From the IMG/VR virus record IMGVR_UViG_3300042934_000628, positions 1 through 45,546 of that record: a stretch of 45,546 nucleotides of DNA; one strand, written 5' to 3'. How positions within the stretch are numbered: the stretch's first letter is position 1; each line of letters starts with the position of its first letter. The position numbers and the translations under genes were made by a program. The DNA is from a virus. Shown here piece by piece: positions 1-45,546 of this stretch. The notes beneath the pieces are model-generated. The model searched no databases, was not told the origin of the DNA, and saw nothing but the letters and a program-made list of their open reading frames with translations.

Positions 1-29
1 CCGCGCGAGGCGTTGGCCGTCCCTTCGGG
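1..29. repeat. Terminal direct repeat, left copy (matches 45518-45546)
   Basis: The first 29 bases are identical to the last 29 (45518-45546). This means the molecule is circular or terminally redundant, or that an assembler left an overlap at an arbitrary opening point. It lies outside any gene. Bases 21-29 also form an inverted repeat with 42-50 (cccttcggg and cccgaaggg). Confidence 0.95.
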
Positions 30-88
30 GTTATGCAGCTGCCCGAAGGGGCTGCACGGCGTTCCTCGTAGCGTCTGCCACGCTTCCG

Positions 89-172
89 TGGGCTCTCCCG
101 GGATCGAACCGGGAGCCAGGGAACTCCGGTCCCTGGCGTGCGCGCTGGTGAAGGCAGCTCCAGCACGAGCCC
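89..172 (-). tRNA. tRNA-like element, degenerate or non-canonical
   Basis: On the minus strand an 84-nt stretch shows a perfect T-arm (stem CCCGG/CCGGG around loop TTCGATC). It is followed by an acceptor 3' strand AGAGCCC plus A, which pairs 6 of 7 with GGGCTCG at the 5' end. Just before the T-arm is a 7-bp hairpin (CCAGGGA/TCCCTGG) with a 7-nt loop CCGGAGT, which would give anticodon GGA but has C instead of the usual U33. A 4-bp CTGG/CCAG stem could be a D-arm, but its loop lacks the GG of a real D-loop, and about 12 nt are left over for a class I tRNA. It could be a decayed tRNA, a tRNA mimic or part of an attachment site. No CCA is encoded. Confidence 0.35.
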
Positions 173-176
173 ATGA

Positions 177-206
177 AGAAGCCCCCGATCGGCGCCGGGG
201 GCTTCT
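177..206. terminator. Bidirectional intrinsic-terminator-like hairpin
   Basis: An 11-bp stem, AGAAGCCCCCG (177-187) with its complement at 196-206, has an 8-nt loop and no long T run, as is usual in high-GC actinobacteria. It lies just after the stop of the regulator gene at 219-971 and before the tRNA-like element. Confidence 0.8.
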
Positions 207-218
207 GTCTGTCGCGGG

Positions 219-971
219 CTACGGGGCCGGATGGCCCCGTTCCCACAGTTCTTCATTGTGATCCGCGAAGCGGTCGAACATGCCGTTCGAGTCGCGCTTG
301 CGCAGGTGCATCATCGGGCTGTCGTGCCCGACAAGCCTGGCCAGGTGCGGACAAACGAGAGCGTCTTCGTCGAAGCGGAAGACGCTCAGGCTCACGTGGT
401 TCACGGCGTCCTCAGGGGCGCTGTAGCGCACCTCCAGACCCTCCCGGGGCCCGACCTTCGCCAGGTTCTCCTGGGCGATCCTGATGCGCGTGGACACGCT
501 CAGGGCTACGTCCTCGATCTCTTCCCGCTGGCGCGTGACCGGCGACGCCGGATCGCCCAGCAGGAAGCGCACGCGTACGCCCTGCTCGATCTTCTCCTGA
601 AGCGTCCGGTGGAACGCCGGCTGGTCCAGGAAGACGAAGTAGTTCGTGTAGCCCCCGAAGAAGATCTCCTTCTTCGCGGACTCGATCAGCTCGGCCCACA
701 CCGCCTTCGGGCAGGCGGACCGGTACGGGTAGACAGAGACGACCTCTCTGTCCGGCCCGATCTTGACAACGGACTTGGCAGCGGCTGGCCAAAGCATCTC
801 CTCGGATACCCCCAGGAACTCGGCGACCTGCGAGCGAGTACCCGGGTGAGGCTGAGTACCCGCATCACGAAGCCATCGTTTCACTGAGTCAACCGAGCAT
901 CCGACTGCGGATGCGAGCTGTCCAGGTCGCACCCGTCTGTCCGCCATAGCAGTGCGCAACGCTGTATTCAA
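219..971 (-). CDS. XRE-type regulator with C-terminal DUF5919-like domain
   Basis: Predicted DNA-binding transcriptional regulator of about 250 aa. The first 60 residues hold a helix-turn-helix (RPGQLASAVGCSVDSVKRWL region, then a second recognition-like stretch around EFLGVSEEM). The C-terminal 170 residues (FFGGYTNYFVF, VRFLLGDPASP, FRFDEDALVCPH, LVGHDSPMMHL) match a family I know from many Streptomyces regulators (DUF5919, PLD-like fold without catalytic HKD). Identification is from memory. I chose the TTG at 971 because AAGGGGGAT sits 5 nt upstream. ATGs at 1007 and 947 are alternatives, and the 1007 one has no good ribosome binding site. It is divergent from the 1112 gene and probably controls both promoters. 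Confidence 0.85.
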   Translation of the reverse strand: MNTALRTAMADRRVRPGQLASAVGCSVDSVKRWLRDAGTQPHPGTRSQVAEFLGVSEEMLWPAAAKSVVKIGPDREVVSVYPYRSACPKAVWAELIESAKKEIFFGGYTNYFVFLDQPAFHRTLQEKIEQGVRVRFLLGDPASPVTRQREEIEDVALSVSTRIRIAQENLAKVGPREGLEVRYSAPEDAVNHVSLSVFRFDEDALVCPHLARLVGHDSPMMHLRKRDSNGMFDRFADHNEELWERGHPAP

Positions 972-1111
972 GGCTGATCCCCCTTGCACTTCGGACACCT
1001 GCAACATATCGCCGAAGTGACCGCTGTGTCCGCAGAGTGCGCAGTCGTGTGCGGACTGTCCCCCCTCATGATCGGGGCACATGGAAGAACAGCCGGTGAA
1101 AGGCGGCGGAG
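972..1111. promoter_or_regulatory. Divergent promoter region with paired inverted repeats
   Basis: Two inverted repeats lie between the XRE gene and the rightward pair. The first is CACTTCGG (987-994) with CCGAAGTG (1012-1019); the second is GTCCGCA (1028-1034) with TGCGGAC (1050-1056). A minus-strand promoter candidate reads CGGACA, an 18-nt spacer, then TATGTT, placed inside the repeats. These are plausible operators for the neighbouring XRE protein. The promoter assignment is an inference from weak hexamers. Confidence 0.45.
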
Positions 1112-1333
1112 ATGAGCGGAGCCTTCGAGGTGGGTGACATCGTCGTAGACGACGCCCGCAAGCGTGTGGGGCAGATCATGGACATTGCGCACTTCGTGGT
1201 CCGCGGGCGGGTGCTCGTCCTGCGGCCCCCGCGGGGTGGTACCGAGTGGGACGCGCAGGCGAGCAAGTGCCGCCGGCCCGAGCCGGGCGAGGTCGTCTCC
1301 GCCGACTCACTGAAGTACGTGGAGTCTCCGTGA
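1112..1333 (+). CDS. Small conserved actinobacterial-type protein, unknown function
   Basis: This 73-aa protein begins MSGAFEVGDIVVDDARKRVG and contains a GxVxQI-like small beta-barrel pattern with conserved Gly/Asp and a GGTEWDA segment. I recognise this style from short Streptomyces proteins encoded near XRE regulators, but no function is known to me. The start has AAGGCGGCGGAG directly upstream. The stop overlaps the next gene's GTG in a GTGA, so the two are translationally coupled. Together with the divergent regulator they form a small accessory module. Confidence 0.8.
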   Translation: MSGAFEVGDIVVDDARKRVGQIMDIAHFVVRGRVLVLRPPRGGTEWDAQASKCRRPEPGEVVSADSLKYVESP

Positions 1334-1506
1334 GCGCGCCAGTGGCGCACGACACGGCGCTGTCCGCCGAGTGCGCCCTTGCGCAGCGCAAGGGCTATGC
1401 GGACGTGCACGGCATGTGCACGCAGACCAGGGACATCCCTCTACCCCACTCGGGCGGCATGCTGCTCGTGCAGCGCTGCCCCTGCGCCTGCCACAGGCGC
1501 CCATAG
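1330..1506 (+). CDS. Small Cys-rich protein (58 aa) with C-terminal CPCACH motif
   Basis: The GTG start overlaps the upstream stop by 4 nt (GTGA), which is the reason for this start. The protein ends RCPCACHRRP, and Cys residues in the middle (SAEC, GMCT) could complete a zinc site. Similar short Cys/His proteins are frequent in Streptomyces genomes and phages. Function unknown. A strong terminator follows at 1564-1597, so this closes a two-gene transcript. Confidence 0.7.
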   Translation: MSAPVAHDTALSAECALAQRKGYADVHGMCTQTRDIPLPHSGGMLLVQRCPCACHRRP

Positions 1507-1563
1507 ACGCCCGTCCCGGCGTGGTCCCGTTGGCAGCGGCTGGCCGCTGCCGGGGCGGGTCCA

Positions 1564-1597
1564 GAAGCCCCCTGCGTACCCCGTCGCAGGGGGCTTC
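1564..1597. terminator. Strong intrinsic-terminator hairpin
   Basis: A 13-bp stem, GAAGCCCCCTGCG (1564-1576) with CGCAGGGGGCTTC (1585-1597), has an 8-nt loop. It ends the 1112-1506 transcript. Confidence 0.85.
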
Positions 1598-1643
1598 GTC
1601 ATGCCTTGCCGTGCTCACTGCCTCGCAGAGCGATCAGTGAGCT

Positions 1644-1684
1644 GGCATCGAACCCCACGCGCTCCGCGCGTTGCGTTTGATGCC
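1644..1684. other. Extended hairpin of unknown role
   Basis: Arms GGCATCGAAC (1644-1653) and GTTTGATGCC (1675-1684) pair over 10 bp with one G-T wobble, and inside them ACGCG and CGCGT pair again. It lies in the convergent gap 1507-1728 between the rightward pair and the leftward block. It could be a second terminator or an attachment or regulatory site. Nothing else coding is seen in that gap. Confidence 0.5.
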
Positions 1685-1728
1685 CCACCGCCCTGCGGCC
1701 TGCGCCATCCGCGGAGCGGCGGGGAGTC

Positions 1729-1875
1729 TCAGTGCGTCTTCAGGCTCCGGATCTCCTTGGCGAGCATGAGGAGCACGTCGTTCACGTGCTCCTCACATTT
1801 ACCGGCCGGTGAGGGGATCAGGGCCGCGTCCACCAGGCGGGCCGCGTGCTCCAGGGCCGCGTCTCGCTCGCTCAT
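1729..1875 (-). CDS. Hypothetical small protein (48 aa)
   Basis: A 48-aa alpha-helical, acidic/hydrophobic protein starting MSERDAALEHAARLVDAAL. Its ATG overlaps the stop of the 1872-2198 gene as ATGA, indicating translational coupling. A single Cys is present. No family recognised. It is the last gene of the leftward block before the convergent gap. Confidence 0.7.
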   Translation of the reverse strand: MSERDAALEHAARLVDAALIPSPAGKCEEHVNDVLLMLAKEIRSLKTH

Positions 1876-2198
1876 GCCGCCACCTCCGCGGTGAACTCGC
1901 CCACGAGGCGGGCCAGGTCATCGATCGTGTTCGTGGAGCTGAAGAGCCGCGCGGCGCGCTCGCCGTGCACTCCCAGCAACTCCTGGGCCCACGGCCCGAT
2001 GTCGCTGATCCAGATACGCTCGCCGTCGGCGTCGAACATCGTCTCGATGCCGCACGAGTCCTTGCGGACCTCGACGCCCGGCATGGCCAAGCGCAGCGTC
2101 CAGCCCGCGAAGTCCGCGTGCCAGCGGACCGCGTCGTACTGATCGGGGTTGTCCTTGATGTGCTGGAGCACCTTGTGCAGCAGCTCCTTGTTCGCCAT
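1872..2198 (-). CDS. Hypothetical protein (108 aa)
   Basis: A 108-aa protein starting MANKELLHKVLQHIKDNPDQ, with an amphipathic N-terminal helix and a central WHADFAGWTL segment resembling short hypothetical proteins that recur in Streptomyces genomes and phages. AAGGAGAGG lies 8 nt before the ATG. It is coupled to the 48-aa gene downstream. No enzymatic motif is visible. Confidence 0.8.
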   Translation of the reverse strand: MANKELLHKVLQHIKDNPDQYDAVRWHADFAGWTLRLAMPGVEVRKDSCGIETMFDADGERIWISDIGPWAQELLGVHGERAARLFSSTNTIDDLARLVGEFTAEVAA

Positions 2199-2305
2199 GT
2201 GGCCTCTCCTTGCTCATGGCTTCGGATGGGATCGCCCGTGCAGGCGCAGGACGGCTCAGCAGAGTGGAGAGGCAGTGCTGAGCCGCCTTGTGCTGGCACG
2301 GACAG

Positions 2306-2396
2306 GTGGAGCCCCCGCCAGGGGGATAGCGGGGGCTCCACGGGCGGCCCGGGGGGAGCGGGCCGCGGGGCCGGCGCCCAGGGGAGTAGGCGCCGG
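2306..2396. terminator. Three consecutive GC hairpins
   Basis: Three stems follow one another: GTGGAGCCCCCGC (2306-2318) with its complement at 2329-2341; GCGGCCCG (2344-2351) with CGGGCCGC (2359-2366); and CCGGCGCC (2371-2378) with GGCGCCGG (2389-2396). They lie directly downstream of the 2405-2590 stop on the minus strand and should terminate the 3102 to 2405 transcript. Confidence 0.75.
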
Positions 2397-2404
2397 GGCT
2401 TGAA

Positions 2405-2590
2405 TCAGATGTCGTACTGACTGATCGAGCGCCACAGATTCGGGTCTGCGCCTTCGCGCGGGCCCTGTGTGCGCTTCAGGTACTCAACCGAGTAGATCGC
2501 AGCCTCGCCGGACTGCCGGGGCACGGGACGTGCCACCGGGTCGGGACTCTTCCGCGCGGCGTACAGGGCCATCAGGATGTCCGCGTCCAT
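2405..2590 (-). CDS. Hypothetical protein (61 aa)
   Basis: A 61-aa protein starting MDADILMALYAARKSPDPV, with a basic, proline-rich middle. Its ATG shares one base with the upstream stop (TGATG). The longer upstream reading frame is low-complexity antisense-like sequence and was discarded. Function unknown. Confidence 0.7.
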   Translation of the reverse strand: MDADILMALYAARKSPDPVARPVPRQSGEAAIYSVEYLKRTQGPREGADPNLWRSISQYDI

Positions 2591-2829
2591 CACGCCCCCT
2601 GGATCTCGTAGGCGGTCAACTGGCGACCGTTCGGGGTCTGCACCCACGCGATGGTCATCGGGCGCCCGTTGCGGTCCTCTCCGGTCCACTCGTGGACGTT
2701 CAAGGCCTGCTCTGCGGCGTACGCCACGTCCCGGCGGTACGCCTCCGGGGTCACCAGGCGACGCAGCTTCCAGCCCACCTCGTGGACCACGAGGGGCGTA
2801 CCGTCCGTGCTCTTGGCGAGAGGGACCAT
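2590..2829 (-). CDS. Hypothetical protein (79 aa)
   Basis: A 79-aa protein (MVPLAKSTDGTPLVVHEVGW at the start) with mixed alpha/beta character and the segment GRPMTIAWVQTPNGRQL. AAGGAGGG lies about 10 nt upstream of the ATG. It is coupled to the 2405-2590 gene and lies 3 nt after the 2833-3102 gene. No recognised family. Confidence 0.75.
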   Translation of the reverse strand: MVPLAKSTDGTPLVVHEVGWKLRRLVTPEAYRRDVAYAAEQALNVHEWTGEDRNGRPMTIAWVQTPNGRQLTAYEIQGA

Positions 2830-2832
2830 GGA

Positions 2833-3102
2833 TCAGCCCTCCTTGTGGGTAACGATGCCGCGACCCTCGGCCGAGTTGAGGGACCGCACGAACAGGGTCA
2901 GGGCGTCCACGCGACTCGTGAACTCGATGAACTGGGGCGAGTGCGGCCACCCGTACGAGTAGGACACCGCGTAGCGGTCGTCCTTCACGTCACCCGTGTC
3001 CGGACGGTACAGCAGGGTGACGCGGTCCCCGTCGGTGGTCTCGTACCGACTGCGCACGGTCCATTCCGTGCCTGCCGGGTTCGTCTTGCTACCGTTCTCC
3101 AT
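2833..3102 (-). CDS. Hypothetical protein (89 aa)
   Basis: An 89-aa protein with alternating beta-like strands (GTEWTVRSRYETTDGDRVTL) and no recognised domain. The start carries the block's shared signal, CTGGAGAGGCAGG, about 13 nt before ATG. It heads a short coupled set with 2590-2829 and 2405-2590. Confidence 0.75.
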   Translation of the reverse strand: MENGSKTNPAGTEWTVRSRYETTDGDRVTLLYRPDTGDVKDDRYAVSYSYGWPHSPQFIEFTSRVDALTLFVRSLNSAEGRGIVTHKEG

Positions 3103-3237
3103 GGCGCTGCCTGCCTCTCCAGTAAGGCTGTGCCACCAACAGGGCCCCGGGGTGCCACCCGGGGCCCTGTGCTCTCATCCGTAAGAGCAGAGGCGGGCAC
3201 CCCCGAAGGGATGCCCGCCCCGTGTTCCGGCGGATGA
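3103..3237 (-). repeat. Intergenic module copy 5 (hairpin set plus start-associated signal)
   Basis: Seen on the minus strand downstream of the 3238 stop. It begins UGAUCAUCCGCCG, then a GC stem (GGCGGGCAUCCC arm with its complement), then a small hairpin UGCUCU/AGAGCA whose loop (3176-3183) holds the complement of CAUCCG beside the stop (3231-3236). Next is an 11-bp stem at 3140-3150/3159-3169 with loop core GGTGCCAC, then CTGGAGAGG before the next ATG. The same order recurs at 3418-3512, 3911-4030, 4408-4519 and partly 4763-4849. Confidence 0.8.
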
Positions 3238-3417
3238 TCAGTCGTCGTCGTCCACGACCTCAACGTCCGTGCGCGGCACGTACTCTTCCTTGCCGTCATC
3301 GAACTTGACGCGGACGTTCTCGCCGCGCCAGTCGCTCGTGACCAGACCCTGGTCATCGATGTTGCCGCGGAAGATCACGCGGAGTCCCTGGAGGTCCCGG
3401 GGAAGGCTGTTACTCAT
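3238..3417 (-). CDS. Hypothetical protein (59 aa) with acidic tail
   Basis: A 59-aa protein, MSNSLPRDLQGLRVIFRGNI onward, ending in four Asp residues. A small beta-barrel pattern (VRVKFDDGKEEYVPRTDVEV) suggests an SH3/KOW-like fold, which is inference. ATG at 3417 is preceded by TTGGAGAGGATCGATC, the block's start-associated signal. The stop TGATCA begins the next intergenic module. Confidence 0.75.
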   Translation of the reverse strand: MSNSLPRDLQGLRVIFRGNIDDQGLVTSDWRGENVRVKFDDGKEEYVPRTDVEVVDDDD

Positions 3418-3512
3418 GATCGATCCTCTCCAAGTCGGTCATGGGAATGCTCTCATCCGTAGAAGCAAGGGGGCGCACCCTCTTGGGATGCGCCCGATGC
3501 TGCGGCGGATGA
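3418..3512 (-). repeat. Intergenic module copy 4
   Basis: Contains the stop-proximal CATCCG complement (CGGATG on plus), the GC stem GGGCGCACCC/GGGATGCGCCC, the small hairpin with CATCCGTA loop (tgct/agca stem, 3448-3467), and TTGGAGAGG 7 nt before the next start. It lacks the second large GGTGCCACC hairpin found in copies 2, 3 and 5. Confidence 0.8.
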
Positions 3513-3674
3513 TCAGCCGTTCAGTTCGTCTTCCTGCCACTCGTAGTGGTCACGTCCGTACTTCTCGCGGTACTCCGCGTTCAGTCGGTTCACTTCGGCC
3601 TGCGCCGTCTCCTGGCTACGCCACGTGGAGACGTACTCGTCGCAGCATGTCTGCGTGATGATCCAAATCTTCAT
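3513..3674 (-). CDS. Hypothetical protein (53 aa)
   Basis: A 53-aa protein, MKIWIITQTCCDEYVSTWRS onward, with an N-terminal beta strand, adjacent cysteines at 10-11 and a charged helical C-terminus (NAEYREKYGRDHYEWQEDE). It starts 2 nt after the 3677 stop, with GGGAGGCGTGAGC upstream. Such short proteins with KIWIIT/VWVVT starts are common in actinophages. Function unknown. Confidence 0.75.
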   Translation of the reverse strand: MKIWIITQTCCDEYVSTWRSQETAQAEVNRLNAEYREKYGRDHYEWQEDELNG

Positions 3675-3676
3675 GC

Positions 3677-3910
3677 TCACGCCTCCCGCTTCAGCGTCTG
3701 CGTCACTCCGTACAGACGGAACATGCGCTCCGCGTCCAAGTCGAAGTGTGAGTGTTCGGACCTGCCTTTGGCTCGCCCGTGGATCGCGCCACTGATCAGT
3801 CGTCCGTTCTCACGCAACGCGCTGGTGAGCGTGCCTGTGATGACGAACTTCTGCCCATTGGGCGACTGGCGGGTCAGGGTGACTTGATCACCCGCGTTGA
3901 AAGCGTCCAT
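3677..3910 (-). CDS. Hypothetical protein (77 aa)
   Basis: Starts MDAFNAGDQVTLTRQSPNGQ. The AGDQVTL opening suggests a small all-beta (YopX/KOW-like) fold, which is inference only. I chose the ATG at 3910 because TTGGAGAGGCTGATC, the shared start signal, abuts it; an upstream in-frame TTG lies inside that signal. It is followed closely by the 53-aa gene, so the two form one transcript. Confidence 0.75.
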   Translation of the reverse strand: MDAFNAGDQVTLTRQSPNGQKFVITGTLTSALRENGRLISGAIHGRAKGRSEHSHFDLDAERMFRLYGVTQTLKREA

Positions 3911-4030
3911 GATCAGCCTCTCCAAGTGATCACGTGGACATCCGGCGGGGTGCCACCCGCGGGATGCGTTCCATCCGTAGGAACAAGAGGACGCCCGTAC
4001 GAGACGGGCGTCCGATGCTTCGACGGATGA
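3911..4030 (-). repeat. Intergenic module copy 3, with compensatory stem changes
   Basis: Carries the GC stem GACGCCCGT/ACGGGCGTC, a small hairpin GTTCC (3968-3972)/GGAAC (3980-3984) with loop ATCCGTA, and ACGGAT (4023-4028) near the stop that can pair with the loop. The GGGTGCCACCC hairpin and TTGGAGAGGCTGATC follow. The small stem differs from copies 2 and 5 (GCTCT/AGAGC) on both sides, keeping pairing. Confidence 0.8.
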
Positions 4031-4162
4031 TCAGCGGTGCGTGAGATCCCATAGCTTGTCAAGCAGGCGACCCCACTTCATGTGGACGTGCCATCTGAGC
4101 GATGGCCGCCACGGGTCGTCCCTCCAGCGCCGGAACCGCTTCCACGGGCGCAGCGCGGTCAC
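4031..4162 (-). CDS. Hypothetical basic, Trp-rich protein (43 aa)
   Basis: The GTG start overlaps the stop of the 4159-4407 gene as GTGA. The 43-aa product (MTALRPWKRFRRWRDDPWRP at the start) is very basic with six Trp, and ends at the TGATCA of the next intergenic module. The placement between a coupled start and the conserved module supports that it is translated. Function unknown; it could bind nucleic acid or membranes. Confidence 0.6.
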   Translation of the reverse strand: MTALRPWKRFRRWRDDPWRPSLRWHVHMKWGRLLDKLWDLTHR

Positions 4163-4407
4163 TTGTCCTCGAACCCGTAGGACACGCTGTAGCGGAAGGT
4201 GCCGGGACCACCCGACTCAGGGCCGTTGAACGACGCTCCGCCGGATACGCGGAAGGCGCGGGCCGTGCCCAACTCCCGCGCCCACTTGCGCGCTTCGACA
4301 CCGCACGCATACGTGGCCCGGCTGAACATCGCCTCCGGGCCCGTCACGTGCACCCAGTGTGACGAATTGCGCAGTTCGCGGGTGACGGTAAGGGTGTTCT
4401 TGCTCAT
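4159..4407 (-). CDS. Hypothetical protein (82 aa)
   Basis: Starts MSKNTLTVTRELRNSSHWVH. An aromatic, Gly-rich C-terminus (GGPGTFRYSVSYGFEDK) suggests beta structure. ATG at 4407 follows CGGAGAGGCAGTGATC, the shared start signal; the upstream in-frame extension runs through the intergenic hairpins and was rejected. Coupled to the 43-aa gene. Function unknown. Confidence 0.75.
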   Translation of the reverse strand: MSKNTLTVTRELRNSSHWVHVTGPEAMFSRATYACGVEARKWARELGTARAFRVSGGASFNGPESGGPGTFRYSVSYGFEDK

Positions 4408-4519
4408 GATCACTGCCTCTCCGAGAGTGATCTTCCGGGGGTGCCACCCCGGCGCTCTGTCCTGTAAGAGCAAGCCAGCGGCCCCCGGTGCCACGGGGGC
4501 CGCTCGATGCTCCGGCAGA
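4408..4519 (-). repeat. Intergenic module copy 2
   Basis: Contains AGCGGCCCCC/GGGGGCCGCT with a GTGCCAC loop, the small hairpin GCTCT (4454-4458)/AGAGC (4467-4471) with loop GTCCTGTA, a second CCGGGGGTGCCACCCCGG palindrome, and CGGAGAGGCAGTGATC. The loop and the stop-proximal sequence have both changed relative to copies 3-5, and can still form about 4 bp. Confidence 0.75.
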
Positions 4520-4762
4520 TCAGGCCGCGACGGACGCGCGGTGACCCGCGAACCGTCCGTATCCCATCTCCGAGTGCTTTAGACACAGGGTGCCCACCGC
4601 ACCGTTCGTGGGCAGTGCGTCGTGGCAGTCGCCCCACTGGCACTGACCCACGCCCTTGCAAAACCCGCACATGCAGGCCTTGGCCGATGCGCACGACTCG
4701 TGCAGATGCGCGTCCACGCACTTGCCGTTGTTCAGCTTGATGTATCCGTTGTAGTAGCTCAT
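4520..4762 (-). CDS. Cys-rich small protein, probable zinc binding (80 aa)
   Basis: An 80-aa protein beginning MSYYNGYIKLNNGKCVDAHL, with a dense run of cysteines (residues about 15-46: ESCASAKACMCGFCKG, QCQWGDC) and a further LCLKH. The spacing suggests one or two zinc knuckles, which is inference. The start is 3 nt after GGAGAGGCAGTC's core. Conserved signals flank both sides. Function unknown. Confidence 0.8.
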   Translation of the reverse strand: MSYYNGYIKLNNGKCVDAHLHESCASAKACMCGFCKGVGQCQWGDCHDALPTNGAVGTLCLKHSEMGYGRFAGHRASVAA

Positions 4763-4849
4763 GACTGCCTCTCCAGGGTCATGTTGGCTTGCAGGAACAA
4801 GGAAACGGCCCGGGGTGCCACCCAGGCCGCTCGGCCAATCCCGACAGGC
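4763..4849 (-). repeat. Intergenic module copy 1, divergent
   Basis: Keeps CTGGAGAGGCAGTC before ATG and the palindromic CGGCCCGGGGTGCC... stem, and has AGGAACAAGG resembling the small-hairpin 3' arm of copy 3. The stop-proximal CATCCG pairing is not clearly kept. Treated as a weaker family member. Confidence 0.6.
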
Positions 4850-5083
4850 TCAGTTGTTGTCGATGATCACCACGCCGTACGGCGTGCTCACGAAGCGGAC
4901 GATGCCCGCACGGCGGCAGTCCGCCGTGATGTCGGCCCACGTGGAACCCGGCTCGCGCTCCCAGGTGATCTGTCCGGACTCAACCGCGTTGCGCATGGCG
5001 TCCACGTCCGTGGCGCCGAAGCCTCGCAGTTCGTCCGTGCTTGCGTCGGCGTACAGCAGTGCTGCCACCAGCTTGTCATCCAT
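4850..5083 (-). CDS. Hypothetical protein (77 aa)
   Basis: Starts MDDKLVAALLYADASTDELR. A helical N-terminus precedes a C-terminal strand-rich part (GIVRFVSTPYGVVIIDNN). ATG at 5083 is preceded by GTGGAGAGGGGAAATGATC, the shared start signal. It is the first gene of the leftward block, next to the non-coding region. No family recognised. Confidence 0.75.
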   Translation of the reverse strand: MDDKLVAALLYADASTDELRGFGATDVDAMRNAVESGQITWEREPGSTWADITADCRRAGIVRFVSTPYGVVIIDNN

Positions 5084-6094
5084 GATCATTTCCCCTCTCC
5101 ACGGGAATGCCGGCAAATCCATGATCGCAAAACTCATCAGGCCAGCAGGGGAGTGCTGGCACGGCTGGTACTCGCCTTGCCCCTTGGAGCCGACGCCTTG
5201 CGGCGACCAACGGCGGGGCGGTCTCCCGCGCCCCAAGGTCCAGGTTTCATACCGTGCTTAATCCTGCGCAGCGCACCGCGCGCAGGATGTCCCCCCTGCT
5301 GGCTTGACGAGTGACGGGCATCGCGGCCCCTGAATGGCCGCGTAACGGCCCGTCATCGTCTCGTGAGGCTCGATGTCCTCACGGGTCGCCACCTGTGCCC
5401 ACAGGGCTTGTCTCCGGGTGTCCGGAGCCTGATGCCCTGCGCCATGTCCTGGCGCCCTGCCCGTGACTTGTCAGCGGCTGCTGGTCCAACGGGGCCCTAC
5501 TTCAACCGGCCAGGCTGTCCGAAAGCTCAGTGGGACCGAGCAGTGGATGCCCTTGGGCTGTCAAGCTGTTCGAAGCGCTCGAACGCCCTGTGAACACAAG
5601 GTGTCTGACGCTCCGGGATATCTCCCGGTTCCTCCGCTTCTGCGGTGTCGCCGGGCGATGACTAGAGATTGCCTAGTGAGCACGATCGTAGTCAAGCCCT
5701 CTCAGGGAACTTTTCCCAAGATCTTTTGTGTACCCAACTTGACCTGCACTTATGAGGGTTGCCTCACCTCGGAGAGGAATCTCGTTGAGTCCTCAAATGA
5801 CAACGACCGTGGTTGCGGAACGTGAGTCACCTCCTTGTGCCGGGGATGTGAAGATGCCGGACGCACGCTTCCGGTGTGCGCTCGATTCGCACCCGGTGCG
5901 AATCGCATAAATGCACGTCAAGGCCTACCTGAGGCGCATGACGGACCTGTCACGGCCCGGTGCAGAACGGACAGTTGTGCGTCATGGGGCGATCACGCCC
6001 CGTCATCTTCCGGCCCTTCTGGCCGGATTCGGAGTCTTGACGACGAACAGCGATCCTCCGGTGGACAGCTGGGCCGCACCAGGGGTGCCGGCCT

Positions 6095-6134
6095 CGCGCG
6101 CATGCGCGTACGTGTGCGCGTGTACGCGCGCGTA
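6095..6134. other. 40-nt alternating pyrimidine-purine tract (Z-DNA prone)
   Basis: From 6095 to 6134 every pyrimidine is followed by a purine without a break, mostly CG with a few TG and TA steps. A second tract of 23 nt lies at 6306-6328. Such tracts favour left-handed DNA under supercoiling. Both lie inside the hairpin-dense non-coding region. Confidence 0.85.
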
Positions 6135-6137
6135 AGG

Positions 6138-6780
6138 GCTCAGCCTGTGCCGACTGAGGCTGAGCCGCACAGGCGGCCCGCCAGGGCCGCACAGGGCCAC
6201 GCAGTGGCCATGGGTCACCCCCTTCCGCCGTACGCCCCCTCCAGGGGGCTGGCGGTACAGAGAGTCCGGCAGAGAAGGGGGCAGCAGGCGAAGCCTGCCA
6301 CCCCTCGTGTGCGCGTGCGCACGCACGCCATAGGTGGCCCACGGCGTGGGCCACACAGGGCCACCGGCCCTGGTGTGGTGGTGCTCTGACAGCACCACAC
6401 ATAGATGAGGCTGTGCCTGCTGGGGCACAGCCTCATATGTATGTGAGCCACCGGCTCACCCATGTACATGGACAAGGGGGCGAGCACACCATCACCGATG
6501 GTGGGTGAGTCCCCCTCCTTCGATCGGGGGTCAAGAGGTCTCGTCTGAGACCTCAATGTGCCTCTCACCTGCGGTTTTGCACCTGTATGACCCCAGGTGC
6601 TTAAAACCGCCTTGACCCCCGATCCCTGGTCTCCGACCAGGTCTCTGGGGCAAACTCCCTAGTACTTAGGGGCCGCTGCTGGGCGGCCCCGTACTCATAC
6701 CTAAGCGCCCGGGCGAAGGCCCAGGCGCTATCTCCGTGGTGTCCGCCGGACACCCTTTGGCGGCGCGCGGAGGCGCCGCC
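6138..6780. other. Array of about 17 nearly contiguous hairpins
   Basis: Stems in order: 6138-6165 (9 bp), 6173-6190 (7), 6195-6209 (6), 6225-6255 (5+7), 6284-6298 (6), 6334-6354 (9 bp, 3-nt loop), 6357-6371 (6), 6378-6398 (8), 6405-6436 (13 bp, 6-nt loop), 6443-6459 (7, loop ACC), 6460-6471 (perfect palindrome), 6487-6503 (6), 6522-6624 (three-way fold), 6625-6641 (6), 6661-6695 (5+8), 6705-6728 (9 of 10, loop GAAG), 6738-6754 (7, loop GCC), 6759-6780 (8). Loops are short and recurring (ACC, GAA, GAAG, GCC), as in folded single-stranded DNA or RNA. Confidence 0.8.
6522..6624. ncRNA. Three-way-junction-like element
   Basis: An outer 14-bp perfect stem (6522-6535 with 6611-6624) encloses two hairpins. 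The first is AGGTCTC/GAGACCT (6536-6553, loop GTCT). The second is a long arm starting GCGGTTTT GCACCT (6571-6584), pairing with AGGTGC TT AAAACCGC (6595-6610, a 2-nt bulge). Which strand is transcribed is not known. It could be a structured RNA or a DNA cruciform. Confidence 0.55.
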
Positions 6781-6890
6781 TAATGGGGGTTATGTTTTTT
6801 GAAGCTCGCTCGAACTGCTGTTTATTCCCGCATCTTTGGTCAAGAGTTGGCAAAGTCTCTTGAGGGGCCTGTGACCTGGGGGAACGTCAG

Positions 6891-7121
6891 CTATCGATAG
6901 CGGTACGGCCGTCCGTGGACGGCCTTGGAGCGGGTGAGGAGTCGCCCGCCGGTCGTCTGCCGACGACCTCTGAACTTCCAGTTCTCCGGCGGCTGGAAGC
7001 CGGCCGGGTCCTCGGGCATGCACTCCGAATGCACCCAGCGCTCTGAGAGTTTGTCGACAAATCGACCTACGGCGATCGGCCGGAGGCACATGGGACACGT
7101 TCCCGGGAACTTCGCCTGCAT
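6891..7121 (-). CDS. Small zinc-finger-like protein (76 aa)
   Basis: Starts MQAKFPGTCPMCLRPIAVGR. C9 and C12 with H31 and C34 (TCPMC and WVHSEC) form a CxxC...HxxC zinc site of the type seen in short actinobacterial and phage proteins that look like PARP-type or HNH-like finger fragments. The C-terminus is basic. ATG at 7121 has AAAGGG about 10 nt upstream; a longer form from an upstream ATG is possible. It is transcribed leftward, away from the terminase operon. Function unknown; probably a nucleic-acid-binding accessory. Confidence 0.75.
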   Translation of the reverse strand: MQAKFPGTCPMCLRPIAVGRFVDKLSERWVHSECMPEDPAGFQPPENWKFRGRRQTTGGRLLTRSKAVHGRPYRYR

Positions 7122-7247
7122 CGCGCACAGCCCTTTCTCGCGGCTCCGTGACGCATTGAACGGCTGATGGCAGAAAAGGGCCATCGGACGTAGCTTCGCC
7201 CCCCGGTCGGGGCCCTCAGGGCCCCCGAGACGCGGGGAGGTGGCCAG

Positions 7248-9191
7248 GTGGCCCGTCTGACGGTCAACAAGGACGGCAAGCTGGCCGGCGGGTCCCCGCG
7301 GGACCGCCGCATCTCCAAGGCGTCCTCGAAGGACAAGAAGCAGATCATCATCGCGACGGTGCGCATGGGGCACACCATCGCCGAGGGGTGCCACCAGGCG
7401 GGCGTGACCCGCAAGACGCACGAGTACTACCGGAAGAGTGACCCGGACTACCGGGACCTGATCGACCGGGCGTTGCAGAGCAACCTGGAGAAGTCCAAGG
7501 GTGACAAGCGCCCGGTGCCGGACTTCCCGGAGTTCTGCGAGCGGTACCTGAAGACGCAGCTCTTCCGGCACCACCTCCAGTGGTACGACCTCCTGGAGGG
7601 CCGCGAGCCCCGGGAGCTGCACCCGGCCCAGCGCTTCGTCCGCGGGGACGAAGACCAGATCGTGGTCAACACCCCGCCGGAGCACGCGAAGAGCACGACG
7701 CTCACCGTGAACTACGTGGTGTGGCGGATCGTCCAGGACCCGAACATCCGCATCCTGCTCGTGTCCAAGACGCAGTCCATGGCCGCCAAGTTCCTCTTCT
7801 CGATCAAGCAGCGGCTCGCCGAGTCCGAGACGTACTTGGACCTCCAGCAGCACTTCGGGCCGCCCGGCGGCTACCAGGAGGGCGCCAGCACCTGGAGCAG
7901 CACGCAGATCCGTGTGGCCGGAGCCGACTCCGGCGAGAAGGAGTACACGGTCGAGGCCGTCGGCATCGGCGGCCAGATCTACGGCACGCGTACGGACCTG
8001 GTCATCATGGACGACTGCGTGGACAACACGAATCACCAGCAGTTTGAGGCGCAGATCGACTGGATTCAGAACATCGTCGGCTCCCGCGTCGCCGACGTCG
8101 GCGGGCGCATGCTGCTCATCGGCACCCGCATGGCCACGGTGGACCTGTACTCCGAGATCCTGAAGCCGGCGTACTACTCCGAGGGCACCTCGCCCTGGAC
8201 GTACCTGACCCAGCCCGCGGTCCTCAACTTTGCCGACGACCCGAAGGACTGGGAGACCCTGTGGCCGGCGACCAACCGGCCGCCCGTGACCATCCAGGCC
8301 AGGAAGACGGCCCAGGAGGCCGGCTGGCCCAAGGACGGCCTCTGGCCGATGTGGCACGGCGAGGCCCTGGCCAGGAAGCGGCGCAAGATGACGCCGCGCA
8401 ACTGGTCGATGGTCTACATGCAAGACCAGGTCGCGGACGACGCGATCTTCAAGCAGGCCGACGTGCAGGGCTGCATCGACCGGGCCCGGTACCCGGGCCG
8501 CATGGGTGCCGGGCAGCCGCAGCACCGGCAGTACGGCATGGACGGCCTCCTCGTCATCGCCGGGCTGGACCCCGCCGCCGCGGGGTGCACGGCCATGCAG
8601 GTCTGGGGACTTGACCGCCGCACCGGAGTGCGGTGGGTGCTGGACGTCGTCAACAAGCGCGGCATGCCGCCGCACGAGATGCGCAGCGAGATCAAGCGCC
8701 TGACCGAGCGGTACGGCATCTCGGAGTGGCGGGTCGAGAAGAACGCCTACCAGGCGTCCATCGTTCAGGACCAGCTCATCAAGGACTACCTGACCGCCCG
8801 CGGCTGCCTCATCTCGCCGCACCACACGAACAGCAACAAGTGGGACCCCGATTTCGGTGTGGCCTCCATGGCCACGCTCTTCGAGGGCTGGCAGGACAAG
8901 CGGAACCTGATCCGGCTGCCGTCGCAGACGCAGAGCGAAGGCGTGCGCGCCTTCATCGAGCAGCTGTGCTCCTGGTTCCCGGAGACCAAGGGCCTGACCG
9001 ACACGGTCATGGCCGCCTGGTTCGTGGAGATCCGCTGCCGGGAGCTGATGGTCAGCGACTACAGCGGCTGGCACACGAACTCCTCCGAGTTCACCTCGGA
9101 GCGCGACCAGGCCGGACAGATGGTCGTGGACATCGACTTCGCCTTGCAGCAGCAGGGCGCTGGTGCCTGGGACGGGACGGTGAACTGGTGA
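7248..9191 (+). CDS. terL: Terminase large subunit with N-terminal HTH
   Basis: ATP-driven packaging motor and nuclease that cuts phage DNA and pumps it into the capsid through the portal. 647 aa. Walker A-type TPPEHAKST (142-150), Walker B LVIMDD (251-256), then an RNase H-like nuclease domain with D441 in AGLDPAAAG and a late TDTVMAAW segment. Residues 30-75 (IAEGCHQAGVTRKTHEYYRK) look like the DNA-binding HTH usually carried by a separate small terminase, and no separate TerS gene is seen. GTG start at 7248 with GGGGAGGTGG upstream; a small GC hairpin sits at about 7201-7230. First gene of the late operon. Confidence 0.97.
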   Translation: MARLTVNKDGKLAGGSPRDRRISKASSKDKKQIIIATVRMGHTIAEGCHQAGVTRKTHEYYRKSDPDYRDLIDRALQSNLEKSKGDKRPVPDFPEFCERYLKTQLFRHHLQWYDLLEGREPRELHPAQRFVRGDEDQIVVNTPPEHAKSTTLTVNYVVWRIVQDPNIRILLVSKTQSMAAKFLFSIKQRLAESETYLDLQQHFGPPGGYQEGASTWSSTQIRVAGADSGEKEYTVEAVGIGGQIYGTRTDLVIMDDCVDNTNHQQFEAQIDWIQNIVGSRVADVGGRMLLIGTRMATVDLYSEILKPAYYSEGTSPWTYLTQPAVLNFADDPKDWETLWPATNRPPVTIQARKTAQEAGWPKDGLWPMWHGEALARKRRKMTPRNWSMVYMQDQVADDAIFKQADVQGCIDRARYPGRMGAGQPQHRQYGMDGLLVIAGLDPAAAGCTAMQVWGLDRRTGVRWVLDVVNKRGMPPHEMRSEIKRLTERYGISEWRVEKNAYQASIVQDQLIKDYLTARGCLISPHHTNSNKWDPDFGVASMATLFEGWQDKRNLIRLPSQTQSEGVRAFIEQLCSWFPETKGLTDTVMAAWFVEIRCRELMVSDYSGWHTNSSEFTSERDQAGQMVVDIDFALQQQGAGAWDGTVNW

Positions 9192-9355
9192 TGGACGGAG
9201 TCTTCACGCAGTGCCCGGCCGTCAGTCCGGCCACCGGCCGTCAGTGCGTCCGACTGGCCGGAACGCACGAAGAGCATCAGGACCAGCAGGCGCGAGACGC
9301 GTACTGCCACCGATGGACGGACCAAGAGGAAGGCCGAAATGGCACGCATGGCTGA
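9191..9355 (+). CDS. Small Cys/His protein (54 aa)
   Basis: The ATG shares one base with the terminase stop (TGATG). The 54-aa sequence has C8, C19, H26/H29 and C39-H40 (TQCPA, RQCVRL, THEEHQ, YCHRW), a pattern I recognise from short phage proteins with a C...C...HxxH zinc-like site. It overlaps the endolysin start by 17 nt. Function unknown. Confidence 0.75.
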   Translation: MDGVFTQCPAVSPATGRQCVRLAGTHEEHQDQQARDAYCHRWTDQEEGRNGTHG

Positions 9356-10058
9356 CGCCTCATGGCGCCCGATTCCGGACAACTACACCGCGAACGGTCA
9401 GACCGAAGTCCGCGGCGTGGTCGTCCACATCATGGCCGGGACCCTGTCCGGCACCGACTCGTGGTTCAGGAACCCGCAGGCGCGGGCCTCCAGCCACTTC
9501 GGCACCGGCAAGGCCGGCGCGCTGTACCAGTGGGTCGACACGAAGGACCGCGCCTGGGCCCAGGCCGACGGGAACCGCACCTGGATCTCCGTTGAGAACG
9601 AAGGTCAGGGTGGAGACATCCTGACGGGCGAGCAGTTGGACGCCAACGCCGAGGTGCTGGCCTGGGCGCACCGCGTCTACTCCGTGCCGCTCCAGGTGGC
9701 CAGCGGCCCGTCCGGCCGCGGCCTCGGGTACCACGCGATGGGCGGCAGTGCCTGGGGCGGGCACACCTCGTGCCCCGGCCCCAAGATCGTGGCCCAGCTC
9801 CCGGAGATCGTCCGCCGGGCGAAGAACATCATCAACGCAGAGGAGGACTCCATGGCAGGCATGGACAAGGGCGACGTCTTCGACGCCTCGTGGAACACCG
9901 ACGGCCTTCCGGCCCCCGCGTCCGCCCCGGACGTGAAGAAGAACCCGAAGTGGACGCCGTCCAGCTACCTGCGCTCGATCTACAACGGCGTGATCGGCAT
10001 CCGGGCCGACCTGAAGGCCCTCCGGGCCGCCGTGGACAAGCTCAGCGAGCAGAAATAG
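9339..10058 (+). CDS. N-acetylmuramoyl-L-alanine amidase, endolysin
   Basis: Cleaves the amide bond between MurNAc and L-Ala in host peptidoglycan at lysis. 239 aa. Amidase_2/PGRP fold: zinc ligands H30 (VVVHIM), H132 (GYHAMGG) and C145 with H142 nearby (GGHTSCPG); E86 lies in the expected central strand. The C-terminal 70 residues after a Met/Asp-rich linker are a helical tail that may bind the cell wall. GAGGAAGG lies upstream of the ATG. It is unusual in sitting next to the terminase, far from the holin (30168-30431). Confidence 0.93.
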   Translation: MARMADASWRPIPDNYTANGQTEVRGVVVHIMAGTLSGTDSWFRNPQARASSHFGTGKAGALYQWVDTKDRAWAQADGNRTWISVENEGQGGDILTGEQLDANAEVLAWAHRVYSVPLQVASGPSGRGLGYHAMGGSAWGGHTSCPGPKIVAQLPEIVRRAKNIINAEEDSMAGMDKGDVFDASWNTDGLPAPASAPDVKKNPKWTPSSYLRSIYNGVIGIRADLKALRAAVDKLSEQK

Positions 10059-10096
10059 CTGGCTGACCGTAGCCTTCGCCCTCGCGGGAGGTGGTC

Positions 10097-11911
10097 ATGG
10101 CGGGAATCGATCAGATCGCACGCCGAGTTGAGGCGCTGCGCCGTGACGCCCAGGAGCGGGACGCACGGCACCAGACGGTCTTCGACGCCCGGTCGCAGAA
10201 GATCGACAACATCGCGCCCGGCTCCATGCCAGACGCGTGGCCGCGGCCGATCACGGCCAACATCATTGACACTGCGGCCCGGCAGCTCGCCGAGAACCTG
10301 GCGCCCCTACCGTCGATCAACTGCGCCCCCGGCGTGGTGACGAGCGAGCGACAGAAGAAGCGCGTCGCCAAGAAGACGAAGATCGCGTACTCGTACGTCA
10401 TCGAGTCGAACCTGAAGGCCAAGATGCCGCAGGGCTGCGACTGGTACCTGATGTACGGCTCGATGCCCATCGTGGTGGAGCCCGACTTCGCAGCCGGGCG
10501 CCCGCGGCTGCGCTTCGACAACCCGATGAAGACGTACGTCGAGTACGAGCTGTCCGGCAAGGTCCGCTCGTACACGAAGGTCTGGCGTGAGAGCGCCCGG
10601 AAGCTCGCGGCCAAGTTCCCCGAGCACGCGCAGGCGATCCTGGGCGGGGACCAGCCGTACGGCCGCCAGACGCAGGGCGACACCGAACTTGAGCTGGTGA
10701 AGTTCTGCGACTCGGCGCAGTACGTGCTGTACATGCCGGAGCGCAAGAACCTCGTCCTCCTGGTCACAGAGAACCGCTTCGGCAAGCCGCCCGTGGCGGT
10801 GGCCCAGAAGCCCACCTGGGACGAGCAGGACCGCGGTCAGTTCGATGACGTGATCTGGCCGATGCTGGCCCGTAACCGTATGGCGATGCTCGGTTTGCAG
10901 GCCACGCAGCAGACCGTCAGGGCCCCCTTGGCCATTCCGACCGACGTACAGAAGATCCCCTTCGGCGACGATGCGGTGATCCGCACGAACAGCCCGGAGA
11001 AGATCCGTCGAGTCGGCACGGACATGCCGCAGGCGGCCTGGCAGCAGGACGCCCTGCTGCGCCAGGAGGTCATGAGCGGCACGCGCACGCCGGCCAGCGC
11101 GACCGGCGACGTGGACGCATCGATCATCACCGGTCGCGGCGTGGACGCCCTCAACGGCGGCTACGACATCCAGGTGGCCACCGGCCAGCTGGTCATCGGT
11201 CACGCTCTCGAACAGGCCCTGGAGTTGGCCTTCGAGATGGATGAGAAGTTCTGGCCGGAGGCCAAGAAGTCCATCAGCGGCGTGATCAACGGGACTCCCT
11301 TCGAGGAGTCCTACACGCCGTCCAAGGACATCAACGGCGACTACCGCGTCAGCGTGAGCTACGGCTTCGCCGCGGGGATGAATCCGAACCAGGCGCTGAT
11401 CTTCCTGCTCCAGCTCCGCGGGGACCAGCTCGTCTCCCGGGACTTCGTCCAGCGGCAGCTGCCCATGGACGTGGACGTGGCCTCCATTCAGGCCGAGGTC
11501 GACAAGGAGCAGACGACCGACGCTCTGAAGCAGGGCGTCTTCGCCCTGCTGTCCTCCATCGGGATCATGGCCCAGCAGGGCATGGACCCGACGATGCTGC
11601 TCACCAACGCCGCCAAGCTGATCGAACTGCGTGAGCGCATGCCCATGCACGAGGCGATCCTGACGGCCTTCCAGCCGGAGCCGCAGCCTGAGGCTGTCGT
11701 TCCTGGTGCCCCCGGCGGCCCTGTCGAGGGCCAGGGCCCCGGGGGACTCCCCGGCGTATCGCCGACCACGGGCCTGCCGCAGGGCATCGCCCCGGGCCAG
11801 GCCCAGATGGGCCCCGGCGGTGAGCCGGACGTCATGAGTCTTCTGGCCGGGCTGACCAGCTCGGGCAAGCCCACCGCATCCGCATCAGTCAAGAGGAGTG
11901 TTCCGGCATGA
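10097..11911 (+). CDS. Portal protein
   Basis: Dodecameric head vertex through which DNA enters and leaves; it nucleates head assembly and docks the terminase. 604 aa. Recognised by size, position after terminase/lysin, and regions such as MPDAWPRPITANIIDTAARQ and a long helical part (about 440-520), with a Pro/Gly-rich C-terminal tail. ATG at 10097 chosen for GGGAGGTGG just upstream; a GTG two codons earlier lies inside that site. Its stop overlaps the next start (ATGA). Confidence 0.9.
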   Translation: MAGIDQIARRVEALRRDAQERDARHQTVFDARSQKIDNIAPGSMPDAWPRPITANIIDTAARQLAENLAPLPSINCAPGVVTSERQKKRVAKKTKIAYSYVIESNLKAKMPQGCDWYLMYGSMPIVVEPDFAAGRPRLRFDNPMKTYVEYELSGKVRSYTKVWRESARKLAAKFPEHAQAILGGDQPYGRQTQGDTELELVKFCDSAQYVLYMPERKNLVLLVTENRFGKPPVAVAQKPTWDEQDRGQFDDVIWPMLARNRMAMLGLQATQQTVRAPLAIPTDVQKIPFGDDAVIRTNSPEKIRRVGTDMPQAAWQQDALLRQEVMSGTRTPASATGDVDASIITGRGVDALNGGYDIQVATGQLVIGHALEQALELAFEMDEKFWPEAKKSISGVINGTPFEESYTPSKDINGDYRVSVSYGFAAGMNPNQALIFLLQLRGDQLVSRDFVQRQLPMDVDVASIQAEVDKEQTTDALKQGVFALLSSIGIMAQQGMDPTMLLTNAAKLIELRERMPMHEAILTAFQPEPQPEAVVPGAPGGPVEGQGPGGLPGVSPTTGLPQGIAPGQAQMGPGGEPDVMSLLAGLTSSGKPTASASVKRSVPA

Positions 11912-12144
11912 CGTGCCGAACCTGCGGCCGTCCGGCCGAGAACGGCAGGCCCACCCACTGGCTGGGCTGCAAGGAACTCAACCTCGTCGAGGTCGCCACC
12001 GACTTCAGCGAGGAGGAGAAGGCCGACTTCTTCGAGACGGCTGGTCGATGTGAGCACGAGGGATGCAGGCGCTTCAAGTGGAGCACCGGTCCTCGCACGA
12101 AGTACTGCGTCGACCACAAGGACCCCAAGAGCAGGGAGAAGTGA
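11908..12144 (+). CDS. Small zinc-ribbon protein (78 aa)
   Basis: Starts MTCRTCGRPAENGRPTHWLG. CxxC plus H17/C21 form one possible zinc site; a second is CEHEGC ... YCVDH near the C-terminus. ATGA overlap with the portal stop. Probably a small virion-assembly or nucleic-acid-binding accessory; function unknown. Confidence 0.85.
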   Translation: MTCRTCGRPAENGRPTHWLGCKELNLVEVATDFSEEEKADFFETAGRCEHEGCRRFKWSTGPRTKYCVDHKDPKSREK

Positions 12145-12146
12145 TC

Positions 12147-12380
12147 ATGAGCGAAGGATTCGCGGGTGACCCGTTCCACGAGGGCAGCAGCCAGCCCATG
12201 GCGCACCTCAAGGGCGGCATGGAGCAGCCCCACACCCAGCAGCCGATGACGAGCGAGAACGCTGGCAACTCCATGGGCGGTGCCAACGACACCGCGCCGG
12301 GCACCGGCTCCTGGAACGCCACCTCGCTGGGCGCCAAGCCGTCCGGCTCCGGCAGCAACGACAAGAACAAGGCGCACTAG
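12147..12380 (+). CDS. Hypothetical Gly/Ser/Met-rich protein (77 aa)
   Basis: Starts MSEGFAGDPFHEGSSQPMAH. Low-complexity, probably disordered, with no domain. CAGGGAGAAGTGATC precedes the ATG. It lies between the zinc-ribbon gene and another disordered structural-operon protein, so it may be a minor virion component; this is inference. Confidence 0.75.
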   Translation: MSEGFAGDPFHEGSSQPMAHLKGGMEQPHTQQPMTSENAGNSMGGANDTAPGTGSWNATSLGAKPSGSGSNDKNKAH

Positions 12381-12383
12381 CTG

Positions 12384-12833
12384 ATGGCCCGCGGCGGATA
12401 CAGGCAGCCGGCCAACCCGGCCCCCGTCAGCGGGCCGGGTGCGCTCTCGAAGCGCACCGACGGCGGACCGGGCCAGCCGGTCCGTGTGCCCTCCGGCGGG
12501 AAGTACGGGGAGCGGCAGGGGCTGGAGCAGATGCAGCAGTCGGCGCCCGTCTCGGCGTCGCCGGGCGGGGATGTCGGGGCGCCGACCCCGGCGGACGTGG
12601 CCGCGGATGTCGTCGGTTTCGACGCGCCGTCACAGATGCCGGACACCCCGATCACGGCCGGTGCCGATATGGGCGAGGGGCCGGGCATGGAGGCCTTGGG
12701 CCTGCCCAGCCAGACCGACGAGGACATGCGCCGTCTGGTCACCTGGCTGCCGGTCTTCGAGCACATGGCCAACCAGCCGGGCTCCAGCAAGGCGGCCCGG
12801 AACTTGGTGCGTCAGCTGAAGGGCATGGCCTGA
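12384..12833 (+). CDS. Conserved actinophage virion-operon protein (149 aa)
   Basis: Begins MARGGYRQPANPAPVSGPGA; I recognise this opening from proteins next to portal genes in many actinobacterial phages. The N-terminal half is disordered, Pro/Gly-rich. The C-terminal 50 residues are helical (RRLVTWLPVFEHMANQPGSS). Its stop shares one base with the next ATG. Role probably in head or ejection-protein assembly. Confidence 0.85.
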   Translation: MARGGYRQPANPAPVSGPGALSKRTDGGPGQPVRVPSGGKYGERQGLEQMQQSAPVSASPGGDVGAPTPADVAADVVGFDAPSQMPDTPITAGADMGEGPGMEALGLPSQTDEDMRRLVTWLPVFEHMANQPGSSKAARNLVRQLKGMA

Positions 12834-13021
12834 TGGACTGGTGGACGACCCTGGGCAACTACATGACGTTGCTCGGCGATGCGCCCGCGCTCGCCGTGGA
12901 CATGGCCCTGACGGGCCCCAACGCCGATCACGTCGGCTACGGCCTGGCCTTCGGCATGCAGGCGTCCCCGACCGAGATGAACGTCTACCCCGACGAGGGC
13001 ATGTTCGCTGAGGGGGCCTGA
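12833..13021 (+). CDS. Hypothetical protein (62 aa)
   Basis: 62 aa, MDWWTTLGNYMTLLGDAPAL onward, hydrophobic/amphipathic N-terminal half and acidic tail. Coupled on both sides by shared-base TGATG overlaps with the 149-aa gene and the giant virion protein. Possibly a small partner of the ejection proteins (inference). Confidence 0.8.
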   Translation: MDWWTTLGNYMTLLGDAPALAVDMALTGPNADHVGYGLAFGMQASPTEMNVYPDEGMFAEGA

Positions 13022-16000
13022 TGGACTTCAGCGACGTCCTGAAGAACGTCCGCGACGTGGGCTACGGCGTGCCCATCGTCGGTACGTACCTCGGCGCCGG
13101 GATCAACCAGTTCGTGGACGACGAGCAGTCGGCGTCCGGGCACTGGATCGAAGACAACCTGATGAAGCCCGGCTCGCAGCCGCTCGTCAAGGCGATGCAC
13201 GCCCTGGCGTGGACGTACGACAACGGCGTGTCGCAGCCCATCTCCACCTTCCTGCTGGCCGGTACGCACAGCGAGAACCAGGGCTTCGGGGAGCTGTTCG
13301 AGGCCAGCACCTGGGCCAAGTCCTGGCACGTCGCCAACCACGTCTCGCCAGGGCAGGCGTTCTGGGCGAATCACGGCGAGGTCGAAGAGATCCTGAAGGA
13401 CCGGCCGTACTACGCGACGCCGTCCGCGGCCTACCTGCCGCCGGGCTGGGAGGATCTGCCGGAGGACGAGCAGCAGGAGCTGCTGGGCAAGGCGGGCATG
13501 CCGGTGATCGGCAACGCCGCCGTGGAGAAGATGCGCCGGGACTCAGCCTTCTTCAAGTACGCCAGCGGCACGACGGACTTCGCGGTCCGCTGGTGGCTGG
13601 ACCCGGCCGTCCTGGCCGGCAAGGGGATTGGCGCGGCGCGCACGAAGTTCGTGGTCACTCCCCGCCCCAAGGGCGGATGGAGCGGCGAGGACATCGGCAA
13701 GATGATGGACTCCTCGCGCATGGCCAAGGTCCAGGACTTCATCTGGACCAACAAGGACAATCCGCAGCTGATCAACAACCTGTCGATGTTCAAGAAGTCG
13801 GCCCTGGGCCCCCGGGCCGGATCGATCATCTCCAAGCTGACGAGTCCCGAAGAGGTCGCCCTCTTCCTGCGTACGACGCTCGGCGACGTCGAGGCGCGGA
13901 GCAAGCTCCAGAGCGAGAACGCCGCGGCGGCGGCGCGCATGGATGCGGTGACCGAGCGCCTGAGCAAGCTGGAGCTGGAGGCCCTGCCGCGCGTGCGCGC
14001 GCAGGCCAACCCCCAGGCGGAAGCGATGGTCACCGCCCGCATGGACGAGCTGCGCGGGCTCCAGCAGGCGGACGAGGATCTGACCGCCCGGTACACGGCG
14101 ACCCTGGAGCACCAGGGCGAGCTGGACGCCCTGAACCTGACCCGCCTGTCGGGCTCACGCGCGTACACGCGCACGGCGAACCAGAACCTCTTCAGGACGG
14201 GCCCGGCCTTGGGCACGACCTCCAAGGAGGTCGGCCGGCTCGCGAAGACGCGGATCTATGCGAACGACATGTTCGGCTCCAGCTCTACGCTGATCCGCTC
14301 CTTCGGTGAGGCGCACCCGAACGGCCTGATTCAGATCGACGACATCCATCCGGAGGCCATCGACGAGCTGCGCGGGCAGATCGCCCGCATCCCGGCCATC
14401 GGCCCCGACATCCGGGCCGACTTGCTGAACCGCTACTTGGCCACGCAGACCGAGGGCGAACGCCTGGAGATGCTGGAGGAGATCCAGGGTCTCGGCGTGA
14501 AGAAGGTCGCCGAGAAGCACGGTTTCACGACGGACGAGGCCAAGGCCCTGTATGCCGAGTACCGGGCGAATATCACCCACGGCCAGGAAGACCTGCGCCG
14601 GTACTCCGGCGCGAACATGGGCGACGAGCGCCAGAGCGCGGACATCTTCGCCGGCCACGACGGCAACCTGAAGATCCACCCCAACATGGTCACGAAGCTG
14701 GCCAACGACCATGTGATGATCGATTTGACCGCGCTGGACAAGACGCTGGCCCGGCATGGCAGCGCCCTCAAGGCGCTGCGTACGTCACGGATCGGTAACC
14801 CCGACTGGCTGGTTGACGGGGCTGACTACGTCAGCCACCTGTGGAAGTTCGCGACCCTGTTCCGCCTGGGCTACATCCCCCGTGTGCTGTCGGACGACCT
14901 TCTGGGCCAGGTGGCCCGCCTGGGCGCGGCGACGATGGCCGCTCGCGCCGGCTACGGCGTCAAGAACCTGGCCACCAACCTCTTCCACTGGAAGCCCGCG
15001 GCCTTCTACGAGGGCCAGGAGGCCGTGGCCCGCGAGGGCCTGCGCTTCGCGGACGATGAGATCAAGGCCCTGCGGCCGGAGGCCGACGCCCTGGCGAAGC
15101 AGCTGGAGCTGCGCGGCGCTACGTACCGGGCCGACCTCGGCAAGGCCAAGGCGCGGGCCACCCGGGCCCGCGGCAAGCTGGCCACGATGGACCGCACCGC
15201 GGACCCGGTCAAGTACAACGCCCTGTCGCAGTTGACGGCGAAACTCGACGAGCAGGTCACTGCCGCCGAAGCGAGACTGGAGAACCACTCGCCGCGGCGC
15301 CGGGAGCGCCTGTCGCAGCTCAATGAGCAGCTGGACGAGCTGATGGGCCACCGGTCCATGCACGAGTCCGCGGCCGAGGCCGCGAAGGGCATGAAGGGCA
15401 AGGGCTTCCGACAGACGTCGCAGCTGGACCGCCCCGTGTCCGTGGGCGGCATCGAGCTGCCGCCCGCTCTCGCGGGTGAGCAGGGTGAGTACTACATGAA
15501 GATGATCTCCTCGGACGACAGTCTGAGGACGCTGCTTCAGCGCAACAAGCAGATGATCCATTCGAACTTGCAGAAGGCGGCCTCCACGAAGGCCGCGGCC
15601 CCGATCAGCTACCCCGGGACCGAGAAGACGTTCGTGGAGGCGTGGCACAAGGCCATCAACCACCAGATCATGCAGGACAAGCTGGCCCTGAAGGCCGTCA
15701 ACGGCGCGACGGCCGACGACATGGCCCGCTGGCTGAAGAGCACCCCCGAGGGCCGGGCGTACCGCCGCCGCCTGGGCATTAAGTACGACACGCCGGAGCG
15801 CATCGCCCAGGCGGTGTGGCACGAGGTGGACGAGTACATGCCGCCCCTGTCGGGCATCCGCGAGGCCGCCCTGAAGGGTGAGGCGGACATCGACTACCTG
15901 GCCAGCATGGCCAAGACGGGCCAGTACCCGCAGTACGTGCACAGTCACCAGCTCGGCGAGGCCCTGGCGGGCTCGAACCATGCCACCCGGGCGATGGATC

Positions 16001-17874
16001 ACGTCATTGACTGGTGGTACAAGTGGGCGGCTTCGCTGCCCGCCGACCGCATGTCCCGGCACCCGCTGTTCAACCAGCTCTACGAGGGCCACGCCCGCAA
16101 CCTGGCGGGCCAGGAGATCAAGCAGGGCGTCACGCTCACCGCGGCGGATGCCGACCGTCTGGCCCAGACGGCCCGCAGGCTGGCCCTGAAGGACACGCGC
16201 AAGCTCGTCTTCGACATCGCCCACAGGAGTGACGTGGGCAGTGCCATGCGCTTCATGAGCCCCTTCTATGCGGCGACCACGGAGGCGTGGCAGCGCTGGG
16301 CGCGGATCATCGCGGACCGTCCTCAGACGGTCGGGTACGCCAGCCTTTTCTTCAACGCCCCGACCTCCTGGGGCTGGGCGCAGGACTCGAACGGCAACAA
16401 GATCGCCCGCGACGGCACGGTGACGGACTTCGACCCGAACACGGGGAAGATGGTCCGCCGCTTCGTCCCCAAGGGGGAGCGGCGCATCGTCGCCCGCGTA
16501 CCGCGGTTCCTGGTGGACAGCGACATCGGCAAGTCGCTGGGCATGGACAGCCTGGACAACAAGCTGGGCAAGTTCAAGATCTCCCAGGACTCGATGAACC
16601 TGATCACCCAGGGAGACCCGTTCTACAACCCGGGCACGGGCCCGGTGGTGTCCATCCCCGCCTCGCTCCTGGTGAAAGACAAGCCGAAGCAGGCCGAGAT
16701 GCTGCGGCATCTCGGCGTCCTGCCCTTCGGGCCGACGCCCGGCGGCATCGGTGAGACGGTGGCCCAGCAGGCCTTGCCCGCGTATGCGAGAAACTTCCTC
16801 ACAGCCTTCGACAGCTCGGACGAGCGCTACCAGCGCATCAAGTTGCAGATCATGCAGAAGGCGGCGTACGAGCACGCCAACCTGGGCAAGCCCATGCCCA
16901 GCGCGAAGGAGATCTCCGAGCGCACGCGGAACTACTGGCTGTTCTCGGCGGGCACCGCCTTCGTGCAGCCCTTCGCCACGCAGCAGCAGGACGAGTATCA
17001 GTTCTTCCGGGACCAGTACAACGCCCTGCGCCGCAAGGACCCGCTGAAGGCGGACGAAGAGTTCCTGGACCGCTTCGGCGAGAGCTACTTCGTCTTCGCC
17101 CAGGCGACGACCGAGAACAGCGGCGGCGTGCCGGCCACGATGAAGGCCGTCGAGCTGTCCCAGAAGTACAGCGAGCTGATCGCGAAGAACCCCGAGCTGG
17201 CGGCCCTGATCGTGGGCCCGGACGGCAAGGGCCCCTTCTCGCCGGAGGCGTACACGTACCAGCTGTCCGTCCCGCTGATCCCCGGCGGGGCGGAGATGCA
17301 GCGCTCCCGGCTGAGCGCCGACGAGGCGATGACGGAGAACCAGCGCCGTCTGGGATGGAGCAAGTTCACGCAGCTCCAGAACGCGGTGACCGCCCGCCTC
17401 CACGCGGCGGGCTTCGAGTCCTTCGAGGATGAGGGGGCCGAGCAGTTCAAGGCCATGCGCTCCGGCATCTCCAAGGTGCTCGGAGATCCGCTGCTGCCCG
17501 ACGGCAGCGACAACCCCTTCTACAACGAAGAGTGGTCGAAGGACTTCTACACCATCGATCCGAAGCGGTACGACCGCCTGATACCGGGCCTGACGGCCGT
17601 CGCGAACAGTGACCTGGCCCAGCAGAAGAACCGCAGCGACCTGCGGCGCCTCCAGGAGTACCTGAGCTACCGCAAGGCCCTGACGACGACGCTGGCCGCC
17701 CGGGACAAGCAGGGCGGCTCCCTGTCGCTGAAGGCCAAGTCCAACACGGATCTGGCCATCGTCTGGGGCCGAATTGTTGACGCTCTCGTAGAGTCCGACA
17801 CCCGCTTCGGAGATCTTTACCACCGCTACCTGTCCAGAGACCTGGGCGTAGACCTGGAGCTGGAGGAGGAGTAG
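13021..17874 (+). CDS. Giant internal virion (DNA ejection) protein, 1617 aa
   Basis: The largest gene in the window. No tape-measure-like TM repeats; instead there is a mixed globular protein with a coiled-coil stretch near residues 300-360 (helices rich in AAAARMDAVTERLSKLELEA) and another near 680-780. Its position before two cell-wall hydrolases resembles the internal core/ejection proteins of podoviruses (T7 gp14-16 type role), injected to carry the genome across the thick envelope. The function is inferred from context. Small repeated motifs such as RFMSPFYAATTEAW occur in the C-terminal half. The stop TAG is directly followed by the next ATG. Confidence 0.85.
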   Translation: MDFSDVLKNVRDVGYGVPIVGTYLGAGINQFVDDEQSASGHWIEDNLMKPGSQPLVKAMHALAWTYDNGVSQPISTFLLAGTHSENQGFGELFEASTWAKSWHVANHVSPGQAFWANHGEVEEILKDRPYYATPSAAYLPPGWEDLPEDEQQELLGKAGMPVIGNAAVEKMRRDSAFFKYASGTTDFAVRWWLDPAVLAGKGIGAARTKFVVTPRPKGGWSGEDIGKMMDSSRMAKVQDFIWTNKDNPQLINNLSMFKKSALGPRAGSIISKLTSPEEVALFLRTTLGDVEARSKLQSENAAAAARMDAVTERLSKLELEALPRVRAQANPQAEAMVTARMDELRGLQQADEDLTARYTATLEHQGELDALNLTRLSGSRAYTRTANQNLFRTGPALGTTSKEVGRLAKTRIYANDMFGSSSTLIRSFGEAHPNGLIQIDDIHPEAIDELRGQIARIPAIGPDIRADLLNRYLATQTEGERLEMLEEIQGLGVKKVAEKHGFTTDEAKALYAEYRANITHGQEDLRRYSGANMGDERQSADIFAGHDGNLKIHPNMVTKLANDHVMIDLTALDKTLARHGSALKALRTSRIGNPDWLVDGADYVSHLWKFATLFRLGYIPRVLSDDLLGQVARLGAATMAARAGYGVKNLATNLFHWKPAAFYEGQEAVAREGLRFADDEIKALRPEADALAKQLELRGATYRADLGKAKARATRARGKLATMDRTADPVKYNALSQLTAKLDEQVTAAEARLENHSPRRRERLSQLNEQLDELMGHRSMHESAAEAAKGMKGKGFRQTSQLDRPVSVGGIELPPALAGEQGEYYMKMISSDDSLRTLLQRNKQMIHSNLQKAASTKAAAPISYPGTEKTFVEAWHKAINHQIMQDKLALKAVNGATADDMARWLKSTPEGRAYRRRLGIKYDTPERIAQAVWHEVDEYMPPLSGIREAALKGEADIDYLASMAKTGQYPQYVHSHQLGEALAGSNHATRAMDHVIDWWYKWAASLPADRMSRHPLFNQLYEGHARNLAGQEIKQGVTLTAADADRLAQTARRLALKDTRKLVFDIAHRSDVGSAMRFMSPFYAATTEAWQRWARIIADRPQTVGYASLFFNAPTSWGWAQDSNGNKIARDGTVTDFDPNTGKMVRRFVPKGERRIVARVPRFLVDSDIGKSLGMDSLDNKLGKFKISQDSMNLITQGDPFYNPGTGPVVSIPASLLVKDKPKQAEMLRHLGVLPFGPTPGGIGETVAQQALPAYARNFLTAFDSSDERYQRIKLQIMQKAAYEHANLGKPMPSAKEISERTRNYWLFSAGTAFVQPFATQQQDEYQFFRDQYNALRRKDPLKADEEFLDRFGESYFVFAQATTENSGGVPATMKAVELSQKYSELIAKNPELAALIVGPDGKGPFSPEAYTYQLSVPLIPGGAEMQRSRLSADEAMTENQRRLGWSKFTQLQNAVTARLHAAGFESFEDEGAEQFKAMRSGISKVLGDPLLPDGSDNPFYNEEWSKDFYTIDPKRYDRLIPGLTAVANSDLAQQKNRSDLRRLQEYLSYRKALTTTLAARDKQGGSLSLKAKSNTDLAIVWGRIVDALVESDTRFGDLYHRYLSRDLGVDLELEEE

Positions 17875-18747
17875 ATGGTTCTCGCGTCCGAAGGCGGCAA
17901 GAAGGACGACCCGTACCTGAAGGCCCTGGAGCAGTTCGCCCAGGCGGGCGGCGGCTCCGCCGACCCGGGCAAGGTCTACATGGGCAAGGGCTACGCCGGG
18001 GCCTACGGCCCCCATGGCGGGTCCGGATCGGTGGCCCCCGACAAGGGCCACGACCTGTGGGTCTCCACCAAGGAGGCCGAGTCCGAGTTCTACAAGTGGT
18101 CCTCCAAGAAGCAGCAGGACTTCACCGCTCAGGGCATCCTGAGCGGCCTTCTGAAGCTCGGCGACGGCCCCATGGAGGCCGGCAGCCTCTGGAAGAAGCT
18201 GGTCAAGGAGGCGTCGAACTACGGCGCCACGGGGCAGAAGGTCACGCCCATCGATCTGATGGCCTCGTACGTCAAGGCGTCCGGCGGCGCCAACGCCTGG
18301 CACCAGCAGGGCGTCTTCGAGATCAACACGCAGACCGGCGAGCGCCGCTACGTCGGCCCCGGCACCTACCTGGGCGACGGCAAGTCCCAGCAGACGGACA
18401 CCCGCGTGGATCTCACCGACCCGGACACGGCCCGCGCCGTGGCCACCAAGCTCTTCCAGGACATGATGGGACGCGACCCCGGCCAGGGGGAGCTGGGCAC
18501 CTTCGCCAGCGCGCTGCACAGCGCCGAGGAGGCGAGCCCGGTCGTCTCCACGACGACCACCCAGTACGACATGGAGACGGGCCAGCCGATCGGCTCGGAC
18601 ACCACGCAGTCCGGCGGCCTCACCTCCGAGGCCCGCTCGTACATCGGGGAGCAGCAGGTCAAGAAGAAGAAGGAGTACGGCGCCTACCAGGCGGCGACCA
18701 CGTACCAGAACGCCTTCGATGCCCTGATCTTCGGCGGACCGGAGTAG
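17875..18747 (+). CDS. Internal virion protein (290 aa)
   Basis: Starts MVLASEGGKKDDPYLKALEQ with a Gly-rich region (residues 25-55), then helical stretches. LFQDMMGRDPGQGELGTFAS resembles the small module repeated in actinophage internal/tail proteins (DUF4214-like spacing). It immediately follows the giant protein and precedes the NlpC/P60 hydrolase, so it is probably another ejected core protein. Confidence 0.8.
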   Translation: MVLASEGGKKDDPYLKALEQFAQAGGGSADPGKVYMGKGYAGAYGPHGGSGSVAPDKGHDLWVSTKEAESEFYKWSSKKQQDFTAQGILSGLLKLGDGPMEAGSLWKKLVKEASNYGATGQKVTPIDLMASYVKASGGANAWHQQGVFEINTQTGERRYVGPGTYLGDGKSQQTDTRVDLTDPDTARAVATKLFQDMMGRDPGQGELGTFASALHSAEEASPVVSTTTTQYDMETGQPIGSDTTQSGGLTSEARSYIGEQQVKKKKEYGAYQAATTYQNAFDALIFGGPE

Positions 18748-18750
18748 GCC

Positions 18751-20043
18751 ATGGCCAGAGGCGAAGACATCGTCGAGACGCTGCGCTCCCAGCTCGGAGT
18801 GCAGTACGTCTGGGGCGGCTCCAGCCCGTCCCAGGGCTTCGACTGCTCGGGCCTGGTCCAGTGGGCCTTCGGCAAGGCGGGCATCGAGCTGCCCCGTACC
18901 ACGTACAACCAGATCAACCAGGGCGCCAGCGTGCAGCCCAACAAGCTGCGCCCGGGGGACCTGGTCTTCTTCGACACGGACCGCAAGCGGTCCGGCCCGG
19001 ACCACGTGGGCGTCTACATCGGGGGCGGGAAGTTCATCCACGCCGCGAGAACGGGCCAGCCCGTGAAGATCAGCTCTCTTGCGGAGAGCTACTACATGGA
19101 CCGCTGGATGGGCGGGCGCCGGATCTCCGGCGTCTCCGCCGATGCCTCCTCGGGCGGCGGGGAGGCCCTGGAGGTCGCCCCGCGGCTGGACGCCAGCGAG
19201 CTGGCCGAGACCTACGGCATGTCCTACGCGTTCTTCAAGTCCCAGCCGGAGCTGATGAAGCTCCTGGACGGGGCCGTTGCGGAGCAGTGGAGCCCCGAGA
19301 AGTTCCAGGCTCACGTGAAGAACTCGAAGTGGTGGAAGACCAACTCGGAGACGGTGCGCCAGGCGCAGCTTCTCCAGAAGACCGATCCGGCGACCTACAA
19401 GGCCAACATGGAGGCCGCCCGCGTGGCGGCCCGGCAGATGGCCGTGAAGACCGGCGCCATCCTGTCTGACAAGAACGTCGAGAAGCTGGCCAAGAACATG
19501 GTCTGGTACGGCTGGCAGGACGCCCAGGTCAGCAACTTCCTGGGCCAGTACATCGACTTCACGGACAAGCAGACCCTCGGCGGCATGGCCGGCGCCGCGG
19601 CCAAGGCCATCAAGGAAGAGGCCTACAAGAACGGCGTGGCCGTCACGGAGCAGTCCGTGAAGAACAACGCGGCGTACATCGTCAGGGGCTTGACGACCAT
19701 GGAGAAGGTCCAGGCGTCGATGCGCGAGCAGAGCGCCGGGCTCTACCCGGCGTTCGCCGACCAGATCAAGGCAGGGGCCAGCATCCAGGATCTGGCCCAG
19801 CCGTACGTCCAGATCGTCGCCCAGGAACTGGGTCTTCCCGAGACGGACGTCAACGTGTACACCCCGAAGGTCAAGGCCGCCCTGGGGCGCGTGGACGCCA
19901 AGGGCCAGCCCCAGGCCATGGGCCTGGACGAGTTCACGCAGCTCGTGCGGAACGATCCGAAGTGGCGCCGCCAGCCCGGCGTTGCCGAAAAGACCATGAA
20001 CATCGGCAGGCAGATCCTCAAGGACTTCGGATTGGGGTTCTGA
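18751..20043 (+). CDS. Virion NlpC/P60 peptidoglycan endopeptidase with ejection-module C-terminus
   Basis: Cleaves peptide cross-links of host murein during DNA entry. 430 aa. N-terminal NlpC/P60 domain with catalytic C32 (GFDCSGLV), H85 (PDHVGVYIG) and H97 (KFIHAAR). Residues about 145-430 form a module also present in the next protein (20045-21367): both have ELAE(T/S)YG, (K)NSKWWK, a LPETDV segment and end in KDFGL(G/A)F. This suggests tandem duplication of a scaffold carrying different catalytic heads. Confidence 0.93.
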   Translation: MARGEDIVETLRSQLGVQYVWGGSSPSQGFDCSGLVQWAFGKAGIELPRTTYNQINQGASVQPNKLRPGDLVFFDTDRKRSGPDHVGVYIGGGKFIHAARTGQPVKISSLAESYYMDRWMGGRRISGVSADASSGGGEALEVAPRLDASELAETYGMSYAFFKSQPELMKLLDGAVAEQWSPEKFQAHVKNSKWWKTNSETVRQAQLLQKTDPATYKANMEAARVAARQMAVKTGAILSDKNVEKLAKNMVWYGWQDAQVSNFLGQYIDFTDKQTLGGMAGAAAKAIKEEAYKNGVAVTEQSVKNNAAYIVRGLTTMEKVQASMREQSAGLYPAFADQIKAGASIQDLAQPYVQIVAQELGLPETDVNVYTPKVKAALGRVDAKGQPQAMGLDEFTQLVRNDPKWRRQPGVAEKTMNIGRQILKDFGLGF

Positions 20044-20044
20044 C

Positions 20045-21367
20045 GTGGCGATCAGCTTCGAAGCGTTCTTCTGGTCCCTGACCCAGCAGGAGTCCGGCGG
20101 CAACTACGGCGCCGTGGGCGTGTGGGTCGGCGGAGACCGGGCGTACGGCCGGTACCAGGTCATGGGCGCGAACATCCCCTCCTGGACCAGGCAGTACTAC
20201 GGCAAGACGCTGACCCCGCAGCAGTTCCTGAACAACCGGGCCGCACAGGACGCGGTGGCCCGCGGCAAGCTGAAGTCGTACGTCAACAAGTACGGCTACC
20301 GCGGCGCGGCCGCCGCCTGGTACAGCGGCAACGCGTCCCTGCACATGTCGACGCGCCCGCAGCCGGGCGGGCCGTCCATCAAGGGCTACGTGGACTCGAT
20401 CATGAATCGAGCCCTTCAGTACAAGGGAGGGGGTGGGGGCAGTGGAGACAGCTACAGCGGCGGTGGAGGCTACGTACCGGACGCCCCGGTCAAGGTGAAG
20501 CTGGACAAGGACGAGCTGGCGGAGTCCTACGGACTGACCTCCGCCCTGATCAACAGCTCCAAGGAGCTGAAGAACCTGTTCAATCAGGCCGTCAGCGGCA
20601 GCTGGTCGGCCGCCAAGTTCCAGGCGAAGCTGAAGAACAGCAAGTGGTGGAAGTCGCAGAGCAGCACTCTGCGGAAGTACATCACGACCAAGTTCACCGA
20701 CCCGGCGACGCACTCTCAGAACTGGAACAACGCCCAGTACAAGGTCAACGCCCTGGCCGTCCAGGTCGGCCTGGGCAACCAGATCAACTCCAAGGGCAAA
20801 AGCTCCAAGCTGCTCTACGACGCCATCTATAAGTCGCTGGCGCTCGGCTGGAGCGATGCCAGGATCAAGGACTGGTTCGGCGCCCGTGCGACCACGCACG
20901 GCGGTGTCATGTGGGGCGAGGCCGGCGAAGCCTTCGACAAGATGCACGAGATCGCCTACATGAACGGCATGCGCTACAGCCAGGACTGGTACAAGAAGAA
21001 CGCCCAGCAGATCGCCTCCGGCAAGTCGACCATCGAGACCCTGGAGGCGCAGATCCGCAAGGCGTCTGCGGCCCGGTTCTCCGCGTTCTCCGAGCAGATT
21101 CTTGCCGGCCAGAACGCCATCGACCTGGCAGCCCCGTACATCAAGACCGTGTCGCAGCTCCTGGAGCTGCCGGAGACGGACGTCGACCTGTTCGACAAGC
21201 ACGTGTACGGCGCCATGAACGGCTCGAAGGCCGGGGCGAACTACCCCCTGTGGCAGTTCGAGAACGACGTACGCAACGATCCGCGCTGGCGGAAAACGAA
21301 CAACGCCCGTGAGTCGATGATGACGGTCGCCCGCCAGGTGGCCAAGGACTTCGGATTGGCCTTCTGA
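20045..21367 (+). CDS. Virion lytic transglycosylase/lysozyme-like hydrolase with the same C-terminal module
   Basis: 440 aa. The N-terminal 125 residues resemble a lysozyme-like transglycosylase: E16 in TQQESGGNYG, then GRYQVM and a late WYSGN segment, attacking glycan strands. A Gly/Ser linker (about 128-145) joins the catalytic head to a roughly 290-residue C-terminal module paralogous to that of 18751-20043. The GTG start is separated by 1 nt from the upstream stop. Together the two virion enzymes could cut both murein bond types during ejection. Confidence 0.9.
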   Translation: MAISFEAFFWSLTQQESGGNYGAVGVWVGGDRAYGRYQVMGANIPSWTRQYYGKTLTPQQFLNNRAAQDAVARGKLKSYVNKYGYRGAAAAWYSGNASLHMSTRPQPGGPSIKGYVDSIMNRALQYKGGGGGSGDSYSGGGGYVPDAPVKVKLDKDELAESYGLTSALINSSKELKNLFNQAVSGSWSAAKFQAKLKNSKWWKSQSSTLRKYITTKFTDPATHSQNWNNAQYKVNALAVQVGLGNQINSKGKSSKLLYDAIYKSLALGWSDARIKDWFGARATTHGGVMWGEAGEAFDKMHEIAYMNGMRYSQDWYKKNAQQIASGKSTIETLEAQIRKASAARFSAFSEQILAGQNAIDLAAPYIKTVSQLLELPETDVDLFDKHVYGAMNGSKAGANYPLWQFENDVRNDPRWRKTNNARESMMTVARQVAKDFGLAF

Positions 21368-22548
21368 TGACGACACCAGCGCAGAACGTCCCCGACGAGT
21401 TCCAGGATGTCCTGGACCTGCCCGAGCCGGGAGCGGTCGACCAGGCCGCCCTGAAGCGGGCCCTTCAGGGCGAACTCAAGGCCAGGACCAAGCAGGCCGG
21501 CAACTCCATGGCCGCGGTGGGCGCACAGCGCCGGATCGACGACCTGGAGAAGCAGCTCCGCAACAAGAAGCTGTCGAAGAAGCAGCGCGCCTCCCTGTCG
21601 CAGCAGCTGACCCGCGCCAGGACCGACCTGGGCGCGTACAAGGCCAGGCAGTCGGCGCTGAACACGGCGCACACCAACGCCCAGAGCAAGATCTACGAAG
21701 TCCGCGGCGAGTACGACAAGCTCCTGACCGGGGAGAACAGGGATGCGTTCCTGGCGCTCAAGTCCCTTTTCAACACGTACGGCCTGGGCTCCCTGGCCGG
21801 GAAGATCTACGACTACGTCAAGCAGGGCTACGGCGCCGACACCATCGCGATCCTGCTCCAGGACACCAAGGAGTACAAGACGCGCTTCGCGGGCAACGAG
21901 GCCCGCGCGAAGAACGGCCTGGCCGTGCTGAGCCCTGCGGACTACCTGGCGACCGAGCAGGCGTACCGGCAGATCCTCAGCTCTGCCGGACTGCCGAAGG
22001 GCTTCTACGACAACCCGGCGGACTTCATGCGCTGGATCTCGGACGACGTCTCTCCGACGGAGATTAAGTCCCGTGTGGACCTGGCCGTGGCCGCCACGGG
22101 CCAGGCCAACCCGCAGTACAAGGAAGCCCTCTTCAAGATGTACGGCATCAACGAGGCCGACCTGACGGCGTACTTCCTGGACCGCAAGCGCGCCGAGCCG
22201 ATCCTGAAGAAGCAGGCCGCCGCGGGCGCCATCGGCGCAGCGGCCCTCCGCCGCGGCTTCGCGGCGAACACTCTGGACCTGGAGGGCTACGCCACGCTGG
22301 GCATCACGGCCGATCAGGCCGAGCAGGCGTACGCGCAGATCTCCGAGGGCTGGGACTCCATGCTGGGCATAGCGGGCCGCTACGGCTCCTCCTGGAGCCA
22401 GCGGGAGGCGGAGCAGGAGGTCTTCACCCCTGGCGCCTCCAGCGCCAGCGAGAAGGGCAAGAGGCTCAAGTCCCAGGAGCGGGCACTCTTTGCGGGTGGC
22501 CGCGGAGGCACGATCCAGGGTCTCAACGCCGGGTATTCTCAGACCTGA
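21367..22548 (+). CDS. Internal virion protein (393 aa)
   Basis: The N-terminal 100 residues are predicted coiled coil (DDLEKQLRNKKLSKKQRASL). The remainder is helical with DYLATEQAYRQILSSAGLPK, a region I associate with actinophage internal/tail proteins. Shares one base (TGATG) with the preceding gene and is the last gene before a terminator at 22631-22660. No enzymatic motif. Confidence 0.85.
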   Translation: MTTPAQNVPDEFQDVLDLPEPGAVDQAALKRALQGELKARTKQAGNSMAAVGAQRRIDDLEKQLRNKKLSKKQRASLSQQLTRARTDLGAYKARQSALNTAHTNAQSKIYEVRGEYDKLLTGENRDAFLALKSLFNTYGLGSLAGKIYDYVKQGYGADTIAILLQDTKEYKTRFAGNEARAKNGLAVLSPADYLATEQAYRQILSSAGLPKGFYDNPADFMRWISDDVSPTEIKSRVDLAVAATGQANPQYKEALFKMYGINEADLTAYFLDRKRAEPILKKQAAAGAIGAAALRRGFAANTLDLEGYATLGITADQAEQAYAQISEGWDSMLGIAGRYGSSWSQREAEQEVFTPGASSASEKGKRLKSQERALFAGGRGGTIQGLNAGYSQT

Positions 22549-22630
22549 CGCTGTGCGCGAGGACCCGGGAACGGGACTACTTGCCGCGCACAGAGGGCGG
22601 GACCGAGTTCGAGTCGCAACGCTCACATCC

Positions 22631-22660
22631 AAAGCCCCCGGACCTCTCCCCGGGGGCTTT
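22631..22660 (+). terminator. Intrinsic terminator between ejection and capsid genes
   Basis: AAAGCCCCCGG (22631-22641) pairs with CCGGGGGCTTT (22650-22660), loop of 8 nt, followed by GTGC. It splits the late operon into packaging/ejection and capsid/tail parts. Upstream at 22557-22588 a 9-bp CTGTGCGCG/CGCGCACAG stem is also present. The gap to 22820 should contain a promoter for the scaffold-capsid genes, but I see no convincing hexamers beyond a TACAGT at 22706. Confidence 0.85.
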
Positions 22661-22819
22661 GTGCTGCCCTGACGCAGCAGATGGCACTTTTGAACACGTT
22701 CGGTTTACAGTCGTCCACCGACGGACCCACCGGCCCCGTCCCAGACGAAGTCCGGTAGCGGAGCACGACCCCTTCCCCCGGAGGGCAAGTAGGCCGCGCA
22801 AGGTGAACGGGAGTGCGTC

Positions 22820-23356
22820 ATGAGCGGTGAATACAGCTTCGGCTTCGACCCCGACGACACGTCGGACCTGGGCGAGACGAACGGACAGGCCGAGCAGGGG
22901 CCCAAGTGGTTCCGCGAGGGCCTGAACAAGCTCTCCAGCCAGGTGAACGAGCTAAAGGCGGAGAACGACCGCCTGAAGGCCGAGAAGAAGACGCAGGCCG
23001 TATCCGAAGCGCTCAAGGCGAAGGGCTACGCCCCGCAGGCCGCAGGCCTGTACACGGGTGAGCCCGACAAGCTGGACGAGTGGCTGACCGCCAACGGCGG
23101 CGCCCTGGCCAAGCTCCCCGAGGGAGCAGGGCAGAGCGAGCAGCAGGCCCAGCAGGGCCCGCCTGCCACCACCGTGCCGGCCGACGGTCAGGAGCAGATG
23201 CAGCGCATGCAGGAGCAGGGCACGCAGGGCGTGGCCCCTCCGCAGGGCACTGACAACGAGCTGGCCGCGGCCCTGAAGGCCGCACAGACCCCCGAGGACT
23301 TCGCCAAGCTCATGCAGTCCCAGGGCAACCAGTTCGACTGGGGCATTCCCTCCTGA
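22820..23356 (+). CDS. Scaffolding protein
   Basis: Transient internal scaffold that guides procapsid assembly and then leaves. 178 aa, acidic, with a coiled-coil heptad near residues 38-58 (SQVNELKAENDRLKAEKKTQ), a Gln/Pro-rich middle and a helical C-terminus that would contact the capsid protein. Identified by composition and position immediately before the capsid gene. Confidence 0.88.
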   Translation: MSGEYSFGFDPDDTSDLGETNGQAEQGPKWFREGLNKLSSQVNELKAENDRLKAEKKTQAVSEALKAKGYAPQAAGLYTGEPDKLDEWLTANGGALAKLPEGAGQSEQQAQQGPPATTVPADGQEQMQRMQEQGTQGVAPPQGTDNELAAALKAAQTPEDFAKLMQSQGNQFDWGIPS

Positions 23357-23376
23357 TCTCTCCCCGTCCCTTCGGC

Positions 23377-23391
23377 ACCCCTAAGGGGTGA
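23377..23391 (+). promoter_or_regulatory. Hairpin just before capsid ribosome binding site
   Basis: CACCCCT/AGGGGTG forms a 7-bp inverted repeat with a 1-nt centre, 10 nt before the capsid start and overlapping its GAGAGGTCACC ribosome binding region. It may tune or protect capsid mRNA. Confidence 0.5.
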
Positions 23392-23400
23392 GAGGTCACC

Positions 23401-24375
23401 ATGGCCAACGCCTACACCGACACATCGGCGATGAGCAACGCGGTACAGACCGCGTACGACAAGTCCTTCGAGTTCGCGCTGCGGTCGCAGCCCATGTTCC
23501 GCGCGGTCGCCGACAAGCGGCCCGTGAACACGACCGCCCCCGGCGGCTCGATCGTCCTGGAGAAGTTCAAGGATCTCGCCGTGGCCACCACGGCGCTGAC
23601 CGAGAACACCGACCCGGACTCCGTGGCGATGGGCAACCCCGACACGGTCACCATCACGCTCAACGAGTACGGCAACCCGGTGCTCCGCACCCGGAAGCTG
23701 TTCCTGTACTCGCTGACCGACGTGGACCCGGCGATCGCGAACATCGTCGCGTTCAACATGGCCGACTCGGTGGACACCGTCGTGCAGACCGAGCTGCGCT
23801 CGGGCACCAACGTGATCCAGCGCAAGGCCGGTACGGTCTCGTACGTCACCAACGGCTCCGTGTCCACCCCCGTGGGCACCACCATGACGGCCACGGACTC
23901 CTTCAACTCGGCCATCGCCCGCCTGGCCACGGCCAAGCTCCGGGCGAACAAGGCCGTGCCCCGCAAGGGCTCCATGTACTGGTGCGCGATCCACCCCGAG
24001 GTCTCCCACGACCTCCGGGCGGAGACCGGCGCCGCCGCCTGGCGCGACCCGCACAACTACTCGGCCGCCGGCAACATCTGGGCCGGTGAGATCGGCGCCT
24101 ACGAGGGCGCCTTCTACGTCGAGTCCCCGCGGTGCTACAACGCCGTGGACGCCGGTACCGGCGACAACTCGGTGCGCCGCTTCCGGACGTACTACGCGGG
24201 CCAGCAGGCCCTGGCGGAGGCCGTCGCCGACGAGTTCCACATCGTCGCAGGCCCGATCGTCGACAAGCTGGCGCGGTTCCGGCCGCTCGGCTGGTACGGC
24301 GTGGCTGGCTGGAAGCTGTACCGGCAGGAGGCGCTGATTCGCGCCGAGACGACCTCCACCATCAACGCGAACTGA
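23401..24375 (+). CDS. Major capsid protein, N4 gp56-like family
   Basis: Forms the icosahedral shell (HK97 fold). 324 aa, with recognisable segments: an N-terminal helix (YDKSFEFALRSQPMFRAVAD), TAPGGSIVLEKFKDLAVATT and a C-terminal YGVAGWKLYRQEALIRAET. I assign it to the N4 gp56-like capsid family from these segments and from the scaffold just upstream. Its stop shares one base with the next start. Confidence 0.95.
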   Translation: MANAYTDTSAMSNAVQTAYDKSFEFALRSQPMFRAVADKRPVNTTAPGGSIVLEKFKDLAVATTALTENTDPDSVAMGNPDTVTITLNEYGNPVLRTRKLFLYSLTDVDPAIANIVAFNMADSVDTVVQTELRSGTNVIQRKAGTVSYVTNGSVSTPVGTTMTATDSFNSAIARLATAKLRANKAVPRKGSMYWCAIHPEVSHDLRAETGAAAWRDPHNYSAAGNIWAGEIGAYEGAFYVESPRCYNAVDAGTGDNSVRRFRTYYAGQQALAEAVADEFHIVAGPIVDKLARFRPLGWYGVAGWKLYRQEALIRAETTSTINAN

Positions 24376-24701
24376 TGGCCACCTGGACGTTCCGGACCCC
24401 CGTCCAAGACGAGGGTCCGGCGTCCTGGGAGGACCCGCTGTTTCTGCGCGTCAAGCTGGCTCGGGGGATCTCGATCCTGGAAGGGCCGCCCGGCGTGTAC
24501 CGGACGGCCCGTTTCCCTACTCAGGACGAGATCGCGGCCAGTCAGCCGTCCTTCTATCAGGGCGGCCATGAGTACGAGGTCGACGACGCCACCAAGGCCG
24601 CGCTGATCGCGGCCGGTGTGGGCGTGGACGAGAGCAACTTCGATGCCGCCCCCGGCACCTATGGGGCCGGTGGCTACGGCGAGGGGCCGTACGGAGGATA
24701 G
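24375..24701 (+). CDS. Hypothetical head protein (108 aa)
   Basis: Starts MATWTFRTPVQDEGPASWED, ending in a Gly/Tyr-rich tail (GTYGAGGYGEGPYGG). Directly coupled to the capsid gene (TGATG). Candidate head-completion, decoration or adaptor protein; this is by position only. Confidence 0.85.
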   Translation: MATWTFRTPVQDEGPASWEDPLFLRVKLARGISILEGPPGVYRTARFPTQDEIAASQPSFYQGGHEYEVDDATKAALIAAGVGVDESNFDAAPGTYGAGGYGEGPYGG

Positions 24702-25103
24702 ATGGTCACGAAGCCAGAGATCGGCAGCTCCGGCTGGGGCACCGTCCTCAATGCGGCCCTGGACTACCTGGACAACCTGATCAGCACCAAGTTCCCCGCC
24801 TCGGGCGGCACGATCACGGGCAACGGCACGGACGATCCGCTCACCGTGACCGGCTCCGCGAGCCGGGTCCTGGTCCGGGCCGATGGATCGCTGTACAGCA
24901 ACGCGCCGAACAGCACTCTTTACAACCTGGGCATCGGGCCGACCAGCGCCCCCTTCGGGGGCGGCGTGTATGTACTCGGCCTGCGCAACGCTCAGACCGT
25001 CCCCACGGGCACGCCAGGCACTGGCGGCGTCCTCTATGTCGAAGCCGGCGCCCTGAAGTACAGGGGCGGCAACGGCACTGTGACGACCATCGCCCCCGCA
25101 TAG
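24702..25103 (+). CDS. Small fibre- or decoration-like protein (133 aa)
   Basis: Starts [20 protein letters not shown]; the [14 protein letters not shown] opening is typical of short tail-fibre and collar proteins. The rest is Gly/Thr-rich beta sequence without catalytic motifs. It begins directly after the previous TAG. Confidence 0.8.
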
Positions 25104-25120
25104 GGGGCTGGAGGCAAGCA

Positions 25121-25261
25121 ATGCATGACGAAGACTGCTGCCCGAAGGGCGACGGCGGCAACAGCACCCTGACCAATCAGGACGAGGCCGTGATCCTCGT
25201 CGCCACCACGCAGGGCTGCGAAGTCCGCGTGGAGGGCATGCAGGAGCCGGGGAGGCACTGA
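25121..25261 (+). CDS. Small protein (46 aa) with Cys-Cys pair
   Basis: Short frame with a clear ribosome binding site (GGCTGGAGGCAAGCA) and ATG; stop overlaps the next ATG (TGATG). Residues MHDEDCCPKGDGGNSTLTNQ, then VILVATTQGCEVRVEGM. Coupling on both sides supports reality. Function unknown. Confidence 0.75.
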   Translation: MHDEDCCPKGDGGNSTLTNQDEAVILVATTQGCEVRVEGMQEPGRH

Positions 25262-25554
25262 TGTGCCGGACCGGCTGCCCGACGCAGGACCACGCCAGCT
25301 GGGGCGAGTGCGCCCGAGCGGCGAACCTGCGCGTGGCGTACTGCGGCATCGGCGGCGGAGACGCCACCGAACAGAAGAAGTGGGATCAGGAACTGTCCCT
25401 GTACCGCGCTGCGCGCGCCCAGGGCGTCCAGCCGGACGGAACCAAGGCGAGCCAGGTGGAAGCCGCCCTGCGGGCCTCTGAGGCCGCCGGAGCGGCCTAC
25501 GGCAAGGACTTCTCGGCGGCAGCCGCGATGCCTGCCGGGATGGAGGCAGCGTAA
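25261..25554 (+). CDS. Conserved actinophage protein (97 aa)
   Basis: Starts MCRTGCPTQDHASWGECARA; this Cys-containing N-terminus is familiar from many actinophage head-tail gene clusters, sometimes annotated as a minor protein. Three Cys and one His in the first 28 residues could bind zinc. A helical, Ala-rich C-terminus follows. Coupled to neighbours by shared-base overlaps. Confidence 0.85.
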   Translation: MCRTGCPTQDHASWGECARAANLRVAYCGIGGGDATEQKKWDQELSLYRAARAQGVQPDGTKASQVEAALRASEAAGAAYGKDFSAAAAMPAGMEAA

Positions 25555-25931
25555 TGCCCGAGATGAAAGTCTTCAGCGGCCCCCTGGCCAATGCGTCGAT
25601 GGGGTCGGCCAAGGCCGTCATGGCCCCCGCGGCCGGGGCCGCACTGGTCACGTCCCTGCCGCCCAGCGGCCGGGGCCTGTACCGCATCCAGGTCGTGGCC
25701 TATCTGTCGGCCGGGACTCCGGCCGCGGCGGACGCAGGCAACCTGGAGTTCCGCTTCGGCGGCACCGCGCTGAGTTCGATCCCGCTCATTCCGGCGCTGA
25801 ACGTCCCCACGACATGGGAGACGTTCTTCACCAGCGACGGGGCGACGAACTTCAGCATCAACGCCACGGGCGCCGGCACGACCGGCGTGGCCTACAACGT
25901 CTTCTTCACCGCCACCAAGGTGGGCGACTGA
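25554..25931 (+). CDS. Virion protein, beta-sandwich-like (125 aa)
   Basis: MPEMKVFSGPLANASMGSAK onward; regular strand pattern with GLYRIQVVAYLSAGT and VAYNVFFTATKVGD at the end, resembling small tail or fibre-tip proteins. No catalytic motif. Context places it between capsid and connector genes. Confidence 0.75.
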   Translation: MPEMKVFSGPLANASMGSAKAVMAPAAGAALVTSLPPSGRGLYRIQVVAYLSAGTPAAADAGNLEFRFGGTALSSIPLIPALNVPTTWETFFTSDGATNFSINATGAGTTGVAYNVFFTATKVGD

Positions 25932-25933
25932 CC

Positions 25934-26839
25934 ATGACCACGCTGGATCAGCTCGTTCATCAGGTGCGCCAGCAGCTCCTGGGCTACTCCATGAACCAGG
26001 AGTCCGTCTCGGAACTGGCCCAGGCCATGACGGCCTCGGACACGAGCTTCACGTGCGACTCCGGAACGGTGCTCAACCTGAGCCGCGGTCTCGTCGAGAT
26101 CGATGACGAACTGATCCTGGTCAAGACGTTCGACGCCCAGTCGGGCCTGGTCACGGTCATGGGCCTGGAGAACGGCCGCGGCTACGAAGGCACCACGGCC
26201 GCTACGCACGACGCCCACGCCCTGGTGACGTCCGCACCGGCCTTTCCGAAGGCCCGGATCAAGGCGGCCATCAACGAGACGATCCGGAGCCTGTATCCGG
26301 TCCTGGTCGTCTTCGGCTCGACCGAGATCACCAAGTTGGCTCCGGTCGTCGAGTACGAACTGCCCTCCGAGGTGGAGGGCGTCTGGTACGTGACGGGCCA
26401 GCTCATCGGCCCGTCCAAGGTGGCGCAGCCACTGCCCAACTGGCGCTACAACCCGAAGGCCAGGACCGAGAACTTCCCCTCGGGGAAGTCCATCCAGCTC
26501 TTCGACTACGTCACCGCCGGACAGGCGATGAAGGTCGTCTACTCCAAGGGGCCCGCGGCTCTGACGTCCGGGTCGGACGACTTCACCCTGACCGGGTATC
26601 CGGAGCGGTACACGGACCTCGTGGTGTACGGCGCCTGCAAGCGCCTCGTGCCGGCCCTGGAGTCCGCCAGGCTCCAGCTCCAGTCCGTGGAGACCACGGA
26701 GCGGGCACCGCTGGTGCCGCCCGCCTCGGCGACGAAGGTCGCCCAGCTCTACGCCTCGCTGTTCGCAGAGCGGCTGGAGGAGGAGCGGGCCCGTCAGTTC
26801 GACGAAGTGCCCAACTACGCCACGTTCCAGGGGTCCTGA
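25934..26839 (+). CDS. Head-tail adaptor/connector protein (301 aa)
   Basis: Begins MTTLDQLVHQVRQQLLGYSM. ATG at 25934 chosen because it follows the previous stop; the longer upstream frame is a shadow. It has a beta-rich N-terminal part (LNLSRGLVEIDDELILVKTF) and a helical C-terminal half. Its length and position between capsid and fibre genes fit a podovirus connector or tail-tube ring protein. The assignment is by context. Confidence 0.8.
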   Translation: MTTLDQLVHQVRQQLLGYSMNQESVSELAQAMTASDTSFTCDSGTVLNLSRGLVEIDDELILVKTFDAQSGLVTVMGLENGRGYEGTTAATHDAHALVTSAPAFPKARIKAAINETIRSLYPVLVVFGSTEITKLAPVVEYELPSEVEGVWYVTGQLIGPSKVAQPLPNWRYNPKARTENFPSGKSIQLFDYVTAGQAMKVVYSKGPAALTSGSDDFTLTGYPERYTDLVVYGACKRLVPALESARLQLQSVETTERAPLVPPASATKVAQLYASLFAERLEEERARQFDEVPNYATFQGS

Positions 26840-28005
26840 TGCCGAACGCCTACAACTACTCGAACACCGCCATCCAGACGGCGCTGGCCGGCAACATCTC
26901 TGCGGGCGCCGCCACGATGACCGTGGACGCCACGACGGGCTTCCCGCCCGTCACTCCGTACGTGCTGGCCGTCGACTACGGCGCGGCCACGGAGGAACTG
27001 GTCGTGGTCACCTCTGTGGGCGGCACGTCCCTGACGGTCACGCGGGGTTTCGGCGGCACGTCCGCCCAGTCGCACTCCATCGGCGCCGTGGTGCGCCACG
27101 TGGTCAACGCCCAGGATCTGACGGACTTCCGTACGCACGAGGCCGCCACCGCGGCCGTACACGGCATCACGGGGTCGGTCGTCGGCACGACCGACACACA
27201 GACCCTGACCAACAAGACCCTGACGTCGCCGACGCTGAACAGTGGTGCCCTCTCGGGCACCTTCACGGGGAGTCCCACGTTCTCCGGGGCCGTGGCCCTG
27301 TCGGCCGGTGGCGCCCTGTCGGGCACGTTCACGGGCAACCCGAACCTGTCGGGCACGGTTACGGTCGGACTGCTTCAGAAGACCGGCGCGACGGCAACGA
27401 CCGACGCGTACACCACGATGGTTGCGAGCGACACCGTCAACCGCTTCGCCGTCCGCTCGGACGGGCAGCTCACCTGGGGCTCTGGCTCCGCCTCCCGGGA
27501 CGTGAACCTGTACCGCTCGGCCGCGGACACACTGAAGACGGACGACGCTCTGGTCGTGGGCGCAGGGCTCACGGCCAACGACCTGACTGTGACCAACGTC
27601 GCCACCGTCAACACGCTGCTGGCCACGACCATCACGCCCGGGTCGACGACGATCCCCTCCGCCAGTCTCCTGTCCGCATCCTCGGGCTGGACGGTCTCCA
27701 GCCTGTCGGCCGGTGTCCTGAAGGCCGGCGAGGTGACGGCCAACATCAACTTCACCCGCTCGGGCGGGAACATCACGGTCAACTCCGCCGGGGCCCTGTC
27801 CACCGGAGTCGTGCAGATGGGCACCATCAACGCGACGTACGCGCCGCAGGCCGCCCTGGGGACGCTGTACATGCACGCAGGCAACAGCATCGCCACCGGC
27901 ACCGCCCGGATCGACGCCGCGGGCGTCTACCTCGTCAGGTGGCAGGCGAGCCAGACGATCAGCACCGGGGACATCATCTCCGCGACCATCACGTACCCGG
28001 TGTAA
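26839..28005 (+). CDS. Tail fibre/receptor-binding protein (388 aa)
   Basis: Starts MPNAYNYSNTAIQTALAGNI; the N-terminal half anchors (AATEELVVVTSVGGTSLTVT). From residue about 115 there are fibre-like repeats (DTQTLTNKTLTSPTL, SGALSGTFTG twice). The C-terminus (residues 320-388) is a likely beta-sandwich head. A Thr/Gly/Ser-rich trimeric fibre that contacts the host surface is the likely role. It is a site of expected host-range variation. Confidence 0.88.
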   Translation: MPNAYNYSNTAIQTALAGNISAGAATMTVDATTGFPPVTPYVLAVDYGAATEELVVVTSVGGTSLTVTRGFGGTSAQSHSIGAVVRHVVNAQDLTDFRTHEAATAAVHGITGSVVGTTDTQTLTNKTLTSPTLNSGALSGTFTGSPTFSGAVALSAGGALSGTFTGNPNLSGTVTVGLLQKTGATATTDAYTTMVASDTVNRFAVRSDGQLTWGSGSASRDVNLYRSAADTLKTDDALVVGAGLTANDLTVTNVATVNTLLATTITPGSTTIPSASLLSASSGWTVSSLSAGVLKAGEVTANINFTRSGGNITVNSAGALSTGVVQMGTINATYAPQAALGTLYMHAGNSIATGTARIDAAGVYLVRWQASQTISTGDIISATITYPV

Positions 28006-28015
28006 GGGACCTGCC

Positions 28016-29935
28016 ATGGCCGATGTCGTCAGCCGGATACCGTTCCCGACCTCGGGGCGTACGGACGCCGCCGCGGCCACGTTCGGGCTGGACGGGGTCC
28101 AGTATCACTGGGCCCTTGGCGGCATGCCCTGGCTCAGCGCCATCAGCGACGAGCGCAAGATGATGCGGGCCGGAGCCCCCATCAAGAAGGAGCAGTTCGA
28201 CAACCAGAACATTCCTGGCGAGCAGTCGCTCGCCAGCTGGTGGCTGCGCTCCCAGATGACCTTCATCGGCGGAGCCGGACTGCTCTACCAGGACCCTTCC
28301 GCGGACAACCAGTACGCCATCCGGTACTCGGAGTCCGTCGGACTCAACCCGTGGACGAACGGCAAGCTGACGCTGCTGCGCCAGACGACGCAGCGCATCG
28401 CCGACGTCTCGGCGAACAAGCACCTGCTGGTGGGCTGGAACGACGGCACGGACCGCTACTGGTCCGCTGTCGGCAACGTCCTCAAGTCCGACACCGGCTC
28501 CGCCGTCAGTACCATCACGTGGGGTGGTGCGGGCACCATCGTCGCCCTGGCGAGCGACGGCACGAACTACTACGCCGCGGACAGCGTCGGCGTCTACAAG
28601 GGCGCCGGCAACGGCGTGGGGGCCAAGGTCTGGGACACCGGTTCCTCCGGTGTCGTCCTGGGCTGGGCCAAGGGCCGTCTGATGGCGGCCGTCGACAACA
28701 AGGTGTACGAGCTGACGGGCGCAGGCCCTGCGCTGCCCACGGAGAAGTTCGCCCACCTCAATGCGTCGTTCCGGTTCACCTGCTTCGCGGAGGGCACCAA
28801 CGCCATCTACGCGGCCGGCAACGCCGGAGCCCAGGGCGAGATCCTCAAGTTCGGGCTCGACACGAGTGGAGCCGTACCCACGCTCTCCAGCGGCGGCGTG
28901 CTCGCCGCACAGCTGCCCCGCGGTGAGGTCGTCCAGGCGATGACGACCTACCTGGGCTCCTTCGTCGGCATCGGCACCAACCGCGGCTTCCGCGTCGGTC
29001 AGGTCGACGACCAGGGAGACATCCAGTACGGGCCTCTGCTCTTCACCAACGCCTCGGGCGTGAAGGCCGTGGCGGCCTACGACCGCTTCTTCTTCGCCGC
29101 GGCGACGAATGCCATCGACGGCCAGAGCGGCCTGTACCGGGTGGACCTGGGCCAGCCGCTCGAAGGCGGCGACATCTCCCCGTCCGTGCGCTTCGCGTAC
29201 GCCACGGACCTTCAGGCCCACGTCACGGGCGAGGTCTCCGCCGTGACGAACTTCGGCACCAGCGACCGCATGGCCCTGGCCGTGGTCGGCCGGGGGGCGT
29301 ACCTGGAGTCCGCCGCCACGCTGGAGGCGACGGGCTACCTGAAGACCGGACGGGTCCGGTACAACACCATCGAGCCGAAGATCTTCAAGTTCGTGACGGT
29401 CAGGACGCCCCTGACCCGCATGGGCTCCGTGGCCGTCTCCGTCATCGACCCCGGCGGGGCGGACACGTCCATCCTGTCCGTGTCCCAGGGCGGCGCCCAG
29501 GGCATCGAAGACGTGGTTCTCCCGGCCCCGGGCCGGGCTGTCGAGTGGGTGCAGCTCAAGCTGACGCTGGGCCGCTCGGCGACCGACACGTCCCAGGGCG
29601 GAGAGGTCAACGCCTGGCAGCTCAAGGCCATGCCGGGCGCGGTGCGCCAGCGCATCATCACGGTGCCGCTGGCCTGCTGGGACAAGGAGAAGGCCCAGTC
29701 GGGCCAGATGGTCGGCTACGAGGGCTACGCCCTCAAGCGCCTTCAGGCCTTCGAGCAGATCTTCGCCCGCGGCGACGCCGTCGCCTTCCAGGATCTGCGC
29801 AACGAGACGAGCGATCTCGTCGTCATCGACGACTACCGCTTCGAGCAGGGTGCCCAGCCGGGCACGAACAAGTCCGTCTACGGCGGAGTGCTGTGGGTGG
29901 AACTGCGCACCATCGCGGATGTGATCACGGGATGA
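28016..29935 (+). CDS. Tail nozzle/hub-like protein (639 aa)
   Basis: Starts MADVVSRIPFPTSGRTDAAA. The middle has repeated strand-turn units with YxxD/DGTNYY and WDTGSSG motifs suggestive of a beta-propeller, as in podovirus nozzle or tail-hub proteins; this is inference. The C-terminus (about 480-639) has carbohydrate-binding-like strands. Located after the fibre and before the lysis genes; stop overlaps the next start as ATGA. Confidence 0.85.
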   Translation: MADVVSRIPFPTSGRTDAAAATFGLDGVQYHWALGGMPWLSAISDERKMMRAGAPIKKEQFDNQNIPGEQSLASWWLRSQMTFIGGAGLLYQDPSADNQYAIRYSESVGLNPWTNGKLTLLRQTTQRIADVSANKHLLVGWNDGTDRYWSAVGNVLKSDTGSAVSTITWGGAGTIVALASDGTNYYAADSVGVYKGAGNGVGAKVWDTGSSGVVLGWAKGRLMAAVDNKVYELTGAGPALPTEKFAHLNASFRFTCFAEGTNAIYAAGNAGAQGEILKFGLDTSGAVPTLSSGGVLAAQLPRGEVVQAMTTYLGSFVGIGTNRGFRVGQVDDQGDIQYGPLLFTNASGVKAVAAYDRFFFAAATNAIDGQSGLYRVDLGQPLEGGDISPSVRFAYATDLQAHVTGEVSAVTNFGTSDRMALAVVGRGAYLESAATLEATGYLKTGRVRYNTIEPKIFKFVTVRTPLTRMGSVAVSVIDPGGADTSILSVSQGGAQGIEDVVLPAPGRAVEWVQLKLTLGRSATDTSQGGEVNAWQLKAMPGAVRQRIITVPLACWDKEKAQSGQMVGYEGYALKRLQAFEQIFARGDAVAFQDLRNETSDLVVIDDYRFEQGAQPGTNKSVYGGVLWVELRTIADVITG

Positions 29936-30171
29936 GCTGGCCTCCTGAGCGCGTCATCATCGCGCCCGCCAACGAGGCCGAGAGAGACGCTGTGCGCACC
30001 GCACAGCGGGCCCTGACCCTCGATGTGACCGGAGAGATGGACGACGCCACGAAAGCCGCCCTGAGGGGCGTACAGAGACTCTTCCGTCTTCCCGTGACGG
30101 GAGTGCTGGACAGGGCCACGGCAGGCGCCTTGGACCAGCTCAAGCACCCATCTCTGAGGGGAGACGAATGA
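29932..30171 (+). CDS. Peptidoglycan-binding domain mini-protein (79 aa)
   Basis: Free-standing PG_binding_1-like domain: VRTAQRALTLDVTGEMDDAT, then a second GVQRLFRLPVTGVLDRATAG half, the classic repeat with conserved Gly. It lacks a catalytic domain. ATGA overlap with the upstream and downstream genes. It may anchor the tail to the cell wall or target the amidase/holin step; the amidase 9339-10058 could be a partner. Confidence 0.85.
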   Translation: MSWPPERVIIAPANEAERDAVRTAQRALTLDVTGEMDDATKAALRGVQRLFRLPVTGVLDRATAGALDQLKHPSLRGDE

Positions 30172-30431
30172 ACGACAAGCTGATGCAGGTGCTCGTGTTC
30201 GCCATCTGCGTGGCCGGTTACGTGCCGCTGGCCATGATGGGCAAGGCCACCGCCGAGTACGTGACCCTGATCGGTCCCGTGCTCGCCGCGGTCATCCTGA
30301 AGTCGCACCTGGGCCAGCAGGACGAGACCCTGACGAAGATCCAGGAGCAGACCAACGGCGTCCTGGACGCCAGGATCAAGAACGGCGTCAAGGCGGCCCT
30401 GGCCGAACGTGAAGGAAATGTGACCGACTGA
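30168..30431 (+). CDS. Holin (87 aa, two membrane segments)
   Basis: Makes the membrane lesion that lets the endolysin reach murein. Two hydrophobic segments (residues about 5-24 and 30-45) joined by a short turn, then a charged C-terminal tail. ATGA overlap with the peptidoglycan-binding gene. Last gene of the rightward late operon; a terminator follows. Holin is inferred from size, topology and position. Confidence 0.85.
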   Translation: MNDKLMQVLVFAICVAGYVPLAMMGKATAEYVTLIGPVLAAVILKSHLGQQDETLTKIQEQTNGVLDARIKNGVKAALAEREGNVTD

Positions 30432-30481
30432 CCGATTGTCAGTGCCGTTGTGTACCGTCGGTGACGGCTTGGCAGCCGCTT

Positions 30482-30543
30482 GTGCCCAAGGTCCCCAAGG
30501 GCACAAAAAAAGAGCCCCCCAGCCGTGAGGCCAGGGGGCTCTT
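30482..30543. terminator. Convergent bidirectional terminator
   Basis: AAGAGCCCCC (30510-30519) pairs with GGGGGCTCTT (30534-30543). The A run at 30505-30511 gives a U run for minus-strand transcripts, and GTGCCC/GGGCAC (30482-30504) is a second stem. It separates the rightward late operon from the leftward genes ending at 30545. Confidence 0.9.
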
Positions 30544-30544
30544 G

Positions 30545-30751
30545 TCATGCCAGGGGGTTGATCTCCTCGGAGACGACCTTCGTCTCCCGCCAGTAGCGGC
30601 GCACGGGGGTGGACGTGCACCGCACGATGGTCACGCCGTCCACGGCGCCTCCGGCGGCGAGTCGCTTCGCCGCGTCGTCGGCGCTCTCCAGGTTCGGGTA
30701 CTCCGTACCCGTGTTGTCGGGCTCCAGGACGTACCACTCACGGTCAGCCAT
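30545..30751 (-). CDS. Hypothetical protein (68 aa)
   Basis: MADREWYVLEPDNTGTEYPN onward; a small alpha/beta protein of the kind with WYVLEPDN start and repeated ESADDAAKRLAAGGAVDGVT. Overlaps the upstream gene by 8 nt. Last gene of the leftward operon, adjacent to the convergent terminator. No function recognised. Confidence 0.75.
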   Translation of the reverse strand: MADREWYVLEPDNTGTEYPNLESADDAAKRLAAGGAVDGVTIVRCTSTPVRRYWRETKVVSEEINPLA

Positions 30752-31013
30752 CGGTCGACACCTCCGGGTCGATCAGGTCGGTGAGGTGCCGAGCGATGCG
30801 ACGTCGAAGGATCATGCGCGCGTCACCGCCGCTCCACTCCTCCTCGGCGTAGCCCCGCTGCTTCTCCGCCAGCTCGTGGGCGTAGGTCTTCAGCGTCCGC
30901 TCGACCTCGGCGAAGCTCGGGCAGTCCGCCAGGGCGGCGAAAGCCTTGTCGTAGGCCGGGTCCCCGGTCATGTGCTCCCGGTACAGGTCGGAGTGCATCT
31001 CGGGCGCCCCCAT
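30744..31013 (-). CDS. Hypothetical protein (89 aa)
   Basis: 89 aa, mostly helical, with Arg-rich C-terminal helix (ARMILRRRIARHLTDLI). Follows the 31014 stop directly (TAGATG). Alternative start at Met6 (30998). Function unknown. Confidence 0.75.
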   Translation of the reverse strand: MGAPEMHSDLYREHMTGDPAYDKAFAALADCPSFAEVERTLKTYAHELAEKQRGYAEEEWSGGDARMILRRRIARHLTDLIDPEVSTDG

Positions 31014-31364
31014 CTACTCGCCCTCCTTGGGCATGAACTCCCAGTCCGCCTGACGGTCGGCGGGGATCTCAGGCTGGGCCTGGGCGGCCCAGCCGTTGTG
31101 GGGCGGCAGCACCGCCCGGATACCGGGGTCGATGTCCCCGGCGGGCGCCGGGAAGACCTCCCGGACAGCCTGGAGGGCGGCGCCTGGCGTGCGCCCCGGA
31201 AGGGCCTCACGGCCCGCCTGGGCATCCATGAAGGCGACGATGCGCCGCAGCTTCTCCAGCAGCTCGTCTCCCTCCAGGGAGGCGTCCAGGTCCCATGCCA
31301 CGGTCATGGCGTCGTCCTGGTGGCTCAGCTTCACGGCGCTGCGGCCGACGGTCATCTTCAGCAT
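31014..31364 (-). CDS. Hypothetical protein (116 aa)
   Basis: MLKMTVGRSAVKLSHQDDAM onward; N-terminal strands, a central helix (DELLEKLRRIVAFMDAQAGR) and a Pro-rich C-terminus. ATG at 31364 shares one base with the upstream stop (TGATG). The longer upstream frame is out of phase with the real neighbour and was rejected. No family recognised. Confidence 0.75.
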   Translation of the reverse strand: MLKMTVGRSAVKLSHQDDAMTVAWDLDASLEGDELLEKLRRIVAFMDAQAGREALPGRTPGAALQAVREVFPAPAGDIDPGIRAVLPPHNGWAAQAQPEIPADRQADWEFMPKEGE

Positions 31365-31627
31365 CAGTCCTCGCCTCCCGAGGCCTTCACCGGGTCGCCA
31401 GCCTCGTCGTAGACGACAACCGCGCCGGTCTCCTTGTCCGCCTCCGGCTCCCACTCGTCGCCGATCTCCAGGGAGTGGGAGGCGCCCCAGCCGGAGCACT
31501 GGGCGCAGATACCGGGGATGCCGCCGGCCATGGCCTCCTCGTAGATCCGCTCGGGGTCGGTCTCGTCAGTCTCGATGCTGATCGTCACGGACGCGTAGCC
31601 GTTCAGCGGGATCTTGTACTTGGGCAC
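31364..31627 (-). CDS. Hypothetical protein with CxxC (87 aa)
   Basis: GTG start at 31627 with GGAGGGGCGGTA upstream, overlapping the previous stop (TAGTG). Strand-rich N-terminus PKYKIPLNGYASVTISIETD and a CAQC motif with nearby His (CSGWGASHS), which may bind a metal. Acidic C-terminus. Function unknown. Confidence 0.75.
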   Translation of the reverse strand: MPKYKIPLNGYASVTISIETDETDPERIYEEAMAGGIPGICAQCSGWGASHSLEIGDEWEPEADKETGAVVVYDEAGDPVKASGGED

Positions 31628-31848
31628 TACCGCCCCTCCTTCTGGGGGTCGATGAGGTTGGCGGCATGGGTCATGCCCCTGGTCCAGGTGACGGCATCCC
31701 AGTTTGTGTCTCCGGTGTCGGCCGCAGCCCGGATCTTCCGGGCGTTCCGCCTGGAGGTCTCCGTCTGGATCTCCTTCAGGGCTTCGTTGCACAGACTCAG
31801 GAACTCGTCCGAGCCCTCCCAGTTCACGAGTTCCGCCCAGGCGCTCAT
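31627..31848 (-). CDS. Hypothetical helical protein (73 aa)
   Basis: 73 aa, MSAWAELVNWEGSDEFLSLC onward, amphipathic helices. Overlaps the upstream zinc-array gene by ATGA-type coupling (31845-31848) and shares a base with the downstream GTG. Function unknown. Confidence 0.7.
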   Translation of the reverse strand: MSAWAELVNWEGSDEFLSLCNEALKEIQTETSRRNARKIRAAADTGDTNWDAVTWTRGMTHAANLIDPQKEGR

Positions 31849-32921
31849 CGCTCCTCCACTGTCATGGGCTGGAAGGCCACCAGGCCGGCCACGGGGCCCA
31901 GCCCGTGGCGGATGACCAGGGCGCCGTCCACGGCCTGGAGACAGGCGTCTCCGGGCACGGCCACCTCGTACAGGTGGCCACCGACGGAGTACGTGGCGAC
32001 GTACGGCGCACGCCGCTCCGGCTGGGGCGGCAGCTCGAAGTCCGGCTCCGTCCGGTAGGCGACGCAGTCGCACTCGTCCATGAAGCACAGGCCCCCGTGG
32101 GGCTCGTGCTCCGGCACGATGTGCCCGCACACGCAGGGCGTGTACTCCGGCCCCTCCGGGGGCGGCAGTTCGAAGCATGCGCACTGCGGGCCGCCCCAGC
32201 GGCCGGGGCAAGTGTGCACCGTGTCGTCCTCCGGCGCCTCGGGGCATTCGGTCACGTAGTGACCGGTGCTCATCTCGCAGTCGCACTGCTTGCAGTGCCC
32301 GGACGAGCTGTGATCGCCCTGCTCGTGCTCGCACTCACAGAGGTGGTCGCAGGCGTCCTCGTCTGGAGGCGCCTCCTCTTCCTCCTCGGGCGTCAAGGGG
32401 GGCTCTTCAGGTGCCGTGAGCCTCCAGCGGAGGCACTTGCAGCCGCTCTTCTCGCAGGTGCCGAAGAGGGCGGGACTGTGCTGGCCTCGTGAGTGTCCGC
32501 ACACGCACTGCGGCGGACAGCCGCACCCTTCGCCCTCCGTGTGCCCGCAGCCCTCGCAGCGGGGCTCGGGGACCTCCTCCTCACGCGGCTTCCAGCCGCA
32601 CCGGCTGTGGTCGCAGATGAAGCCCTGGCAGCCGCACTGCACCCCCTTGCAGGCGTCCCGCTGGTCCTTGTGCAGCAGCTTCACGTGGCCACACGTACAT
32701 AGGAAGAAGTGGTTCTTCGGCGGCAAATCGCCGTCAGTCGATGAGGGCTCGGAGCCCTGCGACTTCGGGATGAAGCTGTGTCGAGACAGGATGCTCAGAG
32801 GCAGGTCAGCGCAGGCGAGGCAACCCGCCGCCTGATGGAAGCGGCGCTCGTGGCCGCACTTGCACTCCTCGTATGGACAGGGAGGGCAGTTCTCAGTCCT
32901 GGAGCAGTCGTCGCAGAGCAT
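31845..32921 (-). CDS. Tandem zinc-knuckle array protein (358 aa)
   Basis: Unusual protein made largely of five or six repeats of a CxCGH-xxxx-H-x(5-9)-C-xxx-C-x-C pattern, for example CKCGHERRFHQAAGCLAC, LCTCGHVKLLHKDQRDACK, CVCGHSRGQHSPALFGTCEK, CECEHEQGDHSSSGHCKQC and CVCGHIVPEHEPHGGLC. Single copies of this motif are familiar in actinophages, but an array is rarer. The C-terminal 60 residues are globular. ATG at 32921 has AAAGGTGGGG upstream. Likely zinc-dependent protein or nucleic-acid binder; this is inference. Confidence 0.85.
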   Translation of the reverse strand: MLCDDCSRTENCPPCPYEECKCGHERRFHQAAGCLACADLPLSILSRHSFIPKSQGSEPSSTDGDLPPKNHFFLCTCGHVKLLHKDQRDACKGVQCGCQGFICDHSRCGWKPREEEVPEPRCEGCGHTEGEGCGCPPQCVCGHSRGQHSPALFGTCEKSGCKCLRWRLTAPEEPPLTPEEEEEAPPDEDACDHLCECEHEQGDHSSSGHCKQCDCEMSTGHYVTECPEAPEDDTVHTCPGRWGGPQCACFELPPPEGPEYTPCVCGHIVPEHEPHGGLCFMDECDCVAYRTEPDFELPPQPERRAPYVATYSVGGHLYEVAVPGDACLQAVDGALVIRHGLGPVAGLVAFQPMTVEER

Positions 32922-33528
32922 CGGCCCCACCTTTCACGTAGAGAGAGTTGCAGTCGTCGCCGGGAGGCATGCGGATGGGACGGGCCCGGGTCTCCCGGGC
33001 CAGGAAGCTGGCGAACTTCGACCCGGCCTTGTCGCCGTCGCCGAAGGCGTAGATCACCTCGAAGTCCTCCAGACACCTGGAGAAGTGCTTCTGCCAGGCG
33101 TCCACGCCGGGGACGCCCACGGCGGGCAGGCCCGCCAGGGACAGGCTCATGGTGTCGATCTCGCCCTCTGCGACGCAGATGAAGGGCGAGTCCTTCTTGA
33201 GGTCCAGGACGTTGAAGAGGTTGGTCCCGGCGCCGTCGGCGCTCAGGTACTTCGGGTGCCCGTCGCACTCGTGCGACGCCAGGCAGCGGAAGCGGATGTT
33301 CACGACCCCGGCGGGGGTCAGGTACGGGATGGCCAGGCGGCCGGCGTACTGCTCGTGGCCGGCCAGCGGCCTACGAACGACGCCCAGGCGGTACGTAACG
33401 AGAGCGCTGGGCCCGAGCCCCCGGCTCGCCAGATACCCCTGGGCGCTGGTATCGCCCACGAGATCGTTCACGTACGTCGACACCGCTTGCTCGAAGAATC
33501 TCCTCTGCTCTTCGCTCAGCGTCTGCAC
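32893..33528 (-). CDS. Primase TOPRIM half (split DnaG-type)
   Basis: DNA-dependent RNA polymerase active site for primer synthesis. 211 aa. Toprim_N-like start (QAVSTYVNDLVGDTSAQGYL), TOPRIM motifs VAEGEIDTM (E121, E123) and AFGDGDKAGS (D164, D166). It lacks the zinc finger, which is on the preceding gene 33371-33781 in another frame, overlapping 158 nt. GTG start at 33528. No helicase-binding domain is seen. Confidence 0.9.
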   Translation of the reverse strand: MQTLSEEQRRFFEQAVSTYVNDLVGDTSAQGYLASRGLGPSALVTYRLGVVRRPLAGHEQYAGRLAIPYLTPAGVVNIRFRCLASHECDGHPKYLSADGAGTNLFNVLDLKKDSPFICVAEGEIDTMSLSLAGLPAVGVPGVDAWQKHFSRCLEDFEVIYAFGDGDKAGSKFASFLARETRARPIRMPPGDDCNSLYVKGGADALRRLLQD

Positions 33529-33781
33529 GATCGCATGACTCCATTAGTTGTACGAGCGTCACGGCGGTGCCCCCGGCACCGCACGCGAAGCAGTGGAAGA
33601 CGCCCTTCTCCACAGAGACGGACATGGACGCACGGCGCTCGCCGTGAATGGGGCAGCACACCTGCTCGTTGCCCCATCGGCCCTCGTTGAGGTCTACGCC
33701 GTAGTGGGCGAGGATCGGCTTCAGCGGTAGCCCTGCGTTCTCAGCAGGAAGGCGGCGAGCCGGAGATCCATACGCACCCAT
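33371..33781 (-). CDS. Primase CHC2 zinc-finger half
   Basis: 136 aa. CHC2 zinc site C43, H46, C64, C67 (CCPIHGE and FHCFACGAGG), the DnaG template-recognition domain. Residues after about 95 overlap the TOPRIM gene in a different frame and may be meaningless, so expression could be by independent translation or a +1 shift. ATG at 33781 with GGAGGACTGGCA upstream. It overlaps the 33721 gene end. Confidence 0.85.
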   Translation of the reverse strand: MGAYGSPARRLPAENAGLPLKPILAHYGVDLNEGRWGNEQVCCPIHGERRASMSVSVEKGVFHCFACGAGGTAVTLVQLMESCDRADAERRAEEILRASGVDVRERSRGRYQRPGVSGEPGARAQRSRYVPPGRRS

Positions 33782-34131
33782 TGCCAGTCCTCCACAGGCC
33801 CCCCGAAGACCGGGTACTCAGCACCGAGGAGGTTCCAGGGGATGTGCGCCTCCCAGCGCTCCACGGGCTTGTAGTCCACCCGGACGACGAGAAGGTACAT
33901 CCCGGCCCTGGCATGCGCCGCTTCCTTGACGGTCTCGGCCTTCCAGGCGCTGATCTTGTTGGACCGGTCGCCCTTGATCTCGATGCACAGGCCCTCGATG
34001 CCGGTGACGTCGCCCTGGTCCTCCACGCCCTTGAGCGCCCGGCGCTCGGCCCGGGGGAAGCCGTTCTCGATGAGGTAGCGGACGACCTTGGTCTCCGTGT
34101 CGGTGCCCCGCTGCTTGGACTTGGCGCTCAC
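33721..34131 (-). CDS. PD-(D/E)XK nuclease, Holliday-resolvase-like
   Basis: 136 aa. Nuclease motif GVEDQGDVTGIEGLCIEIKG gives D41, E51 and K53; an earlier E13 fits the Hjc/VRR-NUC pattern. Probably resolves branched recombination or packaging intermediates. GTG start at 34131 overlaps the previous stop (GTGA). Named as resolvase-like from motif spacing; other endonuclease roles are possible. Confidence 0.82.
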   Translation of the reverse strand: MSAKSKQRGTDTETKVVRYLIENGFPRAERRALKGVEDQGDVTGIEGLCIEIKGDRSNKISAWKAETVKEAAHARAGMYLLVVRVDYKPVERWEAHIPWNLLGAEYPVFGGPVEDWQWVRMDLRLAAFLLRTQGYR

Positions 34132-34340
34132 TCGTCCTCGCCTCGCTTCAGGCGGCGGCCCTCGTTCTCCTTGACCCACTTGAAGAACTCGTCCACCGCA
34201 TCCTGGTCCCTGAACTTCGCCAGGCTGTGGAACACCGAGCCGTTGACCGTGCAGAGCCATTTGCCCTTGCGGCCTGGCACCTCCGAGACGATCAGCTCCC
34301 GGCCCGGGAGCCCTTCGCGTCGCTCGTTGCTCACCAGCAC
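34128..34340 (-). CDS. Hypothetical protein (70 aa)
   Basis: MLVSNERREGLPGRELIVSE onward; small basic protein with a WLCTVNGSVFHSLAKF strand-helix pattern and charged C-terminal helix (FFKWVKENEGRRLKRGEDE). GTGA coupling to the nuclease gene. Function unknown; it may assist the nuclease or primase. Confidence 0.75.
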   Translation of the reverse strand: MLVSNERREGLPGRELIVSEVPGRKGKWLCTVNGSVFHSLAKFRDQDAVDEFFKWVKENEGRRLKRGEDE

Positions 34341-34561
34341 CCCCGGGCGTGCTTCAGGGCCGCCTCGAAGGCGGCCTCGTGCGTGTCCTCGGCGTAGCCC
34401 AGGGTGACGAGTCTGGCAAGTCCCATACGCTTGGGACAGTCGTGCCTCCAGCTCCAGGAGCCGTCACCCAGGCGGTAGACCGCGGCCTTCACCTTGACCG
34501 GCAGGGGCCAGTTCGGCGTGTACTCCGGGAGATCCCGGGACAGGTCGCTGTGATGGTCCAT
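34331..34561 (-). CDS. Hypothetical protein (76 aa)
   Basis: ATG at 34561 shares a base with the upstream stop (TGATG), so I preferred it to an ATG 9 nt earlier. A helical C-terminus (HEAAFEAALKHARGCW) follows a strand-rich part with KVKAAVYRLGDGSWSW. Function unknown. Confidence 0.75.
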   Translation of the reverse strand: MDHHSDLSRDLPEYTPNWPLPVKVKAAVYRLGDGSWSWRHDCPKRMGLARLVTLGYAEDTHEAAFEAALKHARGCW

Positions 34562-34758
34562 CACAGCCATCCCTTCCGAGCCCAGGGGCTCACCTCGTCG
34601 TCGTGCACACAGGCGGCCAGGAAGGCCGCCAGGTGCGTGACGGTGGCCGCGATGCGGCCGTGCGGAATGCAGAAGACCCCGAAGCCGCCGGGCTCGGGGT
34701 CGATGGTCACGATGTGACCGGGCAGGTCCGGTGCCTCCGGGCAGACCAGGTCACTCAT
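34561..34758 (-). CDS. Hypothetical protein (65 aa)
   Basis: 65 aa; MSDLVCPEAPDLPGHIVTID onward with GGFGVFCIPHGRIAATVTH. Possibly a small beta protein. Overlaps the upstream gene by 8 nt and shares a base with the downstream start. Function unknown. Confidence 0.75.
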   Translation of the reverse strand: MSDLVCPEAPDLPGHIVTIDPEPGGFGVFCIPHGRIAATVTHLAAFLAACVHDDEVSPWARKGWL

Positions 34759-35035
34759 CGGCGGACCGGTCGGGGTCCGGCATGTACCGGGCGTAGACGC
34801 GGTACTGGCCGTCGACCTTGCGGGCCACGGCCTCGAAGTCTCCGGCGGGTTCCCACGCCTTGCGCGTGCCCTTGCGGATGGCCCTGGCCATGCTGCTGGA
34901 ACTGCCGCTGTTGCGGCAGTCGGTGATCATGCCCCACTCGCCGGGCTTCTCGCGCAGCTTCTGCGCGGCCTCCATCTGGCTTCCCCGCGGCTTCTGGTGC
35001 GGAGCCGGCGGCTCCTCGAAGCGGAAGTCGCTCAT
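34751..35035 (-). CDS. Hypothetical protein (94 aa)
   Basis: Starts MSDFRFEEPPAPHQKPRGSQ; disordered N-terminus, then a helix (MEAAQKLREKPGEWGM) and a Ser-rich stretch. ATGA overlap with a 29-aa gene upstream. Function unknown. Confidence 0.75.
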   Translation of the reverse strand: MSDFRFEEPPAPHQKPRGSQMEAAQKLREKPGEWGMITDCRNSGSSSSMARAIRKGTRKAWEPAGDFEAVARKVDGQYRVYARYMPDPDRSADE

Positions 35036-35121
35036 GCCTGGAACTCCTTGATCTCGATACCCGCGGCGCGGGCCAGGTCCACCGTGTGCCGCGAGGGCTG
35101 CTCCTCGAACATGTCGGTCAT
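35032..35121 (-). CDS. Micro-protein (29 aa)
   Basis: 29 residues starting MTDMFEEQPSRHTVDLARAA. It is held between two ATGA overlaps (35118-35121 and 35032-35035), which argues for translation. The start lacks a strong ribosome binding site, consistent with coupling. Function unknown. Confidence 0.5.
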   Translation of the reverse strand: MTDMFEEQPSRHTVDLARAAGIEIKEFQA

Positions 35122-35327
35122 GCCGACCGCCGCCCCTCGCTCAGGTCGACGGCGGCCAGCAGCTCGCCGTAGTCCTTGGCCTGCTCACGCAGGGCCTTGA
35201 CCTTCTTGCCCAGGGCGATGGCCTTGGGCGTGGGCGGCAGCGTCCGCCACTCCTGCTCCAGGCGCTCCGCGCGCTCGGTCAGCTGCGCGTGCTTCAGGCG
35301 CAGCTCGGCGATGGTCAGGGCGTTCAC
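35118..35327 (-). CDS. Coiled-coil protein (69 aa)
   Basis: Almost entirely helical: TIAELRLKHAQLTERAERLE and KKVKALREQAKDYGELLAAV are heptad-like. GTG start overlaps the previous stop (GTGA). Probably an oligomerising partner; function unknown. Confidence 0.75.
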   Translation of the reverse strand: MNALTIAELRLKHAQLTERAERLEQEWRTLPPTPKAIALGKKVKALREQAKDYGELLAAVDLSEGRRSA

Positions 35328-35497
35328 TCGCCGTCCTCCAGCTCCACGTTGATCCAGGCCGTGCGCTGGCCCGTGTCGTACGTGACGGTCACGACGTCGG
35401 AGACGTCGATGTTGTCCTTGTCCAGCACCTTGATCTGGTCACGGTCGGCCGTGAGCGGCATCGTGTTCAGGAGGCGTCGCAGCTCTCCGACGGTCAT
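35324..35497 (-). CDS. Hypothetical protein (57 aa)
   Basis: MTVGELRRLLNTMPLTADRD onward; N-terminal helix and a beta-hairpin (VVTVTYDTGQRTAWINVELE). Missed by length cut-offs but flanked by GTGA coupling downstream. It lies after the helicase-like gene. Function unknown. Confidence 0.75.
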   Translation of the reverse strand: MTVGELRRLLNTMPLTADRDQIKVLDKDNIDVSDVVTVTYDTGQRTAWINVELEDGE

Positions 35498-35500
35498 TAG

Positions 35501-36331
35501 CTACCAGCCCTCTCCGTCTGGTTGAGCCCAGCTCGCGTAACCGTGCGGCTGGGATACGTAGTCGGAGACCAAGGAGGTCTCCGCATTCAGGTTCATGGGG
35601 AAGTGGTTCGACGCGTCGGCGTCGGACTTGGCGTGCCTGTTCTTCACGCACGCCACGTGCAGGTCCCCGGTGTTCGTCATCCCGCAGGTGATGATCAGCT
35701 CGGGGATGGCGTTGACCTTGCCGTGAATGTCCGCGCGCCGCGGACACGGCTTCTTGGTCTTCTCGCTGTCGGCGGCGTGGTGCACCAGGAGCAGGTGCGT
35801 GCCCGTCTCGCGGGCGATGACCTTCGCCTGGCGCATGAGGTCCCGCAGGGACCCCCATTCGTCTCCGGTGTCGTGGCCGACGTCCGAGGCGATGTCGATG
35901 ACCGTCTGGGCCGGGTACCGGCCCTCGGTCTCGTGGTACGCGTACAGCCCGTGCCAGATGTCGTCCAGCGTCGGGTCCGGACGGAAGTCCCAGCGGATGA
36001 AGTCGTACTGCGCGAGGATCTTCGCGCACTTGGCCGGCTCCGAGCGGAGCCACCCTTCAGTGACGGTCGTCGGGTGCCCCGACGCCTTGGCCAGGAGCCT
36101 GGAGGAGACCGTGTCCTGGTCGGAGTCCGTGGAGAACGCCAGCGTGCTGGCCCCCATGTTCACCACGGCGTTGAGCATGATGCGCGTCTTGTGGGAACCG
36201 GGGACTCCGGCGAGCATCGACACCGACGCCCGCCGGAACTTGATCCCCCGCGAGTCCCAAGACGCAAAAGCGGGCGGCAGCGGCTCCTTGCCGCTGGCCA
36301 CCCGCGTGACGGAACGCGAGAGCGTGAGCAT
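35501..36331 (-). CDS. DnaB/RecA-type ATPase, probable replicative helicase
   Basis: Single-domain ATPase of 276 aa. Walker A AGVPGSHKT (41-49, K48), Walker B-like TVIDIASD (143-150) and LLVHH (181-185), with an arginine-rich end. Matches the C-terminal motor of DnaB/RepA-like helicases without an N-terminal domain. Likely unwinds phage DNA together with the primase 32893-33781. Adjacent to a small membrane gene (36332-36475). Confidence 0.85.
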   Translation of the reverse strand: MLTLSRSVTRVASGKEPLPPAFASWDSRGIKFRRASVSMLAGVPGSHKTRIMLNAVVNMGASTLAFSTDSDQDTVSSRLLAKASGHPTTVTEGWLRSEPAKCAKILAQYDFIRWDFRPDPTLDDIWHGLYAYHETEGRYPAQTVIDIASDVGHDTGDEWGSLRDLMRQAKVIARETGTHLLLVHHAADSEKTKKPCPRRADIHGKVNAIPELIITCGMTNTGDLHVACVKNRHAKSDADASNHFPMNLNAETSLVSDYVSQPHGYASWAQPDGEGW

Positions 36332-36475
36332 CTACCATCCGGGTTGCGTCATGAGGTACAGCATCACCGCCCCGGCGATCAGGAAGAAGACGATCCAGAA
36401 GGGGGCCAGGTTGGCCCGCTGAAGCTCTTCCTGTCGCCTGCGGTCGTAGTCCGACAGGCGGTACCTCTGGTCCAT
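36332..36475 (-). CDS. Small membrane protein (47 aa)
   Basis: 47 aa with a charged N-terminal helix (DYDRRRQEELQRANLAP) and one transmembrane segment (FWIVFFLIAGAVMLYLM). ATG at 36475 has GGAGAGGGGACCCC upstream. TAG is directly followed by the helicase ATG. It could tether replication proteins to the membrane (inference). Confidence 0.75.
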   Translation of the reverse strand: MDQRYRLSDYDRRRQEELQRANLAPFWIVFFLIAGAVMLYLMTQPGW

Positions 36476-36493
36476 GGGGTCCCCTCTCCTCAA

Positions 36494-36512
36494 GGGCGCC
36501 AGTGTGGCGCCC
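36494..36512 (-). terminator. Hairpin between operon parts
   Basis: GGGCGCC (36494-36500) pairs with GGCGCCC (36506-36512), 5-nt loop, located after the 36541 stop on the minus strand. Weak terminator or attenuator. Confidence 0.65.
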
Positions 36513-36540
36513 CGAGGGAGGGCCGTGCAACGCCTTCAGG

Positions 36541-37209
36541 TCAGGCGGGGACCGGGTTGTAGTTCGCGAAGGACTGCGCCACGTCGCCGTGGATCCAGTA
36601 GTTCCCGCCGCCAGCCCATGCGACCTTGCCGCGCAGCTGGTCCTTGTACTGCTCGCGGAACGCCTTGAACTGGTCCTTCATCTGGAAGGGCACATCGATC
36701 TTGTAGACCTGCGGCCAGTCGGCCGGACGCGGCTTGGGCCCGCGGTTGCCCTGCTGCTGGCCACCGCCGAACCCGCCCGGGGCGGGCGCCGGGGGCATCG
36801 GCATGCCGGGGGCCGGCGGGCCCTGGTAGCCCGGGGCGCCGGGCACGGAGACGTTCGGCCCGAACGGGGGCGGGGTGGGCACCTGCGGCATGCCCTGCGG
36901 AGGCGCCGCGGGGGCTCCCTGCGGCACGGGCGTGGCACCCAGGCCGTTGCCCAGGGCGGCGCCGGCCTTGATGGCGGCCCAGGCCCGGCCGATGGCCGCG
37001 CCGGCCTCGCCGCTCTCCAGCTCCTCGAAGGCGGTACGGACCTCGTCCGCGGTGTTCGCGCGGACCACGAGCATCGGGCCCTGGCCGTTCATGGAGATGG
37101 TGAAGCGGTGGTTGTGCGGGTTGTCCGGGTACGACGGGTAGACCTCGCCCGGACCGCTCCACTCCTGCTCGTCCTCGGCGGGGGCCTGCTCGGGCATGGT
37201 GTCGGTCAT
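36541..37209 (-). CDS. Hypothetical replication-associated protein (222 aa)
   Basis: MTDTMPEQAPAEDEQEWSGP onward: acidic N-terminus, a strand-helix core (RFTISMNGQGPMLVVRANTA), a long Pro/Gly/Met-rich linker (residues about 100-160) and a C-terminal conserved block ending WIHGDVAQSFANYNPVPA. Located just upstream of the helicase. I do not recognise a family; an SSB-like or mediator role is only a guess. Confidence 0.75.
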   Translation of the reverse strand: MTDTMPEQAPAEDEQEWSGPGEVYPSYPDNPHNHRFTISMNGQGPMLVVRANTADEVRTAFEELESGEAGAAIGRAWAAIKAGAALGNGLGATPVPQGAPAAPPQGMPQVPTPPPFGPNVSVPGAPGYQGPPAPGMPMPPAPAPGGFGGGQQQGNRGPKPRPADWPQVYKIDVPFQMKDQFKAFREQYKDQLRGKVAWAGGGNYWIHGDVAQSFANYNPVPA

Positions 37210-37994
37210 GCTGCCTCTTTCATGAGGTTCAGAAGGTGTTCGTACGCGGCATACGCCTGCACAGGCATGGCGCCATTGCCGATCTTGTGGAGCTGGTCCT
37301 TGCGGTCCAGCCCAGGGACTCCGGTGACATGGCCGGGCCGCAGGCCCATAAGCCACTCAGCGAAGGGGGCCGCCAGCCGGCGGCCCCCGCGGGGGCCCAT
37401 CTCCGTCGGAGCCGGAGCGGCGTGCCCGCTCAGTCGCTCCCATCGCCGGATGGCGGGCAAATACTCGCCCCACCAGCCGGCAGGCGAGTAACGGCTGTCC
37501 GCAGGTTCATCCCGCCCTTGCGGTTCGGGCTTGTCCCCGGCCCTCCCGTCCCGTCCGACGCCGTCGGCGTGGGGAAGAAGGAAGGAGACTTCGTCGTCAA
37601 GGGTTGGTCCGTGCCCCCCCCCGCGACGCTTGTCTGGGTGCTGCGCCGAGCCGTTCGTCCCGAGCTGCGCCGTCGGTGTCTTCAGGAGAAGAACCACTTC
37701 GTTCAGCGGCCTGGCGTTGACTCCGTGCAGGTTTGAGGCCCCCGACCGCCAGTCCCGGGCGGTCGGCGTGGGGAACTGCGATGCCGAACCAGCGGTCTCG
37801 CTGGTGGGCGGCTCCCACTCCGGAAGCTCGAAGAGTCGTCCACCAGAGGTCATACCCGACCGCGGCCAGGTCTTCAGCGACGACGTCGAGTCCCCGCGAG
37901 CGGAGCGCCGCAACGTTCTCCAGGAACGCGTGACGAGGTCGTATATCGCGAACGGCCCGGCAGACGTCCTTCCAGACCTTCGACCACTCGCCAT
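37206..37994 (-). CDS. Overlapping methyltransferase-associated protein, target-recognition/C-terminal part (262 aa)
   Basis: Frame +1 relative to the methyltransferase catalytic part. It carries repeated PTP-containing blocks (FPTPTARDWRSG, LLKTPTAQLGTNGS) typical of phage cytosine methyltransferase C-termini, and methyltransferase motif IX-X-like sequences (WGEYLPAIRRWE, RLAAPFAEWLMGLRPGHVTG, KIGNGAMPVQAYAA). ATG at 37994 has an excellent AGGAGGGA 8 nt upstream, inside the other gene's motif IV coding sequence. It probably supplies the DNA-recognition half of a split enzyme. Stop overlaps 36541-37209 start (ATGA). Confidence 0.7.
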   Translation of the reverse strand: MASGRRSGRTSAGPFAIYDLVTRSWRTLRRSARGDSTSSLKTWPRSGMTSGGRLFELPEWEPPTSETAGSASQFPTPTARDWRSGASNLHGVNARPLNEVVLLLKTPTAQLGTNGSAQHPDKRRGGGHGPTLDDEVSFLLPHADGVGRDGRAGDKPEPQGRDEPADSRYSPAGWWGEYLPAIRRWERLSGHAAPAPTEMGPRGGRRLAAPFAEWLMGLRPGHVTGVPGLDRKDQLHKIGNGAMPVQAYAAYEHLLNLMKEAA

Positions 37995-38250
37995 TGATTC
38001 CGTCCCTCCTGCCGGCGTTGGACGTGTTGCGGCAGGGGAAGCCCGCCGCGATGGTGTCCACCCCGCCAGCCAGCTGCGTGAAGTCGTACGTCGTGATGTC
38101 GCCGATGTTCGGCACGTCGGGCCAATGGTGCTTGAGCACGAGAGAGGCCGCCGGGTCGCTCTCCGCGACATAGGCGACCTTGTCCCCCGTCAGGGCCTCC
38201 ACGGCCATGTCCAGGCCGCCGTACCCGCTACACAGGCTCAGGATTGGCAC
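37597..38250 (-). CDS. DNA (cytosine-5) methyltransferase catalytic part
   Basis: 217 aa. Motif I ILSLCSGYGGLD, motif IV GFPCRNTSNAG with catalytic C73, motif VI ENV (111-113), motif VIII QRDRWFGIA. Ends soon after, without a target-recognition domain or motifs IX-X; these are encoded in the overlapping gene 37206-37994. GTG at 38250 with AAGGGGGCGGG upstream. A G9 run lies at 37614-37622 (minus strand). Modifies cytosines, likely to evade host restriction. Known precedents for split or overlapping C5 methyltransferases exist (M.AquI, M.EcoHK31I). Confidence 0.85.
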   Translation of the reverse strand: MPILSLCSGYGGLDMAVEALTGDKVAYVAESDPAASLVLKHHWPDVPNIGDITTYDFTQLAGGVDTIAAGFPCRNTSNAGRRDGINGEWSKVWKDVCRAVRDIRPRHAFLENVAALRSRGLDVVAEDLAAVGYDLWWTTLRASGVGAAHQRDRWFGIAVPHADRPGLAVGGLKPARSQRQAAERSGSSPEDTDGAARDERLGAAPRQASRGGARTNP

Positions 38251-38363
38251 CCCGCCCCCTTGGGGGGGAGCCAGACGGGCCCCCGGTAGGCGTGCCCGGG
38301 GTAGCCGGAGGCGACCTTCTTCAGGTGCTGGTCGTACGTACGGCCGCCGCACTTACACGTCAT
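38238..38363 (-). CDS. Small Cys-containing protein (41 aa)
   Basis: Starts MTCKCGGRTYDQHLKKVASG. C3, C5 and C39 plus H may bind metal. ATG at 38363 has GAGGAGAGGGAAGACG upstream. Overlaps the methyltransferase by 13 nt. Function unknown. Confidence 0.7.
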   Translation of the reverse strand: MTCKCGGRTYDQHLKKVASGYPGHAYRGPVWLPPKGAGCQS

Positions 38364-38448
38364 CGTCTTCCCTCTCCTCGAATCGGATGCAGCCCGGGTA
38401 GTGGCCGCAGGCTTCGCAGCAGGTGCCGCAGTCACACGAGGGGGTCAC
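38353..38448 (-). CDS. Cys-rich micro-protein (31 aa)
   Basis: MTPSCDCGTCCEACGHYPGC: six Cys in 20 residues (CxCxxCCxxC...C), consistent with a compact zinc module, followed by an acidic tail. GTG start overlaps the end of the 38432 gene by 17 nt. Supported by composition; function unknown. Confidence 0.55.
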   Translation of the reverse strand: MTPSCDCGTCCEACGHYPGCIRFEEREDDDV

Positions 38449-38623
38449 GCCACCCCCTCGGCTTGCCCCAGCCGAACGGCTTCGGCAGCGCCGGCTGGTT
38501 CGACCAGTGCAGGACCCTGTCCATCTCGTGGCGGGGGAGATCGGCGATCTCGCCAGAGTCCATCTCCAGCGACTTCTTGACGACCTTGCTCATCTTGCGG
38601 TAACTCCGCTCGCGGTAGCTCAC
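38432..38623 (-). CDS. Hypothetical basic protein (63 aa)
   Basis: GTG start at 38623 with perfect AGGAGGACTGA upstream. Sequence MSYRERSYRKMSKVVKKSLE, then EIADLPRHEMDRVLHWSNQP and GWGKPRGWRDPLV. Unknown function; nucleic acid binding possible from charge. Confidence 0.75.
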   Translation of the reverse strand: MSYRERSYRKMSKVVKKSLEMDSGEIADLPRHEMDRVLHWSNQPALPKPFGWGKPRGWRDPLV

Positions 38624-38632
38624 TCAGTCCTC

Positions 38633-38806
38633 CTATCCGTGCTGCCCGGAGCACTGCGACAGCGGGCAGCCGTGCGCGTGGCACCAGTCGGGGCTGCGCC
38701 GCGGGTCGTCCAGCGGCACGTCTTCGTCACCTTCGGCCATGAGCCATGGCCGGGCTCTCAGCAGGAACTCGATCAGCAGATCGTTGAAGCGCAGGGCAGC
38801 GATCAC
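38633..38806 (-). CDS. Small zinc-like protein (57 aa)
   Basis: GTG start overlaps the upstream membrane gene's stop (GTGA). Helical N-terminus (IAALRFNDLLIEFLLRARPW) and C-terminal WCHAHGCPLSQCSGQH, a likely Cys/His metal site. Function unknown. Confidence 0.7.
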   Translation of the reverse strand: MIAALRFNDLLIEFLLRARPWLMAEGDEDVPLDDPRRSPDWCHAHGCPLSQCSGQHG

Positions 38807-39063
38807 CTCGCCGCGGCCTGCTTGCGCACGGTGTGGTGGACCAGGAAGAACGTCGCCAGGTTGACGGCGCTGAGCACGGCAAAGAGAACCGTCATGCCGG
38901 TGTTCTCGTCGACCGTCCAGTAGGCGACGTTGGCCAGGGAGCCCACCAAGAGGGCGGTCACGCCCACCCGGTTGACCTTGGCGGAGCCCCTGACGCCCGC
39001 CACGATGGACAGGGCGGCGCCGAGCATGATCAGGCCGAAGGCGGCCCAGTACAGGATGTTCAC
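38803..39063 (-). CDS. Small multispanning membrane protein (86 aa)
   Basis: Three hydrophobic segments: YWAAFGLIMLGAALSIVAG, VGVTALLVGSLANVAYW and VLFAVLSAVNLATFFLV. GTG start with TAGGAGAGCC upstream; the longer upstream frame is spurious. Function unknown; superinfection exclusion or membrane anchoring are possible. Confidence 0.8.
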   Translation of the reverse strand: MNILYWAAFGLIMLGAALSIVAGVRGSAKVNRVGVTALLVGSLANVAYWTVDENTGMTVLFAVLSAVNLATFFLVHHTVRKQAAAR

Positions 39064-39070
39064 GGCTCTC

Positions 39071-39964
39071 CTAGAAGGGGATCTCGAAGCCCGGCGACGC
39101 CGGGTCGTAGTAGGTGGCCAGAGGGCCGTTGACGGCCGCGCAGGCGGCCTGTACGTCGCAGATGAAGCAGTCACCCGTAGTGGCGGGCCACGAGCCCGCA
39201 CGGACGTACTCCTGGACCTGATCCCAGGCGGCGCCGTAGACGGCGCCGATGGACTCGGGAGAGACCTCGGACAAGACGTAGGTCTTGCCGACCGTGCCCC
39301 GGCGGTTCATGAAGGGCACGCCCAGGTCCACGGTCACGCCGTACTTGGCCGCCAGCAGGGCGGCGTACGTCTCGAACTGGGCCGCGCTCTTGGGCGGCCT
39401 CTTGCCGGACTTGAGGTCGAGTACGACCAGCTTCTTGAAGACCGGGTCCCAGAAGACCCGGTCCACGTAGCCCTTGATCTCCACCGGGCAGCCGGGCAGC
39501 TTGCCCGACACGTCCAGCTCGATGGCCGGCTGGCTGTCCGGCGTCGTCCAGACCTCCCAGGGGCTGCGCTCCCGCCAGTCGATGTACGACTGGACGAACG
39601 TCAGGCCCTGGCGACGCCAGACGTCGATGGGCTCCGCCTTCGAGCGGCCCCACAGGTTCTCGTTGGGCTCCTTGGCGAAGGCCGCGTCCAGCTGCTTCTG
39701 GAAGCACGCCTCCCAGACCCCGGCCAGCTCGAACTTCATCAGGTCGGGGTCTTCGTCCCCTTCTCCGACGCGAAGCAGGTCGTAGAACTCCGTCGTCTCG
39801 TGCACGGCGGAGCCGCCCACGGACCACAGGGCGGGCCTCTTGGGCGCCTTGGCGAAGTACTTCAGGAAGTAGCTGCGCGCGCAGCGCTCCAGGGTCTCCT
39901 TGGCGGAGAAGCTGGTATGCGTGTGCTGCACCGCCTCAGGCGGTGAGGTCGTGGCCTCGGTCAT
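39071..39964 (-). CDS. RecB/Cas4-type nuclease with 4Fe-4S cluster
   Basis: 297 aa. N-terminal C28 in ETLERCARSYFLKYF and C-terminal C266, C269, C275 (DCFICDVQAAC) match the Fe-S-cluster cysteines of AddB/Cas4-like exonucleases. PD-(D/E)XK motifs: GSAVHETTEF, ELDVSGK, KGYVDRVFWDP and VVLDLKSGKRPPKSAAQFET (DLK and QxxxY). Likely a 5'-3' exonuclease in phage recombination. Overlaps the WhiB-like gene start region by 29 nt. Confidence 0.88.
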   Translation of the reverse strand: MTEATTSPPEAVQHTHTSFSAKETLERCARSYFLKYFAKAPKRPALWSVGGSAVHETTEFYDLLRVGEGDEDPDLMKFELAGVWEACFQKQLDAAFAKEPNENLWGRSKAEPIDVWRRQGLTFVQSYIDWRERSPWEVWTTPDSQPAIELDVSGKLPGCPVEIKGYVDRVFWDPVFKKLVVLDLKSGKRPPKSAAQFETYAALLAAKYGVTVDLGVPFMNRRGTVGKTYVLSEVSPESIGAVYGAAWDQVQEYVRAGSWPATTGDCFICDVQAACAAVNGPLATYYDPASPGFEIPF

Positions 39965-40664
39965 CGTCGGGCCTCGCTTTGTAGTTGAGGATCACGACCG
40001 CCTGGGGGCGGTAGAGGTGGACGTCGTCCGCCGGGAACCACTTGTGGACCTGGCCCCTGCCGGAAAACGTCGTGACGTTGATGTACGCCCCGTCCGCGGT
40101 CTGGCCGCGGTACCAGGCGTCCGACATGGCCCCGCCCGTGTGGCGAACCCAGGCGTGGCGACGCCCCGGCCTGTCCGGGAAGGGCTTCTTCGCCGCGGGC
40201 TCGGGCGGCGCGATCTCCACGACCTCGGCACCCTGTTCTTTCAGGTGCTGTTCCCAGATGCGGACCAGCAGCTCCCCGGCGGACTTCGTGATGCCGGTGA
40301 AGGTCTGTATGTCCTTCCAGAGCTGGCCCTGCTCGCGCAGGCGGTGGATCTCCTGCGCCCAGGCGAGGCGACGTTCCCGGGGCCAGCCCGGAACGGCCTT
40401 GGCCAGCTTCTTGCGGATCAGGTACCGCTCGTGCGGGTCCCACCCGCCGTAGACGCCGTACTCCTCGCCCAGCGTGTCGCGCTGGCACTGCTTGAGGACC
40501 GGGCAGTCCCGGCAGATCTCCTTGGCCTGGTTGTACAGGGCCTGTGTCTTCGGTACCGGCTTCCTGTCGGGCAGGCCGCCGGATGCGGCCCAGAAGAGGT
40601 GCTCGTCCTCCTCCCGGCAGATCGCCGATGCGCTCCATCGTCGGAGCGGATCGTAAAGAACCAT
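39936..40664 (-). CDS. WhiB-family regulator with long C-terminal extension
   Basis: 242 aa, about twice the usual length. N-terminal WhiB Fe-S domain with C16, C51, C54 and C60, followed by GVYGG (70-74). Then a helical HTH-like segment (AWAQEIHRLREQGQLWKDIQ) and a C-terminal domain with WYRGQTADGAYINVTTFSG. Phage WhiB proteins typically modulate host sigma-factor transcription. ATG at 40664 shares a base with the previous stop. Confidence 0.88.
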   Translation of the reverse strand: MVLYDPLRRWSASAICREEDEHLFWAASGGLPDRKPVPKTQALYNQAKEICRDCPVLKQCQRDTLGEEYGVYGGWDPHERYLIRKKLAKAVPGWPRERRLAWAQEIHRLREQGQLWKDIQTFTGITKSAGELLVRIWEQHLKEQGAEVVEIAPPEPAAKKPFPDRPGRRHAWVRHTGGAMSDAWYRGQTADGAYINVTTFSGRGQVHKWFPADDVHLYRPQAVVILNYKARPDDDRGHDLTA

Positions 40665-40786
40665 CACCGGGCCGCCAGATACAGCGTCACGGCCATCAGG
40701 CCGACGCCTGCACCGACGAGCCCTTCCAGGGCCACCCAGCCGAGGCGCCGCAGGCGCCTCTTGATGGCCTCCTTGTGCTTCACCAT
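40664..40786 (-). CDS. Small membrane protein (40 aa)
   Basis: MVKHKEAIKRRLRRLGWVAL then a hydrophobic stretch LEGLVGAGVGLMAVTLYLAA: basic N-terminus and one transmembrane helix. ATG at 40786 sits inside the stop of the upstream 27-aa gene's region. Function unknown. Confidence 0.6.
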   Translation of the reverse strand: MVKHKEAIKRRLRRLGWVALEGLVGAGVGLMAVTLYLAAR

Positions 40787-40863
40787 CTCGGAACCCCAGA
40801 CATGACGAAGGCCGCTGTGAAAGCGGCCACGATGATCAGCTTCTGTATGCGGGTGAGGCTCAC
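40780..40863 (-). CDS. Micro membrane peptide (27 aa)
   Basis: MSLTRIQKLIIVAAFTAAFV (one hydrophobic helix). GTG start overlaps the stop of 40860-41111 as GTGA and its stop overlaps the next gene, so translational coupling supports it. Function unknown. Confidence 0.5.
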   Translation of the reverse strand: MSLTRIQKLIIVAAFTAAFVMSGVPRW

Positions 40864-41111
40864 GGCTCACCCGTGGTTGAGGCAGGGGTACTCCCTGCCG
40901 CACCAGCAGTGCCCGTTCGGCACGGCCCCTCCTTGCTCTTGCGTCTCGTGCTGTAGCCGGCCTGGGAACGGCCGGCCTGAAGGCCGCGCTGGTACGCGGC
41001 GTCGATGTAGGGGAGGAGCGACGCCAGGGCGTCGTCCTGCGTGCGGACGGAGCCGCATACGGCTCCGTCTATCCAGCCACGCAGCTCGGTCTTCCAGTCG
41101 GGTTCGGCCAT
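40860..41111 (-). CDS. Hypothetical protein (83 aa)
   Basis: MAEPDWKTELRGWIDGAVCG onward; helical N-terminal half, Arg/Ser-rich C-terminal half.  CGAGGGACC lies before the ATG. It overlaps an 18-aa gene in another frame. Function unknown. Confidence 0.7.
   Translation of the reverse strand: MAEPDWKTELRGWIDGAVCGSVRTQDDALASLLPYIDAAYQRGLQAGRSQAGYSTRRKSKEGPCRTGTAGAAGSTPASTTGEP
40867..40923 (-). CDS. Nano-protein (18 aa) with CxC...C...H motif
   Basis: VPNGHCWCGREYPCLNHG: C6, C8, C14 and H17 could bind one zinc. Its GTG is preceded by a perfect AAGGAGG (AAGGAGGGGCC), the best ribosome binding site in the neighbourhood. Nested within the 3' end of 40860-41111 in a different frame. Function unknown. 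Confidence 0.45.
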   Translation of the reverse strand: MPNGHCWCGREYPCLNHG

Positions 41112-41130
41112 GGTCCCTCGTTTCCGCAGG

Positions 41131-43191
41131 TCAGGCGGCCAAGTCCATACGAAAACGGATGACACCCGGAGTGACAGGCATGCTCGTGACCGTCCCTTCA
41201 GGTGCCGCCGGAACTCGAATGAGCAACCGCGGGTCGATCTTCCCCTCCACCAGCAGTGGAGGCAGGGGGTACGGGTCCAGCAGGGGAGTGCTCTCGCACT
41301 CCGCAAGGATGTCCATGGCCTGCTCGAAGAGGCCGGAGGCCACCCACCGCTGATAGCGGGTCGTGAGCCCCGTCGTCTTCCCGTACTGCTCGGGAAGCTC
41401 CTTCCACGTGCAGCCCGTACGGGCCTTCAGGAGCACCGCTTCGAGCACCTGGCGGTGCGGCAGGCGGTCCTTGCGCTGGCGCTTCTCCGAGCCCTCGAAG
41501 AGGGCCTGTACGCGGCTCCAGGCCGCATCGGTCAGCGTCGGTACGCCGCGGCCCCGCTCGCGGAACCAGGCGGTCAGCGTGTCGTCCGCCCGAACCTTCT
41601 TGGGGACCGCCCCGTTCAGCGTGACCTTCAGGTTCAGCAGGTCGCAGACCTCGGCCCGCTCCTCGGGCGTCATGTCCCGCATCTGCGTGCGGGCCACCTC
41701 GGCCAGGGCCTGGAGATCGTGCGCCCTCTGCTGGGCGAGATCCCCTTCCTTCTGCCACGCCAGGGCCTCGTCACGGAGCTTCACGAGCCCCGCTCGCTCG
41801 TCCTCCAGAGCCTTGGTCGCCTGGGCGACCGCTTCGGGGGACGTGCTCTTCGCGGCCAGGATCATCATGTTGGCGATGGCCTGGTCCTGGGCTTCGATCT
41901 TCTTGTTCAGGTCGTCCACGCGCTCGGCGTGGCCTGCGCCCTGGCCCGTGGCCATGTCCAGCCAGTCGGCTGCCATGGCGGTAAGGCGCTCCGGGTCCTG
42001 AAGGAGGCCGCAGACCTCCGACCAGACCTTGGCCTCCAGGGCGTCGGCGTCCACCTGAGAGCAGCCGCACACCTTGGCCCCGGCATGGGCCTCGATCTTC
42101 CCCGAGCACCGGTACATGCGGCCGGGCCGGTCGCACCGGTCAAGACCGGTGTAGTGCTTGCCGCACGCGCCGAAGACGCGCTTGGACAGCATGTGTACAC
42201 CGGATTCCTCGGCGCTCCTGCGGGAGCGCGCGTTCCGCGCCAGCGCCTTGTTCAGGCGCTCGACCTTGGCCACCGGCCAGAGCCGGGGCAGCTCGATGAC
42301 GACCGTCTGGCCGTTGACGGGCTGGCCGTCACGACCCAGCTTCGTGCCGCCCTTCCATCCGGCGGTGCCCGGGTCGCGATAGACCATCCGGGCTTCCTGA
42401 ATGGCCCGGGACTGGAGCCGGCGCCGGAGGTTGCCGGCGGTCCAGGGCTTGCCGTTCCTGGACCGGAAGCCTTCGGCGTTCATCGCCATCGCCGCCTGGC
42501 GGCAGTTCTTGGACTCGACGACGATCAGGCTCCAGGCCCTCTCCAGGGCCTCCGTCTCGTGGACGACTGCGCAGTGGCCGTCTGCGGGGCAGACGTCCAG
42601 CACCAGCTGGCTTTCGCCCTTGATGCCCTTGTCCTTGATGCGCCAGCCGTACGGGGCGGTCCCTCCCGGGTGCCCGCCCTCCTCGGCCTTCTCCTGGATG
42701 CCGCTCTGCGTGCGGACCCTGATGCGCGTGTACTCCTTGAAGGCGTAGTTCGCCTCGTCACGCATCTGGGCTTCGCCCTCTTCGGTGGTGGTGTCGAAGT
42801 CCTTGTCCACCACGGCCACGGAGATGTTCAGTTCGTCCAGGTCCCATACCCAGCGCCAGAAGACCCGGTCCTTGCGGCCGATGGCCCGCGTCTCGGAGAC
42901 CACGACCACGTCGAAGGGGCGCGGCTCTTGTCGGGCCAACTTCATCAGGCGGGGCAGGTCGTCCCGCTCCTGCCAGGGCAGGGAGCCGGAGACTCCCTCG
43001 TCCTTAAAGGTGTCGACATGAGCCCAGCCCTTGGCGGCGATGTATTTCGCCGTCTTCTTGGCGCTGTAGCTGATGCCGTACCCCTGCCTCTGCTGCTCCG
43101 TGGATACCCGGAGATAGTCCACGGCCCGGAGCCGCCCTGCCTGGGCGGCCCTGTCCGCCACGGCGATGGCGCTCGTGAGAGTGTTGGTCAC
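41131..43191 (-). CDS. int: Large serine integrase with C-terminal IS5-type (DUF4096) domain
   Basis: Site-specific recombinase catalysing attP x attB integration. 686 aa. Serine recombinase domain with nucleophile S30 in DYLRVSTEQQ, DEGVSGS, and a recombinase zinc-ribbon (FGACGK, YRCSG, KVCGC). A coiled coil lies at about 420-480. Residues 551-629 (TLTDAAWSRVQALFEGSEK, RTGCTWKELPEQYG) match the N-terminal DNA-binding DUF4096 region of IS5-family transposases, an unexpected fusion, followed by a 57-residue tail. GTG at 43191 with AAGGGACTGAC upstream. Confidence 0.93.
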   Translation of the reverse strand: MTNTLTSAIAVADRAAQAGRLRAVDYLRVSTEQQRQGYGISYSAKKTAKYIAAKGWAHVDTFKDEGVSGSLPWQERDDLPRLMKLARQEPRPFDVVVVSETRAIGRKDRVFWRWVWDLDELNISVAVVDKDFDTTTEEGEAQMRDEANYAFKEYTRIRVRTQSGIQEKAEEGGHPGGTAPYGWRIKDKGIKGESQLVLDVCPADGHCAVVHETEALERAWSLIVVESKNCRQAAMAMNAEGFRSRNGKPWTAGNLRRRLQSRAIQEARMVYRDPGTAGWKGGTKLGRDGQPVNGQTVVIELPRLWPVAKVERLNKALARNARSRRSAEESGVHMLSKRVFGACGKHYTGLDRCDRPGRMYRCSGKIEAHAGAKVCGCSQVDADALEAKVWSEVCGLLQDPERLTAMAADWLDMATGQGAGHAERVDDLNKKIEAQDQAIANMMILAAKSTSPEAVAQATKALEDERAGLVKLRDEALAWQKEGDLAQQRAHDLQALAEVARTQMRDMTPEERAEVCDLLNLKVTLNGAVPKKVRADDTLTAWFRERGRGVPTLTDAAWSRVQALFEGSEKRQRKDRLPHRQVLEAVLLKARTGCTWKELPEQYGKTTGLTTRYQRWVASGLFEQAMDILAECESTPLLDPYPLPPLLVEGKIDPRLLIRVPAAPEGTVTSMPVTPGVIRFRMDLAA

Positions 43192-43265
43192 GTCAGTCCC
43201 TTCGCGACTGGCCGACCCCGGTTGCGCCTTGCCCGCGCGCCGGGGTCACCTGTGTGCCGCAGATC
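43192..43265 (-). promoter_or_regulatory. Integrase upstream region with hairpin; candidate att site
   Basis: Contains GACCCCGG ... CCGGGGTC arms (43223-43257) and two direct copies of TGCCGCAG around 43256-43276. Serine-integrase attP sites often lie next to the gene, but no diagnostic core can be assigned from sequence alone. Confidence 0.35.
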
Positions 43266-43433
43266 TTATGCCGCAGGGGTGTCCGCGCGGGGACTGAACA
43301 GGAGTCTCAACAGGCGCCGGTAGGCGTCCTCGTCGTGCTCGTCGGCCGCTTCCCAGCGGATGGTGACCTCGGGCTGGTGCTCTCGGAGCCAGGCGCCGGC
43401 CTCCTCGGCCGTGATGCGCTCCCCGTCCTGCAT
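43266..43433 (-). CDS. Hypothetical acidic protein (55 aa)
   Basis: MQDGERITAEEAGAWLREHQ onward; helical, acidic. Perfect AAGGAGGGGCC before the ATG. It is upstream of the integrase in the leftward transcript. It might be a recombination directionality factor, but I see nothing that shows this. Confidence 0.7.
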   Translation of the reverse strand: MQDGERITAEEAGAWLREHQPEVTIRWEAADEHDEDAYRRLLRLLFSPRADTPAA

Positions 43434-43442
43434 GGCCCCTCC

Positions 43443-43913
43443 TTACGCGCCCGGCTCGTGCTCCTCGGCCCACAGGCCGGGCTGCCACCGGGCGATCGAT
43501 TCGGTGATGTGCTGCATGTCCGCCCGCTTCTCGGGGCGGTAGAAGTTCCACGCGTCGCGCGCCTTCATGAATGCCGGGGCGATGAGGAACCGGCCTGATC
43601 CGGTTCCCGACTTCGAGTCCCAGGCGAGATGCCTGCCGGCGTCCCGCGCGGCGGCACAGGGCTTCTCCAGAGCGGCCCTGAAGCGCTCCTCGCTCTCCGC
43701 CTTCAGAGGGGAGCGGAAAGGCCCCAGGACGACCGTATGGACGTCTTCCTGGGGCCCGTATCTGATCTGGCCGACCACGGCCAGGCGGTGCGAGGTGGAT
43801 CTGAGGGAGTCCAGCTCATCGATGCAGAGCTGGGCGATCTCCTCAGCCGAGCGGTTCGAGTTCTCCTCGTCTGAGAGGATCTTCACCAGACTGCTGACCT
43901 CGCGCTGACTCAC
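43443..43913 (-). CDS. Hypothetical protein (156 aa)
   Basis: 156 aa. A helical N-terminus (MSQREVSSLVKILSDEENSN) and VVGQIRYGPQEDVHTVVLGP in the middle. GTG start with AAGGAGG 13 nt upstream. Overlaps the HTH gene by 71 nt. Function unknown; position between the HTH gene and integrase suggests lysogeny control. Confidence 0.75.
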   Translation of the reverse strand: MSQREVSSLVKILSDEENSNRSAEEIAQLCIDELDSLRSTSHRLAVVGQIRYGPQEDVHTVVLGPFRSPLKAESEERFRAALEKPCAAARDAGRHLAWDSKSGTGSGRFLIAPAFMKARDAWNFYRPEKRADMQHITESIARWQPGLWAEEHEPGA

Positions 43914-44142
43914 GAGTCTCGTACGCCTCCTTCCCCTGACGGGACCACTTGCTGACGACGGCCTGGGAGACGCCGAGGCGCTCGGCCAGCTCGTAGGTGC
44001 TCAGCCCCTGCTCGGTGGCCAGATAGATGCGAACCTTTGAGCGCTCCTCGGCAGCTGCGGCAGCCTCGTAGTCAAGGCTGACCTCCGCAAGGACTGCGCT
44101 TCTGACGTGGTCTGGCAAATCGACCTTCTTCTTCGGTGGCAT
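43843..44142 (-). CDS. HTH regulator (99 aa)
   Basis: DNA-binding protein with helix-turn-helix LSTYELAERLGVSQAVVSKW (residues about 47-66) after a charged N-terminus (MPPKKKVDLPDHVRSAVLAE). The operator-like repeats in 44143-44282 lie just upstream of it. First gene of the integrase operon; candidate lysogeny repressor or activator. Confidence 0.8.
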   Translation of the reverse strand: MPPKKKVDLPDHVRSAVLAEVSLDYEAAAAAEERSKVRIYLATEQGLSTYELAERLGVSQAVVSKWSRQGKEAYETRESARGQQSGEDPLRRGELEPLG

Positions 44143-44467
44143 CAGTGGTCCCCTATTCGGTTAATGGCAGCGGCTTGGCAGCGGTGTCAGTGTGAGGGCT
44201 AGACCTATGGCTGGCCCCCGCACAGACACTCCGTTGCCCAAAACTTAACCGAACGAGACGACCTTTGATCGTATGGACGATCGATGCTGGACACGCACCG
44301 TCACCGCCCCCACCACACCCGTATCCATCCGGGTCTCTGCGGCGGCTTGCGGTGTCGTCCACGGTGGCGGAGCCTCACCCGATCAGATGGGGTGATCAGA
44401 GCGCTGTCCGCCCGCCGGGCCCACGAGGGGCCCGGTCGTCTGTGTGCGGGGTGGGGGGATGGCTGAA
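44143..44467. promoter_or_regulatory. Regulatory region with operator-like inverted repeats and terminator
   Basis: Spans the ParB-like gene end to the HTH gene start. TTCGGTTAA (44156-44164) and TTAACCGAA (44245-44253) form a 9-bp inverted pair 80 bp apart. GATCGT (44267-44272)/ACGATC (44277-44282) is a close palindrome. TGGCAGCGG occurs twice at 44165 and 44178. CCGGGCCC/GGGCCCGG (44415-44435) is a terminator-like stem after the ParB-like gene. No clear -35/-10. Confidence 0.55.
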
Positions 44468-45349
44468 TCACGCCGCTTCACTCCCGGGGGGTGTGATGCG
44501 CAGGCCGTCCCAGGTGATGCCGAGCGGCAGGGGGATGTGGTCCCCGTCGCTGTGCATGATCTTCTTGGGCCGCTCGCCCTTGGCGTAGTGGTTGAACGCC
44601 TTCACGATCAGCGCGTACGCGTGGTTGCGTCCGCGGTTGCCGCTCAGCGCCACCCCGTCCCTGATGAACCGATTCCGCAGGATCAGGCGCGCGTCGTGCG
44701 CGTCGCCGATGGCTCCGGACTTCAGTCCGTCCAGGAAGTCCTGGATCACGGCCGGGTGGACCCCGCCGCGCTCGCCCATGGCGGTGATGGCCAGGAGCGG
44801 GGAGGGCGGGATCTTGGCGACCGACCGGGCGCCGTACGTCGCCATGGCCCAGTTCTCCAGCTCCGGCCAGCGGCGGTGCATCTCCAGCACCTCGTGCATG
44901 GGCATCTTCTGGCGGTAGATACCGGGGTAGTCCCGGTCCGTCGCTGCGGAGATGTACCGCACCGCGCCGGCCGCCATGGACGGGGCGACCGAGGGCAGGA
45001 ACTGGGCCGCCGACCGGGCGTAGCCCGTGTCGATGACGTCGAAAGTGTCCCGGGTCTGGTTCGGGAAGACCCACATCTTCACTGTCACGTTCGCCAGCAC
45101 AACGGCGGTGAGGCGGTGCCGACCGTCGATCTGCTTGCCTTCGGTGTCGAAGGCGATGCCCTGGTGGGTCTCCAGGAACTTGCCGGCCTTCATGGCGGCG
45201 GCCAGCTGTTCGGCCTTGGCCCTGCTGGTCTTCCGGTTGCCGTCGAACTGGCGGTACTCCAGCCAGTCCGCGGCCATGTCCGGACTGATGTCGACCAGCT
45301 CCGGCCACATGGGCAGCGGGTAGATCGACACCGCCTTGATCTCGCTCAT
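44468..45349 (-). CDS. ParB-like protein (293 aa)
   Basis: N-terminal ParB/Srx-type motif: VDISPDMAADWL, then GKQIDGRHRLTAVV (D75, R77, H78, R79). Such phage proteins act as nucleases or regulators; true plasmid partitioning is not implied because no ParA or centromere is seen. Start ATG at 45349 has GGAGAGGG upstream. The C-terminus is helical with no HTH identified. Confidence 0.85.
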   Translation of the reverse strand: MSEIKAVSIYPLPMWPELVDISPDMAADWLEYRQFDGNRKTSRAKAEQLAAAMKAGKFLETHQGIAFDTEGKQIDGRHRLTAVVLANVTVKMWVFPNQTRDTFDVIDTGYARSAAQFLPSVAPSMAAGAVRYISAATDRDYPGIYRQKMPMHEVLEMHRRWPELENWAMATYGARSVAKIPPSPLLAITAMGERGGVHPAVIQDFLDGLKSGAIGDAHDARLILRNRFIRDGVALSGNRGRNHAYALIVKAFNHYAKGERPKKIMHSDGDHIPLPLGITWDGLRITPPGSEAA

Positions 45350-45379
45350 CCTCTGTTCTCCCTCTCCTGAGACTGGAAG

Positions 45380-45411
45380 CAGCCCAGCCCCCAGGTGGTG
45401 GGGCTGGGCTG
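45380..45411 (-). terminator. Leader hairpin/terminator upstream of ParB-like gene
   Basis: 12-bp stem CAGCCCAGCCCC (45380-45391) with GGGGCTGGGCTG (45400-45411), 8-nt loop. It lies 5' of the ParB-like gene on its own strand, so it may be an attenuator, or it may end transcripts from the other side across the junction. The remaining 45412-45517 holds no clear gene. Confidence 0.65.
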
Positions 45412-45517
45412 CGGTGACCACTTGGTTTCGGTTCAGGCTGGTCAGACCCCTACGGCTCCTCCTGGCAGATCTCACTTAGTTGGAGCGAAGCTCACCGGAA
45501 GCTAGAGGGCTCAGGGC

Positions 45518-45546
45518 CCGCGCGAGGCGTTGGCCGTCCCTTCGGG
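45518..45546. repeat. Terminal direct repeat, right copy (matches 1-29)
   Basis: Exact 29-base match to positions 1-29. See left copy. It supports circular or terminally redundant topology. Confidence 0.95.

Follow-up and report, generated by a model that had tools for sequence, protein, structure and literature searches.

A repeated RNA element with two alternative folds, possibly gated by terminating ribosomes, at gene junctions of Streptomyces podoviruses

A structured RNA element is repeated between small genes on the minus strand of the window, by which we mean the whole stretch of DNA that was analysed, a 45,546-bp virus record. Its homologues carry compensatory changes beyond chance, pointing to a conserved structured RNA, and two mutually exclusive helices that share one strand both covary, which on sequence evidence indicates a bistable RNA. 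We read the element as a ribosome-gated switch repeated at cistron junctions, the output of which would be RNA processing, access to the next start, or both; to this reading we give slightly less than an even chance.

The terminase encoded in the window is ~50% identical to the terminases of Beephvirinae podoviruses (the Streptomyces phages WRightOn, Manuel and Immanuel3). Because the window also encodes a serine integrase (41131–43191, minus strand) and a repressor-like HTH protein (219–1007), the virus is probably temperate. Genomes of S. himalayensis, S. composti and two other streptomycetes contain close relatives. The small leftward genes adjoining the terminase probably make up an early operon, since the matching block in lytic relatives contains ArdA-like antirestriction genes; that block in the lytic relatives also has oddly typed tRNA genes (in Manuel, 'tRNA Pro/Ser'). 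Positions 88–176 of the window (minus strand) form a near-perfect cloverleaf (z −4.0) with a 7-bp D-like stem and an 8-bp anticodon-like stem, without U33. ARAGORN, run on the window, did not call this cloverleaf as a tRNA; it may be merely tRNA-like or represent a tRNA that has degenerated. The open frame of the integrase also encodes, at its C-terminal end, an additional DUF4096 domain as in IS4/5-type transposases. Positions 5900–6900, which separate the leftward operon from the rightward one, have few genes, many inverted repeats, alternating GC tracts and a weak, below-threshold resemblance to Scr5676; promoters or an origin are likely there.

Copies of the element in the window

We named the strands of the element, 5' to 3', A (adjoining the stop codon), U1, the central hairpin B, C (directly 3' of B), A' and U1', with U1 upstream and U1' downstream of C. 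Fold 1 is a long imperfect hairpin of ~22 pairs, the base of which, A/A', begins 0–5 nt past the stop codon, and fold 2 is the local hairpin C/U1'. The cleanest example is copy 2 (3448–3515, minus strand), in which the stop codon TGA (3515–3513) is followed by A (TCATCCG, 3512–3506), U1 (AGCA, 3501–3498), hairpin B (3495–3471), C (TGCT, 3467–3464), A' (CGGATGA, 3459–3453) and U1' (GAGCA, 3452–3448). Here fold 1 comprises A/A', U1/C and B, and fold 2 comprises B and the local hairpin C/U1'. Copy 1 (3170–3240, minus strand) begins with the stop codon TGA (3240–3238) and A (TCATCCG, 3237–3231), followed by B, C, A' and U1' (to 3170); its U1/C pairing is imperfect (GAACA vs TGCTC). Copy 3 (3965–4033, minus strand) follows a small ORF of ~43 codons and has C/U1' jointly changed to GTTCC/GGAAC. 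Copy 4 (4453–4524, minus strand) is a variant with CTG.../CAG as A/A' and GGAGCA:TGCTCT:AGAGCG as U1:C:U1'.

A first-pass annotation of this DNA had claimed a common minus-strand layout for the gaps at 3103–3237, 3418–3512, 3911–4030 and 4408–4519. Reading of the gaps bore this out and confirmed the order of parts: stop codon, a CATCCG-like sequence, a GC hairpin, a small stem, often a GGTGCCACC-type hairpin, GGAGAGG and the next start. The weaker fifth copy that it placed at 4763–4849 (copy 5; 4770–4852, minus strand) keeps hairpin B but is degenerate, with an unconvincing A/A' and a score of 19.9 bits (E 0.09). When cores were compared with dinucleotide shuffles, copies 1–4 gave folding z values of −6.6, −4.5, −4.8 and −3.7, with 0 of 200 shuffles as good; the core of copy 5 did not stand out from its shuffles in this way (z −1.1). 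The small stem had been described as jointly changed between copies, and GTTCC/GGAAC is indeed present in copy 3, but GCTCT/AGAGC sits in copies 1 and 4 and not, as proposed, in copies 2 and 5. Copy 2 has GCTTC/GAGAGC, and copy 5 has neither GTTCC/GGAAC nor GCTCT/AGAGC. Two features had been overlooked: the upstream strand U1 (AGCA) also pairs with the 5' arm of the small stem, and a separate hairpin that covaries, hairpin E, presents GGAGAGG in its loop.

Most copies place the Shine-Dalgarno sequence GGAGAGG in the loop of hairpin E, the stem of which varies freely in sequence (z 9.1; types include GATCACT/AGTGATC, CATGGT/ACCATG, CTGCA/TGCAG and TGGCCAA/TTGGCCA). In the window, where all examples are on the minus strand, GGAGAGG is in a CGTGATCA/TGATCATG loop at 3908–3934, with the 3' arm entering the ATG of gene 3677–3910; in a GATCACT/AGTGATC loop at 4405–4432, before the ATG of gene 4159–4407; and, as read from the sequence, in a CATGAC/GTCATG loop at 4760–4783, before the ATG of gene 4520–4762. 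A weaker hairpin E (3415–3443) has CATGA/TCATG flanking GGAGAGG before gene 3238–3417. The same stretch of the copy 2 leader (3415–3443, minus strand) may contain a mini-ORF, MTDLERIDHE-stop, overlapping gene 3238–3417 at its start.

An accessory hairpin D (CCCCGGGTGGCACCCCGGGG type) lies at 3139–3170 (minus strand) in copy 1, between the putative switch and the Shine-Dalgarno region. It is similar in copies 3 and 4 and absent from copy 2. At four other loci with a hairpin D 3' of the element (L033, L019, L044 and L090), two loop classes were seen, UGCCA/UGGCA and (C/G)UGAUNA, the latter with UGA.

Homologues and covariation of the two folds

The first-pass annotation had proposed a covariance-model search as a check, and this uncovered numerous additional copies, in both phages and prophages related to the virus, with significant covariation, the lack of which the annotation had named as refuting. 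A first model, trained on 11 hand-picked copies, found more than 60 copies in relatives, located upstream of the terminase, nearly all on the coding strand and several per phage. This model (R1) gave nothing convincing on the lytic Beephvirinae, the copies of which are divergent in sequence. The nested fold served as the basis of a second model, which lifted the scores of divergent copies (L050 at 1505, from 45.6 to 65.9 bits; L041 at 5234, from 32.2 to 58.7 bits) and found ~90 copies at E < 0.001 in Streptomyces prophages as well as relatives; weak mirror matches aside, every one was on the coding strand. Control contigs sharing merely the motif TCATCCGNCGNNGCATC scored 24.7 bits at best. The TCATCCGNCGNNGCATC pattern in viral contigs had been tried as a family marker, gave mostly chance matches and was retained as a negative control.

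Model matches at E 0.001 or better occurred in 15 of 296 Streptomyces genomes, the weakest of them resembling chance hairpins. We excluded L244 and L246 (long perfect hairpins on both strands) and the weak matches L245, L247 and L248. Three Streptomyces genomes (L235, L236 and L237) have one copy each at ~1500 in a similar context, and the next gene begins MEAQQV.DLIN; these copies are perhaps a conserved prophage remnant. A search of Rfam 15 at the gathering threshold and at an E-value of 5 returned no family, and the best overlapping matches fell far below threshold: the element is an RNA family not listed in Rfam. A distant nucleotide search of the leftward block against phages gave no match, and no description of such an element was found in a search of the open-access literature.

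Partner-swap tests on 71 copies showed a signal for all three helices, with z values of −5.6 for U1–C, −6.1 for C–U1' and −6.3 for A–A' (each 0 of 5000 permutations). The control combinations A–C, A–U1', U1–A', U1–U1' and A–U1 gave no signal in the same copies; one further combination scored, that of C with the A' window, which overlaps U1'. Triplets of U1:C:U1' illustrate the joint changes (GGAGCA:TGCTCT:AGAGCA, GAGCCA:TGGTTC:GAACCA, ACGCA:TGCGT:CACGCG and GGAATAC:GTGTTCC:GGAACA). The helices U1/C and C/U1' share at least three C nucleotides in 65 of 71 copies and, because both claim the same nucleotides, are mutually exclusive.

Covariation by column gave 93.2% paired cells and 225 double-change cells for the nested fold, and 95.9% and 252 for the alternative fold, in an alignment fitted to the C/U1' model and hence biased toward the C/U1' helix, with no bias toward U1/C. 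For either fold the observed covariation was reached by 0 of 500 shuffles, and slid controls likewise failed to match it, which strongly supports the earlier claim of a selected, repeated structured RNA element. Copies within one phage or among relatives are non-independent, and the partner-swap and out-of-sample tests guard against that; in the latter, 11 Streptomyces genome copies lying outside all models gave p 0.001 for C–U1' and p 0.0014 for U1–C.

Three other lines of inquiry were put aside. A generic pseudoknot scan of all loci was too unspecific (~1000 matches), a ribozyme was set aside with no strictly conserved unpaired core across variants, and simple linker or recombination repeats were ruled out because the stems change sequence yet keep pairing.

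The loop of the small hairpin had been said to pair with the stop-proximal sequence as a kissing or pseudoknot interaction. The complementarity is real and covaries, but the pairing uses nearly the whole loop, which speaks against that form of contact. A static pseudoknot in which A/A' and C/U1' coexist would account for the covariation of both these helices and would leave that of U1/C unexplained. We consider it hardly credible, because A' fills the main-type loop almost entirely (0–2 nt to spare), the 4–5 nt loops of lytic relatives are fully used, and for steric reasons both helices are unlikely to form at once. A simpler reading than a closed hairpin with a fully paired loop is a pair of alternative folds.

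The early gaps of lytic phages (WRightOn, Immanuel3, Manuel, FlowerPower, Dennebes, Stella, RosePharie, Kumquat and Abafar) are unrelated in sequence and have the same order of parts: a stop region, a strong hairpin, and a local hairpin with a loop complementary to the stop region (z 5.4, n = 39 gaps). In several of these gaps the stop codon itself is paired (UAGUG/CACUA, UAGCA/UGCUA, UGAAC/GUUCA, UGAGUU/AACUCA), and orthologous gaps show compensated changes, such as TGTGAAG/CTTCATA to CCGTGC/GCACGG. A/A' and the local hairpin are clear in the lytic copies; U1/C is present in some gaps only and is less regular. A shuffle test of the whole architecture, performed gap by gap in the lytic relatives, gave p < 0.05 in 16 of 57 gaps. 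Gaps of phiC31 and R4, which are unrelated Streptomyces phages, had no stop-region/loop signal (z −1.0).

Stop-codon anchoring and possible function

In 63 of 70 copies, 14–19 nt separate the in-frame stop of the upstream gene from hairpin B, which puts the stop ~0–5 nt before A, an adjacency that could come partly from compact genomes and from duplication of a TGA-containing module. Unconstrained folding favoured the nested hairpin (mean 4.6 kcal/mol; 61 of 69 copies). In a thermodynamic prediction that simply forbids pairing, with an energy model that omits tertiary structure and real ribosome geometry, forcing the stop codon and 9 nt beyond it to be unpaired, which mimics a terminating ribosome, brought the local hairpin from a mean probability of 0.12 to one of 0.72, and extending this to 12 nt gave 0.86. 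By the minimum-energy criterion with the stop and 9 nt masked, only 35 of 68 copies flipped.

We propose that the elements form a family of bistable cis RNAs, located where cistrons meet in the leftward (probably early) operon of Beephvirinae and related Streptomyces podoviruses. While the stop codon is free of ribosomes, A is predicted to pair with A' and U1 with C, forming the long imperfect hairpin. A terminating ribosome would cover A and part of U1; C would then take U1' as its partner, and the long hairpin would come apart in its lower half. That is, the element would report translation termination of the upstream gene to the RNA before the next gene. Its output is the least certain step: the long fold may be cut by an RNase III-type enzyme or may keep the ribosome-binding site of the following gene hidden, whereas the form left uncut or open would be the local fold. 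A broader version seems possible but doubtful, namely that at most early-operon junctions the stop codon serves as a sensor and each terminating ribosome resets the RNA, licensing cutting or initiation there, with the layout kept and the sequence rewritten between genera.

That the switch can act on initiation is hinted at most strongly by compact variants (L050 at 1505 and 2024, L249 and L254), in which the Shine-Dalgarno sequence is in the C/U1' loop and overlapped by A', and the local hairpin reaches the start codon. In these variants the switch would act directly on initiation. Such a direct effect is not obvious in the main clade because the Shine-Dalgarno hairpin is ~50 nt further on. 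Sequestration of the Shine-Dalgarno sequence by C was visible by eye in some copies and is not general.

Two partners for C would also follow from precursor and product folds if the elements were ribosome-independent RNase III-type processing sites, as between T7 early genes. A cut in the long hairpin that separates B from C would leave B at the end of the upstream messenger as its 3' cap and C/U1' at the start of the downstream one as its 5' cap. We regard this as the strongest rival, though a rather unlikely one. RNase III favours about two helical turns, and the nested stem has a median length of 22 bp (IQR 21–24) with internal loops. The RNase III sites of the T7 early region (R0.3 to R1.3) are likewise irregular hairpins between small early podovirus genes, and one such gap hairpin (L232, gap at 935; ~1434–1495 of the T7 record) includes the stop codon of gene 0.4 in its lower stem. 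Activity of RNase III and RNase J in Streptomyces (PMC12096830) is also consistent with processing. Cutting does not, however, require a 0–5 nt spacing from the stop or the stop-codon pairing of the lytic relatives. The five usable T7 early gaps showed no stop-region/loop complementarity (z −1.5) and no competing loop-complementary hairpin, whereas the 3' arm of the Streptomyces elements has a covarying second partner.

Hairpin B and the pyrimidine-rich C might instead be leaky intrinsic terminators that grade operon expression, with U1/C lengthening the terminator stem. Strand C averages 4.8 T in the 12 nt after B, B and its pyrimidine-rich tail give terminator-like matches in copies 2, 3 and 5, and the region has 6 such matches where shuffles predict 1.5. 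This explanation nonetheless appears improbable: a run of at least four T after B occurs in only 4 of 71 copies, the operon continues through several copies, and A' and U1', which are downstream of any stop point and transcribed only past it, are equally constrained and strongly covarying. The first-pass annotation had called the element not a simple terminator, in line with these strands, and had allowed it a part in termination; leaky termination at B is a possible additional contribution, not the whole story.

The many copies of a common architecture in one operon, most of them showing the Shine-Dalgarno sequence in a hairpin loop, would also suit sites bound by an RNA-binding protein of the phage or its host, or a put-like RNA that modifies RNA polymerase, the alternative pairings then lying within the recognised fold. 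We judge this highly improbable, given that the helix sequences and most loops vary freely and that the lytic relatives keep the layout alone. Since the sequence varies freely while the layout is kept, a logic of pairing fits better than sequence-specific binding.

Comparison with known systems

The put antiterminator RNAs of HK022 are phage-encoded cis RNAs of ~65–70 nt in early operons. They lie near promoters and have one conserved fold, whereas the Streptomyces copies abut stop codons within the operon.

The closest described elements that we found are the SAS/ESAS of cluster K mycobacteriophages, which are repeated in short gaps before genes, nearly all in one orientation, and contain an inverted repeat and a ribosome-binding-site motif; their function is not known (PMC3203893, PMC12699233). 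The Streptomyces elements resemble them in repetition, position in gaps, orientation, inverted repeat and ribosome-binding-site motif. ESAS, in contrast, consist of imperfect inverted repeats of 17 bp and go with the start codon, and the SAS/ESAS consensus GGGATAGGAGCCC (PMC3203893), which adjoins the start codon and comes with the 17-bp inverted repeat, was absent from the gaps read in the window. The Streptomyces elements are tied to the upstream stop, have three covarying helices and two exclusive folds, and share no consensus with SAS/ESAS.

Single leaders and a small number of coupled gene pairs already provide examples of ribosome-driven RNA refolding. In the trp and erm leaders and in the Min Jou interaction of MS2 coat and replicase, the ribosome masks one strand and an alternative helix forms. 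If the broader version of our reading is true, the stop-codon switch would be a general, cistron-by-cistron sensor of translation termination. A compact, stop-anchored element reused at several gene borders, with its layout kept across genera, would be a general design for coordinating or separating the genes of an operon, and the element could yield small parts for controlling polycistronic messages in Streptomyces. The trp and erm attenuators and MS2 coupling occur once per operon and depend on ribosome stalling or passage in a leader or coding region; in the Streptomyces elements, by contrast, the trigger would be ordinary termination, and the element is repeated at several junctions of one operon.

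Follow-up and report, generated by a model that had tools for sequence, protein, structure and literature searches.

The window, that is the whole stretch of DNA analysed here, comprises the 45,546 bases of a virus record whose two ends overlap by 29 bp and which is therefore regarded as a circularly closed assembly. Its rightward block is opened by the gene of the terminase large subunit (TerL) and also encodes an amidase, a portal protein and tail-type genes, while the leftward block encodes a primase, a DnaB-like helicase, an exonuclease, a WhiB protein and a serine recombinase (41131-43191). Judged from its sequence, the phage is related to Streptomyces podoviruses of the subfamily Beephvirinae. 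TerL is 45-50% identical to that of five Streptomyces phages of Beephvirinae (cluster BF), and identity reaches 94% with uncultivated phages and 65-90% with four Streptomyces genome loci. The WhiB-family regulator is located in the early block at 39936-40667 (PF02467). The serine recombinase has PF00239, PF13408 and PF07508 domains, and its C-terminal residues 552-624 correspond to DUF4096 (IS4/5 transposase-like), representing either an atypical fusion or a fragment that has hitch-hiked. The virion block includes a protein of 1617 aa (13021-17874; phrog_10618, function unassigned) that is kept down to about 20-24% identity. Its structural model is poor (1058 aa modelled, 12 sequences, pLDDT 61, pTM 0.27); being nearly all helical, it suggests that the protein is possibly an ejection protein.

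The following features define the region between the left arm and TerL:

4850 to 5083, minus strand: first ORF of the left arm, with its ATG near 5083.
5084 to 6890, no strand assigned: non-coding stretch, bounded by leftward ORFs on either side.
5565 to 5770, no strand assigned: conserved block of lower GC adjoining the array, a possible leftward promoter or duplex-opening region.
5940 to 6800, no strand assigned: hairpin array proper, densest at 6170-6780, delimited by hairpin lists and by the rise of coverage round the core in relatives.
6891 to 7127, minus strand: small Cys-containing ORF forming the right boundary of the stretch, coding status unproved.
7248 to 9191, plus strand: TerL (phrog_38, PF17289), opening the rightward block.

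The gene-free region had been placed at 5084-6890 by a sequence-only reading of this DNA, and these coordinates are correct: on the left, the region begins where the leftward ORF starts (near 5082), and on the right it reaches the stop of the small ORF at 6891. Its description as a separator of two divergent gene blocks applies in so far as the region adjoins the divergent junction; it would lie inside the leftward block, however, if the ORF at 6891-7127 is real. The GC content across 5560-5830 is 0.55. In the left part, the words TGACGAGTGAC and ACTCATCA(A) at 5119-5130 and 5303-5314 recur nearby in about ten relatives and are possible operator or promoter sites of the leftward genes.

Hairpins were defined as perfect stems of at least 6 bp with loops of 3-8 nt and compared with 200 dinucleotide shuffles. 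The stretch contains 28 of them, as against 3.2 in the shuffles (sd 1.7, maximum 9), and 18 with stems of at least 7 bp as against 0.9 (maximum 4). The earlier estimate of about 30 inverted repeats at a density beyond that expected from composition thus holds, as do the loops ACC, GAA and GCC and the stems of 13-14 bp, represented by a 13-bp hairpin at 6405-6436 and a long-range 14-bp stem (6522-6535 with 6611-6624). No other 1.8-kb segment of the genome is as dense in hairpins: 22% of the bases here are in stems, compared to a genome median of 10%. The density is uneven: 42% of bases are in stems at 6330-6790 and 14% at 5084-5830, the shuffles giving about 2-3%. Folding of both strands against a shuffled control, as the sequence-only reading had proposed, yielded strongly negative RNA z values of -10.0 on each strand at 5800-6790 and of -5.9 and -7.1 on the two strands at 5084-5900; for DNA folding of 5938-6830 they were -14.1 and -12.4. 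Intrinsic terminators were considered and rejected, 6 of 831 hairpins being followed by at least five T within 8 nt and three being preceded by A runs.

The array is kept in relatives with TerL identities of 50-94%, Streptomyces prophages included, and was absent from the five isolated Beephvirinae examined. Array-bearing prophages are represented, for instance, by L084 from Streptomyces himalayensis PSKA28 and L087 from Streptomyces sp. MP131-18. Before counting, 23 of 90 loci were removed. Near-duplicates (L018, L012, L019, L027, L051, L067, L068, L072, L073) were taken out by eye, L072 and L073 also being without an array beside TerL. Loci whose contig starts within TerL, which makes the upstream slice invalid (L032, L049, L050, L055, L070, L077), and loci without an array-like profile (L037, L074, L069, by hand) were likewise removed; L074 has the core motif described below and was counted among the array-less relatives. 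L088-L092 were set aside as a comparison group. In most clade loci reaching that far, the number of hairpins per 500 nt upstream of TerL peaks at 500-1500 nt, and the five Beephvirinae records show 1-5 hairpins per 500 nt over the first 2.5 kb.

A short core motif, TGACCC(C/G)nGG..TTAA, was found in 46 of the 67 loci examined. It is present in all 37 loci with at least 50% TerL identity and at least 1500 nt of upstream sequence, and in none of the six loci of the same length below 50%. With the loci anchored on this core, hairpin coverage is 0.37-0.55 from -500 to +200, compared to about 0.10-0.21 in the flanks, and the edges of the array are sharp relative to the motif. Hairpins of at least 6 bp round the core number 15-22 in array-bearing loci, 1-2 in the 463-848 nt round the core of Beephvirinae isolates, and 1-7 in the array-less L074 and L098-L109. 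Within the latter, L100, L102, L104, L105, L107 and L109 form a separate lineage without an array (TerL 43% identical), in which the core motif is followed by an AT-rich ATATATAC tract.

Relatives share DNA identity in short blocks only; the hairpins between these blocks differ in sequence and vary in number and spacing. Across the 46 loci, 605 hairpins of at least 7 bp were collected, with a median gap of 20 nt, and 458 of the 605 stems are distinct. DNA similarity searches gave no match for the stretch 5084-6890 or the start of L099 in phages, nor for the start of L065 in plasmids.

Around the core motif, the window shows the following structure:

6522 to 6535, plus strand: 5′ arm of stem P1, 14 bp, perfect, pairing with 6611-6624.
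6535 to 6554, plus strand: hairpin P2.
6579 to 6600, plus strand: hairpin P3 with a TATGACCC loop.
6588 to 6606, plus strand: core motif TGACCC(C/G)nGG..TTAAAC, common to array-bearing and array-less relatives.
6611 to 6624, plus strand: 3′ arm of stem P1.
6625 to 6641, plus strand: hairpin P4 with invariant TGGT...CCA and covarying outer pairs.

In 43 of 46 genomes, a stem enclosing the core was detected, its location being almost constant except in L052. The three misses are L066 and two loci with contigs truncated at this point, L005 and L059. The stems have 9-20 pairs, mostly 13-20, and stems with a score of at least 9 were obtained in 11 of 95 upstream control windows. Together, they comprise 650 Watson-Crick pairs, a single G-T and five other mismatches, a ratio that is somewhat flattering because the search for P1 favours Watson-Crick stems. 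In an alignment of 25 chosen core-element sequences (A1), all 13 pairs of P1 have changed on both sides, with 94.8% of the cells paired. The covariation score of the whole structure was 0.564 compared to 0.145 after shuffling; none of 500 shuffles scored as high and slid controls did not exceed 0.188. G-T pairs account for 5 of 469 in the alignment stems. In the tRNA stems of sister phages, by comparison, G-U accounts for 146 of 1557 pairs (9.4%), counted among allowed pairs because ARAGORN reports these alone. At this rate, the chance of finding at most one G-U in the enclosing stems would be about 1e-26, subject to the biases of search and control. The near-zero G-U content of covarying stems means that changes in the stems bypass G-U, unlike in RNA. 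Among stems with a single mismatch, G-T (27) exceeds A-C (14), a tilt that the shuffles show similarly (94 to 55). Ribosomal RNA was tried as the G-U control for these single-mismatch hairpins and discarded for having too few long hairpins; tRNAs were used instead.

These data bear on the proposal that the TerL-sense strand gives rise to a large structured non-coding RNA of the GOLLD/ROOL kind. Such RNAs are likewise long, highly folded, non-coding and found in phages, and one would be compatible with the conserved, multi-branched fold, in which loop letters are invariant and stems covary, and with the strong RNA folding z. On the other hand, the one G-T per 650 pairs and 5 in 469 contrast with the 9.4% of phage tRNAs, tetraloops of the type GNYA (27) outnumber GNRA (10) with no TTCG loop at all, and the number and spacing of hairpins vary among relatives. 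Furthermore, the search for large-RNA models in Rfam, another of the checks proposed at the outset, returned no family at gathering score and two sub-threshold matches to other sRNA families. The array thus differs from GOLLD and ROOL in lacking a family match, in having almost no G-U and in showing no GNRA preference, and we regard an RNA of this type as quite improbable.

The loops differ between the two strands. Between -650 and 0 relative to the core, GN(N)A tri- and tetraloops on the TerL strand outnumber TN(N)C loops by 98 to 25 (p 2e-11, identical hairpins removed), and by genome the GNA type is more frequent in 32, less frequent in one and tied in 13. Controls gave 20 versus 24 for coding regions and 22 versus 32 for shuffled arrays. 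On the left-end side (+65 to +300), with 12 versus 8 loops, the bias is absent rather than reversed; the difference between the two zones has a p of 0.08. In the 46 arrays, 74% of hairpins have C and 13% have G as the 5′ loop-closing base, the corresponding values for coding-region hairpins being 49% and 28%; the sequence flanking the array hairpins is weakly biased. C-GNA-G mini-hairpins are exceptionally stable in DNA. Because of the near-absent G-U, the GNA/GNNA loops on one strand and the C-G closing pair, stem and loop features point to folded DNA and not RNA, and a hairpin array at the DNA level that can form in a single strand is well supported.

Hairpins of this kind might also be extruded for transcription of the entering DNA, as in phage N4, and be read by a virion, phage or host polymerase. 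The N4 promoters are described as DNA hairpins with a 3-base loop and a sheared G:A pair, extruded under gyrase supercoiling (PMC4496689), and the array has comparable mini-hairpins with a GNA loop and a C-G closing pair; moreover, the annotation of Abafar, a sister phage, includes an N4-type capsid. However, there are more than a dozen hairpins per genome, mostly different from each other (458 of 605 stems distinct), and no promoter letters are conserved in their weakly biased flanks, whereas N4 promoters share the positions -17 to +1. An N4-type polymerase was not found, the 1617-aa virion protein showing neither a T7-type polymerase motif nor a PDB sequence match, albeit with the poor model (pLDDT 61) mentioned above. 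An N4-like use of the hairpins therefore seems as improbable to us as the large RNA.

The position of the core motif connects the array with the end of the genome. Deposited genomes of sister phages have exact terminal repeats of 264 bp (WRightOn), 274 bp (HaugeAnator) and 253 bp (FlowerPower), and the record of Abafar has one of 396 bp with a different cut. The repeat of 253 bp is published for FlowerPower (PMC9753666), and one of 265 bp is given for another phage of cluster BF (PMC13097060). In the isolates with deposited ends, a motif resembling the core is set about 40 nt inward from the right-hand end of the direct terminal repeat, in the layout ...GACCCGGGGGTTGTTAA...GGGGGAGTG|AGTCCC, and 434-443 nt upstream of TerL. 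In array-less relatives (43-50% TerL identity), it is found on the TerL strand 394-503 nt upstream; the expression used for this search missed FlowerPower, which carries a variant. In the array-bearing clade, ARACYC, which resembles the sequence after the cut, starts 63-65 nt past the core in 27 of 46 loci under the strict motif compared to 12 of 957 control windows, and most of the remaining loci show near variants at the same place. From the core beside deposited ends and ARACYC at fixed spacing it follows that the array surrounds the expected end. The relevant features are:

6218 to 6281, plus strand: conserved bulged-hairpin element CCCCTTCCGMC...GGGGCTGNCGG, found in 17 loci and preceded by a hairpin of free sequence.
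6503 to 6520, plus strand: GGTGGGTG/AGTCCCCCTCC element, alternative candidate for the right cut, resembling the isolates' junction GGGGAGTG|AGTCCC.
6651 to 6652, no strand assigned: right end of the terminal repeat as predicted by homology, ARACYC being 63-65 nt after the core.
6669 to 6780, no strand assigned: hairpins that would belong to the left end if the cut is as predicted; in relatives, the loops here show no strand bias.

There are two candidate cut sites, 6507/6508 and 6651/6652, and the exact position of the end in the array clade, like a protective role of the hairpins, is something we infer from sequence comparison. The CCCCTTCCGMC element is a weak candidate for the left side of the terminal repeat. 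No repeat was directly seen, since the virus records of the array clade with this element carry one copy; assemblies collapse terminal repeats. A search of the array clade for a conserved left boundary of the repeat found none, and the start region of L099 has no second same-strand copy in L099. Contig ends scatter through the array, with L108 alone ending near the predicted cut, a weak indication.

Taken together, the array is likely a terminal and packaging region, and the DNA end of this phage group is probably tiled with hairpins over about 900 bases. A more specific reading, a folded-DNA terminal and packaging region with a telomere-like, hairpin-tiled end, we consider to have about an even chance, a telomere-like function being plausible by analogy. 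Of the four options initially proposed, the best fit is given by a packaging region and by a telomere-like folded end, and the GOLLD/ROOL RNA found no support. In this mechanism, the core element (P1 enclosing P2 and P3, then P4) would mark the point at which the direct terminal repeat ends on its right side and at which the terminase would cut replicated concatemers. With about 500 nt of hairpins to the left of the core and about 200 nt to the right, both ends of the linear virion DNA would be tiled with hairpins. The end would become single-stranded through an unfilled lagging strand, resection at entry, or strand displacement during duplication of the repeat, and the TerL-sense strand, with its 3′ end at the right terminus, would then fold into stable hairpins of the C-GNA-G type. 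Much like the palindromes of Streptomyces telomeres, these may shield the end from nucleases, act as fold-back primers, or both; the stage with a single strand and the role in protection or priming are the parts that we infer. For packaging as such, the array is dispensable, because the isolated sister phages, which lack it, package with a terminal repeat. The Pfam scan of 38 window proteins recognised no telomere or terminal protein, a class that Pfam may not cover.

A replication origin or lagging-strand initiation zone, in which template hairpins load primase, helicase or an initiator beside the 5560-5830 block, would account for the same position of the array in all relatives next to the conserved block of 55% GC. 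The strand-specific GNA loops would fit a single exposed strand, and the phage encodes a DnaB-like helicase and a primase. Nevertheless, the cumulative GC skew has no sharp turn at the array, the core motif also occurs in array-less relatives and there at the packaging end, and no initiator was recognised among the window proteins scanned, so that we judge an origin to be improbable, if less so than the RNA and promoter explanations.

The hairpins might finally have no molecular reader at all, replication slippage and fold-back template switching creating and perfecting palindromes. Perfect stems of almost free sequence are what self-templated correction would be expected to produce. Selection is suggested, by contrast, by the sharp edges fixed to the core, the spacing of 63-65 nt, the strand-specific loops and the C-G closing pairs, and the corresponding non-coding region of isolated Beephvirinae, with the same neighbour genes, lacks an array; we hold this explanation to be the least probable of all. 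Self-templated copying could also operate within the terminal reading. The phages may represent a further type of end, terminase-cut and terminally redundant with a self-perfecting folded telomere. Fold-back synthesis would rewrite the stems there, accounting for their perfect pairing, their free sequence and the lack of G-U intermediates. We put this forward tentatively and think it rather unlikely; the same doubtful standing applies to its corollary, a convergence on the GNA-loop palindromes at the ends of the host's linear chromosome.

The gene content of the relatives offers additional clues. Within the TerL clade (G000-G020), 11 of 21 records have PF07508, which occurs in none of five isolates, the five Beephvirinae records examined lacking a serine recombinase, and the array-less G027 encodes a tyrosine integrase. 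Beephvirinae isolates are characterised as virulent or lytic in the publications on them. A link between the array and lysogeny is only partly supported by these sequence comparisons. A resolvase-like gene of phrog_244 (33721-34260) is present in all nine clade genomes compared, one of which (G018) has an array that was not directly seen, and in none of seven array-less ones. Some array-less genomes without it carry another annotated Holliday junction resolvase. The distribution of phrog_244 gives a hint, at the level of gene content, to the proposed mechanism.

Covariation without G-U in combination with strand-specific loops of DNA type constitutes sequence-only evidence for a long region folding as DNA, and the loop-strand test could also serve for other phage ends and for the DNA of mobile elements. 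If the region is a genome end, a lineage of Streptomyces phages has evolved a telomere-like terminus alongside ordinary terminase ends. In that case, the survival of linear phage DNA against nucleases and the duplication of terminal repeats become testable, as does the question whether selection or self-templated copying keeps the palindromes perfect. Searches of an open-access library, judged from the listings, yielded no description of such an array, most subscription journals being outside this scope.

Among known systems, the ends of Beephvirinae (WRightOn, HaugeAnator, FlowerPower, Abafar) share with the present locus the gene order on both sides, a non-coding zone of about 2.1 kb and the core motif GACCC..GGGTTGTTAAAC upstream of TerL, but they have no hairpin array, no P1 or P4 and, in five records, no serine recombinase. 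At the concatemer junction of phage T7, a palindrome lies beside the terminal repeat, and a role in duplication of the repeat has been proposed for it; T7 has a single palindrome, whereas an array is found here. Streptomyces telomeres are described as closely spaced palindromes that extend for some 300 nt or more, with GCA loops and sheared G:A pairs, the loops lying on the strand whose 3′ end is at the terminus (PMC4513846). Unlike in these telomeres, the stem sequences of the array are not conserved, no terminal protein was recognised among the proteins scanned, and the phage ends are expected to be made by terminase with a terminal repeat, the array lying partly inside the repeat. Like them, the array consists of tightly packed palindromes and, provided that the end is located as predicted, carries its GNA-type loops on the 3′-ending strand.

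Follow-up and report, generated by a model that had tools for sequence, protein, structure and literature searches.

Introduction

Serine integrases are standard genome-engineering tools, and how they discriminate between the four att sites is the central question in their study. The structurally solved large serine integrases of phiC31, Bxb1, SPbeta and A118/LI have catalytic, recombinase, zinc ribbon and coiled-coil parts in common with the enzyme described here; sequence similarity is limited to this core, and we know of no DUF4096 module in any of them. In the LI integrase, the zinc and recombinase domains together read a 25-bp half-site (PMC3783163). The directionality factor gp3 of phiC31 exerts its effect via the zinc domain, in the part that follows the coiled coil (PMC5814800). 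One clade of large serine recombinases, TndX-like and multi-targeting, sets a precedent in that it is marked by an additional domain of unknown function, DUF4368 (Durrant et al. 2022, PMC10083194). The integrase analysed here differs from these in both domain and clade, and a Pfam scan of the protein gave no DUF4368 match. Closest to it are the integrases of the Arquatrovirinae Streptomyces phages (phiHau3, Janus, Hank144, Tefunt, Sentinel and Spernnie), which show the same domain order, the same additional module and the same module site, as well as the same strand-like C-terminal tail. In contrast, they are only ~26-30% identical to it overall, their DUF4096 matches fall below the Pfam cut-off and they have the canonical D-R-I-G-R motif.

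The integrase gene and its domains

The window, i.e. the whole stretch of 45,546 bases of an IMG/VR record, begins and ends with the same 29-bp sequence in direct orientation (1-29 and 45518-45546). Such a terminal repeat is what remains when a circular or permuted genome is assembled, and the phage is probably complete. A DNA methyltransferase is apparently encoded in two overlapping frames on the minus strand (37206-38171 and 37597-38352, together 37206-38352), which points to a frameshift or to overlapping genes.

The large serine integrase gene (int; 41131-43191) starts with GTG and codes for 686 residues. It was delineated from the list of open reading frames and from Pfam and PHROG matches, the latter to the integrase family phrog_95 over residues 15-550. 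This gene and all protein features described below lie on the minus strand. The catalytic (resolvase) domain (42673-43125, residues 23-173; Pfam PF00239, 80.6 bits) is matched by those of Bxb1 (9iu2) and TP901-1 (3bvp) in phmmer searches. Its catalytic nucleophile is Ser30 of a Y-x-R-V-S motif (Y26-L-R-V-S30 in the window) that is conserved among relatives. It is followed by a Recombinase domain (42397-42555, residues 213-265; PF07508) and a zinc ribbon (42013-42192, residues 334-393; PF13408, Zn_ribbon_recom), both over the Pfam cut-off, and by the coiled-coil helices (41683-41931, residues 421-503), which AlphaFold2 predicts at residues 421-447 and 452-503. Directly before the start codon of int, at ~43195-43252 on the same strand, are a hairpin, GACCCCGG...CCGGGGTC, and a CAGTC...GACTG pair. 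This hairpin is conserved in many relatives, the distant L080 and L081 among them, and possibly controls the translation or transcription of int.

An IS5-type module inserted into the zinc domain

An earlier note on this DNA had described residues 551-629 (exactly 41541-41305) as an IS5-like DUF4096 domain followed by no transposase DDE part. Both statements held. The Pfam scan of the protein placed DUF4096, the IS4/5-type or insertion element IS402-like N-terminal domain, at residues 553-625 with 67.9 bits (E=8.9e-19), nearly twice the gathering cut-off of 34.3 bits for this family, and covered profile positions 1-75 of 76. An independent six-frame search of the record scored the domain at 72.3 bits and returned no second DUF4096 match. 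The 258-position NCBIfam model of IS5 transposases matched only over its N-terminal positions 4-83, which indicates that the DDE part is missing, and the Pfam scan detected no DDE family in the integrase. Reciprocally, a profile built from integrase modules alone found 19 of 19 IS5 loci over nearly their full length (40-78 bits). The margin over the cut-off, the agreement of the second library and the reciprocal profile rule out a chance match. Thus, the window protein has the 75-residue DUF4096 domain of IS5-family transposases with the same scaffold residues; unlike them, it lacks the DDE catalytic domain and carries DUF4096 embedded in a serine recombinase.

The position behind the coiled coil suggested in that note was correct, but the domain is not simply appended. 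It belongs to a larger module (41257-41604, about residues 530-645) made of a W..R.R..VP helix, the IS5-type helix-turn-helix domain (41305-41541, residues 551-629) and a linker. This module fills a loop between two strands in the C-terminal part of the zinc domain, directly behind the coiled coil, and conserved sequence continues C-terminal to it. In the AlphaFold2 model, the strand before the insert is VTLN (41617-41628, residues 522-525), which is kept in relatives with and without the module, and the strand after it is LVEGKID (41236-41256, residues 646-652). The alignments show the whole module to be cleanly absent, as one unit, from L007, L044/L045, L100 and L104. These relatives read LLNLRIAVKG...LPPMEMTG or LLDVQVTLTS-VPR...AGLPDFEVRG, where the window has LLNLKVTLNG, ~115 residues and then PLPPLLVEGKID.

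The full-length AlphaFold2 model, based on 36 sequences, has a mean pLDDT of 81.3, and the module is predicted to be all helical in it, with block means mostly of 77-96. Modelled alone from 27 sequences, the module reached a pLDDT of 88.4 and a pTM of 0.78. Foldseek searches with the whole model returned the Bxb1, SPbeta and phiC31 integrases as best matches. With the module alone, Foldseek gave no PDB match below an E value of 3, and the best that VIA-align gave, helical folds of the TFIIB/cyclin type, had Z scores no higher than 3.6, at the level of noise. No sequence relative of the domain was found in the PDB, nor was any solved structure there that resembles the module closely enough to indicate a DNA-binding mode. 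A search of BFVD with the module retrieved one unnamed protein of 137 residues (E 0.003).

Distribution of the module among relatives

The note had called for the same architecture to be sought in other integrases, and it was found in Streptomyces phages, IMG/VR contigs and Streptomyces genomes. In tblastn searches of phage records, 24 Streptomyces phage records aligned over at least 80% of the protein with 26-30% identity. The integrases of the phiHau3, Janus, Hank144, Tefunt and Sentinel phage groups have the same module at the same position. All five proteins scanned from these 24 records (Hank144, phiHau3, Spernnie, Animus and Tefunt) showed DUF4096 at that place, with 17.8-27.8 bits, i.e. 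below the cut-off. Single-protein scans of viral and genome contigs retrieved no close relatives, so that alignment queries were needed, and a scan of viral contigs with one alignment, A6, gave no match. Alignment searches of IMG/VR identified closer relatives, including L042 (~50% identity), L043 (45%) and L008 (44%). The nearest relative, L063, is 78% identical over the core. Matches with E<=1e-30 occur in 26 of 199 Streptomyces genomes and extend through the module region in 23 of the 199. One Streptomyces contig, L041, carries an integrase gene with an in-frame TAG. Among 35 diverse members scanned, 33 have DUF4096 at E<=0.01, the two without a domain match being L007 and L044, and the module is retained in all 22 chromosomal copies examined.

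With regard to hosts other than Streptomyces, a class-wide search for the junction between strand and module detected it in 8 of 394 genomes, and in a phylum-wide search other actinobacterial serine recombinases matched only up to the end of the coiled coil; few candidates per genome were scored in both searches. Together, these proteins form a group of large serine integrases that have domesticated an IS5 domain, and we found no description of such a group in the literature searched. The note knew of no integrase class of this kind, and no paper on one with DUF4096 was found in the open-access literature that we searched; the architecture may already be recorded in domain catalogues built from sequence.

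An attP site within the integrase gene

The attP site of serine integrases has been described upstream or downstream of their genes (SV1 paper, PMC4068962). In the window, the attP region lies inside int (41160-41210; extent approximate), with the crossover at ~41182-41186, that is, at codon 669-670. We found no other serine integrase with attP in its coding end in the literature searched, mostly without subscription journals. The assignment stems from a 3.2-kb remnant in Streptomyces genome G108. On the int side, its similarity to the window stops at 41183; on the other side it starts again at 41184, which locates the crossover from both sides. Both attL and attR of this remnant are readable (positions 8159 and 11311 of L155). 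Joining the two flanks to recreate the empty site restores the frame of the host gene; the protein that it encodes scores 58.4 bits against the MpaB/rubber-oxygenase family. The junction in a second genome, G091, falls in the same kind of gene, as judged by translated sequence. For the window, site-specific integration at a unique attB is suggested by relatives, through both junctions in G108 and the shared gene type in G091. The G108 remnant itself (L155, 8159-11311), lodged in the host oxygenase gene, has little beyond int between attL and attR.

Since attP lies within the 3' end of int, the C-terminal tail of the protein (41134-41184; PVTPGVIRFRMDLAA) would be replaced on integration. The free-phage tails are strand-like, PGVIRFRMDLAA in the window and SGFEFEIASTKAS in the Janus group, whereas the chromosomal copies end differently. 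Several of the latter (among L060-L086) run in frame into host genes, namely those for an MFS transporter, a PNKP-type ligase, an AMP-binding enzyme and a DprA-like C-terminus, DprA being assigned from the pattern of the sequence together with a winged-helix match that is weak and does not reach the cut-off. As read from these sequences, integration replaces the last ~17 residues of the integrase with host-encoded ones. The confidence of AlphaFold2 in the tail is low, below 50 for residues 657-679 and 681-686.

With attP in int, nature also offers integrases that have one C-terminus before integration and another after it. One might go further and regard these enzymes as a self-rewriting family, in which the IS5 module adds a DNA contact by the crossover and integration swaps the C-terminal strand for one encoded by the host, which could help to set the direction of recombination. 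We consider this idea unlikely: were it true, the free-phage and prophage enzymes would differ, and that difference could contribute to directionality.

Evolutionary history of the module

In a tree of the integrase core, built on residues ~20-520, the 47 ingroup rows of the module-bearing lineage lie on one side of a branch with SH-aLRT 99, and the window groups with L063 and L062 at 100. The state of the module changes three times on this tree, which fits one gain and two losses, one in the L044/L100/L104 group and the other in L007. The domain tree, in which 18 IS5 rows were included, is built on few columns, and its forks are weak. Constraining the IS5 rows to a single clade costs 0.07 log units in it and is not rejected (AU p=0.51), and the integrase and IS5 labels require 2 changes, as compared with a mean of 15.7 after shuffling. 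IS5 elements are abundant in Streptomyces.

The simplest reading of these data is a single, old, in-frame capture of an IS5 DUF4096 domain, ancestral to the integrase lineage, with at least two losses of the module. The suggestion in the earlier note that an IS fragment had been captured and kept in frame therefore stands with regard to capture, although not as a fresh fragment in one gene, as the domain is ancestral in the whole lineage and under purifying selection. A recent, private capture by this phage alone would account for the fact that the window domain was the most IS5-like of the first set (67.9 bits, vs. 17.8-27.8 in the phage relatives). However, full-length module-bearing relatives occur across the lineage, and the window groups with them and not with any IS5. 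Such a capture is accordingly extremely improbable, the spread of the module and the trees having ruled it out.

The NG86 dN/dS ratios of the module range from 0 to 0.43 in 18 of 18 pairs, similar to those of the core. Values well below 1 indicate purifying selection, and hence that the module is maintained. Its history is mosaic in one group. Between L060 and L061, the cores hardly differ (dN 0.02) but the modules do (dN 0.19), the modules of L043 and L061 are identical, and L066 is closer to L061 in the module than in the core. This mosaic among copies in the same target gene suggests that the 3' part of int is exchanged between prophages. We dropped this exchange as proof of a role in specificity: L060, L061, L043 and L066 all reside in a dprA-like gene, with int adjoining the host flank, and thus the module may simply have hitch-hiked with that flank.

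Possible roles of the module

That a transposase N-terminal domain should bind DNA is established knowledge, and the IS5 ancestry of the module, its scaffold and its location next to the zinc domain together lead us to favour, at slightly better than an even chance, a putative accessory DNA-contacting module of the zinc domain. Target binding, which the earlier note raised as one possibility, is plausible. The captured domain would keep the IS5 helix-turn-helix scaffold and would project from the zinc domain beside the outer arm of the att half-site. There it might add DNA contacts, which in turn could help the integrase to bind attP, attB, attL and attR or to tell them apart, with a putative effect on site choice or direction. 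The scaffold residues D555, W558, R580, G593, W596, G604, W616 and G620 are nearly fixed in both integrases and IS5. The putative recognition helix (residues 605-615) is variable in integrases and largely fixed in IS5, a contrast weakened by the greater diversity of the integrase set. Several observations count against DNA contact: the mean net charge of the module is +1.6 in integrases vs. +5.1 in IS5 (+4 in the window), four relatives do without it, and the searches of solved structures gave no match from which to read a DNA-binding mode. Moreover, L060 and L061 share a dprA-like target and nearly the same core with clearly different modules. As the modules also differ within the wider set that shares this target (L060, L061, L043, L066 and L068), the target gene is not set by the module on its own.

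The main rival is that the module serves as a protein-protein surface, docking a directionality factor or steering the coiled coil; its task would then be to control synapsis or excision and not to read DNA. This rival owes its standing to phiC31 gp3, whose action falls on this very part of the zinc domain: the module lies behind the coiled coil, in the region to which phiC31 mutations abolishing the binding of gp3 have been mapped (I582 and W526; PMC5814800). The surface positions of the module vary widely around its fixed scaffold, and a conserved small ORF adjoining int could be the partner. This ORF of 55 residues (43266-43433, minus strand; MQDGERITAEEAGAWL...LLRLLFSPRADTPAA), directly upstream of int, has no Pfam match and recurs upstream of int in the relatives at ~55-60 residues. 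It is a candidate directionality factor or regulator. However, it does not track the module, being also present in the module-less L044/L045, L051/L007 and L100, and this occurrence with and without the module rules it out as a module-specific partner. As the IS5 ancestry also favours DNA binding, we regard the protein surface as possible but doubtful.

The module could also be a tolerated insertion of little function, retained because the loop accepts an insert. Its clean absence at two separate places in the tree would agree with this, as would its exchange near the 3' end, if the module merely travels along with the neighbouring att site and host flank. Against this speak the dN/dS values of all 18 pairs, the scaffold residues, which are fixed in relatives down to ~26% overall identity, and the retention of the module in every chromosomal copy examined, so that we consider an insert of little function quite improbable. 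An accessory DNA contact remains our preferred reading. The module sits where direction is controlled, in a lineage present in about one-ninth of the sampled Streptomyces genomes. Since some relatives naturally lack it, what it contributes can be tested directly, by a clean deletion or a swap.

A shifted catalytic arginine

The canonical catalytic arginine pair of serine recombinases, D-R-x-x-R, corresponds to Arg68 and Arg71 in gamma-delta numbering. Alignment of the relatives and phmmer matches to Bxb1 and TP901-1 showed that the corresponding motif in the window is SETRAIGR (42874-42897, residues 99-106). Where D-R-(I/L)-G-R is usual, the window has R-A-I-G-R; the second arginine is kept and the first is shifted by one residue. 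In the alignment, E-x-R-(A/V/G)-I-G-R is fixed throughout the subclade of the window, module-less members included. D-R-(I/L)-x-R is nearly universal otherwise, and D-R is retained in the phiHau3/Janus group, L047, L048, L050, L066 and L078-L081. As the genes of the R-A-I-G-R subclade are intact and under purifying selection, their integrases are expected to be active. In L075, the motif reads E-D-R-V-I-G-R, as though D-R had moved along as a pair, by a single residue.
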